Positions 1 through 64,000 of a stretch of 64,000 bases of DNA are shown piece by piece; within the stretch, counting starts at the first letter, position 1; the number at the start of each line of letters is the position of its first letter. Made by a program: the position numbers and the translations under genes. This stretch comes from Antarctobacter heliothermus (GTDB lineage Bacteria > Pseudomonadota > Alphaproteobacteria > Rhodobacterales > Rhodobacteraceae). The stretch covers positions 248,001 to 312,000 of the forward strand of contig NZ_CP022541.1 of assembly GCF_002237555.1 (NCBI RefSeq). The letters are read 5' to 3'. The notes beneath the pieces were generated by a model. That model did not search any database. It saw nothing but the letters and a program-made list of their open reading frames with translations, and had not been told where the DNA came from.

Positions 1-61
1 CCGTCCGGGTCCCGTCGGGGATCGGGGCGTGATGCGCATGGTGGTGGGCATGGTCGGACAT
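1..61 (-). CDS. N-terminus of a probable heavy-metal P-type ATPase (partial)
   Basis: Only the first 20 codons are inside the window. The ATG lies at 61-59 with a good ribosome binding site (AAAGGAA) just upstream. The peptide is His-rich: after Met-Ser-Asp-His-Ala it runs HHHAHHAP and then a DGTRT segment. This resembles the His-rich lead-in of copper-transporting P1B ATPases that continue into a CPMHP metal-binding motif; that continuation is outside the window, so the identity is inference. A canonical CueR operator sits directly upstream at 91-116, which supports a copper exporter. If correct, it could be the working pump of the region, because the other copA here (22279-24642) is broken. 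Confidence 0.5.
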   Translation of the reverse strand, partial: MSDHAHHHAHHAPIPDGTRT

Positions 62-84
62 ATTCGGATTCCTTTCCCGGATCA

Positions 85-116
85 GTCATGACTCCTCCAG
101 CAACTGGAAGGTCAAG
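85..116 (-). promoter_or_regulatory. CueR-type operator/promoter
   Basis: On the minus strand TTGACC (115-110) is followed by a 19-bp spacer with the dyad TTCCAGTTGCTGGA and then a CATGAC -10-like hexamer. A long 19-bp spacer with this dyad is the hallmark of promoters activated by MerR-family copper sensors. It drives the partial ATPase gene starting at 61 and overlaps the stop codon of the permease gene (112). Confidence 0.75.
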
Positions 117-1425
117 CGCTGTGTTGGTGCTGCGCTTCAGGCGGGTGCCGTCGCAGAAAGACGTGCTCGAAGCCAAAGACGATGACCATTCCGACAACTG
201 CGATCACCACGATCCACGGGTCGGCCTGCCATTTCATCCCGGCAAAGGCGGCCAACACAACGGCGTCCAATCCGATGGCGGTCAGCAAGACCCAGCCTCG
301 CGCGCCCACCTGCGTCCGCAGATTGCGGAACACCCCCCAGTGGATCAGCATGTCCATCAGCAAATAAAAGAACGCCCCCAGAGACGCGATGCGCCCGAGG
401 TCGAAGAAGATGGTCAGCAGCGCGGCAATCACAACCGTGTAGACCAGAGTGTGGTCGCGGATGACGCCAGGCATGCCGAAATGGCTGTGCGGGATCATCC
501 GCATCTCGGTCAGCATGGCCAGCATGCGCGACACGGCAAAGACGCTGGCGATCAGGCCAGAGGCCGTCGCCACAAGCGCCAAACCAACGGTCAGGTAGAA
601 CCCCGTCTGCCCAAGGGCCGGTTCCGCCGCCTCGGCCAGCGCATAGTCCTGCGCAGCAACGATCCGGTCCAGCGGCAGACTGCTGCCGACGGCAAAAGCG
701 ACCAAAAGGTAGACCAGCGTGCAGACGGCGATGGAAACGATGATGGCACGGCCAACGTTGCGGTGCGGGTCTGTGATCTCGGCTCCGCTGTTGGTGATGG
801 TCGTGAACCCCTTGAAGGCGAGGATCGCCAGCGCCATCGACGCGAAAAAGCCGGTGACCCCGGTGTCTTGCTGTCCCCCGGTCGCCTCGAAGCTGACCCC
901 GCCCGCCCAAAGCGCGGCAATGCCGAAAACGGTGATGCCCCCGACCTTCAGCGCTGCCATCAGCACTGACAGCCAGCCGACGGACCGGTTGCCCGCGACA
1001 TTGACCAGCCAGGCAAAGACGATGACGCTCACGCCGATGGCGGGCACAAGCCATGTGTCCCGCGGCATGTTGAGCCCGCGCAGCAGGTAAGTGGCAAAGG
1101 TCCGCGCTACGAGGCTTTCGTTGATGACCATCGACAGCGCCATCAGCAGGGCGGCCCCAGCGGCGACGGTCGTAGGACCATAGGCCTTTTGCAGGATCAT
1201 CCCGATCCCGCCCGCAGAGGGGTAGGCGTTCGACATCTTGACATAGGTGTAGGCGCTGAAGGCGGTGACGACGGCCCCGGCGATGAATGCAAAGGGAAAG
1301 AACGGCCCCGCCAAAGCCGCGATCTGACCGGTCAGTGCGAGGATCCCGGCGCCGATCATCACGCCGGTGCCCATGGCGATGGCATCTAGCAGGGTCAGGC
1401 TGTTCTTGCGAAAATCCGAACTCAT
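112..1425 (-). CDS. APC-superfamily amino-acid-type permease
   Basis: A protein of 437 residues starting MSSDFRKNSLTLLDAIAMGT. It has about 12 hydrophobic segments and the N-terminal glycine-rich stretch (GVMIGAGILAL, about residues 19-29) typical of APC transporters, plus the SGAEITDPHRNVGRAI segment following TM6. The C-terminus is His-rich (HQHSA). The start is chosen because ATGA overlaps the stop of the upstream TVP38-like gene (1422), which indicates translational coupling. The substrate cannot be told. It is the last gene of a cluster also holding TVP38, rhodanese and DUF302 genes, so a role in envelope or metal stress is possible but only inferred from context. Confidence 0.82.
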   Translation of the reverse strand: MSSDFRKNSLTLLDAIAMGTGVMIGAGILALTGQIAALAGPFFPFAFIAGAVVTAFSAYTYVKMSNAYPSAGGIGMILQKAYGPTTVAAGAALLMALSMVINESLVARTFATYLLRGLNMPRDTWLVPAIGVSVIVFAWLVNVAGNRSVGWLSVLMAALKVGGITVFGIAALWAGGVSFEATGGQQDTGVTGFFASMALAILAFKGFTTITNSGAEITDPHRNVGRAIIVSIAVCTLVYLLVAFAVGSSLPLDRIVAAQDYALAEAAEPALGQTGFYLTVGLALVATASGLIASVFAVSRMLAMLTEMRMIPHSHFGMPGVIRDHTLVYTVVIAALLTIFFDLGRIASLGAFFYLLMDMLIHWGVFRNLRTQVGARGWVLLTAIGLDAVVLAAFAGMKWQADPWIVVIAVVGMVIVFGFEHVFLRRHPPEAQHQHSA

Positions 1426-2114
1426 TCCATGTTCCTCTTGTCGACTGGCCGAGCGCGTAAGGCCAGCACCATCAGCGGCACTGCCGTGACCAGCCCGAGG
1501 CCGAGGGCCAGCCATTCCGCCGACCCGAAATCGCCCTGCATGGCGATGCTGCCCACATGCGCCAGAACGAAGCTGGCAGGCAGGATGCCAGCCATCGTCG
1601 CCAGCGCAAAGCGCCAGGCGTGCAGGCGGCTCAGCCCGGCGGCATAGCTCATCGCGTCGAACGACACAAAAGGCAGGAGCCGGCTGACGAAAACCGTCAG
1701 CGTCAGCGCGTTCTGAGAGCCGAACAGCCCGCGATCTGCGTTGCGACCCAGTAGACGTTCGACCGTGCCACGCCCGAGGGTCCGCGCGAGGACAAAGGCG
1801 ATGACCGCTCCAATCTCGGACCCGATAGCGACATAGGCCGCCCCGGCATAGTGCCCATAAGCCGCGCCCGCAGCCAGCGCGATGGGGGCGCTGGGGATCG
1901 GGCTCGCGACAACGGCGGCAGTCATCAGCCCGACAACGGCAACAGGCCCCCACGGGCCAGCGGCATCGACCCAGGTTTCGATCTGCGCCCGCTCGATTGT
2001 CGGAATTTGGCCACCCAGAAGCCAGTACAGGGCCAGCGCGCCCAGCAGCGCCGCCGCGATCCACGCCCAGGGGCGGAGCGCCGCCTTGGGTTGATCCGCG
2101 CTCCGCACAGGCAT
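1422..2114 (-). CDS. TVP38/TMEM64 (SNARE-associated/DedA-like) membrane protein
   Basis: About 230 residues with five or six membrane spans. The core family signature is visible: a Pro/Ala segment (ASPIPSAPIALAAGAAYG), then a second half with FVSRLLPFVSFDAMSYAAGL. Family members are inner-membrane proteins, some acting as lipid scramblases or transporters; the function of this copy is unknown. The ATG at 2114 begins one base after the rhodanese stop (2116-2118); an in-frame ATG at 2144 is possible but would overlap that gene. The 3' end overlaps the permease start by four bases. Confidence 0.85.
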   Translation of the reverse strand: MPVRSADQPKAALRPWAWIAAALLGALALYWLLGGQIPTIERAQIETWVDAAGPWGPVAVVGLMTAAVVASPIPSAPIALAAGAAYGHYAGAAYVAIGSEIGAVIAFVLARTLGRGTVERLLGRNADRGLFGSQNALTLTVFVSRLLPFVSFDAMSYAAGLSRLHAWRFALATMAGILPASFVLAHVGSIAMQGDFGSAEWLALGLGLVTAVPLMVLALRARPVDKRNME

Positions 2115-2115
2115 G

Positions 2116-2589
2116 TCAGACCAGCGCCTCTGGCAAGGATGCAAGCGCCGCGTCCAGCGGCACGACCGGCAACCCGGCAGCGATCCAGCCCGGCCCCTCC
2201 CCGGAGCCGAGCATCCCTTCGGAGATGTCGAAATAGCCGGAGTAGCCCGCGCGCATCAACGCACCCAGCACCGACAGTGACCGCCCGCCCGTGGCGCAGA
2301 TCAGCCCGACGGTGCGCTCTTCCGCCAAGGCGCGGGCCGCAAAGAGGCGCTCGGCAAAGCGGGCTTCGTGCATGCTGATCGGCCAGACCCCGGCGCCGAT
2401 CCCGGTTTCCTGCCATTCCTCGCGAGAGCGGATATCGATCACCCGCGCGGCATCATTCAGCAGCGCGTCATAGGCCTGATCGGCGGACCATACGCCCGTG
2501 CCCTGCGCGCGGGCGGGCAGTGTCAACAGCCCCCCGCCCGAGGCCGCCAGCCCGGTCAGCAAGAACCGTCGTGAGCAATCAGGCCGCAT
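2116..2589 (-). CDS. Exported rhodanese-domain protein (Tat signal)
   Basis: 157 residues. The N-terminus has a twin-arginine type leader (SRRFLLTG followed by a hydrophobic stretch and ARA cleavage site near residue 28), so the protein is probably exported folded to the periplasm. A single rhodanese domain follows (VIDIRSREEW near 50; active loop CATGGRS with Cys98). Rhodaneses transfer sulfane sulfur or bind metals through this Cys. The start overlaps the end of the upstream DUF302 gene by 11 bases. Its place among copper and redox genes suggests a periplasmic thiol role; that is inference. Confidence 0.85.
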   Translation of the reverse strand: MRPDCSRRFLLTGLAASGGGLLTLPARAQGTGVWSADQAYDALLNDAARVIDIRSREEWQETGIGAGVWPISMHEARFAERLFAARALAEERTVGLICATGGRSLSVLGALMRAGYSGYFDISEGMLGSGEGPGWIAAGLPVVPLDAALASLPEALV

Positions 2590-2965
2590 TGACGGCCCTC
2601 ACCAGCATATCGCGCACCTGACCAGCGGTGGCGTGCAATTGGTCGTTGTCGATCGCCGCCATCGAAGCGACGGGATCGATGGCGCTGACCTCGGTGCCGC
2701 CCTCGACCTCGCGCAGGATGACGTTGCAGGGCAGCATCGCGCCGACGCGTGGTTCCAGCCCGAGGGCCTCATAGGCCATCTTGGGATTGCAGGCGCCAAG
2801 GATGCGGTAGCCGTCCATCTCGACGTCGATCTTCGTCTTCATCGTCGCTTTGACGTCGATTTCGGTCAGCACGCCGAACCCGGCCTCGGACAGGGCGGCG
2901 CACACCCGCATGTCAGCGTCGTCCATCGACACTCCGCTCAGCAGGCGGTCATCGGTATAACTCAT
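2579..2965 (-). CDS. DUF302 family protein
   Basis: 128 residues starting MSYTDDRLLSGVSMDDADMR, with the DUF302 layout: FGVLTEIDVKATMKTKI, then LGACNPKMAYEAL and LPCNVILREVEGG. The Cys-Asn-Pro segment and the second Cys in LPCNV are usual family positions. There is no signal peptide, so it is probably cytoplasmic. Members often accompany metal or sulfur genes, but the biochemical role is unknown. A strong AGGAGA ribosome binding site lies 7 bases before the ATG at 2965. It is the first gene of the minus-strand cluster running to 112. Confidence 0.85.
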   Translation of the reverse strand: MSYTDDRLLSGVSMDDADMRVCAALSEAGFGVLTEIDVKATMKTKIDVEMDGYRILGACNPKMAYEALGLEPRVGAMLPCNVILREVEGGTEVSAIDPVASMAAIDNDQLHATAGQVRDMLVRAVNAA

Positions 2966-3025
2966 GGCAAGTCTCCTTTCAGTGCGGCATGGCCCGGTAG
3001 CGGGGGCCATGCCGGTGTAACTGGC

Positions 3026-3556
3026 TTATTCCTGCGTTGGATCCATCATGCCTGACTTGGGGCCAATCCGCCCAGCAATACCCTGCATTTCGGGGCCGGT
3101 GATCTTGCCGTCGCCGTCGGCATCAAGATGCTGGAACCGGTCAACCATCGTCTCGCGCATCATTTGTGCGTGCCAGTCGGCGAATTCTTTTAGGCTCAGG
3201 CTGCCATCCCCGTCGCCGTCATGGGACTTCAACCCTTGCTGCATCATGTCGCGCATGTCCCCCACGCCACCGCCTGATGCACCCATCATGGGGAGCATCA
3301 TCTGCATCATGTCGCGGTCCATCATGCCCATAGAAAAGGACCCCATGCCCTTCATCGGCAAATCGCCGCCCGCGTGCATCTGCATCATCATCTGCATCAT
3401 GTTCTTGTGCATGTCCCCATTCATTTGGGGGCTGGCCTTGTCTTTGCCCGTCGGGCCGGCGCCGTTTCCGGTGTGGTGGTCTGCGTCCGCGAGCGCGGGC
3501 GCTGCAGTCAGTGCCAGAACGGCAAGAACAGAGGCGGCTTTTTTCAGTCGGGGCAT
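3026..3556 (-). CDS. Periplasmic Met-rich EF-hand protein
   Basis: 176 residues starting MPRLKKAASVLAVLALTAAP with a Sec signal peptide (cleavage near ALADA). The middle third is very Met-rich (repeats of MMQM, MGMM, MMLPMM), plausible soft-metal ligands for Cu(I) or Ag(I). The last third has two EF-hand loops, DGDGDGSLSLKEF and DADGDGKITGPE, which would bind calcium. The AAGGAGC ribosome binding site fixes the ATG at 3556. It is divergent from the response regulator gene, with an inverted candidate operator half-site at 3631-3640. A copper-buffering role is inference from composition and neighbourhood. Confidence 0.8.
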   Translation of the reverse strand: MPRLKKAASVLAVLALTAAPALADADHHTGNGAGPTGKDKASPQMNGDMHKNMMQMMMQMHAGGDLPMKGMGSFSMGMMDRDMMQMMLPMMGASGGGVGDMRDMMQQGLKSHDGDGDGSLSLKEFADWHAQMMRETMVDRFQHLDADGDGKITGPEMQGIAGRIGPKSGMMDPTQE

Positions 3557-3630
3557 CTTGTGCTCCTTGCAATTGGTTATGGCGTTTCCGACCCTAGTCA
3601 AACGCCGTTTGGGGGCGACATGCAGCCCCG

Positions 3631-3683
3631 GATTTGTAACGATCTGTCGCAAAGTCGGGGCGTGATACAAACCGCTACAAATC
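3631..3683. promoter_or_regulatory. Candidate response-regulator operator (10-bp direct repeat)
   Basis: Two tandem decamers, GATACAAACC (3664-3673) and GCTACAAATC (3674-3683), face the response regulator gene at 3726. An inverted related half (GTTACAAATC on the minus strand, 3640-3631) faces the EF-hand gene. A 10-bp direct-repeat period is typical for OmpR-family regulators. Very similar pairs occur at 16299-16318 and 31011-31030. Confidence 0.55.
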
Positions 3684-3725
3684 GACCGGTAAAGTTCTCG
3701 CGCCCGGTCCGTTAGAAGGGGGCGC

Positions 3726-4448
3726 ATGAGACAGCAATCGCATATCCTCGTGGTCGACGATCACGCCCAGATCCGCGAAAGCGTCACGCGGTTCCTGCAA
3801 AAGAACGGCCTTCGCGCCACGGCGGCCAAGGATGCGGCCGAAATGGATGCGTGCCTTGCGGTCGGCCAGTTCGACCTGATGGTGCTGGATGTCATGATGC
3901 CGGGCGAGGACGGTCTGTCCGTCTGTCGCCGCCTGTCGCCGCAGGGCAACCTACCGATCATCCTGCTGACCGCACTAGGCGAGGAAACCGACCGGATCGT
4001 CGGGCTGGAACTGGGGGCGGACGACTATCTGGCCAAGCCGTTCAACCCCCGCGAATTGCTTGCGCGGATCAAGTCGGTCCTGCGACGGACCTCTCGCGAT
4101 GCCCCCATGGCCGGGCGACTGGCGGGTCAGACGGTGCGCTTTGCCCACTTGCTGCTGGACACCGACAGGCAGGTGCTGCGCGAAGACGCAGGCGCGGAAA
4201 CGCCGCTGACCAGTGCCGAATTCAAGCTGCTGTCGGTCTTTCTGGAACGTCCGCGCATGGTGTTGAGCCGCGATCAGTTGCTGGACTTGACGGCGGGCCG
4301 TATGGCCGGACCGCTGGATCGCACCATCGACAACCAGATCAGCCGCCTGCGCCGCAAGATCGAACCCGACGTGCTGCGCCCCCGCATCATCAAGACGGTG
4401 CGCAATGGCGGTTACAGCCTTGCCTGCGACGTTGAGGCCGGGGCATGA
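3726..4448 (+). CDS. OmpR/PhoB-family response regulator
   Basis: 240 residues. Receiver domain 1-120 with acidic pair D11/D12, phosphoacceptor D55 (LMVLDVMMPGEDG) and K104 (YLAKPFN). A winged-helix trans_reg_C domain follows (about 130-235, ending KTVRNGGYSLA). It pairs with the histidine kinase gene that overlaps it by four bases (ATGA). Copper or redox stress is the likely input, judged from neighbouring copper and cytochrome genes. It probably binds the 10-bp-period repeats upstream of its own gene and at two other loci, which would make it autoregulated; binding is inferred, not seen. Confidence 0.92.
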   Translation: MRQQSHILVVDDHAQIRESVTRFLQKNGLRATAAKDAAEMDACLAVGQFDLMVLDVMMPGEDGLSVCRRLSPQGNLPIILLTALGEETDRIVGLELGADDYLAKPFNPRELLARIKSVLRRTSRDAPMAGRLAGQTVRFAHLLLDTDRQVLREDAGAETPLTSAEFKLLSVFLERPRMVLSRDQLLDLTAGRMAGPLDRTIDNQISRLRRKIEPDVLRPRIIKTVRNGGYSLACDVEAGA

Positions 4449-5854
4449 GCTTGCGAGCGGCGATGACCCTGCGCTGGCAGTTGGTCCTGCTGATCGTGGC
4501 GGCGCTGACCGTGGCGCAGATCATCAGCTTGCTGCTGTTCGCAGACGAGCGCAGCCTCGCGATCCGCGCAGCGCTTGGCTTTGAAGCGGCGGGCCGCGCC
4601 GCCAATGTGGCGCGTCTGATCGAAGAGGCGCCGCCCGATCTGCACGCCTCGATCTTGCGTGCGGCCAGTTCGCCCCTCGTGCGGTTCGACCTGTCTGAGA
4701 AAGCCTTGGTCCAGCACAGCGACCATTTCCATGGCGGGCTGGTCGAAAGCCGCATCCGCGCCCTGCTGGATGACAGCTATAGTCGCGACATCCGTGTCGA
4801 GCTGCACCAGATCGAGGGGCAACTGATGCCTCTCGCCAATCTGTCGCGCGAGATGACAGAGATGCACATGGCGATGATGCGGGGCGAGCTCACGGCCATC
4901 GAGATGAACCTGTCCATCGCCATTTCCGGGGGGCGCTGGCTGAACGTTGGGACGCGGTTCGAACGCCCGCCGATCCAATGGCCGCTGGAATCCATGCTGG
5001 CCTTTGCCCTGTCAGCCTCTGTGCTGCTGATCGTAGTAGTCTGGTTCGTCATGGCGCGGCTGACCGGACCGCTGCGGCGGCTGGCGCGGGCTGCGGACCG
5101 GCTGGGGCGGGGCGAGGACGTGCCCGAACTGCCAGTCGCCGGCCCGACGGAAGTCCGCGACCTGACGGTGTCCTTCAACCGGATGCAGGAACGCCTGACA
5201 CGCTTCGTCAATGACCGGACACGGATGCTGGCGGCGCTGGGGCATGACCTGCGCTCGCCCCTGACGGCTATGCGGGTGCGCGCCGAAATGGTCGATGACG
5301 ACGAAACGCGCGACAGCATCATCACCTCGGTCAAGGAAATGCAGGGCATGGTCGAGGCGACGCTGACATTCGCGCGTGGATTGACCGGGTCGGAGCCGCC
5401 CGAACGCGTCAACCTACGCGACTACCTGGGCGGGCTGTGCCAGACCTTGCCCGCTGAGGTCGCCCTGCAGGGACCCGACGACACAGAACTGCACCTGCGT
5501 CCCAATGCCATGCGTCGCGCGCTACGCAACCTGATCGAGAACGCCCTGCGTTACGGCCAAGCGGCGCGGATCAACTGGCAAAAGACAGGCGGAGAGGTCG
5601 TGCTGACCCTCGACGACGACGGGCCTGGTATCCCCGAAGACCAGTTGGACAAGGTCTTTGACCCGTTCGTGCGGCTGGAAGAGTCGCGCTCTCTGAAAAC
5701 TGGTGGGCACGGGTTGGGGCTGTCGATCGCCCGGACAATCATCCAGTCGCATGGCGGCGATGTCACGCTTTCGAATCGACCCGAAGGTGGGCTGCGGGCG
5801 CGAGTGCGGCTGCCGAGCGGACTTGCGGCAAACACCGAAAGGGAAACGCCATGA
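4445..5854 (+). CDS. Membrane sensor histidine kinase
   Basis: 469 residues. TM1 about 10-30, a periplasmic sensor region about 30-180 with HFHG and MHMAMM stretches that could hold metal, TM2 about 180-205, then HAMP. The HisKA motif is ALGHDLRSPLTAMR with H267; the ATPase domain shows N (LIENALRYG), G1 (DDDGPGIP) and G2 (GGHGLGLSIA) boxes. It should phosphorylate the response regulator encoded just upstream. The sensor region is too short and divergent to assign a ligand. The 3' end overlaps the next gene (5851) by four bases, so the three genes are one operon. Confidence 0.92.
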   Translation: MSLRAAMTLRWQLVLLIVAALTVAQIISLLLFADERSLAIRAALGFEAAGRAANVARLIEEAPPDLHASILRAASSPLVRFDLSEKALVQHSDHFHGGLVESRIRALLDDSYSRDIRVELHQIEGQLMPLANLSREMTEMHMAMMRGELTAIEMNLSIAISGGRWLNVGTRFERPPIQWPLESMLAFALSASVLLIVVVWFVMARLTGPLRRLARAADRLGRGEDVPELPVAGPTEVRDLTVSFNRMQERLTRFVNDRTRMLAALGHDLRSPLTAMRVRAEMVDDDETRDSIITSVKEMQGMVEATLTFARGLTGSEPPERVNLRDYLGGLCQTLPAEVALQGPDDTELHLRPNAMRRALRNLIENALRYGQAARINWQKTGGEVVLTLDDDGPGIPEDQLDKVFDPFVRLEESRSLKTGGHGLGLSIARTIIQSHGGDVTLSNRPEGGLRARVRLPSGLAANTERETP

Positions 5855-6159
5855 GACAGATCCTGATTGCACTGGGCGTGGCGATGGCCGCAGCCGGACA
5901 TGCGGTGGCCGATGCCGGTGACGGCATGATGAATGGCACCGACATGGGGGGCTACGGATTTGGCTTTGGCGGGTTCGGTATGCTGCTGTTCTGGGGGCTG
6001 GTGATTGCGGCTGTGGCTCTGGCCGTGATGCGGTTGTCGGGCCGCGGCGACACCGGGACAGCCGTGCCGGATGCGCTCGAGGAACTGCGCCTACGCTATG
6101 CGCGTGGCGAGATCGACAAAGAAGAATTCCAGCAACGCAAGGCTGCGCTGGACAAATAA
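5851..6159 (+). CDS. Small SHOCT-domain membrane protein
   Basis: 102 residues: Sec signal (MRQILIALGVAMAAAGHAVA), a Gly/Met-rich stretch (GMMNGTDMGGYGFGFGGFG), one membrane segment (about 43-62), and a C-terminal SHOCT helix pair (EELRLRYARGEIDKEEFQQR). SHOCT motifs are short oligomerisation modules often found in such membrane proteins next to metal-resistance genes. It is translationally coupled to the kinase gene and lies 27 bases before ccmF. Function unknown. Confidence 0.82.
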   Translation: MRQILIALGVAMAAAGHAVADAGDGMMNGTDMGGYGFGFGGFGMLLFWGLVIAAVALAVMRLSGRGDTGTAVPDALEELRLRYARGEIDKEEFQQRKAALDK

Positions 6160-6186
6160 CCGCGACACCCCCGAGGAGGGCCGAGC

Positions 6187-8181
6187 ATGATCCCGGAAAT
6201 CGGACATTTTTCACTGGCATTGGCGCTGGCCCTTGCCATCGTTCAGGGCGTGCTGCCATTGCTGGGCGCATCGCGGGGCAACCTGGTGTGGATGCAATCC
6301 GCGCAGTCCTCGGCTATGGGACAGGTGGTTTTTGTCGGGCTAGCCTTTGCAGCGTTGATGCGCTCCTTCGTGGTTAGCGACTTTACTGTGCTGAACGTAG
6401 TTGAGAATTCGCATTCCCTGAAACCGATATTGTTCAAGATCGCCGGAACATGGGGCAGCCACGAAGGCTCGCTGCTGCTGTGGGTGCTGATCCTTACGGT
6501 CTTTGGCGCAAGCGTGGCGCTGTTTGGATCGAACATCCCCGCCGAGACGAAGGCGCGCGTCTTGTCGATTCAGGCCTGGATCAGCGTGGGTTTTTTGAGC
6601 TTCCTGCTGTTCACCTCGAACCCGTTCGAGCGGGTCTTTCCGCCACCCGCCAATGGCAGCGACCTGAACCCGCTGTTGCAGGATGTCGGTCTCGCCATGC
6701 ATCCGCCGCTGCTGTATTTCGGCTATGTCGGCTTTTCCATTGTGTTCTCCTTTGCGGTGGCAGCCCTGCTTGAAGGGCGTGTCGACGCCGCGTGGGCGCG
6801 CTGGGTGCGGCCTTGGACGCTGGCCGCGTGGATCAGCCTGACGGCCGGGATCGCACTGGGATCGTGGTGGGCCTATTACGAGCTGGGCTGGGGCGGCTGG
6901 TGGTTCTGGGACCCGGTTGAGAATGTTAGCTTCATGCCGTGGCTGATGGGCACGGCGCTGCTGCATTCCGCCATCGTCACGGAAAAGCGCGACGCCTTCA
7001 AAAGCTGGACGATCCTGCTGGCGATCCTGACTTTTTCGCTGTCGCTTCTGGGCACGTTCATCGTGCGGTCGGGTCTGCTGACCTCGGTCCATGCCTTTGC
7101 CGTCGATCCGGAACGCGGGCTGTACATCCTTGGGCTGCTGGGCCTGTCCATCGGCGGGTCGCTGGCGCTGTATGCGTGGCGTGCCCCAGAGATGGAGGGC
7201 GGCGGCCTATTCAGGCCTGTCAGCCGCGAGGCGGGTCTGCTGCTCAACAACCTGATCCTCGCGGCGGCGACCGGGACGGTGCTGTTTGGAACGCTCTATC
7301 CGTTGCTGCTCGAGGCGCTGACCGGCGACAAGATCTCGGTAGGTCCACCGTTCTTCAACGCGGCCTTCGTGCCGATGATGTTGGTGCTCGTGCTGTTCAT
7401 GGGGGTCGGGCCATTCTTGTCATGGAAGCGCGCGGACATCGCCGGAGTGCTGCAACGGGTGCGTTTCATTGCGCTGCTCTGCGTGGCTGCGGCCTTGGTG
7501 CTGTGGTATGTGCAGACCGGTGCACCTGTTCTGGCCTATGTGGCAGTTGCGGCAGCGCTATGGTTGCTGCTGGCGACGCTTCGGGAGTGGGCGCTGCGGA
7601 TCAAGTTGTTCGTCGCCCCGCTGACCGAGTCGGCTCGTCGCGCGCGCGCAGTGCCACGGGCCGCGCATGGCATGACGCTGGCCCATGCCGGGCTTGCGGT
7701 GATCATACTGGGAATGGTCGGGTCAAGCGCCTGGAAGAGCGAAGAAATCGCCTTTGTCCGGCCGGGGGACCGCGTCGAGATCGCCGGGTTCGAGGTGTTG
7801 TTCGAGGGTGTCGAACAGCGGCGCGGGCCGAATTACTTTGCCGATCAGGGTCGGCTGAAAGTCTGGCGCAATGGCAGCTACGTGACGACGCTGTTACCCG
7901 AACGGCGCAGCTATCCTGTGGCCCGGTCGACGACCACGGAATCCGCGATCCGGTCAACCCTCGCAGGCGATCTATACGCCTCGATCACCGAACCGGCCTC
8001 GGACGCGGCAGCCGAGGGCGGCGCGTGGACTTTGCGCATTCTTTATGAACCGTTGGTAAATTTTCTGTGGATCGGTGCGGGCATGCTGGTGCTGGGCGGT
8101 GCACTGTCGCTTTCGGACCGCCGCCTGCGCGTGGGAGCGCCGCGCCGGGCGCGGCGTCCGCATCCCCAGCCTGTCGAGTAG
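6187..8181 (+). CDS. ccmF: Cytochrome c maturation protein CcmF (heme lyase core)
   Basis: 664 residues, about 15 membrane spans. The WWD heme-binding signature (WGGWWFWDPVENVSFMPWL, about residues 235-253) and the histidines around it mark CcmF, which with CcmH ligates heme to apocytochrome CxxCH motifs in the periplasm. A GGGCCGAGC stretch precedes the ATG. The gene starts a ccmF-ccmG-ccmH-ccmI string with four-base overlaps from ccmG onward. CcmA-E are not in the window, so this may be a second, specialised ligation set that serves the c-type cytochromes at 17-21 kb (inference). Confidence 0.95.
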   Translation: MIPEIGHFSLALALALAIVQGVLPLLGASRGNLVWMQSAQSSAMGQVVFVGLAFAALMRSFVVSDFTVLNVVENSHSLKPILFKIAGTWGSHEGSLLLWVLILTVFGASVALFGSNIPAETKARVLSIQAWISVGFLSFLLFTSNPFERVFPPPANGSDLNPLLQDVGLAMHPPLLYFGYVGFSIVFSFAVAALLEGRVDAAWARWVRPWTLAAWISLTAGIALGSWWAYYELGWGGWWFWDPVENVSFMPWLMGTALLHSAIVTEKRDAFKSWTILLAILTFSLSLLGTFIVRSGLLTSVHAFAVDPERGLYILGLLGLSIGGSLALYAWRAPEMEGGGLFRPVSREAGLLLNNLILAAATGTVLFGTLYPLLLEALTGDKISVGPPFFNAAFVPMMLVLVLFMGVGPFLSWKRADIAGVLQRVRFIALLCVAAALVLWYVQTGAPVLAYVAVAAALWLLLATLREWALRIKLFVAPLTESARRARAVPRAAHGMTLAHAGLAVIILGMVGSSAWKSEEIAFVRPGDRVEIAGFEVLFEGVEQRRGPNYFADQGRLKVWRNGSYVTTLLPERRSYPVARSTTTESAIRSTLAGDLYASITEPASDAAAEGGAWTLRILYEPLVNFLWIGAGMLVLGGALSLSDRRLRVGAPRRARRPHPQPVE

Positions 8182-8189
8182 GAAAGACC

Positions 8190-8744
8190 ATGAAACGCTT
8201 GATTGCCGGGCTGCCGCTGGTGTTAGCCGCCATACTTGGGGCCTTTTTCCTTTGGGGGCTGGACCCGGAACGTGATCCCAACGACATCCCGTCGGTTCTG
8301 ATCACGCACCCGGTGCCGGACTTTACGCTTGACCCGGTGCCGGGGCTCGACGTGCCGGGCCTTGCCACGGCGGACCTGTCGGGCAATCCCGGTCCCGTCG
8401 TGGTCAATGTCTTTGCCTCGTGGTGCGTGCCGTGCAAGGCCGAACACGCAGTTTTGTCGCGGTTCGTCGAACGGGACGGAGTGCGCCTGCTGGGCATCAA
8501 TTACAAGGACAAACCCGAGGACGCCGTGCGCTGGCTGGCCGAGTTGGGCAACCCCTACAGCGCCATCGGCTCTGACCTTGATGGGCGGGCGGGTATCGAA
8601 TGGGGCATTTCCGGCGTTCCGGAAACCTTCATCGTCGGCGGCGACGGCACGGTGCTGTATCGCTATGTCGGGCCGATCGTGGGCGAGGACGCAGTGGCGA
8701 AATTCACGCTTGCCCTGCAGCAAGCACAAGGCGACCTGTCATGA
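8190..8744 (+). CDS. ccmG: Thiol:disulfide interchange protein CcmG/DsbE
   Basis: 184 residues with one N-terminal membrane anchor (about 5-23) and a periplasmic thioredoxin fold. The active site is WCVPC (C79, C82) and the cis-proline loop is GVPETFIV. CcmG reduces apocytochrome cysteines before heme attachment. The ATG at 8190 is chosen because GGAAAG precedes it and the membrane anchor begins there; a longer frame upstream lies inside ccmF. The stop overlaps the ccmH start. Confidence 0.94.
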   Translation: MKRLIAGLPLVLAAILGAFFLWGLDPERDPNDIPSVLITHPVPDFTLDPVPGLDVPGLATADLSGNPGPVVVNVFASWCVPCKAEHAVLSRFVERDGVRLLGINYKDKPEDAVRWLAELGNPYSAIGSDLDGRAGIEWGISGVPETFIVGGDGTVLYRYVGPIVGEDAVAKFTLALQQAQGDLS

Positions 8745-9214
8745 AGGCGGTGGTCATCGCGGCGCTTCTGGCGCTGTTGCCCATACTCGCACTGGCTGTA
8801 GAGCCGGACGAAATCCTTGCCGATCCGGCGCTTGAGGCGCGCGCCCGAGTGATCTCCAAGCAGCTGCGCTGCGTGGTCTGCCAGAACCAGGACATCGACA
8901 GTTCGAATGCCGGGGTGGCGCGGGATTTGCGACTGCTCGTGCGTGAACGGCTGACCGCGGGCGACAGCAACGCGGAGGTAATCGACTATATCCACGCGCG
9001 GTTTGGCGATTTCGTGTTGCTAAAACCGCCTTTCACACGCCGGACTGTGGTGCTGTGGCTTGCACCACTTGTCCTGATCGGTGCGGCGCTGCTGGCCGGA
9101 GGGCTCAGTATTGGCCGGGCCCGACGCGGGCGCGCAGACGCGCCGCTCGATCCGGAAGACGAGGCGCGCATTGCAGCGGCCATGGATCGATATGGACAGG
9201 AGGGATCGGAATGA
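8741..9214 (+). CDS. ccmH: Cytochrome c maturation protein CcmH
   Basis: 157 residues: signal sequence, the LRCVVCQNQ motif (C44, C47) that is diagnostic of CcmH/CcmL, a three-helix domain, and a C-terminal membrane anchor (about 105-125). It keeps apocytochrome thiols reduced and works with CcmF. Coupled by ATGA overlaps to both ccmG and ccmI. Confidence 0.94.
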   Translation: MKAVVIAALLALLPILALAVEPDEILADPALEARARVISKQLRCVVCQNQDIDSSNAGVARDLRLLVRERLTAGDSNAEVIDYIHARFGDFVLLKPPFTRRTVVLWLAPLVLIGAALLAGGLSIGRARRGRADAPLDPEDEARIAAAMDRYGQEGSE

Positions 9215-10347
9215 TCTGGGGTATTTTCGCCGCCATGGCGCTTGGGGGGTTGACCATCGCGCTGCTTCCAATTCGGCGGGCAGGAGCGTCACTGATCCAG
9301 CGTGCCGACGCAGTTCCGGCGGTTCTTGTCGACCAGCTCGAAGAGGTCGACCGCGACATGGCGCGCGGTCTAGTCTCTGCACCCGAGGCCGACGCTGCAA
9401 GGCGGGAAATCCGCCGCCGCATGGCGCAGGTCCTGCGGTGCACAGACCAACAGTCCGTCGCGACGTCGGGTGGGCGCGGAGCGCTGATCCTTGCGGCAGT
9501 CTTTGTCCCTGTTATGGCTTTTGGCTACTACGCGGTTGCCGGAGCGCCGGATGTGCCAGCAGCGGCGTTTGCCGACCGAGCTGACGATCGCGCCGACGCG
9601 CGCCGGATTGCCGAGCTGGCAGGGCAATTGCGCGACAAGCTGATGGCCGAACCCGATGGCGGCCCGACCGAGGGCTGGATGATGCTGGGGCAGACCTATG
9701 CGCGCATGGGCCAGTTCGACGAGGCGGTCGAGGCCTTCCGGACGGCCTCTGCCCGCGACGACGCGGAGTCGGCAACATGGTCGATGCTGGCTGAGGCGAT
9801 GATCCGGGCCAATGACGGGACCGTCACGCCGGACGCGGTGTCTGCGTTGGACAGGGCGCTGACGCTCGACCCGCTTAATCCGGCGGCGGCGTTCTACCTG
9901 GCGATTGCGGACGCGCAGGCGGGGGATACCGCGGCGGCCCATGACCGCCTGACCGCGCGACTGGCCGAGACGCCGGGATACCAGCCTTGGATGGACACCT
10001 ATATCGCGCAGGCCAATGCGTTTGGGGAGACACTCGGGCGGGCGGCCCTCGCGGCGCGTGCGCCTGTCGCCCCCGGCCCCAGCGCCGCCGATGTCGCCGC
10101 CGCGCAAGCGATGAGCGACGGGGACAGGGCGGCTTTCATCCGGTCCATGGTGGATCGTCTTGCGACCCGGCTTCAGGACGAACCGGACGACGTGGGCGGA
10201 TGGCTGCGGCTGGCGAATGCCTTTGGCGTGCTGCATGAGATGGGCAAGGCGCGGGAGGCTTATCTTCGCGCGGATGCGCTGTTGCCTGAGGGTGATCCGC
10301 GCAAGGCTGACGTGCGGGCGAGCATCGCAGGCCTGGATAAGCCGTGA
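9211..10347 (+). CDS. ccmI: Cytochrome c biogenesis protein CcmI (TPR chaperone)
   Basis: 378 residues. Two membrane spans (about 1-20 and 90-110) flank a cytoplasmic loop with a leucine-rich helix; a periplasmic TPR domain follows (repeats near WMMLGQTYARMGQFDEAVEAF and WLRLANAFGVLHEMGKAREAY). CcmI binds apocytochrome C-termini and hands them to CcmFH. The last 130 codons reappear as a decayed copy at 12545-12954. The stop abuts the convergent gene ending at 10348. Confidence 0.92.
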   Translation: MIWGIFAAMALGGLTIALLPIRRAGASLIQRADAVPAVLVDQLEEVDRDMARGLVSAPEADAARREIRRRMAQVLRCTDQQSVATSGGRGALILAAVFVPVMAFGYYAVAGAPDVPAAAFADRADDRADARRIAELAGQLRDKLMAEPDGGPTEGWMMLGQTYARMGQFDEAVEAFRTASARDDAESATWSMLAEAMIRANDGTVTPDAVSALDRALTLDPLNPAAAFYLAIADAQAGDTAAAHDRLTARLAETPGYQPWMDTYIAQANAFGETLGRAALAARAPVAPGPSAADVAAAQAMSDGDRAAFIRSMVDRLATRLQDEPDDVGGWLRLANAFGVLHEMGKAREAYLRADALLPEGDPRKADVRASIAGLDKP

Positions 10348-10890
10348 TCAGTCCAGGGTGCCGGGTCGCCATGTCCATCGTAGACCATCATGTGCCAGGT
10401 GGATCGGGACGAGCGGCTGGATATCCAGCCGCAATCCGGCAATTGGCGGCAGGTCCAGCGCGCTGACAAGGACCGCGCGCAGCACGATCGGGGTCGCCAA
10501 GGCCACCACGCGATTTGCAGGGCAGGAGGCCATCTGGTCCAGCCAAGATCGCACGGCTGTGCAGAGGTCGATCAGTGACGTACCCCCGTCGGGACGCATC
10601 TCAGGATCACGGGTCCAAAGCGAAAGCGATTCGGGATCGCTGGCTGCGATTTCGTCCAGGGTCATGTCGGGCCAGCGTCGGAAATCCTGCGCGCCGAGCG
10701 CCGGGCAGTCGTTCGGCTGCATCCCGAGCGCGAGGGCTACCGCGCTGGTTCCCGGCGCGGTCCAGCAAACGCTGCCACGAAGCCGGTCAGAAAGGGTACG
10801 CGCCCGCTGCAACTGCGCAGCACTCAATTCCGCGGCAAGGCGAAAGGGGTGATGTACAGACATGGGAGCGGCAACAAGGATCAGGCGCAT
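10348..10890 (-). CDS. Histidine-phosphatase-superfamily-like protein
   Basis: 180 residues starting MRLILVAAPMSVHHPFRLAA. The layout resembles the phosphoglycerate-mutase/CobC superfamily: DRLRGSVCWTAPGTSAVALAL, WPDMTLDEIAASDPESL, and a late stretch with NRVVALATPIVLRAVL. The catalytic RHG motif of true phosphatases is replaced (VAAPMS), so enzymatic activity is doubtful. In other alphaproteobacteria a CobC-like protein is found next to cbtBA, which supports a cobalamin-linked assignment. It diverges from the riboswitch-cbtBA unit. Confidence 0.6.
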   Translation of the reverse strand: MRLILVAAPMSVHHPFRLAAELSAAQLQRARTLSDRLRGSVCWTAPGTSAVALALGMQPNDCPALGAQDFRRWPDMTLDEIAASDPESLSLWTRDPEMRPDGGTSLIDLCTAVRSWLDQMASCPANRVVALATPIVLRAVLVSALDLPPIAGLRLDIQPLVPIHLAHDGLRWTWRPGTLD

Positions 10891-10929
10891 AGTGGAACTT
10901 TCGAACAGGTGAAGAGAGAAACCGTTGGC

Positions 10930-11045
10930 ATGAGAGCGCAGTTTGACCTAGTGCTTAAGTGTAGGGGAACACGGAAGCCGGTGAGAATCCGGAACGGTCG
11001 CGCCACTGTGATCGCGCATGCGTAAGTCAGACACGGGTCCCCGGG
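10930..11045 (+). ncRNA. Cobalamin (B12) riboswitch
   Basis: The conserved cobalamin riboswitch core is readable on the plus strand: GGGAACACGGAAGCCGGTG, then GAGAATCC, GCGCCACTGTGA (about 11000-11012) and AAGTCAG near 11024. It lies 35 bases before cbtB and should repress cbtBA when adenosylcobalamin is plentiful. Exact ends are approximate. Confidence 0.9.
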
Positions 11046-11079
11046 AATACTCATGACGCGTCATCAAAAGGAGTGCCAA

Positions 11080-11292
11080 ATGACTGTCGCAACCCGTCCC
11101 GCCGTTTCTAGCGATCTTCCCGCCATCCCGCTGCGGGACATTGCCCCTTGGGCGGCCCTGGCTTCGCTGTTGGCTGTCTTGGTGGTCTATTTCGTCGGTG
11201 CAGAACAGGGCGCATGGTCCGTTTTCCACGGGACAGACGTGCATGAATTCGTGCATGATGCGCGCCACCTTCTTGGCTTTCCCTGCCACTAA
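11080..11292 (+). CDS. cbtB: Cobalt transporter subunit CbtB
   Basis: 70 residues with one membrane span (about 23-42) and the C-terminal signature HEFVHDARHLLGFPCH, whose His/Cys residues are the likely cobalt ligands of CbtB. The ATG at 11080 follows AAAAGGAG. It is downstream of a cobalamin riboswitch and just before cbtA, the usual arrangement for this predicted cobalt uptake pair. Confidence 0.93.
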   Translation: MTVATRPAVSSDLPAIPLRDIAPWAALASLLAVLVVYFVGAEQGAWSVFHGTDVHEFVHDARHLLGFPCH

Positions 11293-11301
11293 GATACAGG
11301 C

Positions 11302-12012
11302 ATGACACGTCTTCTTGTGTTCGGCCTGCTGGCCGGGTTGCTGGCGTCCGTGGTGACGTTCGGCGTGGCGCGACTCGTTGGAGAACCCGCGCTGGACGCG
11401 GCCATCGCCCTAGAAGTCGCCGACAGTCACGCCCACGCGGCTGATACACCGAATCATCCCGATGCGGTTGGCATGTCGCGCCGCTTGCAAGCTGGGCCGG
11501 GATTGTTCGTCGGTCTTGCGGCTATCGGTGCGGCCTTGGGCGGGATCCTGGCGATCAGCTTTGCTGTGGCGCGGGGACGGTTCCTGCATGGATCGACACG
11601 AGCCACGGTGGGCTGGATCACGGCGTTGGGATTCGCCGCGGTGATCGTCGTTCCCATGCTGAAGTTTCCGGGGAATCCGCCCGCAGTAGGCAACTCCGAA
11701 ACGATCGGGGCACGCACGCTGGCTTATTTCGCCTTTCTGGCCCTGTCGCTGGCAACGCTCGGGTTTGCCGTCTCGGCGGTGAAAGGCGTCCCTTCCCGGC
11801 ACCGCAAGATGCTGATCGGGGCCGCAATCTATGCTGGAGTCATGACCGGGGCAGCAATCGTGCTGCCCTCGTTCCACGAGGTGGATCCGGCTTTTCCGGG
11901 TGATGTGCTCTGGCAATTTCGTGCATCGACGCTGGCGGTGCAGGCGACGCTTTGGGCCAGCACGGCAATCGTTTTTTGTTGGCTGGTCGGACGGTACGGC
12001 CAATCCGTTTGA
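11302..12012 (+). CDS. cbtA: Cobalt transporter subunit CbtA
   Basis: 236 residues, five to six membrane spans. It begins MTRLLVFGLLAGLLASVVTF and has a His-containing loop (DSHAHAADTPNHPDA) and a GTN-free central region ending FHEVDPAFPGDVLWQFRASTL, typical of CbtA. With CbtB it is predicted to import cobalt for B12 synthesis. It is nine bases behind cbtB and under the same riboswitch. Confidence 0.92.
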   Translation: MTRLLVFGLLAGLLASVVTFGVARLVGEPALDAAIALEVADSHAHAADTPNHPDAVGMSRRLQAGPGLFVGLAAIGAALGGILAISFAVARGRFLHGSTRATVGWITALGFAAVIVVPMLKFPGNPPAVGNSETIGARTLAYFAFLALSLATLGFAVSAVKGVPSRHRKMLIGAAIYAGVMTGAAIVLPSFHEVDPAFPGDVLWQFRASTLAVQATLWASTAIVFCWLVGRYGQSV

Positions 12013-12046
12013 CGGGCGGGGGATAGGTGTAACGTTGTTGAAAACT

Positions 12047-12504
12047 GATCGAGAGCCTTCAGCAAGGATTGTTCGGTCAGAATTTCCGACAGGACAATGC
12101 CCTCTGGCGCGTCGGGTCCATAAACCGCGTTGAAGGGGATGCCGTAACGGTCAAAGCTTTCGAGATAGCAGGAAGTCGCATCGTGCGGGCACGTCCAGTC
12201 GGCCTGCATCAGGGTGATGCCGTCGGCGGACAATGCCGCGCGCATAGGGTCTCGTTCCAACACCAGCGCCTTGTTGGCCTTGCAGGTCAGGCACCAGTCC
12301 GAGGTGACATTGACAAAGACGACCTGCCCGTTCGACACAAGCCGCGCGATCTCGGCGCGGACAAAGCTTTGCCAGGTAAGAGCGCCGCTGTTCGGCGCGT
12401 GGACACCAAGGGGGCGGCCACCAGCGCCAGCCCGGCCAGCAGCGCCGCGCCGGACAGGCGCGGACCCAGGGACAGGCGGCTGAGTAACAGCAGCCCTGTC
12501 ACCC
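12047..12504 (-). pseudogene. Decayed 3' fragment of a dsbD/scsB copy
   Basis: The minus strand matches the last quarter of the intact dsbD at 13652-15727: the thioredoxin segment DWCLTCKANKALVLERD and FDRYGIPFNAVYGP are present, and a second frame carries the preceding membrane segment (SAALLAGLALVAA in the intact gene). The reading frame breaks at about 12340 and the true stop is lost, so the frame runs on toward cbtA. It is a partial duplication, not a functional gene. It directly precedes a decayed ccmI end. Confidence 0.85.
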
Positions 12505-12544
12505 TACATTGCGATGCAGACACACAGGCTTGGGAGATCTCTGT

Positions 12545-12954
12545 AGCCCATGACCGCCTGACCGCGCGACTGGACGAGACGCCGGGATATCAGCGCTGGA
12601 TGGATACCTATATCGCGCAGGCCAATGCGTATGGGGAGACGCTCGGCCGGGCGCCCATCGCGTCGCGTGCTCCGGTCGCCCTGGCCCCAGTGCCGCCGAT
12701 ATCGCCGCCGCACAGGAGATGAGCGAAGGCGACAGGTCGGCTTTCATCCAGTCCATGGTGGATCGCCTCGCGATCCGGCTTTAGGATGAACCGGACGATG
12801 TGGACGGATTGCTGCGGCTGGCGAATGCCTATGGCGTGCTGCATGAGATGGACAAGGCACGGGAGGCGTATCTTCGCACGGATGCGCTGCTGCCTGAGGG
12901 TGATCCGCGCAAGGCTGACGTGCGGGCGAAACTGGCGCAAATCGGGCGAGAATG
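12545..12954 (+). pseudogene. Decayed 3' fragment of a ccmI copy
   Basis: The plus strand closely matches the end of ccmI (9940-10340): AHDRLTARLDETPGYQRWMD and AQANAYGETLGRAPIASRAP in one frame, then frame changes near 12700 and an in-frame TAG at 12781. The last part (equivalent of LANAYGVLHEMDKAREAY) is readable in a third frame. No start or signal. It is a second partial copy of a gene from this island. Confidence 0.87.
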
Positions 12955-12957
12955 AAG

Positions 12958-13578
12958 TCAGCCGATCCGGCGCAACAGGCTGTATTGGAAGGCCTGCTGC
13001 GTGCCTTTCGGGGTGACGTGCAGGTGGCGGCGATGCGCCACCAGCACGAATCCTTCGGCCAAAAGCGCCGCAATATCCTCGGGGCTGTAGCGGGCGACCG
13101 GCAGTCCGCTGCACCGTTCCGGCCCGTCCGGCGCGAAAGTGGCTATGATGGCATGGCCATCGATCCGGACGGCGCGTGTCAGGTTTTCGATATAGGCGGC
13201 CCTGTCGGATGGAGCGGTGAGAAAGTGAAACACCGCCCTGTCATGCCACAGGTCGTATGTTCGCGTTGGGGACCAGCTGGTGATGTCCTGGCAAAGCCAT
13301 GTCACGCTGCGCCCGGAGGACCCGAGTCGATCGCGCGCGGCATCCAAGGCCACATGCGACAGGTCCAGAACTGTCACATCGCGCAACCCCATCGCCAGCA
13401 CTGTGTCCGTGAAACGGGACATTCCGCCGCCAATGTCGATCACCGATGCGCCGGCGGTGATCCCGGCCATCCGGATCAGGTTGAGCGAGACGGCCGGGTC
13501 GTCCTGATGCCAGCTAAGGCGGGTCTCGGGAGTTTTGCCATAGACGGTGTCCCAGTGTTCTTTTCGGTCGACCGACAT
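12958..13578 (-). CDS. Class I SAM-dependent methyltransferase
   Basis: 206 residues starting MSVDRKEHWDTVYGKTPETR (an ATG two codons earlier, 13584, is equally possible). The SAM-binding motif I is VIDIGGGMSRFTDTVL, with an acidic residue at the end of the second strand (VTVLDLS) and a WHDRAVFHFL motif. This small family is common in proteobacteria; its substrate is unknown. No close operon partner: the ccmI remnant lies downstream and dsbD upstream on the same strand with a 73-base gap. Confidence 0.85.
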   Translation of the reverse strand: MSVDRKEHWDTVYGKTPETRLSWHQDDPAVSLNLIRMAGITAGASVIDIGGGMSRFTDTVLAMGLRDVTVLDLSHVALDAARDRLGSSGRSVTWLCQDITSWSPTRTYDLWHDRAVFHFLTAPSDRAAYIENLTRAVRIDGHAIIATFAPDGPERCSGLPVARYSPEDIAALLAEGFVLVAHRRHLHVTPKGTQQAFQYSLLRRIG

Positions 13579-13651
13579 GGCCATGCCCTCTGACGCGGAA
13601 TTGCAGACCAACTATAGCTCGAACACATTCGGAAAATAAAATGATTCCACG

Positions 13652-15727
13652 TCAGTCCGGCAAGGCTGCCTGATCGAGAGCCTTCAGCACGGATTGGGTC
13701 GTCAGGAGTTCCGACAGGACGATACCCTCAGGCGCGGCCGGTCCATAGACCGCGTTGAAGGGGATGCCGTAGCGGTCAAAGCTTTCGAGATAGCGCGAGA
13801 TGGCGTCGTCCGGGCGCGTCCAGTCGGCCTGCATCAGCGTGATTCCATCGGCGGATAACGCAGTGCGCACGGGGTCGCGTTCCAGCACCAACGCCTTGTT
13901 AGCCTTGCAGGTCAGGCACCAATCCGCGGTGACATCGACAAAGACGACCTTTCCGTTCGACACCTGCCGCGCGATCTCGGCGCGGGCAAAGCTTTGCCAC
14001 GCCAGCGCGCCGTTGGTCGGCACGGGGGTGGCTTCGGGCGCGGACACCATGTGGGCGGCCACCAGAGCCAGCCCGGCCAGCAGCGCAGCGCTGGACAGGC
14101 GCCGACCCGGTGACATCCGTTTGAGTGATAGCAGCCCCGTAACCGCCATTGCCAATGCCAGCACGATCAGCGCGGTCCGCGCCCCTGCGACGCCGCTCAT
14201 GACCCAGACCAGCCATCCAAGGGTGGCCAGCAGCATCAGCCCCAGCCCCGCCTTGACCAGCAGCATCCAGCGCCCAGGCTTAGGGAGGCGCGTCACCATC
14301 CCCGGCCACGCGGCGACCAGAAGGTAGGGCAGCGCCAGTCCCAGCCCCAGCGCCATAAAGACCACTGCGATATCCAGGCCCCTTCCGGCCAATGCAAAGG
14401 CGATGGCGGTGCCCAGCAGGGGCGCTGAACAGGGCGTCGCCATGACCGCCGCGAAGAGGCCGGTGGCGAAATCTCCGCCGCCGCTATTGGCCATGCGCGT
14501 CTGAAGCCGCGACGGCAGGGAGATTTCGAACGCGCCCAGCAGGTTGCCGGTAAAGACCGTCATGACAACGATCAGCACCGCAAGGAAGACAGGGTTCTGA
14601 AACTGCACGCCCCAGCCCACGGACACGCCCGCCCATTTCAACCCATACAGAACCGCCGCAAGCCCCCACATGAAGGTGATGACCCCGGCGGCGGCCGCCA
14701 GAAAACCGCGGCGGATGCGCGGGCCATCCTGCGGATCGTGGCGCAGGACAGTCGAGAGCTTGATCGATAGGACAGGCAGCACGCAGGGCATTGCGTTCAG
14801 GATCAGGCCACCAAGGAAGGCCAGCGCGGCGATTCCGACCAGCTTCCCCGCCCTGGTCCGCTGCGTCGCCAGACGGAAGGGCGGCGCAGGGGCGCGCGTC
14901 ACCGATGTCGTGGGCACCGTATAGGCGCCATCGGCCCCGTCGGTCACGGTAATCAGCGGTGCCTCGGACGGGACGGAGGACAGGATCGGAAGCTGCGCCC
15001 AAAGCAGGCTTCCGTCATCGCCCAGCCGTATGTCAGGTGCACCGAAGGCGACGCCATCACCGGCCTCGGGGAAGATGTCGGGCGCGTCGAAGGCTTTGGT
15101 GCTGCGCAGCGCGATGGTCAGGCTGCGCGCAGCGTCATCCACATGGAATTGCGCTGAGGTGATCCGGGCGACAGGGGCCTCTTGCGGGACCTTGTCCACG
15201 AAACGCCCGATCCGGTCTGCAGAGGTCTGATCGATGCCGCTGCCCTGCGGCAGGTCGAGCGTCAGGACGAAATCCTCGGGCACGCAGATCTCGGAACAGA
15301 CCAGCAGCGACACGGCGGCGTGCAGCCGGGTTGCGACGCCGGGCTGTTTCAGCGTGATCCGCAAGGGGAACACGACCTCGCCATGATAGCCGAAATTCTG
15401 GATGCCGAAGGAAGTGAAGCGTTCCGGCGCGGGCCATTGGAAATCGATCTCGGCGATGTTGGTCGAGCCGGACCAGTCGACGCGGGGCGGTGTGCCGACC
15501 TCGCCCGGTGTGTGCCAGTAGGTCTTCCATCCTTCCGCCATGTTCAGGTCCAACCCGGCGGCGAGGGTTCGTGATCCGGGCGCGACACCGTTCTGCGCGG
15601 TGATCAGCCGGGCAACGACAGGGGTCGAGCGGTGGCTGTCGGACGTGGCGGCAAAGGTCTCGGTTGCAATCAGAGACAGAGCGGCCAGCAGCACGGCAAG
15701 GCATGTCTTCAGGGGAAGGGTCGTCAC
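13652..15727 (-). CDS. Thiol:disulfide interchange protein, DsbD/ScsB type
   Basis: 691 residues. Signal peptide 1-26; N-terminal periplasmic domain with VVARLITAQNGVAPGSRTLA and LLVCSEICVPED (reactive Cys pair); an eight-span membrane domain with MPCVLPVLSIK and MATPCSAPLLG Cys residues; C-terminal thioredoxin domain with DWCLTCKAN. This N-terminal type is that of ScsB, the copper-tolerance relative of DsbD that passes electrons to periplasmic ScsC/DsbC-like partners. The DsbA-like protein at 21154 could be such a partner. The 3' quarter is duplicated as a pseudogene at 12047-12504. Confidence 0.92.
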   Translation of the reverse strand: MTTLPLKTCLAVLLAALSLIATETFAATSDSHRSTPVVARLITAQNGVAPGSRTLAAGLDLNMAEGWKTYWHTPGEVGTPPRVDWSGSTNIAEIDFQWPAPERFTSFGIQNFGYHGEVVFPLRITLKQPGVATRLHAAVSLLVCSEICVPEDFVLTLDLPQGSGIDQTSADRIGRFVDKVPQEAPVARITSAQFHVDDAARSLTIALRSTKAFDAPDIFPEAGDGVAFGAPDIRLGDDGSLLWAQLPILSSVPSEAPLITVTDGADGAYTVPTTSVTRAPAPPFRLATQRTRAGKLVGIAALAFLGGLILNAMPCVLPVLSIKLSTVLRHDPQDGPRIRRGFLAAAAGVITFMWGLAAVLYGLKWAGVSVGWGVQFQNPVFLAVLIVVMTVFTGNLLGAFEISLPSRLQTRMANSGGGDFATGLFAAVMATPCSAPLLGTAIAFALAGRGLDIAVVFMALGLGLALPYLLVAAWPGMVTRLPKPGRWMLLVKAGLGLMLLATLGWLVWVMSGVAGARTALIVLALAMAVTGLLSLKRMSPGRRLSSAALLAGLALVAAHMVSAPEATPVPTNGALAWQSFARAEIARQVSNGKVVFVDVTADWCLTCKANKALVLERDPVRTALSADGITLMQADWTRPDDAISRYLESFDRYGIPFNAVYGPAAPEGIVLSELLTTQSVLKALDQAALPD

Positions 15728-15728
15728 G

Positions 15729-15956
15729 TCAGTTTCCCGTGTTCAAGACAAATCCGATGCGACCGTCCGTGCAGCTCAACTGCGCGACGCCGGGCGAAGA
15801 TGTATCGACGACACGGCAGCCGGGCGGAAGCAACTCCGCGACCGCGTCACGCCCCTGAGTCGACAGGGCTGAGGGCGACCGCAGACAGTCACTGAGTGTG
15901 GCCGAACAGCCTGACAGGACCGCCATGGCCCCAAGCGCAAAGACGCGTAGGGTCAA
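15729..15956 (-). CDS. Small lipoprotein
   Basis: About 75 residues from a TTG start at 15956 (preceded by GAGGC, eight bases upstream). The N-terminus is a lipoprotein signal with lipobox VLSGC (Cys17). The mature part contains four more cysteines (DCLRSP, GCRVVDT, LSCTDG). It follows the upstream small membrane gene by five bases and precedes dsbD by one base, so it is probably cotranscribed with dsbD. No family recognised. The alternative-codon start lowers confidence. Confidence 0.55.
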   Translation of the reverse strand: MTLRVFALGAMAVLSGCSATLSDCLRSPSALSTQGRDAVAELLPPGCRVVDTSSPGVAQLSCTDGRIGFVLNTGN

Positions 15957-15961
15957 GTGCC

Positions 15962-16234
15962 TCAGGCCTCTTCGGGGCGGCTTTCCTGGCGCGCCTCGGA
16001 TTTGGCAGTGTCGTGACCGTGGCACGATTTGCCCATCATCTTGTGCATCACTAGGTGCGCGCCGACACACAGCATCAACGGCGCAAAGGTCAGCGCGTTC
16101 GATCCCAGCCCGGACAGCGTGCCCCCGCCGATGAAATACCCGGCTATCGGCAGCAGCATCACGGCGCAGCAGGCCATCATGACCCAATGCATCAGTTTCC
16201 CTGCGCCCTTGCCAGAGTGTCCATCATCCTTCAT
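15962..16234 (-). CDS. DUF2933-like small membrane protein
   Basis: 90 residues: two membrane spans (about 14-34 and 48-63) with a CC pair in the first, followed by CVGAHLVMHKMMGKSCHGHD. The His/Met/Cys-rich tail is like DUF2933-type proteins that sit next to copper-resistance genes. It is first in a minus-strand operon with the lipoprotein and dsbD, and a CueR-type promoter lies 40 bases upstream (16274-16299). Confidence 0.7.
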   Translation of the reverse strand: MKDDGHSGKGAGKLMHWVMMACCAVMLLPIAGYFIGGGTLSGLGSNALTFAPLMLCVGAHLVMHKMMGKSCHGHDTAKSEARQESRPEEA

Positions 16235-16269
16235 CGCCCGATCCTTTCGCGGTGACAGCGAGAGCGGTT

Positions 16270-16299
16270 ATGGCCCCCTCCTGCAACGGAAGGTCAAGG
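16270..16299 (-). promoter_or_regulatory. CueR-type operator/promoter
   Basis: Minus strand: TTGACC, a 19-bp spacer containing TTCCGTTGCAGGA, then CATAAC. The layout is the same as at 85-116 and drives the 16234 gene and probably dsbD. Confidence 0.72.
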
Positions 16300-16318
16300 A
16301 TACAAACAGATACATTTC
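16299..16318 (+). promoter_or_regulatory. Candidate response-regulator operator (10-bp direct repeat)
   Basis: Two tandem decamers GATACAAACA and GATACATTTC abut the CueR-type site. They match the pair before the response regulator gene (3664-3683). The site lies 75 bases before the L,D-transpeptidase start. Confidence 0.55.
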
Positions 16319-16392
16319 TCTGGCCCTGCTGCGATTGATGTGTGCGGCCCGGCCTGTATCTATCATCGCCAAAGCTGACAAAGGATCCGACC

Positions 16393-16959
16393 ATGACAAG
16401 ACAGGCATCGACACGCCGTGCTGTTCTGCGCGCGGCCGTGGCTTCGGCCGGGCTGATCGCCATGCCCGGCATTCTGCGCGCGGCGGGGGATGTGCAGCGG
16501 CGCAACATCTCGGCGTTTCGTACCCACGATTGGCGCGACCACTTCGAACGCCTCGGCAAAGGCATCATCATCGCCGACACCGCCAGCATGATGCTTCAAC
16601 ACTGGACCACAGAGGGTGAGATGCGGCTCTACCCTACGTCTGTCCCGCTGACGGACGAGTTGACCAAACGCGGCTACACCGAGGTCGTTGAAAAGCGCAA
16701 GAATCCTGGTTGGGCACCGACCCCGTCGATGCGCGAGCGCAACCCCGAATGGCCCGCCTATGTCGAGGGCGGAGATCCGACTAATCCCCTGGGAACACGG
16801 GCGTTGTACCTTTCGTGGACCTATTACCGGATTCATGGCACGCAGGACACGCGCAAGATCGGGCGCAAGTCTTCGAACGGCTGCATCGGCCTCTACAATC
16901 GGCAGATCGAAGAGGTATACGACCGCGCGCCCATCGGCACGCAGGTCAAGTTGATCTGA
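16393..16959 (+). CDS. L,D-transpeptidase (YkuD fold), exported
   Basis: 188 residues starting MTRQASTRRAVLRAAVASAG with a Tat-like signal. The YkuD catalytic pattern is present: IHGTQD (H148) and SSNGCIGL (Cys164). Such enzymes cross-link peptidoglycan or attach proteins to it and are often induced by copper, although the active-site Cys is itself copper-sensitive. First of a plus-strand operon of cytochromes. A second paralogue is at 37716. The start is chosen for the leader and for the preceding GGATCC purine stretch. Confidence 0.88.
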   Translation: MTRQASTRRAVLRAAVASAGLIAMPGILRAAGDVQRRNISAFRTHDWRDHFERLGKGIIIADTASMMLQHWTTEGEMRLYPTSVPLTDELTKRGYTEVVEKRKNPGWAPTPSMRERNPEWPAYVEGGDPTNPLGTRALYLSWTYYRIHGTQDTRKIGRKSSNGCIGLYNRQIEEVYDRAPIGTQVKLI

Positions 16960-16984
16960 ATTCATTCAAGGCAGGAAAGACAAG

Positions 16985-17443
16985 ATGGATAAGTTGATCG
17001 GCCTGTTCGGAGTCGTGCTTATCGGTGGGATTGCGGCACTGGGATGGCAGATGTTCTCGCCCGCCGCGGCGCCTCAGGGACATTCCATGGTGTCGCCGGA
17101 TACCGCCGCCATCCCCGAAGGCGCGCTGATTGCCGAGATCTCACTGCCGGATGACCTGTCGGCCAATGCCAAGCTGGGCAAAACCATATTCGAGGCGGCC
17201 TGCGCCAAGTGTCACGGAAAGAATGCTGCCGGTCAGAACGGTATCGCACCGCCTCTGGTCCACAAGATCTACGAGCCAAGTCACCACTCGGACATGGCTT
17301 TCGTGTTGGCGGCGCAGAATGGCGTGCGGTCACATCACTGGAGTTTCGGCGACATGCCCAGCGTCGAGGGCGTGACCCAAGGCGACGTCAAGATGATCGT
17401 GGCCTATGTGCGTGAATTGCAGCGGGCGAACGGGATTAATTGA
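16985..17443 (+). CDS. Membrane-anchored monoheme cytochrome c
   Basis: 152 residues with an uncleaved N-terminal anchor (about 3-24) and one heme site CAKCH (about 72-76). The distal Met is probably in GDMPSVEGV. It resembles small class I cytochromes that carry electrons between periplasmic oxidoreductases and an oxidase. The stop overlaps the next start by one base. Heme attachment would need the Ccm system, part of which is encoded at 6-10 kb. Confidence 0.87.
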   Translation: MDKLIGLFGVVLIGGIAALGWQMFSPAAAPQGHSMVSPDTAAIPEGALIAEISLPDDLSANAKLGKTIFEAACAKCHGKNAAGQNGIAPPLVHKIYEPSHHSDMAFVLAAQNGVRSHHWSFGDMPSVEGVTQGDVKMIVAYVRELQRANGIN

Positions 17444-17757
17444 TGCCGGTTCGATCAGGACTTCGGCTGTGTCTCGTCCTACTTTGCGGGTTGGTTTTGG
17501 CGTCGCTCGGCGTGACAGAGTTTGGCCCACATCCTGAAAGCACCAGGATCGCTGCCGTCGACGATCATAACCACGAACCCGAGGCGCAGGGCCATTGCCA
17601 CCCCGGCATCGACTGTGCCGCACCGGTGATCTTCATCGCAACGCCCCTGCCAGAGGTCACTTTGGCCTGCCTCGACGCTCCGTGCCAGTCAGAGGCGCGG
17701 ATGGACAAAGGTTGGCGCTTTACCGATGATCCGCCGCCGCCGCGAACACTTGTCTGA
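17443..17757 (+). CDS. Hypothetical exported protein with His/Cys-rich segment
   Basis: About 104 residues. N-terminal signal or anchor (LRLCLVLLCGLVLASLGV), then DDHNHEPEAQGHCHPGIDC, a cluster of His and Cys that could hold a metal, and a proline-rich end. The ATG at 17443 overlaps the preceding stop (TGATG). No family recognised. The position between cytochrome genes suggests a periplasmic metal or heme role, by context only. Confidence 0.6.
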   Translation: MPVRSGLRLCLVLLCGLVLASLGVTEFGPHPESTRIAAVDDHNHEPEAQGHCHPGIDCAAPVIFIATPLPEVTLACLDAPCQSEARMDKGWRFTDDPPPPRTLV

Positions 17758-17796
17758 TGACTCAGCTGAAAACATGATCAACGGAGACATGAGACA

Positions 17797-18363
17797 ATGA
17801 AGAAAACGACCCTGACAGCCGCTATCCTGATTGCCGGCACCACCGTCGCTGCACTTGCACACGGCGGCGCAACCGGCATCGTCAAAGAGCGCATGGAGGC
17901 CATGATGGCAATGGGCAAGGCGGTGAAATCCGTTGCCCCCATGATGCGCGGCGAAACCGCCTATGACGCAGAGGCCCTGCGCGACGCGGCCCGCACCTTT
18001 CAAGCCCATTCCGGAAAGGCCCTGACGGAGCAGTTCCCCAAAGGCTCCGGCGGTGCGCCGTCCGAGACCAAAGACGAAGTCTGGCAGGACTGGGACCGGT
18101 TCACCGAATTGGCCGACCAACTGGGCATCTATGCGCGCGGGCTGGAACTGGCGGCGGCCAATGGGCTTGGCAAGCATGGCGGCATGGGTGCGGGTGCCAT
18201 GATGGGCGGCAGCAGCATGATGGGCGGTGGGTCCATGATGGGCGGAACGGATGGCATGATGAGCGCCGAAGACATCGGCGCAATGCCCGCTGATGCGGCC
18301 TTCAACATGACCACGCAGGTCTGTTCCGCCTGCCACGCGCGCTTCCGCGCCGAGGATGATTGA
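17797..18363 (+). CDS. Cytochrome c' (class II) with Met/Gly-rich insert
   Basis: 188 residues: signal peptide, four-helix class II region starting IVKERMEAMMAMGKAVKSV, and the usual C-terminal heme site VCSACHARFR (CxxCH near 178). Between helices 3 and 4 there is a run of Met/Gly repeats (MGGSSMMGGGSMMGG, about 138-155) not normal in cytochrome c'. Family members bind gases or resist nitrosative stress; the insert may bind copper (inference). Followed by the diheme cytochrome gene after two bases. Confidence 0.87.
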   Translation: MKKTTLTAAILIAGTTVAALAHGGATGIVKERMEAMMAMGKAVKSVAPMMRGETAYDAEALRDAARTFQAHSGKALTEQFPKGSGGAPSETKDEVWQDWDRFTELADQLGIYARGLELAAANGLGKHGGMGAGAMMGGSSMMGGGSMMGGTDGMMSAEDIGAMPADAAFNMTTQVCSACHARFRAEDD

Positions 18364-18365
18364 CC

Positions 18366-19271
18366 ATGCGGCGCATCCTCTGGGGCGCGGCTGTGCTGGG
18401 AACGGTCGGAGCTGCGACCCTGGCGTCGCTTGTCGTCTGGCCGGTCGGCGCTGCGCCAGGGCCGATCGCGCTGTCGGGCGACGTTGATCGAGGGGCTTAT
18501 CTTGCGCGGGTCAGCGGCTGCATATCCTGTCACTCGAACTTCGAGGCGGCGCGCGCGCCCCTGGCGGGCGGCGCGCCGCTGGATACGCCGTTTGGCACGT
18601 TCCACCCACCGAACCTGACCACCGACCCGGTCAGTGGCCTTGGCACCTGGACGGTCGAGCAATTCGCCAAAGCGGTGCGGCAGGGCGTCGGGCCAGACGG
18701 AACCCCGTACTACCCGGCTTTTCCCTATGCGTTCTACGCCGATTTCACCGATCAGGACATCGCCGATCTCTGGGCTGCCTTCCAGACGGTGCCGCCAGTT
18801 GCGGACCCTGCGCCGGCTCATACGGTGGGCTTCCCCTTCGATCAACGTTGGGGGTTGAAGTTGTGGCGCGCGGCCTTCCTTCACGACCCGGATACCGGGC
18901 CGGTCGACGGCCGCAGCGACGCATGGAATCGGGGGCGGGCTCTGGTCCGGGGTCCGGCCCATTGCGGCGCCTGCCATACGCCACGCAACCTTGCCGGAGG
19001 GCGTGACCTCGCTACGCGGTTCGCCGGGAATGCCGCCCTTCCCGGCGGCAGCAAGGCGCCTTCGATCCAGCCGCAGGCGCTGGAACAGGGCGGCTGGACC
19101 GTTTCGGCGCTGACCTATGCGCTCGAAACCGGGCTGACGCCCTCGGGCGATGCCTTTGGCGGCAGCATGGCCGAAGTGGTGCGCGAGAACACGCGCTTCA
19201 TGACGCCTGAGGACCGGACCGCCATGGCGATCTACCTTCTGCAAGGCGAAGTCGGCGGGCGGACGGACTGA
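18366..19271 (+). CDS. Diheme cytochrome c
   Basis: 301 residues with an N-terminal membrane anchor. Two heme sites: CISCH (about 55-59) and CGACH (about 199-203), each followed by a class I cytochrome domain. It resembles the cytochrome subunit of periplasmic alcohol or aldehyde dehydrogenases, but no dehydrogenase subunit is nearby; here it probably shuttles electrons from the adjacent multicopper oxidase pathway (inference). The ATG is at 18366, two bases after the preceding stop. Confidence 0.87.
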   Translation: MRRILWGAAVLGTVGAATLASLVVWPVGAAPGPIALSGDVDRGAYLARVSGCISCHSNFEAARAPLAGGAPLDTPFGTFHPPNLTTDPVSGLGTWTVEQFAKAVRQGVGPDGTPYYPAFPYAFYADFTDQDIADLWAAFQTVPPVADPAPAHTVGFPFDQRWGLKLWRAAFLHDPDTGPVDGRSDAWNRGRALVRGPAHCGACHTPRNLAGGRDLATRFAGNAALPGGSKAPSIQPQALEQGGWTVSALTYALETGLTPSGDAFGGSMAEVVRENTRFMTPEDRTAMAIYLLQGEVGGRTD

Positions 19272-19326
19272 CACGAAACGGGCGGGGGCCACAGTGGCCC
19301 TCGCCCCCTGCAAAGGACAAAAGCGG

Positions 19327-20712
19327 ATGAAATACACGCGGCGCACTTTCCTTGCCCTGACGGGGGCCTCGGCTGGTCTGGGCCTGCCGAGGCGGGGCTT
19401 TGCACTTGGCGATGCCACGCCATTGGTCACGCGCGAGGCCAGTCTGCAACTGCTGCCCGAGGGCTACCCGCAAACGCGCATCTGGGGTTACGACGGCGCG
19501 ATCCCCGGCACCGAGATCCGCGTGCCGCAGGGCGCGCGCGTGCAGCGCCAATTGGTCAACGACCTGCCGGAGGCAACCTCGGTGCATTGGCATGGCATCC
19601 GAATTGACAATGCCATGGACGGTGTGTCCGGGCTGACGCAGGACCCGGTGCCGCCGGGCGCGAGCTTTGACTACGACTTCATCGTACCGGATGCAGGAAC
19701 CTATTGGTATCACGCGCATAACCGATCCTTTGAACAGGTGGCCCGCGGATTGCGCGGCGCGCTAATCGTCGAGGAACCCCAGGTGCCGGACGTGGACCGC
19801 GACGAGGTGCTGATCCTCGATGACTGGCTAATCAATCCGGAAACGGGCCAGATCGCCGACAATTTCGATCAGCCGATGATGATGAGTCATGGCGGGCGGA
19901 CTGGGAACTATGTCACAACCAATGGCCAGTACAAACTGACCGTCAAAGCGCGGCAGAACGACCGCCTGCGCCTGCGTCTGATCAATGCCGCCAATGCGCG
20001 GATCTTTGCGTTGCGGCTACAGGGGATGGCGGGCTGGACCGTCGCATTGGACGGTATGCCGCTGGCCGAGCCGCAGCCGATCGCGGACACGTTGCTGCTG
20101 GGTCCGGCGCAGCGAATAGACCTGTTCGTCGACATCTCCGCCGCGCCGGGCGAGACGGCGGCGTTGCTGAATGTCGAAACCGACGAGCCGTTCCCGCAGG
20201 TGGCCTTTGCGGTGGCGGGGCAGGGCGCGAGCGTGTCCCGCGCCGCCCCATTGCCCCTGCCGCCCAATCCGCGGATGGACGCGCCCGATCTCGCCACTGC
20301 CGCGCCATTCAAGCTGTTCATGTCCGGCGGAGCGATGGGACGGATGGACTCCGCGGTGCTGCATGGGGAACGCAAAGGCTTTCGTCAGCTTGCCGGCGCG
20401 GGCTATTTCTGGGCGCTGAACGACGTGGTCAACATGCCCGACACGCCACTGGCCAAGGTGTCTCTGGGCACACACGTGCGCCTGTCGATCATCAATGACA
20501 CCGTTTTTCCCCACGCGATGCACCTGCATGGCATGCATTTCCGAGAGGTCACCAACAGGCAGACCGGACCGATGCGCGACACGCTGTTGATCGGTGCAGG
20601 TGAAACCCGCAAAATCGCCTTTGTCGCCGACAACCCGGGCAAGTGGCTGTTCCATTGCCATATGCTGGAACATGCCGTTTCGGGCATGACGACATGGGTA
20701 GAGGTCGCATGA
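19327..20712 (+). CDS. Tat-exported multicopper oxidase (CueO/CopA type)
   Basis: 461 residues, signal MKYTRRTFLALTGASAG. The four copper ligand motifs are present: HWHG (about 87-90), WYHAH (about 127-131), HAMHLHGMHF, and HCHMLEHAVSGM near the C-terminus (type 1 Cys-His with Met). Oxidases of this type convert Cu(I) to the less toxic Cu(II) in the periplasm. No long Met-rich insert is seen. It is cotranscribed with cytochromes and overlaps the next gene by four bases. Expression may depend on the operon promoter upstream of 16393. Confidence 0.9.
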   Translation: MKYTRRTFLALTGASAGLGLPRRGFALGDATPLVTREASLQLLPEGYPQTRIWGYDGAIPGTEIRVPQGARVQRQLVNDLPEATSVHWHGIRIDNAMDGVSGLTQDPVPPGASFDYDFIVPDAGTYWYHAHNRSFEQVARGLRGALIVEEPQVPDVDRDEVLILDDWLINPETGQIADNFDQPMMMSHGGRTGNYVTTNGQYKLTVKARQNDRLRLRLINAANARIFALRLQGMAGWTVALDGMPLAEPQPIADTLLLGPAQRIDLFVDISAAPGETAALLNVETDEPFPQVAFAVAGQGASVSRAAPLPLPPNPRMDAPDLATAAPFKLFMSGGAMGRMDSAVLHGERKGFRQLAGAGYFWALNDVVNMPDTPLAKVSLGTHVRLSIINDTVFPHAMHLHGMHFREVTNRQTGPMRDTLLIGAGETRKIAFVADNPGKWLFHCHMLEHAVSGMTTWVEVA

Positions 20713-21152
20713 GAGGTCATCTGTCCATCTTCGGGGCCTCGGTGTTGCTGGGACAGATAGCGTGGGCCGAAACGAATGCACTTGATATTGCCGAAGGCCA
20801 GGCGCTCTATGTTGAGACGTGCGCCTCTTGCCACGGGGCTGAGCTGCAAGGTCAGCCCGATTGGCGCGGACCAGGCCCGGACGGTCGACTGCCCGCGCCT
20901 CCGCATGACGTGACGGGTCACACCTGGCACCACAGCGACCGTGTTCTTTTTGGCTATACCAAGTTTGGCGGCAAGGGCTTCATGGCCCAACAGGGCATTG
21001 AGTTCGACAGCGGCATGCCCGCGTTCGGCGACCAGCTGAGCGATCAGCAGATCAAGAACATCCTGGCCTACATCCGCTCGACTTGGCCCGAGCGGGCCCA
21101 AAAAGTGCAGGCCGACCGCAGCAAGGCCGACAAAGACAACGGAGACAACTGA
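20709..21152 (+). CDS. Periplasmic monoheme cytochrome c
   Basis: 147 residues with a Sec signal (cleavage after IAWAE) and one heme site CASCH (about 37-41). The distal Met is in GMPAFGDQLSDQQ. Typical class I cytochrome, ending in a Lys/Asp-rich tail. Its start overlaps the oxidase stop (ATGA) and its stop is one base before the DsbA gene. Confidence 0.87.
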   Translation: MRGHLSIFGASVLLGQIAWAETNALDIAEGQALYVETCASCHGAELQGQPDWRGPGPDGRLPAPPHDVTGHTWHHSDRVLFGYTKFGGKGFMAQQGIEFDSGMPAFGDQLSDQQIKNILAYIRSTWPERAQKVQADRSKADKDNGDN

Positions 21153-21153
21153 C

Positions 21154-21885
21154 ATGGTATTCAAGACACCTATCCTCGCGCTCGCGCTTGCCGCGCTGAT
21201 GCCGCTACCGGCGCTGGCGCAAGATCTCGACGAGGCGCGGATCAAGGAGTTGGTCCTCGAGGCGATCCGCCAAAATCCTGAAATCGTGATGGAAGCGGTC
21301 GCGATCCTCGAACAACGTCAAGCGGGCGCGCAGGCCGATGCGCAGGCGCTGGCACTGGAAACGCAGCGCGACTTGATCGAACACGACCCGAACGCGCCTG
21401 TGCTGGGCAATCCCGACGGCGACGTGACCGTGGTCGAGTTCTTTGACTACAACTGCCCCTATTGCCGCCGGGTCAAACCCGAGGTCCGCGCCCTGATCGA
21501 CGCCGATCCGAACATCCGCCTAGTCTATCGCGAATGGCCCATTCTGGGCGAAGGCTCTGTCTTTGCCGCCAAGGCCGCTTTGGCGGCTCGCAAGCAGGGC
21601 AAATACGAGGCGTTCCACTGGGCGATGATGGGAAACGAGGGCCGCGCCGAAGAAGCCAGCGTGTTGCGCGTCGCCGAAGAGGTCGGCCTCGACATCGACC
21701 AATTGCGCGCCGACATGGCTGACCCCGACGTGGCCGACCATATCGCTACCTCGATGCAGCTGACGCAGGCACTGGGGTTCAACGGAACGCCGTCCTTCGT
21801 GATCGGCGACGCGCTGGTGCCCGGGTTTGTCGAAACCGACAAGCTGGCCAAGCTGGTTGCTGCAGCGCGCGAAGCTGCAGAATAA
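21154..21885 (+). CDS. DsbA-family thiol:disulfide oxidoreductase
   Basis: 243 residues: signal peptide (1-22), an N-terminal coiled helix (ARIKELVLEAIRQNPEIVMEA), thioredoxin/DsbA fold with active site CPYC (C101, C104) and cis-Pro loop FNGTPSFVIG. The N-terminal helix is as in the Com1/ScsC group, which trimerise and work as disulfide isomerases or copper-protecting proteins with ScsB. The ScsB-type protein is encoded at 13652. Last gene of the operon; a strong hairpin follows. Confidence 0.9.
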   Translation: MVFKTPILALALAALMPLPALAQDLDEARIKELVLEAIRQNPEIVMEAVAILEQRQAGAQADAQALALETQRDLIEHDPNAPVLGNPDGDVTVVEFFDYNCPYCRRVKPEVRALIDADPNIRLVYREWPILGEGSVFAAKAALAARKQGKYEAFHWAMMGNEGRAEEASVLRVAEEVGLDIDQLRADMADPDVADHIATSMQLTQALGFNGTPSFVIGDALVPGFVETDKLAKLVAAAREAAE

Positions 21886-21890
21886 CGGAC

Positions 21891-21916
21891 GCTGCCCGCG
21901 CGCCAACGCGGGCAGC
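21891..21916. terminator. Bidirectional terminator hairpin
   Basis: Perfect 10-bp stem GCTGCCCGCG / CGCGGGCAGC with a 6-base loop, between the convergent DsbA-like gene and copZ. The U-tract is weak on both sides. Confidence 0.65.
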
Positions 21917-21924
21917 GGTCTTGT

Positions 21925-22119
21925 TCAGGCGGCGGTGGATTTGTAGCCCGCATCCTTGATCGCGGCGGAGAGCTGATCGGCGCGCAGCGCGCTGTCGATA
22001 TGCACCATGCGCGTGTCCAGATCGCAGGCGATCTGCGCCGCCGGGTCCGCGGATTTGACCGATTTCTCGATGGCAGAGGTGCAGTGGCCGCAGCTCATGT
22101 CGGGAACCTTGAAGTCCAT
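21925..22119 (-). CDS. copZ: Copper chaperone (HMA domain)
   Basis: 64 residues starting MDFKVPDMSCGHCTSAIEKS: a single heavy-metal-associated domain with the MSCGHC copper site. Such chaperones deliver Cu(I) to the N-terminal domains of CopA ATPases and to copper regulators. It is transcribed divergently from the (broken) copA, from its own CueR-type promoter at 22155-22182. Confidence 0.9.
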   Translation of the reverse strand: MDFKVPDMSCGHCTSAIEKSVKSADPAAQIACDLDTRMVHIDSALRADQLSAAIKDAGYKSTAA

Positions 22120-22154
22120 GTGGATACCTTTCCGACTGGTGGATGAGGCGCAGA

Positions 22155-22182
22155 TAGAGGTTCCAGCTGGGGGAAGGTCAAG
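22155..22182 (-). promoter_or_regulatory. CueR-type operator/promoter of copZ
   Basis: Minus strand: TTGACC, 19-bp spacer containing TTCCCCCAGCTGGAA, then TATCTG. Same geometry as the other sites; drives copZ. Confidence 0.75.
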
Positions 22183-22217
22183 ATGGGCGGTGCGGTGCAG
22201 AAGATTATATTTGGCCA

Positions 22218-22248
22218 TTGACCCTCTAGTGACTGGGAGCCTCATCTC
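22218..22248 (+). promoter_or_regulatory. MerR-family operator/promoter of copA
   Basis: Plus strand: TTGACC (22218-22223), 19-bp spacer with the dyad CTCTAGTGACTGGGAG, then CATCTC. The dyad differs from the other three sites but has the MerR-family spacing. Confidence 0.65.
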
Positions 22249-22278
22249 TGTCGCAAGATCGAAGCAAGGGAGCCCACT

Positions 22279-24642
22279 ATGTTGGCCCCGATTCCCCTTA
22301 CCCTGTCTGTCGAAGGGATGTCCTGCGCGTCCTGCGTGGGGCGTGTGGACCGTGGCCTGACGGCGCTGAAGGGTGCGACAGATGTGTCGGTCAATCTGGC
22401 GTTGGAAGGCGCGCGGATGCATGTGGACTCGCCTGACCGGGCGGGTGCCTTCGTCGCCGCGCTGGCCGATCTGGGCTACCCGACGCGCACCGGGCGCGTA
22501 ACCCGGAACGTCGAGTCGATGTCCTGCGCGCCCTGCGTGGGTCGGGTGGACCGTGCGCTTGCGGCGGCTCCGGGCGTGCTGGAGGTCAACGTGAACCTCG
22601 CCGCCGAAACCGCCACCGTCACCTTTGCGGAAGGGGCCGTGCCCCCGGCACAGCTGGTTGCGACCAGCACGCAGGCGGGCTATCCGACACGGCTGGCCGA
22701 GGCCACCGACACCGAAGATCGCAGCACCCGCAAGGCCGAAGAGGCCCGCGCGCTGTCGCGGCGCATGGGCTTGGCCGCGGCGCTGGCGCTGCCGGTCTTC
22801 ATCGTGGAGATGGGCGGACATGTCTTCCCGGCCTTTCACCACTGGATCAACGCCAGCATCGGCCAGGAGACCAGTTGGGTGCTGCGATTTCTGCTGACGA
22901 CCATCGTGCTGGCCGGGCCGGGGGCGAATGTTCTACGCCAAAGGCATTCCCGCGCTGCTGAAGGGCGCGCCCGACATGAACAGCCTCGTCGCGGTGGGCA
23001 CCGGGGCGGCGTACCTGTTTTCGGTCGTCGCGACCTTTCTGCCCGGGCTTTTGCCCGGCGCACTGCGTGCCGTCTATTTCGAGGCCGCAGCTGTGATCGT
23101 CATGCTGATTCTGCTTGGGCGGTTCCTTGAGGCCCGCGCCAAGGGCCGCACTGGCGCCGCCATCGAAAAACTGCTGGGTTTGCAGGTAAAGACGGCGCGT
23201 GTGCAGCGTGGTGGCGAGACCGTGGAAATCCCGGTCGAAGAGCTGGGGCTGGGGGACATCGTGCTGGTCCGTCCCGGCGATCGTATCGCTATCGACGGCG
23301 CGGTGACCCAAGGCTCCAGCCGCGTCGATGAAAGCATGCTGACCGGCGAGCCGATCCCCGCCTCGAAGGGCCCTGGCGACATGGTGAGCGGCGGTACGGT
23401 CAACGGCACAGGCAGCATTCAGGTCCGCGCGGCGCGGGTCGGACAGGACACCACGCTGGCGCAGATCATCCGCATGGTCCAAGAGGCGCAGGGCGGGAAA
23501 CTGCCGATTCAGGGCTTGGTGGACCGCATCACCATGTGGTTCGTCCCCGCCGTCATGAGCGTCGCCGTGTTGACGGTGCTGGTCTGGCTGGTCGTCGGGC
23601 CGCAACCTGCGCTGACCATGGCCTTGGTGGCGGGCGTGTCCGTGCTGATCATCGCCTGCCCCTGCGCGACGGGTCTAGCCACGCCGACCTCGACTATGGT
23701 GGGCACGGAGCGCGCCGCCGAACTGGGCGTGTTGTTCCGCAAGGGCGATGCGTTGCAGGCGCTGGACGGGGTTCAGGTCGTGGCTTTGGAGAAGACCGGC
23801 ACCGTGACGGAAGGCCGTCCGGAACTGACCGATCTGATGCTGGCGCCGGGCTTTGACCGCGCCGGGGTGTTGTCCGTGGTGGCCGCCGTCGAGGCGCAAT
23901 CCGAGCACCCGATCGCCGAGGCCATCGTGCGCGCCGCACAGGCTGAGGGGATGAGTCTGCCAGAGATCGCGGGCTTCGCCTCGCTCACGGGCTACGGTGT
24001 GCGCGCCGAGGTCAAGGGCAGGGAGGTGTTGATCGGCGCCGACCGCCTCATGACGCGCGAAGGTGTGGATGTCAGTGCCTTGTCCGACGGTGTGGCCGAA
24101 CTGGCGAACACCGGCCGCACCGCGCTGTTCGCCGCCATCGGCGGGCAGGTCGGGGCGGTGATCGGCGTGGCTGATCCTGTGAAACCCGCCAGCAAGGCGG
24201 TCATCGCTGCTTTGCGCGCCAAAGGGCTGACCGTCGCTATGATCACCGGCGACAAGCAGGCCACGGCGGATGTCATCGCCCGCGAGACCGGCATCGACTA
24301 TGTCGTTGCCGGGGTCCTGCCCGATGGCAAGGTCGCCGCGCTGGAGGCGCTGCGCGGGGTGGTCAACGCAGCCGAGGTCTCGACCCGGACCACGCGCAAC
24401 ATTTGCGAGAACCTGTTCTGGGCCTTTGCTTACAACACCGCGCTGATCCCGGTGGCGGCGGGAGTCCTGTACCCGGTCTGGGGGGTGCTGCTGTCGCCGA
24501 TGCTGGCGGCGGGGCGATGGCGCTGTCGTCGGTCTTTGTCCTGACCAACGCGCTGCGTCTTCGCCGGGTCGCACCGGCGATGTCGGAACGGGCCGATCCG
24601 GCCCGCAACGGCGCGGCGCCGGTGGCCGCCCCGGCGGAATAA
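22279..24642 (+). pseudogene. copA: Broken Cu(I) P-type ATPase (copA)
   Basis: An otherwise CopA-like gene with four lesions. (1) An extra G in a G5 run near 22919 shifts the frame after two N-terminal HMA domains (MSCASC, MSCAPC). (2) The phosphorylation motif reads EKTGTVTEG: the catalytic Asp is Glu (codon 23789-23791). (3) The [11 protein letters not shown] segment joins directly to GVVNAAEVS (about 24350), deleting the GDGINDAPAL hinge. (4) One G is missing in the run near 24511, so the C-terminus leaves frame. CPC is present as CPCATGL rather than CPCALGL. Homopolymer lesions 1 and 4 could be sequencing errors, but 2 and 3 cannot be, so the pump should be inactive. Confidence 0.88.
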
Positions 24643-24652
24643 GGAGGCAAGA

Positions 24653-25057
24653 ATGAAAATCGGAGACGTCGCCCTCCAATCGGGCCTGCCGCCCAAGACC
24701 ATCCGCTTTTACGAGGATATCGGCCTGATCCGCCCGCGGCGCAGCGACAACGGCTATCGCAGTTTCTGCGAGCAGGACCTGCACAAGCTGGCCTTTCTGG
24801 GCCGCGCGCGGGCGCTTGAGTTCACCATCGAGGATTGCCGGACGCTGATGGCGCTGTATGAAGACGATCATCGCGAAAGTGCGCAGGTCAAGGCGGTGTC
24901 CGAGGAGCAGCTCCGCCAGATCGACGAGAAGATCGCGCAGTTGCAATTTATGCGTGCAACACTGGACACGCTAATCCACGCCTGCGCTGGGGACCATCGC
25001 CCCGACTGCCCGATCCTGCAGGATCTTGTTCGGGATATATCCGATCCGGCGATGTGA
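24653..25057 (+). CDS. cueR: Copper-responsive MerR-family regulator
   Basis: 134 residues: N-terminal winged helix (MKIGDVALQSGLPPKTIRFY), a dimerisation helix, and the copper loop CAGDHRPDC (C111, C119), at the same spacing as in CueR. It bends long-spacer promoters to activate them with Cu(I). Four such promoters are visible here (85, 16270, 22155, 22218). It follows copA by ten bases. A decayed copy is at 31625. Confidence 0.93.
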   Translation: MKIGDVALQSGLPPKTIRFYEDIGLIRPRRSDNGYRSFCEQDLHKLAFLGRARALEFTIEDCRTLMALYEDDHRESAQVKAVSEEQLRQIDEKIAQLQFMRATLDTLIHACAGDHRPDCPILQDLVRDISDPAM

Positions 25058-25082
25058 AGGAGGTGCGGGCACACCGCAAGGT

Positions 25083-25180
25083 CACTTGGTTAGTTCGGTG
25101 GCGATCAGCATGCCGTTCACCCGAGCGGTGACGAAATTGATTGCCGTGCCCTCGCTAAAACCTCCGAGCATAGCGGTACC
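25083..25180 (-). pseudogene. 3' remnant of a CusF-like gene
   Basis: Minus-strand translation ends MLIATELTK with upstream MLGGFSEGTAINFVTARVNG. This aligns with the C-terminus of the intact protein at 32054-32341 (MLDGLNEGAKITFLAERVNG, then KLTVTELSK). The 5' two thirds are missing, cut at about 25181 where the IS1595-type sequence begins. Confidence 0.83.
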
Positions 25181-25210
25181 TCGACGCCTCCACAGTTTAA
25201 ATACTTTGGG

Positions 25211-26188
25211 GTGTCCGCAAACCGTGTTGGCTTACTTCGTTTTCACAATTTTCGCCGTTTCCTCGATGCCCTCGCCGACCTGAACCCGGCTCAGATCGAG
25301 GATACCCAAACAAAGATCCTTGATCTCAGGCGAAAGACGGAAGCTATCTCAGAGATCGAGACGCGAACAAAAAAAGAACACAAGTGTCCGTTCTGCGGCG
25401 ACGATTGGCGCCAGAAGTGGGGCCGCACAAGGACAAAGATCCAGCGATACCGATGCACCGGCTGCGAGAAGATCTATTCGGGCCGCACATGAAGCGCCAT
25501 CGGCCGCATCCACCGTCCTGACCTGTTCATGGTTGCAGTGAGGGATATGCTGGACACCTCCTCACCGCAGTCGGTTCGCAAGCTTGCGAGACAACTTGGG
25601 CTTAACAAATACACGGTCTGGCGCTGGCGTATGCTGGTTTTCTCGATCATCGGAAGCAGTATCTCATCAACAGGCGTTTCCGGGATGATTGAGGCAGATG
25701 AAACCTACCAGCGCGAGTCTCGAAAGGGATCGCGCGAGTGGGTCCGCCACGTCGCGGATCCGCAGAATTCACCTCAGCCGCCGCGTCCCCGTTGGGAGGA
25801 TTTCACGACGAAGGGGTTTAAGATGATGCGCGGCCTGTCCAAGTGGCAGCTCCCCATTCTCACCGTCGGCGACCGCGGCGGTGCTTTCCTTTTTCAGCGC
25901 CTACCGAACCGTCAGGGCATAACAGTAGAGCACGCAATGAAGCCCTTAGTGCCCGGCGATGCCGTGCTCTGCTCGGACGGCGGCAATGGTTACAAGGATT
26001 TCGCCGCGGCAGGCGGCATTGAACACTTTGTGGTAGGTAGCAAACTAGGTATACGAGTCGACGCGGGCTGCTATCACATTCAGAATGTGAACTCGCTCCA
26101 TGCCCGCTATAAGAAGTTCATCAAGCCCTTCTGTGGACCTGCCACGAAAAATCTCAACGGCTACATACGATGGCTGGAACTCCGTTGA
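25211..26188 (+). pseudogene. IS1595-family transposase, interrupted and 3'-truncated
   Basis: The N-terminal zinc ribbon (CPFCGD and CTGCEK) and the ISXO2-like DDE domain (ADETYQRESRKGSR, VLCSDGGNGYKDFA) mark an IS1595-type transposase. An in-frame TGA (25490-25492) splits it; both halves share one reading frame. The end is cut after GYIRWLELR by the IS3 element at 26191. The upstream region 25181-25210 probably holds the element's left end. It interrupts the CusF-like remnant. Confidence 0.82.
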
Positions 26189-26513
26189 TCAGCCCCACTT
26201 GAGTGGTCCAGTTTGAATGTTAGTGCATGATTGGCCTTGGTTTCATCGGGACGATGGTTTCCGGGGCCGGTGGGCGGTAGCCCAAGGCACTATGCGGGAG
26301 TTTCGTGTTGTAGTGTTTCCTCCATTCTTCGATTGGGATTTGGGCTTCGCGCAGGCTGTAGAAGATCTCGCCGTTCAGGAACTCGTCTCTGAACCTGGCA
26401 TTGAAGCTTTCGCAATATCCGTTCTCCCAGGGGGATCCTGGCTCGATGTACGCCGTCTTTGCTCCGACAGCCTTGATCCAGTCCCGGACAGCCTGAGCAA
26501 CGAACTCAGGTCC

Positions 26514-28143
26514 GTAACACCTTCGGAATGTTGTTGATGTTGAGGCTATGATTGCCTGCGCAGCCCCCAAATAGCGCAGCAGGTGATCATAGCCGGGTCT
26601 CAGGTCCCTACAGTGGTTTTGCACAAACCACGCCGCAAGGGAGACCGACTATGACCGATGCCACTATTGCACAAACCGAGCCTGTTTTGGTTGCGATTGA
26701 TATCGCAAAGGCCCGCCATGAAGTCTTGATCGCTGTTCCGGGCCGAAAGCGCCGCCGCCGTTTGACCGTTCTCAACCAGCTCGACGAATTCAATCGATTG
26801 ATCTCTACACTCTCAGAGTATGATCGTCCTGTCCGCGCGGCTTTTGAGGCTACAGGCAATTACCATCGCGCTCTCGCTTACCGGCTTGGGGTGGCCGGTT
26901 TCGATGTGAAGCTGGTGTCTTCGGTCGCATTGGCGCGCACCCGTGAGGCTTTGAACAACAGTTGGGACAAGAACGATCCGAAAGACGCGCAAGTCATCCT
27001 GCATATGATGCTGATCGGGAACGAGCAGTTTTACCACGACCCAATGCTGAGCGGTACGAATGATCTTCAGGAGTTGTCCAAGACGCACGACATAGTCTCG
27101 CGCTCAAAGACGGAACTTTGGCATCGGGTGCTGACCCACTACCTGCCGCTGTATTGGCCCGAGGCTGACCGCTTTCATCGCAGCTCACGCAGCGATTGGT
27201 TCTTTGCCTTTCTCGAACGTTATCCTTCACCGCATTTCATCTCTGCCATGGACCAAGAGGCTTTCATTGCAGATGCTTGGGACGTGGTCGGCCGCAAAGT
27301 GTCAAAAGAACGTTTGCTTGCAGATATTTATCAGACCGCCAAGTTCTCTGTAGGCCTGCCAATTGCGCCGGACTCCGACGCTGCAAGGATGTTCCGTTTG
27401 GTCTTGGGTGAAGGGCGCGGCCTGATTGCCAAACGCAACGAGATTGAGGATCGCGCCGTTGAGCTTCTCAAGACCAACGACGACTATCAACTGCTAACAT
27501 CCATCCCAGGGATCGGGCCGATCAACGCGCTGACCATCCTTGCAGAAGCAGGCGATCTGCGCCGCTTTCGGCATCACCGCCAATTTTTGAAGTTCTGTGG
27601 GATGGACCTCGCAACGATCCAGTCGGGCACATTCCGTGGCCAAACCAAGCTCTCAAAATATGGGAATGCCAGATTACGCCGCACGCTCTGGATGGCCGGT
27701 CAGGTCGCCATCATGCAAAAGACCAACAGCTTCCGCGACAAGTTCGAGCGTTACATCGCCAAGGATCGTCAAAACACGCATTTACGTCGCAAGGCGTATA
27801 CCGCAATCGCCGCAAAAATGGCCCGCACCGTGCATGGGATAATAAACCGCGGCGAACCCTATCGTCCCTTCTTTGAGGGATGATTGACAGCAGAAGGACC
27901 TTTCTCTGTAAGGGCCGTAGAGGCGAGCATTCGACCTCGTAGATAATGTTCAGGCCTTCTGCTCAACGACCCGAAGATCTCGTCTTAAGGACGGTGAGAG
28001 CCGCAATAAGCGTACTCTGTGTTTGTTATGGGAGAGACATGTTGTTGACCAAAATGCCGAACTGACACACATTCGAACGTGCTGGAACGCTTCAGCATGA
28101 CAATGACCTGATGCCAAATCAGCCAATTATTCCGCGCATAGGA
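26514..28143 (+). mobile_element. IS110-family (IS1111-like) element
   Basis: Ends are set by the broken orfB: the left flank ends GGTCC (26509-26513) and the right flank starts GTTGTCGG (28144). About 1630 bp, no clean terminal inverted repeats and no obvious target duplication, as normal for the family. A 260-base noncoding end follows the transposase. Confidence 0.78.
26651..27883 (+). CDS. IS110-family transposase
   Basis: 410 residues. The N-terminal RuvC-like DEDD domain begins with LVAIDIAKARHEVLIAV and continues with KNDPKDAQVI; the C-terminal transposase_20 domain has LTSIPGIGPINALTILAEAG. Intact. The start MTDATIAQT is chosen because a purine-rich GGGAGACC precedes it and the N-terminal extension in the longer frame has no family match. 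Sits inside an IS3 orfB. Confidence 0.9.
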   Translation: MTDATIAQTEPVLVAIDIAKARHEVLIAVPGRKRRRRLTVLNQLDEFNRLISTLSEYDRPVRAAFEATGNYHRALAYRLGVAGFDVKLVSSVALARTREALNNSWDKNDPKDAQVILHMMLIGNEQFYHDPMLSGTNDLQELSKTHDIVSRSKTELWHRVLTHYLPLYWPEADRFHRSSRSDWFFAFLERYPSPHFISAMDQEAFIADAWDVVGRKVSKERLLADIYQTAKFSVGLPIAPDSDAARMFRLVLGEGRGLIAKRNEIEDRAVELLKTNDDYQLLTSIPGIGPINALTILAEAGDLRRFRHHRQFLKFCGMDLATIQSGTFRGQTKLSKYGNARLRRTLWMAGQVAIMQKTNSFRDKFERYIAKDRQNTHLRRKAYTAIAAKMARTVHGIINRGEPYRPFFEG

Positions 28144-28698
28144 CGTTGTCGGACCGTATGAACGACGGGATACCGCGCAGGATGAACAGGTCGCTCAAAA
28201 CGTCGATGACGTTGCCTGAGTTTAGCTTCCTGTCGACGCGGATCGCCAAGCATTCTTTGCTGTATTCATCGATGATGTTGAGCGTGCGGAACGCATTTCC
28301 ATCATCAGTGGGGCAATGCACAAAGTCATAGGACCAGACATGGTTCTGCCGTTCCGGCCGAAGCCGAACACACGACCCATCGTTCAGCCAGAGCCGCCCC
28401 TTCTTTGGTTGCTTCATTGGTACTTTCAGCCCCTCTCGTCGCCATAACCGTTCCACGCGCTTGTCATTCACTTGCCAACCCGCGTCTCTCAGCAACACCG
28501 CGATCCGACGATAACCGTATCGGCCATATTGCCTGGCCAACTCGATCATGTCGGCCACCAACAGGTCTTCGTCAGGACGTCCAACCGGCACTTTGCGTTG
28601 CGTGGATCGGTGCTGTTTCAGAACACGACAGGCCCGGCGCTCTGTGACCTTCAACTCAGCGCGAACACGATCAATGCAAGCGCGGCGGCGAGCGGGGC

Positions 28699-28977
28699 TC
28701 AGAAGTTTCCCTTTGCAGCTTCCGCCAGGATCAGCTTGTCCAGCGTCAGGTCAGAAACAGCCTTGCGCAGTCGCTCATTCTCTTTCTGTCGACGCTTCAG
28801 CTCCTTCAATTGATCCGTGCCAATCCCGCCGTACTTCTTCTTCCAACGGTAATACGTATGTTCAGTCACACCGATCTGCCGGATCGCATCCAGACGCGGC
28901 ATACCTTGCCCCGTTAGAACCTCAACCTGCCGTAACTTCGTGACAATCTCTTCGGGCTTGGGGCGCCTGTTCGCCAT
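28699..28977 (-). CDS. IS3-family transposase orfA
   Basis: 92 residues with a helix-turn-helix (IVTKLRQVEVLTGQG, IRQIGVTEHTYYRWKKKYGG) and a leucine-zipper end (LKRRQKENERLRKAVSDLTLD). Intact; it would be expressed as the first frame before a programmed shift into orfB, which is broken here. Confidence 0.9.
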   Translation of the reverse strand: MANRRPKPEEIVTKLRQVEVLTGQGMPRLDAIRQIGVTEHTYYRWKKKYGGIGTDQLKELKRRQKENERLRKAVSDLTLDKLILAEAAKGNF

Positions 28978-29026
28978 GTATTTCCTCCGTCTTCCTAAAC
29001 ATAGCGGAGGACCACTTCAGTGGGGG

Positions 29027-29250
29027 AAGACCACCGTCTCGCTCGCACTAACCCTGCGGATATTATGCAAATGGCTTGAAAAACTTCAGCCTAAATTTTC
29101 GCGACCACGAAAATGCACCCAACTCCTAAAGGTACCACCAACTTGTAGGATCAAAATGTCAAAAAAATCCTTTACCGAAGGCATTATGGCGCACTTCGAG
29201 GAATGCAAGTCTCACGCTTCCGATTCTGTCTTTGAACTTACTCTCTGCTC
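29027..29250. other. AT-rich spacer between two IS3 elements
   Basis: About 220 bases between the two IS3 elements. Codons could encode a short Lys/Ser-rich peptide on the plus strand but there is no recognisable family or ribosome binding site. Nothing else seen. Confidence 0.4.
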
Positions 29251-29326
29251 TGCCCCCTGACAACTGGACCGTTTGAAGCTGGAGTTTTCCGCTAAGTTTC
29301 CCTGGCTGGGAGAGGAGCGGAATCGC

Positions 29327-29593
29327 ATGAAGGCATCGAAGTTCACGGAGGCGCAGAAGGCCTTCATTCTGAAGCAGGGCGAGCAAGGAACGCCGGTTGC
29401 GGAGATTTGCCGGAAGGCCGGGATCAGCCAGGCGACCTACTTCAACTGGAAGAAGAAGTACGGCGGCCTGCTGCCGGACGAGATGCGTCGGCTGAAGGCG
29501 CTCGAGGACGAGAACACGCGGCTGAAGAAGATCGTCGCCGACCTGACCCTCGATCGGGAGATGTTGCAGGACGTGATCCGGCGAAAGCTCTGA
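29327..29593 (+). CDS. IS3-family transposase orfA
   Basis: 88 residues starting MKASKFTEAQKAFILKQGEQ: a helix-turn-helix (VAEICRKAGISQATYFNWKK) and a C-terminal leucine zipper. It ends RRKL, where a -1 shift would lead into the orfB frame. Differs from the orfA at 28699, so this is a different IS3 subgroup. Confidence 0.88.
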   Translation: MKASKFTEAQKAFILKQGEQGTPVAEICRKAGISQATYFNWKKKYGGLLPDEMRRLKALEDENTRLKKIVADLTLDREMLQDVIRRKL

Positions 29594-29991
29594 AGCTTGG
29601 GCGTCTGCGAGAGATCGTGACCGGGATGTGCGTCGACTGGGGCGTGTCGATCCGGAGGGCCTGTGGGGCCATCTGCTTCGACACGTCCAGCGACCACTAC
29701 AAGTCCCGGCGGACGCACCAGGCTGCCGTCGAAAGGCGGATCAAGGAGATCTGCGAGACACGCGTGCGGTATGGCTATCGCCGTGTGCATGTCCTGCTGC
29801 GGCGAGAAGGGTGGGTGATCAACATGAAGAAGACCCGTAGGATTTACAACGAGTTGGGGCTCCAGCTGCGCAGCAAGCACCCGAAGCGCAGGGTGAAGGC
29901 AAAGCTGCGGGAAGATCGCCAGGAGGCGGTCGGCCCGAACGATGTGTGGGCAATGGATTTCGTCCACGACCAGCTGGCCATGGGCAAGAAG

Positions 29992-30030
29992 CTCGCTCGC
30001 CATTGTTCTTGAACCAATGGCGCACAATGG
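29992..30030. repeat. Hairpin insertion 1 in IS3 orfB
   Basis: Extra 39 bp (13 codons) between KKL and ALTVVD. Stem CGCCATTG (29998-30005) / CAATGGCG (30015-30022) with TTC/GAA extending it. GCTCGC flanks both sides, a possible 6-bp target duplication. It introduces an in-frame TGA. Confidence 0.6.
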
Positions 30031-30274
30031 CTCGCCCTGACAGTGGTCGACACCCATTCGCGGCTGTGTCCAGCGGCCGATCCCCGCTTCACCTACCGCG
30101 GTGAGGATGTCGTGCAGATGCTCGAGAAAGTCTGCGCCAAGGTCGGCTACCCGAAGACCATTCGCGTCGACAACGGCAGCGAGTTCATATCCCGGGACCT
30201 GGACCTCTGGGCCTATGCGAATGGCGTCACCCTGGACTTCTCGCGGCCCGGAAAGCCCACAGACAACGGCTTCA

Positions 30275-30324
30275 TCTTGCGTCGGGGCCAACAGTCCCCC
30301 GGACTGTTGCCTGATCCCTCCTCA
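30275..30324. repeat. Hairpin insertion 2 in IS3 orfB
   Basis: About 50 bases replace the normal two codons between TDNGFI and FNSKLRT. Stem CAACAGTCC (30289-30297) / GGACTGTTG (30301-30309), loop CCC. Confidence 0.6.
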
Positions 30325-30410
30325 CCTTCAACAGCAAGCTCCGGACAGAGTGCTTGAACGCGCATTGGTTCATGAGCCTTGCCGACGCCCGCGAAAAGCT
30401 GGAAGATTGG

Positions 30411-30453
30411 CCCCTCCCGGCAGATTGCTTCGCAATCGCCTGCCGGGCAGTGG
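30411..30453. repeat. Hairpin insertion 3 in IS3 orfB
   Basis: About 41 extra bases between KLEDW and RHYNED. Stem CCCGGCAG (30416-30423) / CTGCCGGG (30440-30447), with an inner ATTGC / GCAAT pair around TTC. Confidence 0.6.
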
Positions 30454-30631
30454 TAGACATTACAACGAAGACCGACCCCATAGCGCGATCGGATATAACG
30501 TCCCGATTGCCGTGCATTATCCCGATGGCGCAACCAGCCCGTCATCGTGAGACAGCCGGGAAAATCCAGCTTCCGGCGGTCCAGGGTTGGGGAGCAGTGC
30601 ATGCGGACACCTCCAATATTTTTCGATGAGT

Positions 30632-30662
30632 GGAAAAATGGACGGCTCGCATCGAGCCGTCC
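30632..30662 (-). terminator. Rho-independent terminator
   Basis: Stem GGACGGCTCG / CGAGCCGTCC with loop of 3, followed on the minus strand by ATTTTTCC. It lies just after the stop of the small gene at 30671. Confidence 0.75.
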
Positions 30663-30670
30663 AAATAAAT

Positions 30671-30934
30671 TTAGTTATCCGAGTACTTTTTTGCCAAGTT
30701 TATAACTGTAGTCCGTGCTTTTGACTCACTTTCAGAGGACGTGATAACATTCATCAAGGATGCAATTTCCGCATGACTTAGAGAGCCCACGGATACTTCC
30801 GGGGCAACGGAATTGATCGTCCTCGCGATCCCGGAAGGTGTATCACCCGCAGTTGCAGAGACCGCAGAAAACGCCAAAATTGCCACCGTGCAAAAGTTAA
30901 CGGTTGCGATTTTTGTATTTTTGATCTTGCTCAT
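30671..30934 (-). CDS. Small exported protein of unknown family
   Basis: 87 residues: signal peptide (SKIKNTKIATVNFCTVAILA, cleavage near SATAG), then a short Ser-rich mature domain ending LAKKYSDN. GAGGA stands five bases before the ATG at 30934, which makes this start better than the in-frame ATG at 30952. Base composition is clearly more AT-rich than neighbours, so it may be a recent arrival. A 10-bp-period operator like those of the copper two-component genes lies 77 bases upstream, and a terminator follows. No family recognised. Confidence 0.68.
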   Translation of the reverse strand: MSKIKNTKIATVNFCTVAILAFSAVSATAGDTPSGIARTINSVAPEVSVGSLSHAEIASLMNVITSSESESKARTTVINLAKKYSDN

Positions 30935-31010
30935 TTTATCCTCACTTTTCAAGGGTATTTGTCTACTTGCACGATATAAATCGCATGCCGCTTATTGATA
31001 GTCCATGTTG

Positions 31011-31030
31011 TATTTGTATCCAAATGTATC
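31011..31030 (-). promoter_or_regulatory. Candidate response-regulator operator (10-bp direct repeat)
   Basis: Minus strand: GATACATTTG then GATACAAATA in tandem. Same pattern as at 3664-3683 and 16299-16318. Oriented toward the small exported protein gene (start 30934). Confidence 0.55.
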
Positions 31031-31034
31031 ACTA

Positions 31035-31460
31035 AAGATTGCGATGGCGATTATGGGGCAATGCAATAAGTGAAGTTTTGTCATGCAATGGGATGTGTTG
31101 CGTAAATCAGAGGGAAACCGGGATTCTACCATTCCCTGGATGGATTTATCCCACGATCTCTGTACCACGTACGTCGAGGCAAGTACGTCGAGGGCGGTGT
31201 AACCGTTCAGGACGGCTACGCAGACTTGGAGTTCGACAACCTGGCGATCGAAGTCTCGAGGCTTTTACCGCTGCCACAGAAGCTTCACGCAATGCATCTT
31301 TGTTTCGACGCGATTCTGGAGGTGATATTCGTGTATCAACACAGCGGAACCTGCTCAGGTCACACCGTTGACCTGAATGCTTTGGCAGACATGCGCATGA
31401 TGGCAAGCGCCTGATGAAGGCGGCGGTCCTTGTATAGTGCGTTCCGGACACGGAAGACGC
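31035..31460. other. Region without a recognisable gene
   Basis: Short frames on both strands have no family match. A 10-base direct repeat (TACGTCGAGG, about 31168-31193) occurs. A possible stretch on the plus strand reads GVTVQDGYADLEFDNLAIEV, but it has no start or domain. The right end meets the copA remnant. Confidence 0.35.
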
Positions 31461-31463
31461 GCC

Positions 31464-31608
31464 GATGCTGGCAGCGGGGGCGATGGCCTTGTGGTCGGTC
31501 TTTGTCCTGACCAACGCGCTGCGCCTGCGCCGCATTGCGCCTGCAATGTCCGAACGGGCCGATCCGGCCCGCATTGACGGGGCCCCGTTGGCCGCCCCGG
31601 CGGAATGA
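31464..31608 (+). pseudogene. 3' remnant of a second copA
   Basis: Translation [20 protein letters not shown], then LRRIAPAMSERADPARIDGA and ending LAAPAE. It aligns with the end of the copA at 22279-24642, and keeps the G5 run (in GAMAL) that is shortened there. Everything 5' of about 31464 is missing. Confidence 0.87.
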
Positions 31609-31624
31609 TCGAAAGGAGACAGCC

Positions 31625-31999
31625 ATGAACACCGGAGACGTCGCCCGTCAGTCGGGTCTTCCGCCCAAGACCAGCCGCTATAACGAGGACATCGGCCTGA
31701 TGCGCCCGCAACGCAGCGAAAACGGTTATCGCAGTTTTCGCGATCAGAACCTGCACAAGCTGGCCTTTCTCGGGCGGGCAAGGGTATTGGGCTTCAAGAT
31801 CGAGGATTGCCACACGCTGATGGCGCTGTACGAGGACGAGCACCGCGAGAGCCTTCAGGTCAAGGCCGTGGCCGAGGAGCACAGGCGCCAGATCGACGAG
31901 AAGATTGCGCGGTTGCAGTCCATACGTGCAACACTGGACACGCTGCTCCACGCCTGCGCTGGGACCATTGCCCCGACTGCCCGATCTTGCTCGCAGTGA
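31625..31999 (+). pseudogene. Decayed second cueR
   Basis: Starts MNTGDVARQSGLPPKTSRYN and is closely similar to cueR at 24653. A missing G in the run near the copper loop changes CAGDHRPDC into CAGTIAPTA, so both the second Cys and the C-terminus are lost. The recognition-helix end is also altered (KTIRFYED in the intact gene, KTSRYNED here). Probably non-functional. Confidence 0.83.
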
Positions 32000-32024
32000 C
32001 GCGGACAAGGCCTGACAAGCAATC

Positions 32025-32043
32025 GCGCCCCACGAAGGGGCGC
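32025..32043. terminator. Hairpin between convergent genes
   Basis: Stem GCGCCCC / GGGGCGC with a 5-base loop, between the decayed cueR and the CusF-like gene. Confidence 0.55.
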
Positions 32044-32053
32044 GTGCAGTTTA

Positions 32054-32341
32054 TCACTTCGAGAGTTCGGTGACGGTCAGTTTTCCGTTCACCCGTTCCG
32101 CGAGGAAGGTGATCTTGGCACCCTCATTCAGACCGTCGAGCATGGTCGGATCGGCCATTTCGAAAACCATTTTCATGGCGGGCATGTCGAGGTTTTCCAG
32201 CGGGCCGTGATCGATGGTGACCTTGTTCCACTTGGTGTCGATCTTGGTCACCGTTCCCACGGACATCGCGTGGTCGCCGTCCGCCAGCGCAGCCCCGGCT
32301 GCAAGGATCATGGCGGCAGAAACGGTCAAAAGCTTTTTCAT
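32054..32341 (-). CDS. Periplasmic CusF-like copper-binding protein
   Basis: 95 residues: signal peptide (MKKLLTVSAAMILAAGAALA), then the CusF_Ec beta-barrel pattern with VTKIDTKWNKVTIDHGPLEN, MPAMKMVFEM and GAKITFLAERVNGKL. The MPAMKM stretch holds the Met ligands of Cu(I)/Ag(I) in CusF, which passes metal to efflux or oxidase partners. Last gene of a minus-strand unit with the cupredoxin, oxidase and TolC genes. A truncated copy is at 25083. Confidence 0.9.
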   Translation of the reverse strand: MKKLLTVSAAMILAAGAALADGDHAMSVGTVTKIDTKWNKVTIDHGPLENLDMPAMKMVFEMADPTMLDGLNEGAKITFLAERVNGKLTVTELSK

Positions 32342-32365
32342 TTGGGATTTCCTTTGGGTTGAGGT

Positions 32366-32842
32366 TTAGTTGACGGTAAGTGCGCCGTGCATGCCGGCCT
32401 CGTAGTGGCCGGGCAGCGGGCAGGCGAATTCGAAAGATCCAGCCTTGGGGAAGGTCCAAAGGATGTCGGCCTCTTGGCCGGGCTCCAGCCGGACCGCATT
32501 CTGATCGGTGTGTTCCATTTCGGGGAACTTGGCCATAAGCTCTTTGTGCTCGGCATTTTCCTCCATCGTGTTCATGACGAACTCGTGGGTTTCTTCGCCT
32601 TGGTTGATGATGTGAAGGCGGACGGTTTTACCCGCTGCAAAGACCATGTCAGCCGAGGGTTCGAAGACGAAGGTAGCGTCTTTGTCGAAATCCTCGCGCA
32701 TGATCACGTCAATCGTGCGCGACGGTGCATGTCCGTGCATGGCGGGCATGCCGACGGCCATTTCGCCGTTGCCGTGTCCGGCGTCTGCCATAACAAGGGC
32801 GGGCGCCACGGTCAGACCCAGTATCAGAAGTGCAGTTCTCAT
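32366..32842 (-). CDS. Exported cupredoxin-domain protein
   Basis: 158 residues starting MRTALLILGLTVAPALVMAD. A His-rich linker (HGNGEMAVGMPAMHGHA) precedes a plastocyanin-like domain. Type 1 copper ligands are visible: His in EETHEFVM, then CPLPGHYEAGM (Cys, His, Met). It is about 25 bases behind the multicopper oxidase gene and 24 before the CusF-like gene. Probably buffers or delivers periplasmic copper. Confidence 0.88.
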   Translation of the reverse strand: MRTALLILGLTVAPALVMADAGHGNGEMAVGMPAMHGHAPSRTIDVIMREDFDKDATFVFEPSADMVFAAGKTVRLHIINQGEETHEFVMNTMEENAEHKELMAKFPEMEHTDQNAVRLEPGQEADILWTFPKAGSFEFACPLPGHYEAGMHGALTVN

Positions 32843-32868
32843 GAGCGCGTTTCTCCTGTGCTCTCGCA

Positions 32869-34236
32869 TCAGCTCTGCCGCACGCCGCCGCGCGGCGTGA
32901 TGACGGTTTTCGGGCTGGTGTTGCTTGCGTGTTCGGGCAACTCTCCCGTCCATTCGTAAGCCTGCGTTCCCGGTGGGTTCTTGTACCAGCCGGGATCGGA
33001 ATAATCGTCGGGCGCGACGCCTTCCCGCACCTTCACGACACTGAACATTCCACCCATTTCCAGCGGACCATACGGCCCCCAGCCGGCCATCATCGGAACT
33101 GTGTTCTCGGGGATTTCCATCGACATCTCACCCATGTCCGCCATGCCGGCCGTACCCATCGGCATGTAGCCCGGCTGCTGTCGGCGGATCATTTGCGTCA
33201 GCTTGCGCTTGTCAGCGCCGATCACTGTTGGCAGCTCGTGGCCCATGGCGTTCATCGTGTGGTGAGACTTGTGGCAATGGATTGCCCAGTCGCCTTCATG
33301 GATGGCGTCGAATTCATAGGCGCGCATGGCGCCCACGGGAATGTCGATAGAGACTTCGGGCCAGCGTGCGGTCTCTGGCACCCAGCCGCCATCGGTGCAG
33401 GTGACCTCGAAGTCATATCCGTGCATGTGGATCGGGTGGTTGGTCATCGTCAGGTTGCCGCAACGCACGCGTACGCGGTCACCTTTGTTGACGACCAGCG
33501 GGTCGATATCGGGGAAGATCCGGCTGTTCCACGTCCACATGTTAAAATTCGTCATCTCGGCGATGCGCGGGATGTAAGTACCTGGATCAATGTCGTAGGA
33601 CGCCAGCAGGAACGCAAAATCCCGGTCCACCGGCATAAACGAGGGATCGCGCGGATGGACGATGAACAGGCCCATCATCCCCATCGCCATCTGCACCATC
33701 TCATCGGCGTGCGGGTGGTACATGAAGGTGCCCGACTTGGTCAGGTCGAATTCATACACAAAGGTTTTGCCGGGCGGGATCGCGGGATGGCTGAGCCCGC
33801 CGACGCCGTCCATCCCCGAGGGCAGGATCAGCCCGTGCCAATGCACGCTTGTATGTTCGGGCAGGCGGTTGGTGACGTAGATGCGCACGCGCTCGCCTTC
33901 GACGGCCTCGATGGTGGGGCCAGTGGATTGGCCGTTATAGCCCCAAAGCCGCGCCATCATGCCATCGGCCATGATCCGTTCGACCGGCTCGGCGACAAGG
34001 TGGAATTCCTTAACATCATTGTTCATCCGGTAGGGCAGCGACCAACCGTTGAGCGTCACGACGGGGTTGTAGTCGAAGCGCTCCGTTGGTCTTGGCGGCA
34101 CCTGGGTATGAGGGCTATCGGTAAAGGCTGCCTCGGGAATATCGCGAAACCGGGTTTGCGCGGCCCCGGCATTGGCCAGCACGGCGCCCGCACCGGCGGT
34201 CAGCCCTGTGCCAAGTAATTGACGACGGTTCATCAT
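32869..34236 (-). CDS. Tat-exported multicopper oxidase (second copy)
   Basis: 455 residues starting MMNRRQLLGTGLTAGAGAVL. Copper motifs: HWHG (about 132-135), MYHPHADEM, HPIHMHGYDF, and HCHKSHHTMNAMGHE, the type 1/type 3 cluster. The sequence differs clearly from the oxidase at 19327 and has a late Met-rich segment (GTAGMADMGEMSME). This is a CopA-type periplasmic copper oxidase. It overlaps the TolC gene stop (ATGATGA) and is the third gene of the operon. Confidence 0.9.
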   Translation of the reverse strand: MMNRRQLLGTGLTAGAGAVLANAGAAQTRFRDIPEAAFTDSPHTQVPPRPTERFDYNPVVTLNGWSLPYRMNNDVKEFHLVAEPVERIMADGMMARLWGYNGQSTGPTIEAVEGERVRIYVTNRLPEHTSVHWHGLILPSGMDGVGGLSHPAIPPGKTFVYEFDLTKSGTFMYHPHADEMVQMAMGMMGLFIVHPRDPSFMPVDRDFAFLLASYDIDPGTYIPRIAEMTNFNMWTWNSRIFPDIDPLVVNKGDRVRVRCGNLTMTNHPIHMHGYDFEVTCTDGGWVPETARWPEVSIDIPVGAMRAYEFDAIHEGDWAIHCHKSHHTMNAMGHELPTVIGADKRKLTQMIRRQQPGYMPMGTAGMADMGEMSMEIPENTVPMMAGWGPYGPLEMGGMFSVVKVREGVAPDDYSDPGWYKNPPGTQAYEWTGELPEHASNTSPKTVITPRGGVRQS

Positions 34237-35636
34237 TCTTCCTTTCCTGCGGGCAGGGTTACGGAGCCGCCCCAGATGGCGGCGGTTGCTTCGGTTTCGG
34301 CCAACCAGTAGTCGCGCTTGGCTTCGGCGGCAGCGAGCCGGGATTCGAGCCCCTCCTGCGCGTCAGCGATCAGCTCGAAGGTCGAGGTCAGCATGCCGTT
34401 GTAGGACAACAATGCAGCCTCATCGATCTGGCGGCGCAGCGGCAAGACCTGGTCTCTCCAGTGACGGGCGATGTTGTGACGGCCCGTTACTGCCTTGTAG
34501 GCCATGCGCGCATCTGAACGGGCATCGATGGCCTGCTGGGCCAGCGTGTTGGCCGCTTGCAGATAGGCCATGCGGCCGCGTTTCGAGACCAGCGGGCCAG
34601 TATCGTACAGCGGAATCTGGAAGTCGAGCGCCAGGACAGGCGCAGTTTCGGTATCACCGTCGGTGCGTTCCAGCTCCGCTCCGGCGACCAGCGCGATGTC
34701 CGACACCATGCGAGTCTGCCCCGTCAGACGATAGTCCAGCGCAATGGCATTCAATTCCAGCTTGCCCGAGGCCAGATCGACCCGATTTGTCAGCGCTAGC
34801 TGTTCGATGTTACTCGCGGCAAGCGGACGGCCGGGCAGGGCAGGCAGGGCATCGGGCACATAGACCGTAGTGTCACTGCCCCAAAGCCCCATGAGGCGCA
34901 GCAGCTTTTCCTTAGCCAGTTGTGCCTCCAGCCGAGCAGCGGCTCGTTCTACGGCCAGTTCGGCGGTAAAGGCATGCTCGCGGGCTTGATCCGCCTTGTT
35001 CATGGCACCGGTGCGGCCAAGTTGCACTGCCAATTCGGAAGCGGCATCCGCCGTGTTCTGGGTCCGGCCGATCAGAGTAGACGCCTCGAAGGCCCCGACC
35101 GCCTCGATCCATGCGCGGCGCGTTTGCACAGCCAGATCGATGGTCTCGGCCAGCGCGGCCAACTCGGCTTGACGGAAGCGGATCTCGGCCAGCTGGGTGC
35201 GCGGCTTCGTGGTGGCAAGTTCAAGAAGCGCACCAGCGACGGTTGCCTCTAGTGTGCGAGTCACATCGCCGGCAAGGCCCGAAACGGATACCCCGACACT
35301 GGGCACAGGACCCATTGCGACCTCCCACAAGTCCGTCGATGACAACCCAAGCTCGGCAAAGCTCGACTGAAGCGCCCGATTGTTGATCAGCGCGACCTGC
35401 ACCGCCGTGTCAGCGCTGATGGTCTTGCCGTGCACCAGAGCGTGCACGCGCTTTTCTGTGCCTTCAAGCTCGGCGGCAGACTGGTTCCACACAGGCGCTG
35501 CCCCGACTGCGCGGCGCGCGCCGATTTCGACAGCGGCAAATCCGGCACGCTCTGCCTTTGCGCGCTCGATGACAGCGGGGTTGGCACAGGCCGCCACCAA
35601 GAGGACGGAGCTCAGGAGCAACGGTAGTTTTTTCAT
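34233..35636 (-). CDS. TolC-family outer-membrane efflux lipoprotein
   Basis: 467 residues. Signal with lipobox VAAC (Cys17). Two repeated helical outer-membrane efflux domains with the TolC-family pattern (LINNRALQSSFAELGLSSTD; QIPLYDTGPLVSKRGRMAYL near the end). No RND or membrane-fusion gene is next to it, so it may serve as a stand-alone CopB-like outer-membrane component for copper export (inference). Overlaps both neighbours by four bases. Confidence 0.87.
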   Translation of the reverse strand: MKKLPLLLSSVLLVAACANPAVIERAKAERAGFAAVEIGARRAVGAAPVWNQSAAELEGTEKRVHALVHGKTISADTAVQVALINNRALQSSFAELGLSSTDLWEVAMGPVPSVGVSVSGLAGDVTRTLEATVAGALLELATTKPRTQLAEIRFRQAELAALAETIDLAVQTRRAWIEAVGAFEASTLIGRTQNTADAASELAVQLGRTGAMNKADQAREHAFTAELAVERAAARLEAQLAKEKLLRLMGLWGSDTTVYVPDALPALPGRPLAASNIEQLALTNRVDLASGKLELNAIALDYRLTGQTRMVSDIALVAGAELERTDGDTETAPVLALDFQIPLYDTGPLVSKRGRMAYLQAANTLAQQAIDARSDARMAYKAVTGRHNIARHWRDQVLPLRRQIDEAALLSYNGMLTSTFELIADAQEGLESRLAAAEAKRDYWLAETEATAAIWGGSVTLPAGKEE

Positions 35637-35848
35637 TCTCCGCCCTCCCGCTGTGCGTCGTTCAAGCTGCGCCAGTCGGCAGGCTCCTGAACGCGGTAGC
35701 CCATGTAGGCCACAGCCGGTCCAGGTTGCGCCATGGTCGCAGGGGTCGTCTTTGCCGCCGCCGTTAGCCCGGGCGCGGTGTCAAGCTCGGGGAGTGCTGA
35801 ACACGCGCCCACGAGCAGCGGCAATCCAGCCGCAATAGCAAGTTTCAT
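35633..35848 (-). CDS. Small lipoprotein
   Basis: 71 residues with lipobox LVGAC (Cys16) and a Pro/Ala-rich mature part ending EPADWRSLNDAQREGGE. First gene of the operon with tolC and the oxidase; overlaps tolC by four bases. No family recognised, but such small lipoproteins are usual at the head of this type of copper operon. Confidence 0.72.
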   Translation of the reverse strand: MKLAIAAGLPLLVGACSALPELDTAPGLTAAAKTTPATMAQPGPAVAYMGYRVQEPADWRSLNDAQREGGE

Positions 35849-35909
35849 TGGTAGTCCCTTATGTGTCAGATGCAGTTATCCGCGGGCGAAAAGCCGCGGC
35901 GGGGCTGCA

Positions 35910-36245
35910 TCAGGCACGTGGGGGGCGCTGCAAACCTTCGGGAATTGCAGTGATGACGAGAGAGACCATGTCCCAGGATCGGACAGACAATTGGACGTCA
36001 AACGGCAACTCAGCATCGGCTGAGCCGATGTCGCCAAGGACGCAGATGTGCGATGCACAATGATCCGAAACGTTGTCGACTGCTTGGTCCGCCGCATGAC
36101 CGGCTTGATCGTGAGCTTGTTCAATCGGCGCATCATGCGTGTCACAGAGGATCATCGCAGACGCATTTGACGGTGTGAGTGACACAGCCAACAAAATGGC
36201 AATGACCTGAAGCGTCACAAGAAAGATCCGAATCCAGTACGACAT
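35910..36245 (-). CDS. Exported protein with His/Cys motif, unknown family
   Basis: 111 residues starting MSYWIRIFLVTLQVIAILLA. After the signal: CDTHDAPIEQAHDQAGHAAD and DHCASHICVL, with His and Cys that could bind metal. Resembles DUF2946-type small proteins of copper clusters only in layout. The start is chosen at the ATG with the hydrophobic leader; a longer frame would add 15 residues before it. Confidence 0.55.
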   Translation of the reverse strand: MSYWIRIFLVTLQVIAILLAVSLTPSNASAMILCDTHDAPIEQAHDQAGHAADQAVDNVSDHCASHICVLGDIGSADAELPFDVQLSVRSWDMVSLVITAIPEGLQRPPRA

Positions 36246-36299
36246 GCCTAAATGGCATATGCGAGAAATTGGCACTCGGCAAGTAACCAAAGCGTGCGA

Positions 36300-36698
36300 T
36301 CACGATTTGCCTTGTCGGCCGGTCAGGAGACTGAAAAAAGGCACTTTTCCGTGCGTCACCTTCTCAACGTCTTGTCGCCTGTCCGCAGACCCATTGCGAG
36401 CATCATCAGCTTCTCGGTCAGCGGCGCAAACCCCAAGGGCACATTTGACGACCCTCCGGCGCATGCGCAGTTCGTCATAGCCACCGATGCGTTCTCCGTC
36501 GATGAAGGCCTGCGGCGTGGTTTCGACTCCGTGCTCTTCCTTGAAAGCGTCGGTTTGCTTGCGTGTTTCCAGGTGGTGGTCATCGACGGAATAACCCTGA
36601 CGTTCCAGCAGGTCCTTTGACATCAACCGAAAGGGGCCGAGGTGGTCTGGCATGACCATGCGATAGAGGGTGGTGGTTTGCGTATCCTTGCGCATCAT
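36300..36698 (-). pseudogene. Degenerate glutaredoxin
   Basis: The N-terminal 75 residues follow the glutaredoxin pattern: TTLYRMVMPDH, SKDLLERQGYSVDDHHLETR, EEHGVETTPQAFIDGERIGG. The catalytic Cys is absent: the active site reads DHLGPF where the family has a CP motif. After GGYDEL the sequence turns into an Arg-rich tail unlike any glutaredoxin, which suggests a frameshift. Overlaps the DUF305 gene by four bases. Probably inactive. Confidence 0.65.
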
Positions 36699-37519
36699 TG
36701 GCCGCCTTCGCAGGTATAATGGCCGCGGAACCCGGCGATGTAATCCGGCCCGGCTGTGACGATCAGATCGAACAGGTCACCACCTTGGCGGATCTCGGCG
36801 CTCAGCGGATCGGCTGCAAAGCGGTCAGACTGCCGATCGAGCCGCACGAGGTCGCTGCTAATCTTCATCACCGCCGCGTCGCTGCCCACCGCCAGAACGG
36901 CAGGGCTGGAGGCGGTATAGGTAAAGCGGCAGGTGGCGCCTTCGGGCAGGGCCGTGGCGATGTCTGCCCCGGTCAGGAATTCGGGATCGACCGTGGCGAT
37001 CACCTCGGTTGACAGGGCCTGTGCTGCATCGACCACCTCTGGCGCGGAGGTTTCACCGTTCGGCGCGGTCTCGCCATTGGCGGAAATGTCCGCGATCAGA
37101 TAGCGCATCTCGGCGATCTCCTTGTCCTGCGCATAGACAATGGCCTTAACCAGTTTCGCCACGCGCGGGTCGGTGATCTCGGCCCGCGAGGAAGTCATGA
37201 TCGCGATGGAGTGATGCGGGATCATCGCCCGCATGAAGGACCGGTCCTGCACCGTCGCCTGGCCGCGCACCAGCCAAAGGCTAAGCGCAAAGACGAGCAC
37301 CGAGCCGACGAAGATCGCGATGTTCGCCGCCCGGTTGGCATACATGCCCAGCATGAAGGACAGCATGACAAAGGCCATCACCGCCCCCATCAGCACCGCC
37401 ATGTAGGCGCGCGTCTCGGAAAAGAAGACATGTCCCATTAGGTAGGTATTCAGATACATCAGGACGAACATCACTATGGTCGATGTGCCGATCATCAAGA
37501 GGAATCGTGTGTAGTGCAT
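36695..37519 (-). CDS. DUF305-containing membrane protein
   Basis: 274 residues: three N-terminal membrane spans (about 5-27, 37-57, 62-84), then the DUF305 (CopM-like, ferritin-like) signature SFMRAMIPHHSIAIM, followed by an extra C-terminal domain (about 165-274, beginning LTGADIATALPEGATCRFTY and ending GHYTCEGGQ). CopM-type DUF305 proteins bind Cu(I). The C-terminal extension is not recognised. First gene of the unit with the broken glutaredoxin. Confidence 0.85.
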   Translation of the reverse strand: MHYTRFLLMIGTSTIVMFVLMYLNTYLMGHVFFSETRAYMAVLMGAVMAFVMLSFMLGMYANRAANIAIFVGSVLVFALSLWLVRGQATVQDRSFMRAMIPHHSIAIMTSSRAEITDPRVAKLVKAIVYAQDKEIAEMRYLIADISANGETAPNGETSAPEVVDAAQALSTEVIATVDPEFLTGADIATALPEGATCRFTYTASSPAVLAVGSDAAVMKISSDLVRLDRQSDRFAADPLSAEIRQGGDLFDLIVTAGPDYIAGFRGHYTCEGGQ

Positions 37520-37715
37520 AGTCTGGGCTCCCTTCGATAAAGGTTAATTAGGCAAACGACCTTCCAGCGCTGGAAAGTTCCGCAGCCCGCCGGGATCGCG
37601 GAAAATTCGTGGTTTTCCGGGAACAAACCGGTCGCGCGCGAGGCCCTCACGCAAGTGTGACTCCCCTTTCAAGCGGCGCACTCGTGTTCTGGAAGGGCAC
37701 AGAAAAGGAGCGCCC

Positions 37716-38297
37716 ATGAGCCAATTCACACGTCGATCCTTGCTCGTCGCCGGGACGGCGGCACTGACCACGCCCCGGTTGGCGCTGGCGCACAAAGTCA
37801 CGCTGCCCGATCACTTCAACCCCACGGCCGTCCAGACCGGCCGCACGGACTGGCTGCCCGGGGAAGTCCATGTCGTGCCAGACGAATTCCACCTGTTCCT
37901 GATGGGACTGGACGGGGCGGCGATCCGCTATGGCGTGGGCGTCGGGCGCAAGGGGTTGTACGAGACCGGAGTCTTCACCGTTGCGCGCAAGGCCAAGTGG
38001 CCGTGGTGGCGCCCGACCCAGTCGATGATCCGCCGCGATCCGGGGAAATACGCCAAGTACAAGAATGGCATGAAGGGCGGTCCGAACAACCCACTGGGCG
38101 CGCGGGCGCTGTACCTGTATGATGATCAAGGGCGTGACACCTACCTGCGCATCCACGGCACCAACGCGCCCTCAACCATCGGCAGCGCCGTATCGAATGG
38201 CTGCGCGCGGCTGACTAACGAGCACGTCAAGGACCTGTACGACCGGGTCGAGATCGGCGCCCGCGTCACCCTGCATCCTAAGGTGACAACCGCCTGA
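37716..38297 (+). CDS. L,D-transpeptidase (YkuD fold), Tat-exported
   Basis: 193 residues starting MSQFTRRSLLVAGTAALTTP. The catalytic elements are IHGTNAPS (H147) and VSNGCARL (Cys163). Paralogous to the enzyme at 16393 but with a different N-terminal half. Probable cell-wall cross-linker. Followed directly by an IS6 element. GAAAAGGAGC precedes the ATG by a few bases. Confidence 0.88.
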   Translation: MSQFTRRSLLVAGTAALTTPRLALAHKVTLPDHFNPTAVQTGRTDWLPGEVHVVPDEFHLFLMGLDGAAIRYGVGVGRKGLYETGVFTVARKAKWPWWRPTQSMIRRDPGKYAKYKNGMKGGPNNPLGARALYLYDDQGRDTYLRIHGTNAPSTIGSAVSNGCARLTNEHVKDLYDRVEIGARVTLHPKVTTA

Positions 38298-38339
38298 GCC
38301 GTCGCCTCGCGGGTTGAACCAGGGCGCACGGTATTGGAG

Positions 38340-39147
38340 GGCATTGCCAACTTGCTGAAGCCCCTGGGGGCGTCTAGCGCTTTGGCATGATGGTACCAGC
38401 TGAGATGCCACGCCTGAAAGGCTATCGTTTTCCTCGTGAAGTCGTGGCCTTTGCCGTTTGGGCCTATCATCGCTTCGCGCTCAGCACGGCGGACGTCGAA
38501 AACCTGCTGGCTGAACGCGGTGTAACCGTCAGCCGGGAAACCGTGCGCAAATGGGTGAATCGATCTGACCGCATTTCGACGATTGCATCAAGCGTGACTG
38601 TCCCACCGCTGCAGACAAATGGCACCTAGACGAAGTCGTCGTTCCGATCAACGGCATGAAGCAGTGGTTGTGGCGAGCGGTGGACGCGAATGGGGATGTG
38701 CTGGATATCCTTGTGCAACCACGCCGAAATGCCAAAGCCGCCAATCGCTTACTTGCCCGGCTGATCGCCTGCTATGGCAAGCCGTGTGTCGTCGTGACTG
38801 ACAAATTGCGCAGTTACATCAAACCGATCCGTGCTCTCGCGCCTGAAGCCGATCACCGGGCACATAAAGGGCTCACCAACCGCATAGAAGGGTCACACCG
38901 ACCAATCCGGAAGCGAGAGAAGGTCAAGGGCCGGTTCAAATCGATCCGGCAGGCGCAAAGGTTCCTCGCGGCCCACGATCAAATCAATACAATTTTCAGA
39001 CCTTGTCGCTTTCGCCTCTCCACCGCCTCATACCGCCATGCAAGATCCGTTGCCTTCGGCCTGTGGCACAACTATGCGCTCGAAATGACCGCCTGACACA
39101 AACACCCCTAGCGGCCGCCTCATGCTGCTGCTGTCAAGTTGGCAATC
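38340..39147 (+). mobile_element. IS6-family element with frameshifted transposase
   Basis: Terminal repeats GGCATTGCCAACTTG (38340) and its complement CAAGTTGGCAAT (39135-39146). The transposase gene (38387-39096) has a one-base loss near 38562: N-terminal half RFPREVVAFAVWAYHRFALS in one frame, C-terminal half LWRAVDANGDVLDILVQPRR in another. Inactive unless supplied in trans. Confidence 0.82.
38387..39096 (+). pseudogene. IS6-family transposase, frameshifted
   Basis: The DDE elements WHLDEVV, VVTDKLRSY and the C-terminal Glu (NRIEGSHRPIRKRE) are visible but lie in two frames. The shift falls between WVNRSD and WLWRAVD, within the segment that normally reads RFGPHFADCIKRDRP. Confidence 0.85.
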
Positions 39148-39151
39148 CCCC

Positions 39152-39276
39152 ACCGTCTCATACCGCCACGCAAGGTCAGATGCCTTCGACCTGTGGGACC
39201 GATTTGCGCTTGAAATGACCGCCTGAAAAAATCACCCCTGAGGCCCATTACAGGTAGGTGCCGCTAAGTTGGCAAT
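39152..39276 (+). mobile_element. 3' end remnant of another IS6 element
   Basis: About 125 bases are a near copy of the end of the preceding IS6 (SYRHARSDAFDLWDRFALE segment and terminal CTAAGTTGGCAATGG). Only the end survives, so a second IS6 copy once abutted this one. Confidence 0.75.
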
Positions 39277-39579
39277 GGCGGTTCCAGACGCGCCATCTGC
39301 GCGTCGCTCAGTCAGAAGAGATCAGACATGTCACCACTCGTTTTCCGAACACTGAATCATGCCCGCCAGCCGAAATCAATGGGTCCTGAGCCTTCTGTAT
39401 CTCCGGTTTGCTATCCTGATCCCGTCACCGACCTTGGCCGAGGCCGGTGACGGGACGGTGTTTGGCGTCTGAGCCTTGTGGCGTTGACCACGTTTCCTAG
39501 CGAGCCAGCACCGTCTCTCTTCATCGTCTCGAACAGTTGAATGCGGCCGATCAGGACCGCGGAGCAGAAGGAAGAGAGT

Positions 39580-40539
39580 ATGAGCAAAATATCACAGGCA
39601 AGGATCATCGGTATAGATGTCAGCCGGGATTGGTTGGATATTCACTGTCTGCCAGAAGGCAAGCGCGCGCGGCTGCCGAACAAGACTGAGGGTCACGAGC
39701 AAGTCGCTCAACTCGCTCTTGAACTGGGTGCGCTGGTTTGCTTCGAGGCCACTGGCGGTCAGGAATGGCGGCTATGGTCCGCCCTGGATGTTTGCGGAAT
39801 CGCAACCCGGCAATTGCCACCCGCCCAGATCAAAGCATTCGCCGCCAGCCGGGGCACACGGGCCAAAACGGACCGGATCGACGCAGAGCTCATCGCGCGG
39901 TTCATGATGTTTCGCCCGGATGCGGGACGCGTACTGCCACATGAAAAGCTGCGTCTTCTCAGGGCTTTGGCGTCAAAGCGTGGGCAGTTAGTCGAGACAC
40001 GCAAACGGCTTCTGGCGCAGATCAAGGCGCATGGGAAGCTGGGATCGGCGGATATGTTTGATGCCATGAACGCCGAGTTGAAAGACCTTCTTGATCGCCA
40101 GATTGCAGGGTTGGAGGTGCGGATCGAGCAGACCCTGGCCTCGGATGATGAATTGGCGAGAACTGCCGACATCCTGCGTTCCGTTCCCGGGATCGGCCCC
40201 GTCGCCAGCACTATGCTGATCGCCGAGATGCCCGAACTCGGCCAACTCTCGGGTGAGCAGGCCGCCGCGCTGGCGGGCCTGGCTCCGATCGCACATGACA
40301 GTGGTGCCATGCGCGGCAAGCGCGCCATCGGAGGCGGCCGCCGACTATTACGACACGTGATGTTCCAGGCGGCGCTCGTCGCCAGCCATCACATCCGGCT
40401 CCTGAAAACCTTCGCCGACCGTCTTCGTGCCGCCGGAAAACCACACAAGGTTGTCATCACAGCCGTCGCCCGCAAGCTCGTCACAATCGCAAACGCGCTT
40501 TGCAAATCTCGTCTCAAATGGTCCAATCAGGCCGCCTGA
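39580..40539 (+). CDS. IS110-family transposase (second type)
   Basis: 319 residues from ATG 39580. RuvC-like N-terminal domain (IIGIDVSRDWLDIHCLPEG, KTDRIDAELIARF) and transposase_20 domain (RSVPGIGPVASTMLIAEMPE). Intact. Distinct from the element at 26651. The flanking noncoding parts of the element are probably 39277-39579 and about 40540-40570, but no ends could be fixed. Confidence 0.88.
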   Translation: MSKISQARIIGIDVSRDWLDIHCLPEGKRARLPNKTEGHEQVAQLALELGALVCFEATGGQEWRLWSALDVCGIATRQLPPAQIKAFAASRGTRAKTDRIDAELIARFMMFRPDAGRVLPHEKLRLLRALASKRGQLVETRKRLLAQIKAHGKLGSADMFDAMNAELKDLLDRQIAGLEVRIEQTLASDDELARTADILRSVPGIGPVASTMLIAEMPELGQLSGEQAAALAGLAPIAHDSGAMRGKRAIGGGRRLLRHVMFQAALVASHHIRLLKTFADRLRAAGKPHKVVITAVARKLVTIANALCKSRLKWSNQAA

Positions 40540-40970
40540 GAAATACAGTTGCTAGAAAAATTCTTGAATCCATCGATTTCGTCACACTCAATCTTTTCAG
40601 TAGAAAGCCTTCACTTGAAAATCCATTCGCTAAACTAATCATGCCTCCGAACAGTATCGTCGAAGAGTTCGTCCACGCGTGGCATCCTGGACAAAAACAG
40701 TCGATTCCGCCGGTGACAGAAACGTCTGAGTTCTGTCCGTATGTGTTGCACAACAGACCTTCGTTCCATCGGGCCATCCGGCAGCTACGCGGGACGAAGC
40801 AGGTTTTCACTGTACTACGCGCACATGTCGGGTTTGGCGAAAATCAGCATGAGAGATAAGACCGGTCAACAAGTTTGACACCGTGACATCCCTGCGGTCG
40901 ACCGCCGCCGTCGTCATGTGGGAGCATCGTCCGCATAAGAGAGAGACTATGACGATATCGACCAGTCGAA
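40540..40970. other. Region without a recognisable gene
   Basis: About 430 bases, partly AT-rich, between the IS110 gene and the sigma factor gene. Short frames on both strands lack family matches and ribosome binding sites. No hairpin of note. Confidence 0.35.
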
Positions 40971-41678
40971 TCATAAACGCAAATCGGCTTTAAGTTTTGC
41001 CACGACCCGATCTGCCAGATCAGCACAACGCGCACCATCGAACGGGAAGATCGCGTCGAAGCCACCCTGGGTGCGCTCTTCAAGCGCGATGCGCAGGCGA
41101 CGACGTGCGCGGAACAGGCGTGTCTTGACGGTGATCGGGTTGAGCGACAGATCGTGGGCGATGGCGAGAATGCTCATGTTCTCGACCTCTCGCATCAGAA
41201 ATGGCAGGCGTAAATCCGGCGGCAGATGTGCTACAGCGCTTTCGAGAAAGGCGCGCACCTGCGCCCGTCCAAGTGCGGCCTCCGGCCTGTTGGGGTGCTG
41301 GCCTGGAAATGCGAGGATGGAGTCGGAGGCCTTTTGATCTTCGGTCACAGTATCATATTCCTCCTGTGGCCGAACGCGCCGGAGATGCATCCTTGCCGTA
41401 TTGATGGCGATGCGGGTGATCCAGGTGGAAAACCGGGCCTCGGCGCGAAAGTTATCGAGTTTGGTAAAAGCCTTCAGATAGGTTTCCTGCACCACTTCCT
41501 CGGCGTCAGCATCGCTTGCGACGATGCCGCGCGCAATTCGAAACAGACGCGGATTCATGCGCCGGATCAACTCGCGCACGGCGGCTTCGTCCCCGCCTTT
41601 CGCACTTGTCACAAGCTCGGCCTCTGGGGTGGCTGGCCCCGTAGGTGCAATGCCTTGATGGCGTAGCTGGGCGGTCAA
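40971..41678 (-). CDS. ECF-type RNA polymerase sigma factor
   Basis: 235 residues. Sigma-70 region 2 (LIRRMNPRLFRIARGIV, DAEEVVQETYLKAF) and region 4 (LPPDLRLPFLMREVENMSIL, VKTRLFRARRRLRIAL) are clear. A C-terminal tail of about 40 residues (GGFDAIFPFDGARCADLADR) is unusual; its lone Cys might sense redox or metal. No anti-sigma gene is next to it; it follows a cupredoxin gene with a four-base overlap, so the two are translationally coupled. Confidence 0.9.
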   Translation of the reverse strand: MTAQLRHQGIAPTGPATPEAELVTSAKGGDEAAVRELIRRMNPRLFRIARGIVASDADAEEVVQETYLKAFTKLDNFRAEARFSTWITRIAINTARMHLRRVRPQEEYDTVTEDQKASDSILAFPGQHPNRPEAALGRAQVRAFLESAVAHLPPDLRLPFLMREVENMSILAIAHDLSLNPITVKTRLFRARRRLRIALEERTQGGFDAIFPFDGARCADLADRVVAKLKADLRL

Positions 41679-42205
41679 GCGCTATCCTCCTGTTCGATCC
41701 GTCCACGGTTGAGGATATCCTCGACCGCCGGAAGGTTCCCCAGAACCTCGGGCGACACGTCTTCGGTGTCGGAGCTGGGCCCTTCCCAGCCTGTGTCACC
41801 CGGATTTCCCACCACGATGCGCCCGACCATGCCCGCCATCTCATGCGGGATACAGTAGTAATCGTAGACGCCCGGCACCGTGAACGTCACCTCGAAGTTT
41901 TCATCCGGCAGAAGAAAGTCGCTGTCCCAGGGGCGCGCGGCCTTCGGAATACGGCGGGTGCGATCAAAGTTATCGGGATGATAGGCCGTGGCGGTATGGC
42001 TATTGCCCGGATCGCGGTTGACGAAGCGGATGGTCGTGTTTGCTTCGACCGCAAGGCCATGAGGCCGAAACCAGACGCCCTCACCGCGCGCGGTGCCGCG
42101 CATTTCAATCACTTCTACCCGACCGGCACGCACGATTGCGGGCATCGAGAGAGTGGCAAGGATGCCACCCCCCAATGCCAAGATCCTTCGGCGTGCGAGG
42201 ATCAT
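41675..42205 (-). CDS. Exported plastocyanin-like cupredoxin
   Basis: 176 residues starting MILARRRILALGGGILATLS (Tat- or Sec-type signal). The type 1 copper ligands are GNSHTATAYHP (His), YDYYCIPHEMAGMVG (Cys, His, Met). The C-terminal 35 residues are acidic and may be an interaction tail. Sits between the DUF5602-like gene and the sigma factor gene with four-base overlaps on both sides. It could transfer electrons or sense copper for the sigma factor (inference). Confidence 0.87.
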   Translation of the reverse strand: MILARRRILALGGGILATLSMPAIVRAGRVEVIEMRGTARGEGVWFRPHGLAVEANTTIRFVNRDPGNSHTATAYHPDNFDRTRRIPKAARPWDSDFLLPDENFEVTFTVPGVYDYYCIPHEMAGMVGRIVVGNPGDTGWEGPSSDTEDVSPEVLGNLPAVEDILNRGRIEQEDSA

Positions 42206-42621
42206 TGCGCCAACCGTCCCTTGGCGTCGGCATCGTGATAAAGCACGATGTGGGCGTGCGGTTCGTCTACACCCGGATGGCCCGCATTGTAATAGACGTC
42301 CACCGACGTGACCTCATGCAAGCCGACGTGCAGGTCATTGTAGGCCGTGCCGTTCGAGAGTGCTTCCAGCGGTGTCATGTAAACCGTCGCGGACAGCTTG
42401 CCGTCGTGGTCATAGGCCAGGAACGGACCGGCCGGCAGCGTGTCCGGCACAACGAACAGGGTGCCGAGACCCGGCAGGAATTCGGGGAGCGGCAACACGT
42501 CGCTGACCTGCACGTAAGGATCGCCCGGAGGCGATTCTTTAAGAGCTTCAGTATCGTGCGCAAACGCGAGGCCTGCGGACATGGTCAACAACGTCGCGCC
42601 GAGCATACAGAATCTTAACAT
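42202..42621 (-). CDS. Exported DUF5602-like protein
   Basis: 139 residues with a signal peptide (cleavage after GLAFA). The body has PEFLPGLGTLFVVPDTLPAG, GPFLAYDHDGKLSATVYM and VDVYYNAGHPGVDEPHAHIV, a layout like DUF5602 (TTHB210-type) periplasmic proteins. The late His residues (PHAHIVLYHD) could hold metal. First gene of the sigma-factor operon. Confidence 0.65.
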   Translation of the reverse strand: MLRFCMLGATLLTMSAGLAFAHDTEALKESPPGDPYVQVSDVLPLPEFLPGLGTLFVVPDTLPAGPFLAYDHDGKLSATVYMTPLEALSNGTAYNDLHVGLHEVTSVDVYYNAGHPGVDEPHAHIVLYHDADAKGRLAQ

Positions 42622-42777
42622 TCAATTTTCCTTTCAGTGTTTTCAGTGTCATGAGCAGCGCCATTCCTTGGGTGCTCATGACGTTGGATGCTGCAAGTTC
42701 GGAAAGGTTCCCGGCTTTCTCTTGCCGAAATGTTATTCCACTCGTTCGACCGGTCGGGAGGGTAGGCGGCAACGACC

Positions 42778-43329
42778 GTGCGCTCCTCTCTAAGCAAGGA
42801 AGGGTTCCGGCTGGAGCAGCCGGATACCGTGGGCGAGGACAGGTCGTCCTATAAGCTTTCGGCGAACGATGCTCTGCAATGGTTAAGTCGCCGCCGCGGG
42901 TTCATCCCGAACGCCACCGATCCATCCCCTGATCGACACCGTATCGCGATCCGCGAGACGCTTGCCGATTTATCCATTCCGTTCCCAACGGCGGTGACGC
43001 GAACGGCCGAGCTTGCCGGTCTCTCGGACATGAAAGGATCAGGGATAGACCCGGAGTGGTATGTCGGACTGGTCGAAGGGCTCGCGGTTGTTCCTGATGT
43101 CGAGGCTCTCGTTGCGCTGGCGGCTGCACTTGATGTTCCGCCCGCCGACTTCGCTGCGCGGGGGGGCGTCATTTTCTGGAGCTTGAAACGAGCTAATGCT
43201 TGGCAGATGCAATGGGAAGGGGGTGCCAAGGCATGCCCTTCTTCCGTCGAATGTTCCGTGTTCACTCTTCCCTTTTTGCAGGATGCTCAGCGTAGCGTTT
43301 GCGGCAACTGGTGGAGGTTCGGGTCGTAA
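42778..43329 (+). CDS. Hypothetical protein, doubtful
   Basis: 183 codons. The middle part (AGLSDMKGSGIDPEWYVGLVEG to ALAAALDVPPADFAARGG) looks helical and vaguely like an XRE-type helix-turn-helix. The start and the Cys/Ser-rich end look random. No ribosome binding site. It may be a decayed gene or a chance frame. Confidence 0.25.
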   Translation: MRSSLSKEGFRLEQPDTVGEDRSSYKLSANDALQWLSRRRGFIPNATDPSPDRHRIAIRETLADLSIPFPTAVTRTAELAGLSDMKGSGIDPEWYVGLVEGLAVVPDVEALVALAAALDVPPADFAARGGVIFWSLKRANAWQMQWEGGAKACPSSVECSVFTLPFLQDAQRSVCGNWWRFGS

Positions 43330-43877
43330 AAATGGAATGCGGAGCTCATTGACTACCAGTCCGGCAAGACAAACACGAGATGCCCGTTCGCACGTTGCAG
43401 GCGAGTGCCGCAGATGGTCGGCAGGACTAGACCGCGCTTGTTATTGGATGGCCCCCACACTATTGTCTCTGATAGCTTCAGGTGGCGGGACTTACTGCGT
43501 GATCCTTGGGTCGAGCAGGATGCTGTAGCTGCGCACCTCGAAAGAGGTTCGGTAAACCACGGTAAGGCGCACCCGCTTCAATACACAAAAGCTCAGTATG
43601 GGTTTTCGGATTTACGAGAGCTGGCATTCTCCGGTTCGAAGATCGACCGAGAAACCTGTTTGATGTCGCACGACCAAAATCTGCAGCGCTTATGGCGAGC
43701 CTCAATCGGTGAATGACCGGTTCGGGAAAAAAGACGATGGCGTTGGCGAGTGAGGGAAGAAGCGCCCGTGGCAACTGCGAGCAGATCACCGTAGCTCACG
43801 CTATACGACACGGATGTCGGATCTTTCGGTGGTGAGGTAATATAAGGGTGCAATTGCAAGCCGATAAAGCGAAAGAA
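43330..43877. other. Region without a recognisable gene
   Basis: Short frames only; one plus-strand stretch (43405-43716) has no family and no ribosome binding site. No repeats of note. Confidence 0.35.
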
Positions 43878-44222
43878 ATGAAAATGGTGTCAAAGGGGGC
43901 CGAGCTCCGCGCGCAACATGCTGACCTCGATCGGCTTGTGGTTCTTTGCCAATCGGAGTTGAGTGCGGTTCAAGTCTGGTTGTTTGGCAGCAGGGCGCGC
44001 GGCGATCACCACGCCAACAGCGACTTCGACATTCTTGCAATCTTGCCTGACGATGCCCCCGATGCAGCAGAGGACCCGATCACGGTTTTTCTCCTGCGGC
44101 GACGTTCTGGCCTGCACGCGGATCTTCTTGTCGCGCGGCTGACGGATTTTGAAGGCGCGCGCGATACCGTGAACACCATCAGTTTTATTGTTCATCGGGA
44201 GGGGGTCCGGCTGGACGTCTGA
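43878..44222 (+). CDS. Lone nucleotidyltransferase of the MNT/MntA type
   Basis: 114 residues. Active-site signature VWLFGSRARGDHHANSDFDI with the two Asp residues, and a third acidic site in LHADLLVARL. Complete minimal nucleotidyltransferase, the antitoxin half of HEPN-MNT pairs, which AMPylate a HEPN toxin. No HEPN gene is adjacent; the IS481 remnant begins 127 bases downstream and may have displaced the partner. GCGAAAGAA precedes the ATG at 43878. Confidence 0.78.
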   Translation: MKMVSKGAELRAQHADLDRLVVLCQSELSAVQVWLFGSRARGDHHANSDFDILAILPDDAPDAAEDPITVFLLRRRSGLHADLLVARLTDFEGARDTVNTISFIVHREGVRLDV

Positions 44223-44348
44223 AGTGGCGCAGCTGTGTTCTTCTAGCCGAGCGTGAGATCACGGCTGATCGGTCAACTGTCTATCGTTGGGTTCAGAAAT
44301 CTGGACCTGAACTGACAAATCAACCTCCGGCAAACCCGACGCGGTTCA

Positions 44349-45321
44349 CTAGGTGTTTAGTCCCGGCATCTGGTGGATCGGATTAACGATGAACCGATCT
44401 GGCTCTGAAGTCCAGATTTTGCAGATGTATTCGTAGGGCGTGAGGCCGCTTAGGGTCTTCAGTCTTCGTGCGAAGTTGTAGGCTGCCATGAAGTCGGCAA
44501 GGTGTGTTCGCAACTGGTCGTGGTTTTCGTAGTGGAAGCGTTTGACGGTCGCCTCCTTGATGGTGCGGTTCATTCGTTCGACCTGGCCATTGGTCCACGG
44601 ATGGTTTGGCTTGGTCAGTCGGTGCTCGATCTCATTTGCCGCACAGATCATGTCGAACCGCATCTGCCGTGAATATGCTGTGTTCCGGTTGCGGGGCTGC
44701 TCGGCGAACTGGATACCGTTGTCAGTGAGGATCGTGTGGATGCGATAGGGGATGGCCTTGAGTAGGTATTCGAGGAACTCCCATGCGGTCTTACGATCTG
44801 CCTTGTCCACGAGTTGGGTGACTGCGAATTTGCTGGTGCGGTCAATACCCACGAAGAGGTAGAGCTTGCCCTCCGCCGTCTGAACCTCCGCGATGTCGAT
44901 ATGAAAGAAGCCGATAGGGTATCGCTTGAACCGCTGCCGCTTTGGCTTGTCGCCCTCGATGTCCGGCAGGCGCGAGATGCCATGCCGCTGAAGGCACCGA
45001 TGTAGTGCCGACCGCGTCAAATGCGGAATTGATGGCTGAAGAGCATAGAGACAATCGTCCAGCGGCAGCAGCGTGCCGCCGGAATGCGACGATCATTGCC
45101 TCTTCCGCTTCCGTGAGAACGGTAGAACGAGGTTCTTTCGGTCCAGGCTTCAAATCCTCAACCGTCGCACGCTTGCGCCACTTCGCGACTGTCTTGGGAT
45201 TGATGCCGAGTTCTTGGCTCAATTCCGAGAGCGAAGCTTGCGATCGCTGTATTGCAGCTCTGACGGCGTACGTGGTCGTGGCGCTCCCGTGACGAACTTG
45301 TCCCATAATGCTTCTTTCCAT
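44349..45321 (-). pseudogene. IS481-family transposase, frameshifted
   Basis: The 5' part (from 45321) has HTH KTVAKWRKRATVEDLKPGPK and PRSTVLTEAEEAMIVAFRRH; the 3' part (45020 down) has TRSALHRCLQRHGISRLPD, the DDE core HIDIAEVQTAEGKLYLFVG, ILTDNGIQF and VERMNRTIKEATVKR. They lie in different frames, with the shift near 45020. Terminal repeats TAGGTGTTTAGTCCC (about 44351) and, inverted, TAGGTGTTTGATCCC (about 45367) bound the element. Confidence 0.83.
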
Positions 45322-45363
45322 TCCCTCGAAAGGATCACACCATCAAACCGTGGGATCAAACAC

Positions 45364-45930
45364 CTAACAGGGGACCATTTTGGCAAGACGTTTTAGGTTC
45401 TGGGCGGTGGCGGCGAGGAGGAATTCTTCGTTGGCTCCTTTGAGGCCTCGGAGCCGGAGGCGTTTGACGCCGAGATGTCGTTTCAGGTGGGCGAATAACA
45501 TCTCGACTTTCTTTCGTCGTCGTCTGCTCTCGTCACAGGACGCCGTATCGCGCAGTTCGCGGACTGTCTGGCGCGCTTCCTCGTCCATGTGGCGGGTGAC
45601 AGTTTGGAAAGGTGCATCTGTACAGGCCTTCTTGATCGGGGATGTGCCGCAAGTGTCTTTCCCGGCGAAGTAGCTCTTGATCCGACCCTCCTTTCTGATC
45701 CGGCGCAACGGCATTTCGTGGCCTTCTAAGCAGGTATAGCTGTCACGCTCGCTATCATATTGGAAATGGCTGAGGTCGTACTTGCCCTTGGTCTGATGTT
45801 GGCGATCCAGCACCGGCACATGCGGTGTGACTTCGCACTTCAGAAGCCAGGAACGGGCCGGTGCCGTATGACCCATCTGCCGCCATGAACCGCGCCGTGT
45901 TTGCCGGAGGCTCCAACTCATGAGCAGGAT
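45364..45930 (-). pseudogene. 3' part of an IS1182-family transposase
   Basis: Readable C-terminal region: HVPVLDRQHQTKGKYDLSHF, SYFAGKDTCGTSPIKKACTD and the final DDE helix VEMLFAHLKRHLGVKRLRLR. The 5' half is missing; the break coincides with the start of the inverted-repeat arm at 45932. The frame near the break is also shifted. Confidence 0.82.
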
Positions 45931-45931
45931 T

Positions 45932-46245
45932 GACGGCCGAAACATGATGGCAAAAGCGCCGACCGGGTCAGGAATGTCGCGCGGATACAAAGTACATCTG
46001 AGTATCCTTGACTAGAATCCGTCGGAATTGTCGGAAAGTCGGAAAATGGTTTCCTTGTTGGTATGATCCTTACCCGCCTCGGGTATCCCGCCGGGGTAAT
46101 ACAAAATGGACCGCCCCTCTTGGCCATCTCTGGTCGCGGGGGGGCGCTACAAATTCAATGAGACGCGTAAAAGTGTCGGATATGTCGGAAAAGTCGGAGC
46201 GAGGCCGTTTGGCGGGCCTGTTCGGGTCTTTTTTTGGGGGGAGGG
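45932..46245 (+). repeat. Left arm of a long inverted repeat
   Basis: This arm matches the complement of 54537-54366 plus 53036-52890 at roughly nine bases in ten. Its first 83 bases encode the end of a DUF927-type protein (GRNMMAKAPTGSGMSRGYKV, then a TAG at 46012-46014). Two clusters of GTCGGA repeats follow: three units near 46020-46047 and three near 46172-46198, at 7 to 10 base spacing. The repeats look like iterons, an inference. Confidence 0.8.
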
Positions 46246-46450
46246 AGTTGGCGTAAATACGCGCCGCAAAGCTTCGGATACATTTTTCTTGACAATATCG
46301 GAATTAATTTCGAATCGCACATTGAAACCCAGAATCGCGATTCCAATATCGTAGATACCGGTCACCGGGGCGTTCGAATAAGCGGACGAAAAGAGAGTTC
46401 GCACCTCTCCTCCCGCCCTGACCAAAACGCTGACGGATAAGGTCAACGAC

Positions 46451-46930
46451 ATGGCTATCAACAATCTAAGCACCCAGTCGGGTGTGATCAATGCGGCGCG
46501 CCGTTCTTCCCAATCGTCTCACGACGCATTTGCACGCTTTCTCGCAACTCTGCCGACGCTGATTTCCAGCGAAGCGGATGTTACCGGGTACAGCGGACAG
46601 GATCCCGCCTTGGATCATTGGATCCGGGAGGCTGAGGCCGCGCGCCAGACATCTCTCGATCAGGTCGAATATCTGCACACAGAGCTGGGCCCGAATGCAA
46701 CCGGCCACGAGAGGCTGTTCTTTGAAATCGCAGCCGCCTTTCAAACCATCATGACATCCGATGACATTGAGGACGTGGTCGCCCTGCGGACGCAAGCCCG
46801 GTCGCTTCACGGGCGCCTCACTGACGAGCTGCAGGCGCTGACGATGTCGGTCGCCGCGTTGGATCGGCTTGAGAGCTATCTCGCGCTTGATGATGCGTTT
46901 GAAGAGCTGGAGCCGGGGCTCTCGTTCTAA
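46451..46930 (+). CDS. Small helical protein of unknown family
   Basis: 159 residues, no signal, almost all predicted helix: AINNLSTQSGVINAARRSSQ, DALDHWIREAEAARQTSLDQ-like region near 53-72, and a C-terminal acidic end EELEPGLSF. No motif recognised. It is the first gene of a plus-strand row (46451, 47048, 48098), spaced 117 and 45 bases from the next genes, and may be a structural or partner protein for them. Confidence 0.62.
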   Translation: MAINNLSTQSGVINAARRSSQSSHDAFARFLATLPTLISSEADVTGYSGQDPALDHWIREAEAARQTSLDQVEYLHTELGPNATGHERLFFEIAAAFQTIMTSDDIEDVVALRTQARSLHGRLTDELQALTMSVAALDRLESYLALDDAFEELEPGLSF

Positions 46931-47047
46931 ACACTTCCCCTTTTTGAACACGACCAAACGGCGGCGCGGGTTTTCTGCGCCGCGTCTTCACCGGTGGCCG
47001 GTTTTGGCCAGCGGGCCAACTTTTGCAGTTTCGAGAGGTCATCTGCC

Positions 47048-48052
47048 ATGCCCGTAGCTTCACACCAACTGAACCGCGTCTTGCATCCCGTCGTCGATTT
47101 TGAAGGCCGCGATCTGCATATCCATCGCCGCTCTCAGCACCATGACCCCAAGGTTTGGCAAGTTCGCTACCCGGGGCAACCGCTCCCGGAATGGGAAGAT
47201 ATCGCCCGGTCAAAAGGCTTCCGCATTCATGCCCGGGTCAGGGACAAAAACCATCTGGCCCTGGAGTGTCTCAGCTGCGGTGGCCTGACGGCGCAACGTG
47301 TCTTTGCGCTGAGGACCGCCAGAATCCGTTGCGAAGACTGCGCCAGCCAAAAACGGAGCACTCTCGCCGACACCATCGGGCTCGAATTTATCGAGCGGGA
47401 TCCGGCGGATCATCAATACGCCTTCTACCGCGCGGCTTGCGGTCACCGCATTCGCCGCCAACGCGAGTTCATCGACCGTGTTGCTGACGGGGTATGCCAG
47501 GTGCGCTGCGAGATATGCCTGCAGGACAAAGAAAGGGCGGAGGCCGAGGCGCGTGGCTGGGAATGGCAGGGTCCGGACCCAGACGGGAATGATAACTACC
47601 GGCTCTATCGTCACAGCTGTGGGCACGACCAACGCATCGCGCGGGCGAACATGAAGTTCGGACAATGTGATTGTGCAGGCTGCGGCGAGAGCTGGAGTTC
47701 GAAGCCCTCTTTTCTCTACCTGTTCCGCATTCGGATCCCGGACAAGGGGTTGGACTGCGTGAAGTTTGGCTATTCCGGTCGCCCGGACAAGCGCCTGCGC
47801 CATCAGCTGAGCCTGCCTAAATCCGCAAAGTCGGACGTTCTGCGCACCGTTGCGATCAAGACCGGACACGCGGCCTGTCGCCTTGAAAAGTCAGCGCATG
47901 CGCGTTTGCGGCGCAGGTTTCCGGAATGTGTTGTGCCACCGGAACGCTATGTCGGCCTGATCAACGTCTCGAGTGAGATCTATAGCCCTGCGCTTTTGCC
48001 AAAGTTGCAGCGTCTTCTTGACGAGATCGAGCAGCAGCAATCCGCAGCCTGA
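47048..48052 (+). CDS. Triple zinc-ribbon protein with C-terminal GIY-YIG-like domain
   Basis: 334 residues from ATG 47048 (GAGAGG upstream). Three similar Cys-rich modules: CLSC (74-77) with CEDC (95-98); CGH (131) with CEIC (154-157); CGH (191) with CDCAGC (207-212). The C-terminal domain reads FLYLFRI (222-228), VKFGYSGRPDKRLR (238-251) and RLEKSAHARLRRRFP (278-292), the layout of the T5orf172/MUG113 branch of GIY-YIG nucleases, with Glu280 as likely catalytic acid. The zinc ribbons would bind DNA. A related family is known for homing-type and phage endonucleases, but this exact arrangement is not one I recognise. Next to an AAA+ protease gene. Confidence 0.75.
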   Translation: MPVASHQLNRVLHPVVDFEGRDLHIHRRSQHHDPKVWQVRYPGQPLPEWEDIARSKGFRIHARVRDKNHLALECLSCGGLTAQRVFALRTARIRCEDCASQKRSTLADTIGLEFIERDPADHQYAFYRAACGHRIRRQREFIDRVADGVCQVRCEICLQDKERAEAEARGWEWQGPDPDGNDNYRLYRHSCGHDQRIARANMKFGQCDCAGCGESWSSKPSFLYLFRIRIPDKGLDCVKFGYSGRPDKRLRHQLSLPKSAKSDVLRTVAIKTGHAACRLEKSAHARLRRRFPECVVPPERYVGLINVSSEIYSPALLPKLQRLLDEIEQQQSAA

Positions 48053-48097
48053 TCTAGCCCCGCGCCCCATTCCCCGGACATTCATTGGAGGTCTGCC

Positions 48098-50224
48098 ATG
48101 ACCCAGTTCAGCAAACTTCACGGCTTTGCCGCCGCCAAAACGTACTTGCTCGAGCAAGCCCTCACAGTCAGCGACCTGTTTGAGCGGATGAGCCACGTCG
48201 ATGATGATGTGCCCGGCTGGTCTGAGAGGAAGCAGGACACCGATGACGTCCCGCTGATCGATCCGCCGGCACCCGACGCGGTCAATGGCGCACATTGCAT
48301 GCAGGCCCTCGCGATCCTGCAACTTGCCAAAACCTTTGAAGATCGCTCCTTGCCGGATCAACTGCGGGACAGGCCGCCAGTCTGCCTTACTGTGCGAGAC
48401 CATGAGATGGGCGAGTTCGTCGAGATCGCGGCCCGAGCTCTTTACCCTGTCGCTTTTGCTGCGAGCCGCAGCCCCAAGGTATGGCGCGCGCCGGAGGTCG
48501 ACACAGGCAAAACCGTCATCGCGCTGGCAGAGCGTCACCTGCGTACCTTGCTGCACGAAGGTCATACCGTCTTGATGCTCACCTCCCCGGGACAGCTGGT
48601 CTCGCCTCAACTGCAGGACCTCGTCGGCCACGGCCCGCATCTCGCGCCCCTTAGCCGCGAGATGATCCTCGCCGTTTTGTCTCTCAGCCATACGCCCTGC
48701 AGTCCTCGGGTAACGGAAGCACTACAGGCGACATTGCCGCGTTCCGAAGAGCTTGGTCGCCTGGAGACATTGAAACTCATCATGGCATTCCAAGCCGAGA
48801 CCGCTCTTGGGGTCGCCGAGCGTTTGTCGCGTTTTGCCACCACGGCCCCGCATCAAACGGGGCCCAGCCTGACCGATGTCTTCGGGCAGACGGACGCCAT
48901 AGCGGCATTCGCCCAGCTGCAAGAGGATGTCATGAGTTGGCAAGCGGGCGAGGTGGCCTGGGACCAAGTCACATCAAGCCTGCTGCTTTTTGGCCCCCCG
49001 GGTTGTGGCAAAACCCTTCTGCCGACCGCCTTCGCCAACAGTGCCAAACTGCCGCTTATCAAGACAAGCTATGCGGAGTGTCAAAAAGCGGGACACCAAG
49101 GCGATATGCTGCGCGCCCTCGACAAGGCCGTCAGCGAGGCCATCAACAGCGCGCCTTCGGTGCTCTTTATTGATGAGATCGACGCCTTTTATGCCCGCGG
49201 CGGTGACGTCCACGCCAACGGCTACATCCTTGGCGTGGTCACCGGGCTCCTTACGCAGATCGACAGACTGAATGCTTGCGAAGGCGTCATCCTTGTCGGG
49301 GCCACAAACCACCCTGACATCGTGGATGAGGCCGTCCTGCGCGCTGGCCGCTTTGATCGTCACATTGCCATCAAGCCGCTCGACATCACCGCGATCACGA
49401 CATTCTTGCAAGCCAAGCTCGGCGAGACCACCGACGCCTCTCAGCTGCGCCAGATTGCCGAGCGCATGATCGGCGCAACGGGGGCAGAGATTGATGACTT
49501 CATTCGCAAAGCCCGCACTCTGGCCCGTGAACTAAAAAGTGACCTCACCGATCAGCTCTTGCTGCGGGCCGCGAACCTCTACCTGCCGCGCCCTGACGAC
49601 AGCCTTCTGCGTCGGATCGCCGTGCACGAAGCTGGACATTTGCTCGCCGGTCACCGGCTTGGCTCGCCCCCGGTCGCCCTCGCGCGGGTCACCCCACAAG
49701 GCGGCGCCGTTCTGCGCCCCCACCGGATGATGCACACCGATGTGACCCTCCATGCCGACCTCGTCATGCTTCTCGCGGGCCGTGCCGCCGAGCAAATTTT
49801 GTGCCAATCCGTCTCAGATGGTGCCGGCTCTGGCCCGGACAGCGATCTCGCCCAGGCCACTCGACTAGCCCTACAAGCCGAGGCGCAATTCGCCTTTGGC
49901 GAGGTCACACATCTCTGGCACGATATCCGTCATCCCCCGCGCTCCTATGACGTCACGCGGGATGTGGCCCGGAGAGCGACCGCCCGCCTCAAGACAGCAG
50001 AGAAGGACGCCATCACTCTGCTCTCAGAAAACCGAGCAGCCCTGACCAAAATCGCGGACACCCTGTTTGAACAGCGCGAGATCGAAGGGCAAGCGCTGGA
50101 CCAGCTGTTGGAGGACGCGATGAGAGACCCCTCTGAAACAGAGATCGAAAACAGGGAACCCAAAACTCCGGACAGCAACGGCTCCCCCCAATCCAGCCTG
50201 TATGGAAAGTCAATCATTGTCTGA
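48098..50224 (+). CDS. Soluble FtsH-like AAA+ ATPase with M41 metalloprotease domain
   Basis: 708 residues, no membrane segment. The N-terminal 260 residues match no family I know. AAA+ module: Walker A GPPGCGKT (299-306), Walker B LFIDEID (356-362), sensor ATNHPDIVDEAVLRAGRFDR (402-421). Protease: HEAGH (510-514) and a third zinc ligand in PDSDLAQATRLAL (D583), the FtsH pattern. Classical FtsH is membrane-anchored through an N-terminal span; this one is not. GGAGG precedes the ATG. Likely degrades a specific substrate. The context (DUF927, GIY-YIG, IS elements) points to mobile DNA. Confidence 0.85.
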   Translation: MTQFSKLHGFAAAKTYLLEQALTVSDLFERMSHVDDDVPGWSERKQDTDDVPLIDPPAPDAVNGAHCMQALAILQLAKTFEDRSLPDQLRDRPPVCLTVRDHEMGEFVEIAARALYPVAFAASRSPKVWRAPEVDTGKTVIALAERHLRTLLHEGHTVLMLTSPGQLVSPQLQDLVGHGPHLAPLSREMILAVLSLSHTPCSPRVTEALQATLPRSEELGRLETLKLIMAFQAETALGVAERLSRFATTAPHQTGPSLTDVFGQTDAIAAFAQLQEDVMSWQAGEVAWDQVTSSLLLFGPPGCGKTLLPTAFANSAKLPLIKTSYAECQKAGHQGDMLRALDKAVSEAINSAPSVLFIDEIDAFYARGGDVHANGYILGVVTGLLTQIDRLNACEGVILVGATNHPDIVDEAVLRAGRFDRHIAIKPLDITAITTFLQAKLGETTDASQLRQIAERMIGATGAEIDDFIRKARTLARELKSDLTDQLLLRAANLYLPRPDDSLLRRIAVHEAGHLLAGHRLGSPPVALARVTPQGGAVLRPHRMMHTDVTLHADLVMLLAGRAAEQILCQSVSDGAGSGPDSDLAQATRLALQAEAQFAFGEVTHLWHDIRHPPRSYDVTRDVARRATARLKTAEKDAITLLSENRAALTKIADTLFEQREIEGQALDQLLEDAMRDPSETEIENREPKTPDSNGSPQSSLYGKSIIV

Positions 50225-50660
50225 AATCCCGGTTCGTCCATTATTGAATGGTTTGTCATAATCGGGCCGCGGGACGAGTTATGAAGAAACTTCGCGATCC
50301 CTTGCGGGCGGGATGAGCCGGTTTGGCCGGGAAATTCCGCGCATTTGGCCGCTTTGGTCACGATCATAACCGCTTTGGTCACTTCATAACTCCAGCTCGT
50401 TGGAGCAACGGCAGGAATTTTCTCCAAAAGATCCCTGCCCGGCGGAGGGAAGCGCAAATGCTCCGCCGTCTCGTGGCATATACCGGTGTGATCGTTGTCA
50501 GGGGTCGTTCCTGAACGGCGTTGGAGCGAACGCCGGCAGCGGGATCAAGGATCACTTCGGGCTACGATGAGCGCAAACCGTCGCTTGGCAAACTGCCCTA
50601 TTGGGACCCATAGGCGCTGACGTCAGACAACGCTCGAACGCGCCGTCCGGGCGGCCCTTC
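50225..50660. promoter_or_regulatory. Intergenic region with a 21-bp direct repeat
   Basis: Two tandem copies of CCGCTTTGGTCAC followed by TCATAA start at 50349 and 50370 (period 21). A related GTCATAATCGG is at 50257. Two full helical turns fit a regulator or initiator site. It lies between the AAA+ protease and the convergent DUF927 gene. Otherwise no gene is seen here. Confidence 0.4.
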
Positions 50661-50692
50661 AAAAAGCAGAAAAGCGCAGAAACTGCGCTTGA
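50660..50692 (-). terminator. Terminator of the DUF927 gene
   Basis: Minus strand: AAGCGCAG TTT CTGCGCTT stem-loop followed by TTCTGCTTTTTG. Lies 27 bases after the DUF927 stop. Confidence 0.78.
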
Positions 50693-50718
50693 CTGAATCT
50701 CGAACCATTTTCCGACGG

Positions 50719-52398
50719 CTATTCCTGAAAGCCCGACAATGACACTTTGTATCCGCGGTTCGCCCCGGCACCTGTGGGCATTTTGCTAAGGATATTTCGG
50801 CCGTCCCCGGGTTCAAGGCTCCCATAGGCCCGCAGAATACGTGCAACCAGTTGCGGGTCATGACGATCGAAGATCTGATCCCAGATTTCGCGCGTGAGGA
50901 AAAGATATCCATTCTTTTCCCAGGCGAGCGGTTGTTCAACATATTGCCCACCCGCATCCAGTGATTGAATTTGCTCGGCATTGTTCATTAGAAAACCTCG
51001 AATACATCGATGCAACGCCTCAGGACTATCCTCATCTTGCTGCTCCGACAGCCACTTGCCAAACAGCTCGAGGCAAGCCGAAGTGGCTGTGTACGTTGAC
51101 CAACCGGTGAGTCCAAATCTGGTCGCGAATTCACCTGCCGCCGCAATAGCAGCGAAACGTGTGCGGGCACGGCCTTCAACACCTATCCCGCTTCCGGAAT
51201 GAGCTTTTTCCGCTACTCGATGAAAACGCTGGATGAGAGTGTCTGCAAACTCCAGTCGGGCTGGAACGTTCAAGAAGAATTTTCGAAGAAACTCTGGTCC
51301 CGCCACCCCGTAATGGGTTTTGGTTCCCGCTGTCAGGTATTCGCTTAACAAGCGTCCGCTCTGTTTGTCATGCAGCTCATCGAACGCACCATGCTCATAT
51401 TCATCGACGCGTATGCCAAGTAGGCGGACATGTTGCCCTGCTTGAACCTTCTTGTTCCCCTCAGCCAATTTTGTTGCAACGCAAATCTCACCTGTCGACA
51501 AGACTGGCAAGTGCCAGCTGGTTATTGGTGTCGATTTGCCATTTGCTCTCCCGCGCGCCTTGCCACGATTATTTCCCAACATATAGATGGTCTCGCCCAC
51601 AACTTGTGCGCTGGCTTGGCCCATCTCATCGATACACAAGACCATACCATTCGCATTCTTTGCCTGCGTTTCAAATGCGGTATCTGTACTTCGCCACGAC
51701 GCAATCTCGTTCGGTGAACTCCAAATAGAGGCCGCGGTGCGCAGTAAAGTGCTTTTCCCGCAGGACGAGCCTCCCCAAAAGTGAATCCCACCACTTTCAA
51801 GACCCAAAGGCTCCATCAAAGGGCCGGAAAATCCTGCGGAGATGGCAACGATCATGGGCGCGTTCCCGACAGCAAGACTTGCCACGTTCTCTCTCCATCC
51901 CTCCAGTGTCCCACATGAAGATTTAGCATTGAGGTCCTTGTCTCCAGTGAATTTAACCAACGGGCTGCCGATCACTTTTGTGCTCGGCAGGACGAAGGCA
52001 TCCTGCTTTAACCAGCCGAGCTTTTCGGTGGTCGTAATGCGCTTTTCGGGGATCCATTGCGAGAGCAGTGATATGAGTTGCTTGGCGGCCCCTGGCGTTT
52101 GTTCAATCGTAAAGCCGAGGCTTAGAAGCTCTGCGATAATTGCAGTGCCGCCCGTCGCAAACCTCTTGGCTTCAATGATGATTTCGCGCCTTTGAGAATC
52201 AATCGTGACGAATTCACACAGACGTCCATGGTTCTGCCCGTAAATGTCCCGTGTGATTGCCCGAACACAAATCCAGTCACTTATCCTTTCCCAGACTGGT
52301 GACCCTTTCTTGGGATTGATATAGGCATAGACGCCATCGTTGTTCACATCGAAGCCTGCAGGCGGCGTCAATATTTCGGATGTCGTTTTTGTTGGCAT
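50719..52398 (-). CDS. DUF927-domain ATPase (P4-type helicase relative)
   Basis: 559 residues. N-terminal DUF927 region with RREIIIEAKRFATGGTAIIA and ITTTEKLGWLKQDAFVLP; ATPase core with Walker A GGSSCGKST (209-217) and Walker B MVLCIDEMGQ. The C-terminus ends MPTGAGANRGYKVSLSGFQE. DUF927 proteins are found in integrative and satellite elements, some fused to primases. AGGAGACTCAT precedes the ATG. Two 3' remnants of relatives lie at the arms (45932, 54403), so this gene family has moved repeatedly here. Confidence 0.87.
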   Translation of the reverse strand: MPTKTTSEILTPPAGFDVNNDGVYAYINPKKGSPVWERISDWICVRAITRDIYGQNHGRLCEFVTIDSQRREIIIEAKRFATGGTAIIAELLSLGFTIEQTPGAAKQLISLLSQWIPEKRITTTEKLGWLKQDAFVLPSTKVIGSPLVKFTGDKDLNAKSSCGTLEGWRENVASLAVGNAPMIVAISAGFSGPLMEPLGLESGGIHFWGGSSCGKSTLLRTAASIWSSPNEIASWRSTDTAFETQAKNANGMVLCIDEMGQASAQVVGETIYMLGNNRGKARGRANGKSTPITSWHLPVLSTGEICVATKLAEGNKKVQAGQHVRLLGIRVDEYEHGAFDELHDKQSGRLLSEYLTAGTKTHYGVAGPEFLRKFFLNVPARLEFADTLIQRFHRVAEKAHSGSGIGVEGRARTRFAAIAAAGEFATRFGLTGWSTYTATSACLELFGKWLSEQQDEDSPEALHRCIRGFLMNNAEQIQSLDAGGQYVEQPLAWEKNGYLFLTREIWDQIFDRHDPQLVARILRAYGSLEPGDGRNILSKMPTGAGANRGYKVSLSGFQE

Positions 52399-52889
52399 AT
52401 GAGTCTCCTATCTTGATGGTTGTGGTAAACGTTGTGTCTGTCGAATTATTTCAACATTATCCAAAATTCACATTCACCACGGTTTCCGGTTGAGAAGGGG
52501 ACATAGGTCCAAAAATGCAGAAGCGGAGGGATTTCAAAACTTTTTCTCAATTTTTTTTGAAAGTTTTTTGTGGATAACCCCCCTCAGGCGCCGATTTTGC
52601 GATCTTCTAATGTCTCGCTTGCGCCAATTTGCTACTGTTTTTTTATGATGCCGCGTTCTCGGATTGGCACCGCAATTGTAGCTAGCAATTGCAGTTTTAT
52701 TGCACTGATTGCATGCGTGGTTTCTGACCTGCGCCCTGATCCGATCCCCGGAAGCTGGACAGTTTGATGCGGGGGTTTCCGCTACGCTTTCCCCGGCATC
52801 TTGGCGATGAAGCGAGCCTGCTTTTCCCAAAGGGCCTGTCCCAAGCGGGACGGAGGCTTCAGCGCGGATGATGAAACCAGCGAGCGTCG
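52399..52889. other. Upstream region of the DUF927 gene with an IS3 end remnant
   Basis: AT-rich 5' part with a palindrome CAATTGTAGCTAGCAATTG (52672-52690), a possible operator. From about 52748 the sequence GCTGGACAGTTTGATGCGGG resembles the left end of the IS3 element at 29251, so an IS3 end is left behind. No convincing gene. Confidence 0.45.
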
Positions 52890-53036
52890 CAACAAAGCCC
52901 AACTCCCCCATAGATCCGGACAGGCCCGCCGGACGGCCTCATTCCGACTTTTCCGACATATCCGACACTTTTGCGTTTCTTATTGAATTTGAGGCGCCGC
53001 CCGCGACCAGAGATGGGCAAAAGGGGCAGTCCATTT
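52890..53036 (-). repeat. Right arm of the inverted repeat, distal part
   Basis: Complement of left-arm positions about 46108-46250, including the second GTCGGA cluster. Separated from the rest of the arm (54366-54537) by the IS256 insertion. GTCCATTT (53029-53036) is the target copy. Confidence 0.78.
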
Positions 53037-54357
53037 GAGCTACTGTCAAATCTGGTGTCCAAGCGATCATCATGCGGCGGCTTGATCCTGGTTTGATGAC
53101 TTGATGCCGTTGACGAAGTCGACGCCTTCAATGACGTCCGCGAGATGATCGAAGCCGCGCAGTTTGCGCCAGCTTTTCTCAGCACATTGGCCGAGCTTGA
53201 ACATCATGTGCAGCATGCCGTCGCGGCTGAGGCACCCTTTGGTGCGCTTGGTTCGGTGTCGGATCGTGGCGAAGGCGCTTTCGATCGGGTTTGACGTCCG
53301 GATGCTCTGCCAGTGCTGAGCCGGGAAATCGTAGAAGGTGAGAAGCTCCTCCCTGTCCTTGATCAGGCATTCGGTGGCCTTGGGATATTTCGCTTCGAAG
53401 GTTTCGATGAACAGATCGAAGGCGGCATGCGCATCCTCGCGTGTCTCGGCCTGCCAAATGTCGTGCAACATCTTCTTGGCTTTGGGCTGGGTTCGCTTGG
53501 GCAGGTAATTCAACACATTGCCAGTCTTGTGCATCCAACAGCGCTGTTGACGCGTGGCAGGACAAATCTCTTCCAGCGCCGCCCAGAACCCCATGGCCCC
53601 GTCGCCGGTGGCCAGTTTGGGGGAGGCAAGGCCGCGGCTTTTCAAGGACAACAACACCTCGCGCCAACTCTGCGTGCTTTCCCGAACGCCGTCCTTGATG
53701 GCGAGAAAATGCTTTTCACCTCGTGCGTTAACGCCAATGACAACCAATACACAAAGCCGGTCATCGGTTCCGCGCAACCCGCTGTAGATACCATCCGCCC
53801 ATTGCGCTTTCAGCCGTGAGACCGTTTTCGCCGAGAACCCGGTGGCATCCGGGCCGAGGAGCATCTTCAGAGCCGCGCCCATCTCACCCGTTGAGATGCC
53901 CTTCAAATACAGCCAGGGCAGCGCGGCGTCGATGGATTTGGCCTTTCGGACATAGGGCGGCACAAGTGCCGAGCGGAACGTCACCGGCTTGCCGTCCTTC
54001 GCGCGCACCTTCGGCACTTTCACCGTGACCGGCCCGATCCCCGTCTGCACGGCCCGCTCAGGGTGATACCCGCTGCGCACAACCGCCGCGCGGTCGTCAG
54101 ATGTCCGGCGCTCGGCAAATTCAGCCAGAAAAGTATCCCTCTCAGCTTCAACAGCGGCCTGGAGAAGTTCCCGAGCCCCTTTTCGCAGAAGATCAGTCAG
54201 AGGGTCCGTGACAGCGTCTCGACCTGAAAATTCGACGATGGTAGTCTCGTCCATGATGGTGGTGCTCCTTTGGTTGGTGGCTTGTGTTGCAACAACAAAC
54301 CAACCAGATGCACCGCCGTCATTCAAACCGCCCGGACACCAGATTCACCCATAGCTC
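53037..54357 (-). mobile_element. IS256-family element with 8-bp target duplication
   Basis: 1321 bp. Ends GAGCTACTGTCAAATCTGG and, inverted, GAGCTATGGGTGAATCTGG. GTCCATTT is duplicated at 53029-53036 and 54358-54365, the 8-bp length normal for IS256. Recent insertion into the right arm. Confidence 0.92.
53070..54254 (-). CDS. IS256-family transposase (MULE domain)
   Basis: 394 residues from MDETTIVEFSGRDAVTDPLT. Contains GIGPVTVKVPKVR, the DDE region VLVVIGVNARGEKHFLAIKD, LATGDGAMGFWAALEE and SNPIESAFATIRHRTKRTKG with the catalytic Glu. Complete. An upstream ATG at 54326 is in frame but lies close to the element end. Confidence 0.92.
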   Translation of the reverse strand: MDETTIVEFSGRDAVTDPLTDLLRKGARELLQAAVEAERDTFLAEFAERRTSDDRAAVVRSGYHPERAVQTGIGPVTVKVPKVRAKDGKPVTFRSALVPPYVRKAKSIDAALPWLYLKGISTGEMGAALKMLLGPDATGFSAKTVSRLKAQWADGIYSGLRGTDDRLCVLVVIGVNARGEKHFLAIKDGVRESTQSWREVLLSLKSRGLASPKLATGDGAMGFWAALEEICPATRQQRCWMHKTGNVLNYLPKRTQPKAKKMLHDIWQAETREDAHAAFDLFIETFEAKYPKATECLIKDREELLTFYDFPAQHWQSIRTSNPIESAFATIRHRTKRTKGCLSRDGMLHMMFKLGQCAEKSWRKLRGFDHLADVIEGVDFVNGIKSSNQDQAAA

Positions 54358-54365
54358 GTCCATTT

Positions 54366-54537
54366 TGTATCGTCCCGGCGGGATAACCGAGGCAGGTAAG
54401 AATCATACCAACAAGGAAACCATTTTCCGACTTTCCGACATTTCCGACGGATTCCAGTCAAGGATACTCAGATGTACTTTGTATCCGCGCGACATTCCTG
54501 ACCCGGTCGGCGCTTTTACCATCATGTTCCGGCCGTC
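54366..54537 (-). repeat. Right arm of the inverted repeat, proximal part
   Basis: Complement of left-arm positions 45932-46110, including the first GTCGGA cluster. On this strand the DUF927-type reading frame has TGG where the left arm has TAG, so it stays open further. Confidence 0.8.
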
Positions 54538-54675
54538 ACCGAATGACAAGAACACCCGCTTCTCAAGTGCATGCGCTGCCTTTCTTGGGTCCATGCTTCC
54601 ATGAATCATGGACCATGTCTCACGTGGCAGAAAAGCAAACTGGTCTTTCCGGAACACCAAAGGTGGCATTGCCAA
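54403..54675 (-). pseudogene. 3' remnant of a second DUF927-type gene
   Basis: Readable end: LVFRKDQFAFLPRETWSMIH, FGDGRNMMVKAPTGSGMSRG, then YKVHLSILD. This is the same C-terminal pattern as in the intact gene at 50719 (FLTREIWDQIF, GDGRNILSKMPTGAGANRGY). Cut at its 5' side by an IS6-type end near 54667. Confidence 0.78.
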
Positions 54676-54735
54676 CTTAACGGCACCGACCTGTAACCGT
54701 CCCCAGGGGAGATTTTCTCGGGAACAAAACCCTGT
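54667..54735 (+). mobile_element. IS6-type terminal remnant
   Basis: GGCATTGCCAACTTAACGGC, then ACCGACCTGTAA and AGGGGAGATTTT closely match the complement of the IS6 end at 39215-39276. Only one end remains. Confidence 0.7.
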
Positions 54736-54849
54736 CGATCCGAAGACCCCCGGACCGCGTCAGCAAGATCTGACGCACCTTGAAAAGGCCTAGCTCAAGG
54801 CCTCGCGTCGGTTTGTGTGTCATCCCATCCCGCAGATCCTTTGAGCGAT

Positions 54850-54900
54850 AGAGTTGACTTATATGCCTCAGAAGTGATCAAAATATGAGGTATAGAAAGG
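54850..54900 (+). promoter_or_regulatory. Promoter/operator region of the fic gene
   Basis: TTGACT (54854-54859) and an inverted repeat TATGCCTCA (54862-54870) / TGAGGTATA (54886-54894) precede the ATG at 54914. The winged helix encoded in the Fic C-terminus could bind it (inference). Confidence 0.45.
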
Positions 54901-54913
54901 ACGTCTATAACTC

Positions 54914-56041
54914 ATGGCTTGGAACTGGACGCTGCCCGGTTGGCCGGATTTCCGGTATGACGCCTCCACTTTGGAGCCGTTTGAGCAGACGTTCCTGCTG
55001 TCGTCCGGAGAAATCCGCGGCGCGGTCCATCATGTCAGCCAGCCGGAGCGCGAGCAACTCCGCATCGAACTGCTCATCGAGGAAGCGATGCAAACGAGCG
55101 CCATCGAGGGTGAAATCCTCGACCGGCTCAGTGTCCAGTCCTCGCTGCGCCGCCATCTAGGCCTCGATCCGGACAGCTACCCTGCCAAACCGCGCGAACA
55201 GGGCGTCGCGGAAATGATGGTCGACGTCTACTCCAGTTTTGCAGAGCCGCTGACCCATGAGACACTGTACCGCTGGCATCGGATGCTCCTGTCCCATGAC
55301 CGTCGGTTGGAAACCATCGGGGCCTACCGACGCCACGCCGAGGCGATGCAAATCGTTTCCGGCCGCCTCGACCGGCCCACGATCCATTTCGAAGCGCCTC
55401 CCTCAGAGCGGGTCATGCCTGAGATGGAGCAATACGCGGATTGGTTCAACAAGACTGGGCCGGGGGGAGCAGAGCCGCTTCCAGCGCTGACGCGCGCAGG
55501 GCTAAGCCATCTCTATTTCGAGAGCATCCACCCATTCGAAGACGGCAACGGCCGCTTGGGTCGCGCCCTCGCTGAAAAGTCGCTGGCGCAGAACATTGGC
55601 CAGCCGACCCTCATCTCGCTCGCCTTCACCATCGAGAAGGAGCGCAAGGCATACTACGACCAGCTCGAGCAGCATCAAAAAACGCTTCAAGTGACCGATT
55701 GGCTCGTCTGGTTCGCGGAAGTTGTCTTGAAGGCCCAACAGGCAACACTCGACCGCGTCGGCTTCTTCATCAGCAAGGCGCACTTCTACGATCGTCACAG
55801 AGACCACTTGAACGAACGCCAGGCCAAGGCCATCGCTCGAATGTTTCGGGAAGGCCCTGGCGGTTTCAAAGGCGGCCTCAGCGCCGACAACTATCTCAAG
55901 ATCACCGGAACTTCACGTGCAACCGCAACCCGCGATCTGCAGGATCTAGTCGAGAAAGGTGCGCTCAGCCGAACTGGAAATCGACGCCATACGAGGTACT
56001 GGTTGAACCTGAATCCACGGGCGGCGAACCAGCTACAATGA
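54914..56041 (+). CDS. Fic-family AMPylase-like protein with N-terminal inhibitory motif
   Basis: 375 residues. N-terminal DUF4172-type region holding the autoinhibitory motif TSAIEGE (61-67), the Fic motif HPFEDGNGRLGRA (206-218) with all catalytic residues, and a C-terminal winged helix (ITGTSRATATRDLQDLVEKG). Such proteins transfer AMP from ATP to target proteins; the SAIEGE glutamate blocks ATP orientation until released. No separate antitoxin gene is needed or seen. Intact. Flanked by IS6 elements. Confidence 0.88.
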   Translation: MAWNWTLPGWPDFRYDASTLEPFEQTFLLSSGEIRGAVHHVSQPEREQLRIELLIEEAMQTSAIEGEILDRLSVQSSLRRHLGLDPDSYPAKPREQGVAEMMVDVYSSFAEPLTHETLYRWHRMLLSHDRRLETIGAYRRHAEAMQIVSGRLDRPTIHFEAPPSERVMPEMEQYADWFNKTGPGGAEPLPALTRAGLSHLYFESIHPFEDGNGRLGRALAEKSLAQNIGQPTLISLAFTIEKERKAYYDQLEQHQKTLQVTDWLVWFAEVVLKAQQATLDRVGFFISKAHFYDRHRDHLNERQAKAIARMFREGPGGFKGGLSADNYLKITGTSRATATRDLQDLVEKGALSRTGNRRHTRYWLNLNPRAANQLQ

Positions 56042-56077
56042 TTGGCGTAGAAGTGAGGCAGTGCGTTCATGGCCTGT

Positions 56078-56788
56078 CTAGGCCGTCAGTTCGCAAGTGT
56101 AGTCGGCCCACAGGGCGAAGGCATCGCTGCGAGCGTGGCGGTATGATCTTGCGGAAAGGAGATGACGTTTTGGGCGAAACAGAGCGGCGGTTTGATCATG
56201 GACCGACAGGAACCGCTGTATCTGACCGGGCGACTTGAACCGACACATTATTTTCTCTCGCCGTCTTGTATGTCTGTGCGAAGCCGCAGCGCGATTGTTC
56301 AGCCCTTTGTGTTGGCGATGCTCGATACCGGGAGCCAGGTCTGCCTTCGCGGCACCGTACGACCGCAACTTGTCCGTGATGATTACGCGCGGCTGGCCCC
56401 AGGTTTTGAACAGTTTCTTGAAAAAGCGCATCGCGGCCACCTTGTTGCGCCGGGGTTGGACCAGGATGTCCAGAACATTGCCGTTTGCATCGACCGCCCG
56501 CCAAAGCCAAATCTTCTTGCCTTTGATCGACACCACGACCTCATCGAGATGCCATTTGTCCGAAGGATGCGGCCTATCCCGCCGGACTTTTGCGGCAAAC
56601 TGGACACCGAAACGCGCCACCCAATCCCGGATCGTTTCGTAAGAAACCGTGATGCCCCGCGCCGCCAGAAGATCTTCAACGTCACGAAGGCTAAGAGCAA
56701 AGCGGTGGTAAGCCCAGACGGCGTAACCGATCACCGAGCGCGGAAAACGGAAGCCCTTCAGACTGGAAAGATCAGACAGATTTAACAT
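56078..56788 (-). CDS. IS6-family transposase, intact
   Basis: 236 residues. HTH (DVEDLLAARGITVSYETIRD), DDE elements WHLDEVVVSI, VIITDKLRSYGAAKADLAPG and NNRAAASHRHTRRREKIMCR. The position usually Glu in NR(x)ESHRPTRRRE reads Ala (NRAAASH), so the catalytic acid may be lost. Different from the IS6 at 38387. Inserted into another IS6 transposase (56798-57190). Confidence 0.82.
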   Translation of the reverse strand: MLNLSDLSSLKGFRFPRSVIGYAVWAYHRFALSLRDVEDLLAARGITVSYETIRDWVARFGVQFAAKVRRDRPHPSDKWHLDEVVVSIKGKKIWLWRAVDANGNVLDILVQPRRNKVAAMRFFKKLFKTWGQPRVIITDKLRSYGAAKADLAPGIEHRQHKGLNNRAAASHRHTRRREKIMCRFKSPGQIQRFLSVHDQTAALFRPKRHLLSARSYRHARSDAFALWADYTCELTA

Positions 56789-56797
56789 GGTTTCGCG

Positions 56798-57190
56798 CTA
56801 CAACGGCAAGGCGGCTTCAACAACCTGACAATGCCCCGCGCGCTTGTCTCGTCTCGATTGCAGGATCTCCTTAAGAACAACGCCGTGTTGGTCGACGGCA
56901 CGCCACAGCCAGTAAGATCGGCCCGCGATCTTCACGACGACTTCGTCTAGGTGCCAGATATCGCTGGGGCGCGGCTGCCGTCGCCGAAGAACGTGGGCGC
57001 TCAGGGGGCCGAACTTGACGGTCCAGCGCCGGATCGTCTCATACGAAACGTCCACGCCACGTGCCAGCATCATCTCCTGGACCTCGCGCAGGCTCAAGTT
57101 GAACCGGACGCAGAGCCAGACAACATGAGCAATGATCCGGGGCGGAAACCAAGGGCGTTTGTAGCTGATTATCTCTGTCTGCATCGGCAT
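56798..57190 (-). pseudogene. 5' part of another IS6-family transposase
   Basis: Readable start MPMQTEIISYKRPWFPPRII, HTH VQEMMLARGVDVSYETIRRW and the first DDE Asp (WHLDEVVVKI). It ends in unrelated codons at about 56815 where the next IS6 begins. Confidence 0.82.
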
Positions 57191-57234
57191 CGCCTAAGAC
57201 GAGATCAATGAATCAGCAACCTCAGGCCCGTTAA

Positions 57235-57441
57235 TGTGACAACACCCTCGGAACGCCGATGCTGGTGGGGCCGCACCTGGGGGTGGTTTTGGCTTTGTTC
57301 ATCACGATCCCCTACGGCAAGTTCGTGCATGGCATCTATCGCTTCGTAGTGCTCGGGCGTCATGTCGAGGAACGCAAAAAAGGGCCGAAAGTGCACCGTC
57401 AGCCCTTTTATCAATCTGTCATAGCGTTTATCGGCCAGTGA
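57235..57441 (+). pseudogene. 3' remnant of a TcuB-like gene
   Basis: Plus-strand translation MLVGPHLGVVLALFITIPYG, KFVHGIYRFVVLGRHVEER, like the last membrane segment of TcuB-type 4Fe-4S proteins of tricarballylate use. The 5' part was removed, presumably by the IS6 elements. It overlaps the end of the convergent synthetase gene by 14 bases. Confidence 0.6.
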
Positions 57442-59590
57442 TCACCAATGCATCCAAGGCTTCGACCTTGTCGTCGAGGCACCACAGCGGATTGACCTCA
57501 AGTGCACGCAGATCCGGGCCTAGCGACAGAGCGGCCTGCGCGACGGCGTGAATGGCTCGCGCTGCTGCAGGGATATCGACCCTTGGTCCGCCCCGCGCCC
57601 CGTCCAGCAGTGGGCTCGCACGCAGTGAGCGCAGCATGTCTTCGACGTCGGATGTAGTGCAGGGCAGGACGCGCAGACCGACATCTTTGAATGTTTCGAT
57701 CCATATTCCGCCTAGACCGGTGGCCAGTGTCGGCCCAAAGGTCGGATCGACGGTGATGCCTGCGTAGAGCTCGACCCCTCGGGGGCGCATTGGGCTGACC
57801 AGCACGCCTTCGACGGATGTGCAAGCGGCGGTTCGGCCTGCTTGAGCAACGGACTCGTATGCGGAACGCACAGCTTCTGGCGTTGCAAGGTTCAGCGCGA
57901 CGCCGCCGATGTCGGATTTATGGGCGATTTCTGCGGCACAGATTTTCAGTACGACCGGATAGCCGAGCTGCTCTGCCGCGGCGACGGCCTCGTCGGAGCT
58001 GTGCACGAGAACGGCGGGAACCAACGGGACGCCGCTGGCCTCCAGCACTGCCCGGCCCGCATGTTCGGACCAAGGCCCGTCGCGGCCTTCTGTGAGATAG
58101 GGCCCCGTCTGTGGCGCTGCGAAAGTCCCCACAGCGCGGGCGGCGTCGCGTGCCGTGTTCCAACGGATGGCGTGGCCGATCGCGGTTAGGCCTAGATCGA
58201 TCCCGCCCAGAATGAAGATGCCGTTGGTCTCAAAAAGCGTTCTGGCGAAAGGTCCGACTTCAAGGCACGACAGGCTGACGGGGCACACCGGTACCGGCGC
58301 GCTGTCCATCATGTCGCGGACGTGCGCCATGCGCGCGGTCTGTTTTTTGGCCTCGGTCGGTTCTGGTTCAAACTGCGGGACCACGTTGAACCCGAGGTAA
58401 AAAACAAAGTCGATGCCGGGATCGCGGCTGACGATTTCGGCCACCACGTCCATCGGAACGGCGGCGGTACCGGTCTTACGGGCGGTGTCGACCGCGGCCG
58501 TGTCCAGCGGGTTTTGGACAGTTGCAAAGCCGGGCAGGTAGTCGCGTAGCGCCTGTTGAGTCTCGGGCGAAAATTCCGGCATGTCGATGCCTTCGTCCGA
58601 AGCGCGGTCCGCGATGATGTCGCAGGCACCGCCGGATGCGGTGACGGCGGCCATGCGGCGGCCCTTCAATTGGACGCCGCTAGCGAAGAGCCCGGCGGTG
58701 ATGATCAGTTCCTCGATGCTACGCACACGGGCGACACCGGCCTGTTTGAGCGCGGCATTGGCCACGGCCTCGTCGCCGGCCACAGCGCCAGTATGGGCCA
58801 GCGCAGACCGTTGCCCCGCCTCTGTCCGCCCGGCCTTGAGCACGACAATCGCCTTGCCCGCGAGCAGAGCGCGCCGCGCAAGGTCCAAAAAGCGCGCGCC
58901 GTCGCGAAACTGTTCCACGAAAAGTGCGATGACGCGCGTGTCCTTGTCAGCGATCAGGTATTCGACGACGTCTGATGTGTCTGTGACGGCTTCGTTTCCC
59001 ATGCAGATGAGTTTGGACAGTCCGATGCCGTGGGCACGGGCGAATTTGAACATCACCGTGGCCAAGGCACCGCTTTGAAGGACCACTGCGACAGGGCCGG
59101 CCTTTGTGCCTGCGGGAATATCCTGACCATAGGCCGATACCCCGTCAGAGACATTCACGAAACCTGGACAATTCGGACCTAGCACGGTGATGCCGTGGGC
59201 GGCGGCAAATTTGGTCAGCTCGGATTGACGTTCGTGATCGCCGGCCTCGCCGAAGCCGGCGGCGATGATCACCGCATGGCGGATCCCGACGCTGGCTGCA
59301 TCCTCCAGGACGCCGGGCACGGCATCTGTGGGAGCCGCAATATAGACAAGGTCGACAGGCTCCGTCAGGTCCCGCAGGGTGCGGATGCAAGGCAGGCCAA
59401 ATACGGTTTCGCGCTTGGGATTGACCGGCACGACCCGGCCGGCAAAGCCGGTGGCCGTGAGGTTGCGGAACACATTCCGCCCCCAATACGAATTTTCAGA
59501 GGCGCCGACCACAGCGATGCTGCGGGGCGAAAAAAAACCGTCTAGACCCGGCGCAAGTCCGGGCATGACAGGGTTGGTCAGTTCGGTCAT
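57428..59590 (-). CDS. NDP-forming acetate/acyl-CoA ligase (ACD type)
   Basis: 720 residues. N-terminal CoA-binding domain (FFSPRSIAVVGASENSYWGR), ligase-CoA domain with VVLQSGALATVMFKFARAHG and a His in the ALAHTGAVAGDEA segment, and a C-terminal ATP-grasp domain (VLKICAAEIAHKSDIGGVAL, VEVNPLW-like LRALEVNPLW). These enzymes make acyl-CoA and ADP/AMP-side products from an acid, or run in reverse. The substrate cannot be read. Last gene of the catabolic row from 62184. Confidence 0.87.
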   Translation of the reverse strand: MTELTNPVMPGLAPGLDGFFSPRSIAVVGASENSYWGRNVFRNLTATGFAGRVVPVNPKRETVFGLPCIRTLRDLTEPVDLVYIAAPTDAVPGVLEDAASVGIRHAVIIAAGFGEAGDHERQSELTKFAAAHGITVLGPNCPGFVNVSDGVSAYGQDIPAGTKAGPVAVVLQSGALATVMFKFARAHGIGLSKLICMGNEAVTDTSDVVEYLIADKDTRVIALFVEQFRDGARFLDLARRALLAGKAIVVLKAGRTEAGQRSALAHTGAVAGDEAVANAALKQAGVARVRSIEELIITAGLFASGVQLKGRRMAAVTASGGACDIIADRASDEGIDMPEFSPETQQALRDYLPGFATVQNPLDTAAVDTARKTGTAAVPMDVVAEIVSRDPGIDFVFYLGFNVVPQFEPEPTEAKKQTARMAHVRDMMDSAPVPVCPVSLSCLEVGPFARTLFETNGIFILGGIDLGLTAIGHAIRWNTARDAARAVGTFAAPQTGPYLTEGRDGPWSEHAGRAVLEASGVPLVPAVLVHSSDEAVAAAEQLGYPVVLKICAAEIAHKSDIGGVALNLATPEAVRSAYESVAQAGRTAACTSVEGVLVSPMRPRGVELYAGITVDPTFGPTLATGLGGIWIETFKDVGLRVLPCTTSDVEDMLRSLRASPLLDGARGGPRVDIPAAARAIHAVAQAALSLGPDLRALEVNPLWCLDDKVEALDALVITGR

Positions 59591-59623
59591 GGCCGGATAT
59601 CCTGTGAAGCCTGAAAGGGAAGG

Positions 59624-60043
59624 TCAGCCCGCAACGGGGCGGAATTTTGGCAAGGTCACATCGTCGGTGACAGCGTCGTAGACGATCTCGACCGGCATAC
59701 CGATGCGAACATCCTGCGGGGCCGGGGTGACGTCGATGATGTTGGACATCATGCGGCAGCCCTCCTCAAGCTCGACCAAGGCGACCACGTAGGGGCAGTC
59801 CTGCTTGAAGTTGCGGTTGCCGGTCTTTTCCACGATCGTCATCGTATAGATGGTGCCGCGCCCGGAAACCGGTTTCCAGGTGAGTGCGCGCGACCCGCAT
59901 GCGGGGCAGTGCGCGCGGGGGTAGAACAGGAACTGATTGCAGTCTTCGCAGCATTGCACCTCGACCGCTTTGCGCCTCAGGCTGTCCCAAAACGGTGCAG
60001 TGACGGGATCGGATTTTGGGAGGGGTTTCGTGTAATCTGTCAT
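59624..60043 (-). CDS. Zn-ribbon OB-fold protein (DUF35)
   Basis: 139 residues: zinc ribbon CCEDCNQFLFYPRAHCPACG, then an OB-fold with GTIYTMTIVEKTG and GMPVEIVYDAVTDDVTLPKF. DUF35 proteins partner with thiolase-like enzymes and often bind their active site, here the gene directly upstream (60047, three bases apart). Confidence 0.88.
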   Translation of the reverse strand: MTDYTKPLPKSDPVTAPFWDSLRRKAVEVQCCEDCNQFLFYPRAHCPACGSRALTWKPVSGRGTIYTMTIVEKTGNRNFKQDCPYVVALVELEEGCRMMSNIIDVTPAPQDVRIGMPVEIVYDAVTDDVTLPKFRPVAG

Positions 60044-60046
60044 CGT

Positions 60047-61195
60047 TCACTCCACCGCCAGAATGGCGGTGCCCGTTGCTGAAAGTTTGCCACCAGTGCC
60101 GTGGACCAGCCCGATCTTGGCGTTTTCGATCTGACGCTGGCCCTGACTGGAAAAACTGCCGCGCAGCTGGCGTACACATTCAATGATTGTAAAAATGCCA
60201 AACATGCCCGGATGCGTATAGGATAGCCCGCCGCCGCTGGTGTTCAGGGCAAGATCGCCCCCCGGAGCAATCCGGCCCCCGCTGACGAAATCGCCGCCTT
60301 CGCCCTTGTTGCAAAAGCCGATGTCTTCCAGAGTGGTCAGCACGGTGTAGGTGAACGAGTCGTAGATTTGCGCGACATCGATGTCGTCATGGGCGACGCC
60401 AGCCATGGCAAAAGCGTCCGGCCCGGAGATCCTGCCGGGCCCCGAGGTCAGGTCGGGCATTTGGCTGATGATCTGGTGATCGTGTCCTTCGCCCCAACCG
60501 ATGACCCGCACGGCGCGCGCATCAAGGTCTTTGGCGCGCTGGGTACTGGTCAGGACCACGGCACCCGCGGCATCGGTCACGAGGCAGCAATCCAGCTTGC
60601 GGAACGGCCAGCTGATTATGGGCGACGCCATTACATCGTCGATGCTCAACGGATCGCGTTTGAAGGCGCGTTCGTTCAACTGCGCCCATTTGCGCGCGGC
60701 GACGGCAATTTCCGCGAGCTGTTCGTGCGTTGTTCCATACTGATGCATGTGGCGGGCGCAAGCCATTGCATAGGCGCCCGGCGCGCCGGGCATGCCGTAG
60801 GGGTGTTCGAACTGGCCCTCCATGCCTTGCGGGCTGGACCCGGAGGCGGGCAGGCCGATGCCGGAGCGTCCGCTTTCGCCGTGCACGATCAGGGCGACCT
60901 CGATGCGGCCAGATGCAATCGCCGCGGCCGCATGGCCCAGATGCACCACAAAGGACGATCCACCCACATGGGTGCCATCGAAATAGCGCGGCTGGATGCC
61001 CAGGTATTCTGCTACCTCGGTGGTTCGGAAACCGGCCGTGAACAACCCGTCCACGTCCTTGAGGGTCAATCCGGCATCGGTCAGGGCATTGAGCGACGCT
61101 TCCCCCTGAAGCTGAAGTGTGGATTTGTCTGGCACAATGCCGATATCGTCGCTTTCCGCGACACCGACAACGGCGGCCTGTCTTGCGTCGTTCAT
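60047..61195 (-). CDS. Thiolase-like acyl-CoA acetyltransferase (SCP2 type)
   Basis: 382 residues from MNDARQAAVVGVAESDDIGI. Family features: FTAGFRTTEVAEYLGIQPRY, VGGSSFVVHLGHAAAAIASG, VAQIYDSFTYTVLTTLEDIG, LNTSGGGLSYTHPGMFG and VHGTGGKLSATGTAIL. The usual nucleophilic Cys position reads Ser (VGGSSF), as common in DUF35-partnered thiolase-like proteins, so it may act as a lyase rather than a thiolase. The ATG overlaps the SDR stop by four bases. Confidence 0.85.
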   Translation of the reverse strand: MNDARQAAVVGVAESDDIGIVPDKSTLQLQGEASLNALTDAGLTLKDVDGLFTAGFRTTEVAEYLGIQPRYFDGTHVGGSSFVVHLGHAAAAIASGRIEVALIVHGESGRSGIGLPASGSSPQGMEGQFEHPYGMPGAPGAYAMACARHMHQYGTTHEQLAEIAVAARKWAQLNERAFKRDPLSIDDVMASPIISWPFRKLDCCLVTDAAGAVVLTSTQRAKDLDARAVRVIGWGEGHDHQIISQMPDLTSGPGRISGPDAFAMAGVAHDDIDVAQIYDSFTYTVLTTLEDIGFCNKGEGGDFVSGGRIAPGGDLALNTSGGGLSYTHPGMFGIFTIIECVRQLRGSFSSQGQRQIENAKIGLVHGTGGKLSATGTAILAVE

Positions 61196-62184
61196 TTGCT
61201 GTCCTCCTTGCGCACCCAATAGCGGCGTTTTTCGCCGATCTCGGTCCAGTCCTCGGGTGTCAGATCGTCCACGTCGCGGGCAAAGGGCATGGCCGGGCGA
61301 GGTTTCATGTCTGCTGCCATATAGCTGTCGTACGCGTTCGCCAGACCTTCCGGGGTCCAGGCCGTGTCGCCTTCGAGCCGGGCGAGGGTGCGCGGCGGTT
61401 CGATCAGTGTGTAGCCGAAACCATATGAGCTGAACACTTGGCCATTGACCGAAGCCGCCCGGTCGGAGGCCAGAAAGGTCACCAGCGGTGCGACGTTGTC
61501 GGGATCTTTTGGCGTGCCCTTGGCGTGCTCGCTGGGCCACTTGCCAGTTTCGTCATGAATTTTCTTTGACTCCGGTTTGGAATCGATCATTCGTGTCGTG
61601 CCGGTCGGCAGGACCACGTTCGAGGTCACGCCGTATTTCGCCATCGCATTGGCGGTCGAATAGCTCAGCCCGATGATCCCGGCCTTGGCCGCTGAATAAT
61701 TTGGCTGACCGGCGTCGCCGTATGCCGACCCCGAGGCCAGCGAGATGATTCGTCCGCCCTTTTGTTGACGCATCCGCGCGGTGGCAGGGCGCAGCACGTT
61801 GAACAGACCCTTGAGATGCACGGCGTTCACGATGTCCCATTCTTCCTCGGACATGTTGAAGATCATCCGGTCGCGCAGAACACCGGCGGCATGCACCACG
61901 ATGTCGAGCCCGCCGAAGGTATCAAGCGCCTGTTCGATCATTGCGTTTGCTGCATCGTAATCGGCGACCGAACCGCCGTTAATGACAGCTTTGCCGCCCT
62001 GCGCCTTGATCGCGGCCAACGTTTCTTCAGCCGGTCCGGAATCGCGGCCGTCTCCGGCAAGGCCGGCGCCGAGGTCATTGACCACCACTTTCGCGCCACT
62101 GGCCGCAAGCGAAAGCGCAATGCCGCGCCCGATTCCCCTGCCACCGCCAGTGACCAGCGCAACCTTTCCTTCCAGCATGCCCAT
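61192..62184 (-). CDS. Short-chain dehydrogenase/reductase
   Basis: 330 residues. NAD(P) motif TGGGRGIGRGIAL (12-24), NAG-equivalent AAGVLRD, catalytic Ser in LASGSAYGD and YSAAK. A C-terminal extension of about 75 residues (LEGDTAWTPEGLANAYDSYM onward) matches multifunctional-enzyme-type 3-hydroxyacyl-CoA dehydrogenases. Together with the MaoC hydratase (63360) and enoyl-CoA hydratase (63865) it fits a beta-oxidation-like path. First gene of the minus-strand row; AAAGG before the ATG. Confidence 0.88.
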   Translation of the reverse strand: MGMLEGKVALVTGGGRGIGRGIALSLAASGAKVVVNDLGAGLAGDGRDSGPAEETLAAIKAQGGKAVINGGSVADYDAANAMIEQALDTFGGLDIVVHAAGVLRDRMIFNMSEEEWDIVNAVHLKGLFNVLRPATARMRQQKGGRIISLASGSAYGDAGQPNYSAAKAGIIGLSYSTANAMAKYGVTSNVVLPTGTTRMIDSKPESKKIHDETGKWPSEHAKGTPKDPDNVAPLVTFLASDRAASVNGQVFSSYGFGYTLIEPPRTLARLEGDTAWTPEGLANAYDSYMAADMKPRPAMPFARDVDDLTPEDWTEIGEKRRYWVRKEDSK

Positions 62185-62449
62185 ATCGTGCCTTTCCTGA
62201 CTGTAAATCAGCGCTTTGTGCCAAACATTATATATGATACTAGTACACCTAAAAAAAGATGCGGGTCAAGCGCGCTCTGGAAGGTTTGCGGGACAAGGCG
62301 GTTTTTGGAGACCGCACAGAAAGAAGGCAAAGTGGGCGCATAGCCGGACCACACGCGAATTTTCCTTGACCAAGATCAATCGGGACAACTAGTATAACAG
62401 TGCACTATATAAATGAGCCGAAAACGGTATATCCTGACAGGGGACCCAC
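62185..62449. promoter_or_regulatory. Divergent promoter region with a repeated ATACTAGT
   Basis: ATACTAGT (62237-62244) lies near a TATAAT on the SDR side, and its inverted copy ACTAGTAT (62388-62395) lies near the promoter of the solute-binding protein gene. A shared regulator (for example GntR- or TetR-type, not in the window) may control both sides. Confidence 0.5.
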
Positions 62450-63292
62450 ATGACGAAACTGCAGAACACATTGATCGCCGCGGCAGGTATCGCCGCTTTG
62501 GCCGCATCCGCGCAGGCCGCTTGCGAACCCGAAAAGGTCGCTGAAAAGTATCCCGAGCTTGCAGGAAAGCCGGTCAGAGTCGCAACTACACCGCTCTATG
62601 CTCCGTATTCATATACTGACATGGCCAAGGACAAGATGGTCGGCAGCGATATCGAAGTCAGCGAAAAGGCGCTGGAATGCGTCGGGCTGACCTATGAGTA
62701 CACCAAGGGCGTGTGGTCGAGCCTGTTGCCGACGATCCTAAACGGGCAGACCGACGTGATGGTCGCAAACCTGTACTACACCCCCGAGCGTGCCGAAAAG
62801 GCGGATTTCATCATCTACATGAAAGCCGGCAGTGCAATGCTAGTGCCCAAGGGCAATCCCAAAGGCGTCCAGTCGATGGATGACCTGTGCGGTCTGAAGA
62901 CGAACGGCGTATCGGGATCCTATTCTCTTCCGATCCTGCAAGAACAGTCGGCAAAATGCGTGGCTAATGGCGAGAAACCCATCACCATTACCGTGGCGAC
63001 CGAAACCGACGCAGCCCTGCGTGGGCTCGACAGCGGCCGAGCCGATTTCCTGCTGGACAATGTTGGCGCTGCCGCCGTGCGCATTGCAGAAGATCCCGAG
63101 AGGTACGAGATCGCGTTTTCCGCCACCCGCGAGATTTTTGTCGGCAACGCCGTTCTAGACGGCAATGACGCGCTGCTCCAAGCCTACGAGGAAGGTATGA
63201 AAGAGATCGCTGCCAACGGCACTCTGGAAGACATCTTTGTCAAATACGGGCTGGATCCCAATCTGATCGTCCCGATCGAAATCAAGCGCTGA
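62450..63292 (+). CDS. ABC transporter substrate-binding protein (family 3)
   Basis: 280 residues: signal peptide 1-23, then the bacterial SBP family 3 fold with GKPVRVATTPLYAPYSYTD, LPTILNGQTDVMVANLYYTP and GLDSGRADFLLDNVGAAAVR. Binds amino-acid-like or organic-acid ligands for uptake. No permease or ATPase gene is in the window. The CPEK/C pairs (C25, C77) are unusual. Divergent from the SDR gene with a shared operator. Confidence 0.87.
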   Translation: MTKLQNTLIAAAGIAALAASAQAACEPEKVAEKYPELAGKPVRVATTPLYAPYSYTDMAKDKMVGSDIEVSEKALECVGLTYEYTKGVWSSLLPTILNGQTDVMVANLYYTPERAEKADFIIYMKAGSAMLVPKGNPKGVQSMDDLCGLKTNGVSGSYSLPILQEQSAKCVANGEKPITITVATETDAALRGLDSGRADFLLDNVGAAAVRIAEDPERYEIAFSATREIFVGNAVLDGNDALLQAYEEGMKEIAANGTLEDIFVKYGLDPNLIVPIEIKR

Positions 63293-63313
63293 ACCGCGCC
63301 AAGTTGCACCACA

Positions 63314-63341
63314 GCCGACGCCGCAGCGTTGCGGCGTCGGC
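63314..63341 (+). terminator. Hairpin after the SBP gene
   Basis: Perfect 11-bp stem GCCGACGCCGC / GCGGCGTCGGC with a 6-base loop, between the solute-binding protein and MaoC genes. No U-tract, so it may limit read-through or stabilise the upstream mRNA. Confidence 0.6.
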
Positions 63342-63359
63342 ATCGAAAGGGAAAAGAAC

Positions 63360-63845
63360 ATGCCGCGGGCAAAGCCCTGGACGATACAAAGCTTCGAAGA
63401 GCTCTCGGCGATCGTGGGCCAGGATCTGGGTGCCAGTGACTGGCTGCGCATAGATCAGGATCAGGTCAACCAGTTCGGGGAGTCGGTCGATGATACGCAA
63501 TGGATTCATTGCGACCCCGAGCGGGCAGCCGCGCAATCGCCGTTTGGTGGCACGATCGTGCACGGGATGCTGTTGCTGGCGCTTCTGTCCAAGTTGCGCG
63601 ACCGGGTACAGGATGTGCGCATAGATATACCGCGCCGAATGGGCGTCTTTTACGGCTTGAACAGAGTGCGGTTTATCGAGCCAGTCAAAGTTGGATCGCG
63701 GGTGCGTGTTCAACTGAGCGTTGCCGAAGCGACACTGATCGAGCCGAAGGTGATCCATGTGGTCTATGATCACATACTTGAGGCTGAAGTCGCGGATCGG
63801 CCTGCGGTTTTTGCGCAGGCCATCAACCGCATCTATTTGCCATAA
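63360..63845 (+). CDS. MaoC-like (R)-specific enoyl-CoA hydratase
   Basis: 161 residues. Hot-dog fold with the hydratase motif DTQWIHCDPERAAAQSPFGG (catalytic Asp/His), then TIVHGMLLLALLSKL. Hydrates trans-2-enoyl-CoA. AAAGGGAAAAG precedes the ATG. Separated from the following hydratase gene by 19 bases; both probably one operon. Confidence 0.9.
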   Translation: MPRAKPWTIQSFEELSAIVGQDLGASDWLRIDQDQVNQFGESVDDTQWIHCDPERAAAQSPFGGTIVHGMLLLALLSKLRDRVQDVRIDIPRRMGVFYGLNRVRFIEPVKVGSRVRVQLSVAEATLIEPKVIHVVYDHILEAEVADRPAVFAQAINRIYLP

Positions 63846-63864
63846 TGGCCAGAGAGGGCAGATC

Positions 63865-64000
63865 ATGGCCATCGAGTTTACCGTTGATAATGCGGGCATT
63901 GCGACACTGACGATAAACCGTCCTGATCGGATGAATGCCCTGGACCAGGTGCACTACGCCGAGCTTTCACGGCTCTGGATCGAGGTACGAGACAACCCGG
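63865..64000 (+). CDS. Enoyl-CoA hydratase/isomerase, 5' part (partial)
   Basis: The first 45 codons: MAIEFTVDNAGIATLTINRP, then DRMNALDQVHYAELSRLWIE. This is the classical crotonase N-terminus. The window ends inside the gene. AGAGGGCAG precedes the ATG. Confidence 0.88.
   Translation, partial: MAIEFTVDNAGIATLTINRPDRMNALDQVHYAELSRLWIEVRDNP

Follow-up and report, generated by a model that had tools for sequence, protein, structure and literature searches.

The window, a stretch of 64,000 nucleotides from Antarctobacter heliothermus, carries three consecutive genes on the plus strand. They encode ORF159 (46451..46930), a small protein of 159 aa that is predicted to be all-helical and has no known family, a nuclease of 334 aa (47048..48052) with three tandem zinc-binding modules and a C-terminal GIY-YIG domain of the T5orf172 type, and an AAA+ ATPase/M41 zinc metalloprotease of 708 aa (48098..50224). 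A full-length DUF927 helicase gene on the minus strand (gene b, 50719..52398) converges with them, and all four genes lie between inverted arms, just as the preliminary description had stated. Genes and arms are real and not chance features. The arms match over 181 nt with 94% identity (45931-46111 / 54358-54538) and extend as 46104-46143 / 52997-53036 (90%) and 46139-46229 / 52912-53002 (86%). The left arm (45931..46229, plus strand) comprises the 3' end of another DUF927 gene, gene a (to approximately 46003), and downstream sequence with two GTCGGA triplets. The inverted repeat is thus genuine, but its right arm is interrupted: a first part (54358..54538, minus strand), which is the 3' end of another copy of gene a with a remnant frame at 54403-54675, was severed from a second part (52912..53036, minus strand) by an IS256-family insertion sequence (53037..54357, minus strand), which has inverted ends and has duplicated 8 bp of its target (53029-53036 / 54358-54365). 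The arms are therefore no neutral borders; they consist of the C-terminal coding end of a second, Cch/SaPI-Rep-like DUF927 protein together with downstream sequence. Several IS copies are present in this region, among them a remnant on the minus strand (45364..45930) that is recognizable by a DDE_Tnp_1_6 match in the frame 45364-45990 and presumably ends at about 45930, where the arm starts.

The arms had also been proposed to be the ends of a self-copying element. A single arm-ended mobile element including DUF927 seems very improbable to us, even though the four genes of the window do lie between the arms and DUF927 genes are located directly upstream of the cassette, on the same strand, on contig C3 of the same genome, in Paracoccus jeotgali and in P. 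versutus. The arms derive from the 3' portion of a DUF927 gene, and on C3 the full-length gene a is followed by the left arm in its native place and then by ORF159, while the right arm is absent. This copy contradicts the idea of the arms as element ends. DUF927 as a fixed fourth member of the unit, which had been suggested as well, is ruled out by the counts, although DUF927 does recur: it was found within the flanks of only 6 of 78 loci with a relative of the GIY-YIG gene and in two of seven plasmid regions. Among 198 genomes of the family, six contained DUF927 (with the gene a protein as query) and 11 the GIY-YIG gene, and both occurred together only in the genome of the window. Because it is sometimes placed directly upstream on the same strand, we regard DUF927 as a recurrent but facultative neighbour outside the conserved cassette.

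The protein encoded by gene b matched Pfam DUF927 with an E-value of 5.5e-56 but reached only 40.3 bits with the NCBIfam model for SCCmec Cch1, which has a cut-off of 700. Downstream of gene a, the two GTCGGA triplets show a spacing of 8-9 bp, and GTCGGAAA occurs 12 times in the window compared to 2.4 expected copies, and eight of these copies lie in the arms or close to where gene b ends. A 9-mer (52569..52577) that we take to resemble a DnaA box is located in AT-rich sequence upstream of this gene. GTCGGA-type triplets were not found in the inspected stretches after the DUF927 genes of five other loci (L038, L043, L053, L062, L087). Since no repeats were conserved downstream of other DUF927 genes, an origin at this position is offered as a suggestion: DUF927 and the downstream repeats may once have formed a replication module. 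In the available text on SCC elements and the SaPI Rep proteins (Cch, DUF927), short repeats are described just downstream of the DUF927 gene (PMC7581432). The DUF927 gene with short repeats behind it and the large serine recombinases next to relatives of our cassette recall these elements, whereas the low Cch1 score, the facultative occurrence of DUF927, the lack of a recombinase near the window copy and of a pairing of Cch with ccr-type genes set it apart from SCC.

Translation of the nuclease may start at 46994 or 47048, and the closest homologue (record P0121) begins at the latter codon. The similarity to T5orf172, which we take to be a member of the GIY-YIG superfamily, was just below the Pfam cut-off of 20 bits for the window protein (17.7 bits, E 0.0053), whereas one homologue (G039) exceeded it with 24.7 bits. 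Five of 35 homologues matched at E ≤0.01, and a scan of the window's own genome with T5orf172 gave no match at E 0.001. Comparison by hhalign with T5orf172 segments, a template set that includes one segment from the wrong strand, yielded an E-value of 0.0011 and a probability of 20.6 (control with the zinc part, E 0.54). Gly241, Arg249 and Glu280, presumably the catalytic-type residues of the GIY-YIG domain, were invariant across 35 nuclease sequences, and in the structure model (pLDDT 90.7) residues 221-290 run strand-strand-helix-strand-helix, so that both the catalytic-type residues and the order of sheet and helices of the GIY-YIG superfamily are present. Foldseek with the GIY-YIG model detected no PDB entry at E ≤0.001, and the four matches up to E 1 in a profile search of PDB sequences included no GIY-YIG entry; three plasmid homologues are annotated as "GIY-YIG nuclease family protein".

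In the protease, AAA (E 1.7e-28) and Peptidase_M41 (E 4e-12) domains were recognized by Pfam behind about 280 N-terminal residues whose fold is not known. The Walker A and B residues, the SRH arginines, the HExGH motif and a later Asp, which we take to be the catalytic motifs, were invariant in an alignment of 16 members, and both HE.[GA]H and a Walker A pattern were present in 63 of the 67 proteases used for tree construction (all except L057, L074, L082 and L091). With its AAA and M41 domains and HExGH motif the protein resembles FtsH, but it is encoded in an operon of its own, differs in its N-terminal region (about 280 aa) and lacks the N-terminal membrane anchor. No transmembrane-like stretch was detected in the window protein, where the highest Kyte-Doolittle mean over 19 residues was 1.10 (0.96-1.62 across the 16 members). 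It scored 147.6 bits against the NCBIfam FtsH equivalog model with a cut-off of 600, and a 263-bit match on the chromosome (G000:C1:266778) is probably the true FtsH. IetAS likewise combines an AAA ATPase with a protease, but it has a separate S8 protease. Such a gene was not seen here and Pfam recognized none for a further protease within the cassette; instead, the M41 domain is fused to the ATPase, and the IetA models matched within residues 290-473 only. No model in PADLOC-DB spans the cassette, and the IetA and TRIP13 models matched just the AAA stretch of the protease. For ORF159, Pfam and NCBIfam gave no match and PADLOC a weak one to DrmC (E 0.015), and its structure model (pLDDT 72.8) retrieved nothing from the PDB by Foldseek at E ≤0.001.

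The conserved unit is ORF159, the zinc-module GIY-YIG nuclease and the soluble AAA+/M41 protease, which form one shared, recurrent cassette of about 3.8 kb in mobile DNA of Rhodobacterales. The window nuclease as single query did not detect any relative in the genome contigs, whereas an alignment-based search retrieved the 78 loci with a GIY-YIG relative that were used for counting neighbours. Downstream sequence of at least 1.2 kb was available for 70 loci, and 65 of these have the protease gene behind the nuclease gene in the same orientation (exceptions: L033, L034, L059, L062, L093); the protease is also present at 12 of 15 GIY-YIG places in the 198 family genomes (not in G071, G081 and G150). 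The earlier suggestion that the nuclease and a dedicated protease belong together was therefore borne out in most loci. Of 75 loci, 67 carry an ORF159 homologue in front of the nuclease gene, a count in which 22 of the 25 query rows derive from the same loci; all ORF159 calls in GIY-YIG, PD-(D/E)XK and plasmid loci were made with rows or the profile of a single alignment (A3). Reciprocally, with at most five candidates scored per genome, the 198 genomes contained 16 cassette-type proteases above 300 bits (true FtsH scores about 250-275 bits in this search), of which 12 adjoin a GIY-YIG gene, three a PD-(D/E)XK-like gene and one neither. Among seven plasmid regions, four (L192, L194, L196, L198) have a more distant GIY-YIG relative but no protease, and three of these four hold Sulfitobacter relatives with about 37% identity. 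An intact sister cassette is located on contig C3, order and strand are identical in Paracoccus, Sulfitobacter, Leisingera, Roseovarius, Martelella and other loci, and the cassette is the longest shared DNA block in the locus pairs L056/L065, L070/L094, L181/L182 and L050/L063. That IS elements, several of which are present in the region, assembled these genes by chance into no functional unit is hardly credible in view of this conservation and is refuted for ORF159, nuclease and protease; DUF927 gene b and the right arm may have come together in this way. The architecture of the cassette is well supported. In a sample of Alphaproteobacteria, none of the 384 genomes other than that of the window gave a match, and 50,697 phage records yielded one weak match; IMG/VR yielded a single locus (L191), and this one carries ORF159, nuclease, protease and recombinase.

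In other cassettes, including one on the chromosome of the same genome, the position of the nuclease is occupied by a PD-(D/E)XK-like enzyme. All eight hits for it with E ≤1e-50 in 394 genomes were followed by the protease and preceded by ORF159 (seven detected by tblastn, L114 by profile with E 2.8e-16), and five of these hits had played no part in defining the family. Among eight proteins scanned, three exceeded the cut-off of PDDEXK_5 (P0249, P0251, P0252), P0246 was just below it, the L114 protein matched with E 0.0076, and P0245, L113 and the protein from the own chromosome (L112) did not match; the motifs G.A.E and Q[VI]K were found in 13 of 13 aligned sequences, so that the alternative nuclease carries both the curated profile and the motifs of this superfamily. 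On a protease tree of 67 rows, obtained by a quick search and containing several long branches, the nuclease type changes four times, and four changes are forced by starred branches. The window protease shares 69% identity with its PD-(D/E)XK-linked counterpart on the chromosome of the same genome. Since one gene order was kept while an unrelated nuclease was swapped in some copies, the cassette may represent a new kind of protease-controlled nuclease.

The neighbourhood of the relatives is that of mobile DNA. Where at least 4.5 kb of downstream sequence was available, a large serine recombinase followed in 18 of 50 loci, and a relaxase was found in 8 of 59 loci with at least 6.5 kb upstream. 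Six of eight fetched PD-(D/E)XK loci had a serine recombinase too, so both nuclease types occur next to such enzymes. The nuclease and protease might accordingly be conceived as a service module that helps the serine-recombinase element to excise, transfer or replicate, for instance through turnover of the recombinase or an accessory factor. We consider this unlikely: a recombinase was not found in 32 of the 50 loci, nor in 30 of the 40 for which 7.5 kb or more of downstream sequence was available, and a nuclease that is exchanged for an unrelated one is more in keeping with a generic DNA-cutting effector than with a site-specific service function. No recombinase was detected near the window and C3 copies, and both PF07508 matches of this genome are located on C1; the window cassette is flanked by rep-like DUF927 remnants and IS copies.

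Part of the neighbourhood bears restriction genes. Type IIG restriction enzymes are encoded beside three cassettes (L052, L054, L085), and methylase and ResIII/SNF2 helicase genes beside the copy on the own chromosome. A tally of PADLOC families in the flanks (147 versus 14; of 376 flank proteins the nearest 126 were entered, and of 201 control proteins, taken from 18 regions, likewise 126) is qualitative only, as it counts families rather than proteins and over-counts restriction enzymes. Of 73 loci, 46 had an RHH (CopG-type) gene on the other strand, often divergently in front of the cassette (RHH_1 match in L084). Together with the small gene 5' of the nuclease and the location on plasmids and by recombinases, this would suit an addiction module, in which the nuclease is the toxin, ORF159 or the RHH protein the labile antitoxin and the AAA+ protease its dedicated degrader, so that loss of the element harms the cell. 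The likeness to type II toxin-antitoxin systems is one of gene order only. To our knowledge, it is the proteases of the host that degrade the antitoxins described so far, whereas the cassette brings its own, almost as conserved as the nuclease, and RHH matches were absent near the window and C3 copies. We therefore regard an addiction function as a less likely, though serious, explanation.

Pairs of nuclease and protease genes have been described in Hachiman, AVAST, Lamassu, DRT and canu loci, where an inactive nuclease proenzyme is freed by the protease; according to the available text, an MBL-fold nuclease is combined with trypsin- or caspase-like proteases (PMC12799240). We count these protease-gated nucleases as an immune precedent in favour of our preferred reading. 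The pairing is shared with the cassette, but the latter combines GIY-YIG or PD-(D/E)XK nucleases with an AAA+/M41 protease, which belong to other folds by Pfam, and a term search of the main text of that report did not find the words M41, FtsH, metalloprotease, GIY-YIG and AAA. SNIPE is a GIY-YIG defence nuclease as well, but a membrane protein with a DUF4041 domain, for which the accessible text mentions no partner protease gene (PMC13190303). None of the papers retrieved by searches of the open-licence PMC literature for such a cassette described one in the available text.

With a probability of about 0.5, we interpret the cassette as a mobile nuclease-protease system with an exchangeable DNA-cutting effector under the control of a dedicated protease, probably directed against phages or other elements. 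The nuclease, of either GIY-YIG or PD-(D/E)XK kind, would be the effector. Upon sensing a trigger, for example incoming phage or plasmid DNA, the soluble AAA+ protease may remove an inhibitor, for which ORF159 is the candidate, or process the nuclease itself; by analogy with the described pairs, this might activate the nuclease. Travelling on large-serine-recombinase elements and Rhodobacterales plasmids, the cassette would thus defend its carrier. More tentatively, with somewhat less than even odds, it could represent an undescribed mobile immune family with a fixed soluble AAA+/M41 core, a plug-in cutter (mostly zinc-module GIY-YIG, otherwise PD-(D/E)XK, with about four exchanges on the protease tree) and a gate or sensor in the form of ORF159; serine-recombinase elements and plasmids would have carried this family through Rhodobacterales.

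Three poorly described protein groups are brought into one context by the cassette: ORF159, the GIY-YIG protein with its zinc modules and the soluble M41 protease. Being small and recurrent, the cassette is amenable to testing in laboratory strains. If the preferred reading is true, the repeated swap of nuclease folds on one protease core would tell the sensing part from the part that merely cuts, and unfolding proteolysis by an AAA+ enzyme would have to be added to trypsin-like and caspase-like cleavage among the means of nuclease control in bacterial immunity.

The four genes and two repeat arms of the preliminary description were all found in place in the window: ORF159 (46451–46930, plus strand), a GIY-YIG nuclease gene (47048–48052, plus strand) and an AAA+/M41 protease gene (48098–50224, plus strand), together termed the cassette, and a DUF927 gene (gene b, 50719–52398, minus strand), enclosed by inverted repeats at 45931–46229 (left) and 54358–54538 plus 52912–53036 (right). 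A search that yielded 168 proteins, 120 of them listed, supplied 35 GIY-YIG homologues, whose alignment was used to gather 78 loci from GTDB genomes, by title Rhodobacterales except Martelella and one record labelled Maritalea. Of the 70 loci with 1.2 kb or more of downstream sequence, 65 have the protease gene after the GIY-YIG gene on the same strand; ORF159 comes before the GIY-YIG gene at 67 of the 75 loci that extend 1.4 kb or further upstream, and an RHH (CopG-type regulator) gene lies on the opposite strand at 46 of 73; for these and all other neighbour counts over the 78 loci, the query set includes rows drawn from the same loci. Reciprocal searches of 198 family genomes located the GIY-YIG gene in 11 genomes, at 15 places, and, with the best five or fewer candidates per genome scored, at least 16 rows of cassette-type protease (>300 bits; true FtsH reaches about 250–275 bits), 12 of them adjoining a GIY-YIG gene. 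The suggested co-occurrence of nuclease and protease was thus borne out. DUF927 as a regular companion was not, being present in the flanks of 6/78 GIY-YIG loci and, upstream on the same strand, in two of seven plasmid regions (L192 from Paracoccus jeotgali, L197 from P. versutus). Three GIY-YIG places in the family genomes are protease-less: in G150 (locus L116 7561–10300, C1) a Lon-like AAA+ frame, seen by eye, takes the position of the M41 protease, with a large serine recombinase beyond it, and is possibly a second type of partner for the GIY-YIG gene; in G071 the GIY-YIG gene runs into a recombinase, and in G081 neither a Lon-like frame nor a recombinase follows. Three Donghicola loci have a protease-less GIY-YIG homologue with a ParA-like gene after it, recognised by Pfam in L062 and by eye in L033 and L034; in L062 a DUF927 gene also follows.

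The window protease retains the Walker A and B residues, the SRH arginines, HExGH and the later Asp, and its sequence contains no membrane-like stretch. In the structural model of the nuclease (pLDDT 90.7), zinc modules of strand-strand-strand-helix form recur, and the C-terminal part has a GIY-YIG-like order of elements; profile comparison gives moderate support for its probable membership of this family, and Foldseek found nothing for the model. ORF159 is modelled as helical with modest confidence and had no fold match. In three of the four remaining protease rows, the slot that the GIY-YIG gene would occupy, flanked by an ORF159-like gene on one side and the protease gene on the other, instead encodes a protein of about 190 aa; G193, the last of the four, lacks both nucleases. 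Four of 12 relatives of this protein in a large protein set carry a precomputed PF11645, and among eight proteins scanned with Pfam, three passed the PDDEXK_5 cut-off and three, including that of the A. heliothermus chromosome, had no match. An alignment of 13 such PD-(D/E)XK-like proteins detected nine matches in seven of 394 genomes (E 1e-6), and all eight with E ≤1e-50, five of which came after the family had been defined, are preceded by ORF159 (seven by tblastn, L114 by profile) and followed by the protease. Neither gene lies within 1.5 kb of the weak ninth match (G005) or a weak G148 match. A tree of 67 proteases, from a quick search without bootstrap and with several long branches, contains four nuclease-type changes, four being forced by starred branches. 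The clearest case of apparent nuclease exchange is A. heliothermus itself, whose third, chromosomal cassette (L112, C1:2669000–2688000) has a PD-(D/E)XK-like nuclease and a protease that is 69% identical and sister (SH-aLRT 100) to that of the window. Genes for an N6/N4 DNA methylase and a ResIII/SNF2 helicase neighbour L112.

Relatives of the nuclease occur on 14 plasmid records, and in the seven regions retrieved tblastn detected the nuclease in 7/7 and the protease in 3/7 (L193, L195, L197). The four protease-less regions, from P. jeotgali and three Sulfitobacter plasmids (the latter with about 37% nuclease identity), indicate that the nuclease family extends beyond the cassette. The Rhodobacter sp. 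CZR27 plasmid is annotated as RHH, hypothetical, GIY-YIG nuclease family protein, AAA family ATPase and recombinase family protein; ahead of the cassette, this plasmid encodes a SIR2 family protein (about 1260 aa) and has a further hypothetical gene (L193 194–5928). A 55.6-kb contig classed as viral by IMG/VR (L191) holds a full cassette and a large serine recombinase. That the cassette is an addiction module is a tentative alternative. In a comparison of seven locus pairs, the longest shared block spans ORF159 to the protease in L056/L065, L070/L094, L181/L182 and L050/L063, the last with two further, shorter upstream blocks (94–96%); L070/L073 share 9.8 kb including the recombinase, the protease-less L033/L034 share two blocks, and L013/L112 only 2.0 kb of the protease. 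These blocks indicate that the cassette has often been exchanged as a unit, at times with more DNA. Among the GIY-YIG loci, a large serine recombinase lies downstream at 18 of the 50 whose downstream sequence reaches 4.5 kb or more and at 10 of the 40 where it reaches 7.5 kb or more; a relaxase is present at 8 of the 59 with 6.5 kb or more of upstream sequence. A role as an element-service module appears an unlikely alternative. In domain tables covering the 25 commonest families, flank proteins (126 of 376 examined) match restriction, transposase and SRAP domains, and control proteins (126 of 201 examined) transport, metabolic and regulatory domains. Type IIG restriction enzymes adjoin L052, L054 and L085, and, by eye, brx-like genes lie beside L038 and frames resembling type I-C cas genes near the serine recombinase that accompanies a GIY-YIG cassette in G013 (L119 1–5400). 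The window itself encodes a Fic-family protein like SoFic adjoining the right arm (54914–56041, PADLOC E 1.3e-42) and a small nucleotidyltransferase (NTP_transf_2, 43848–44222); its stretch 25001–58000, preceded by a tRNA-Ser (24310–24395), is rich in transposase frames and has a G+C of 0.50–0.64 per kb, below most of the first 25 kb.

The genome has four contigs, of which C2 (372 kb) carries the window, and a sister copy on C3, 96% identical across 5.1 kb, has the order DUF927 gene a, spacer, ORF159, GIY-YIG and AAA+/M41, then a 3′ remnant of gene b. Short tandem copies of CATAACCGCTTTGGTC were seen by eye 3′ of the protease gene (L013 15840–15910; window 50360–50390), more of them on C3. The arms are 94% identical across 181 nt, with likeness extending about 120 nt further on each side; an IS256-family copy (53037–54357) with an 8-bp target duplication splits off the second part of the right arm, and a frame matching a DDE transposase extends as far as the left arm. 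Searching the genome with the gene b protein gave seven matches, two full-length and five to the 3′ end only, the latter including both arms. DUF927 3′ ends without the remainder (L003, L004, L005, L006, L007) are spread across C2, C3 and C4. On C3, the left arm and following sequence have a 498-nt counterpart of 92% identity, made up of the 3′ end of the complete gene a, which encodes 599 aa, and the spacer to ORF159; each arm is accordingly the end of gene a plus its downstream sequence. This downstream sequence contains two GTCGGA triplets with a spacing of 8–9 bp. In the part of PMC7581432 available, Cch contains DUF927 and is related to SaPIBov1 Rep; the origins of SaPIs carry short repeats and sit just downstream of their rep genes. 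By analogy, the arms may be remnants of a rep end and a putative origin, although no GTCGGA triplets were seen at the other DUF927 genes examined.

We consider protease-controlled nuclease defence the most likely reading of the cassette, with a probability of roughly 0.5. The nuclease would be a generic DNA-cutting effector, because two unrelated nuclease folds fill one slot, and since the cassette has a dedicated unfolding protease, control would be exerted through proteolysis. The nearest described logic, in the available part of PMC12799240, is that of pairs in which a pro-nuclease is released by its partner protease. No description of the cassette was found in the open-licence literature searched. 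The pairing of a nuclease with a protease is of an already known kind; new here is an AAA+/M41 core combined with an exchangeable nuclease.
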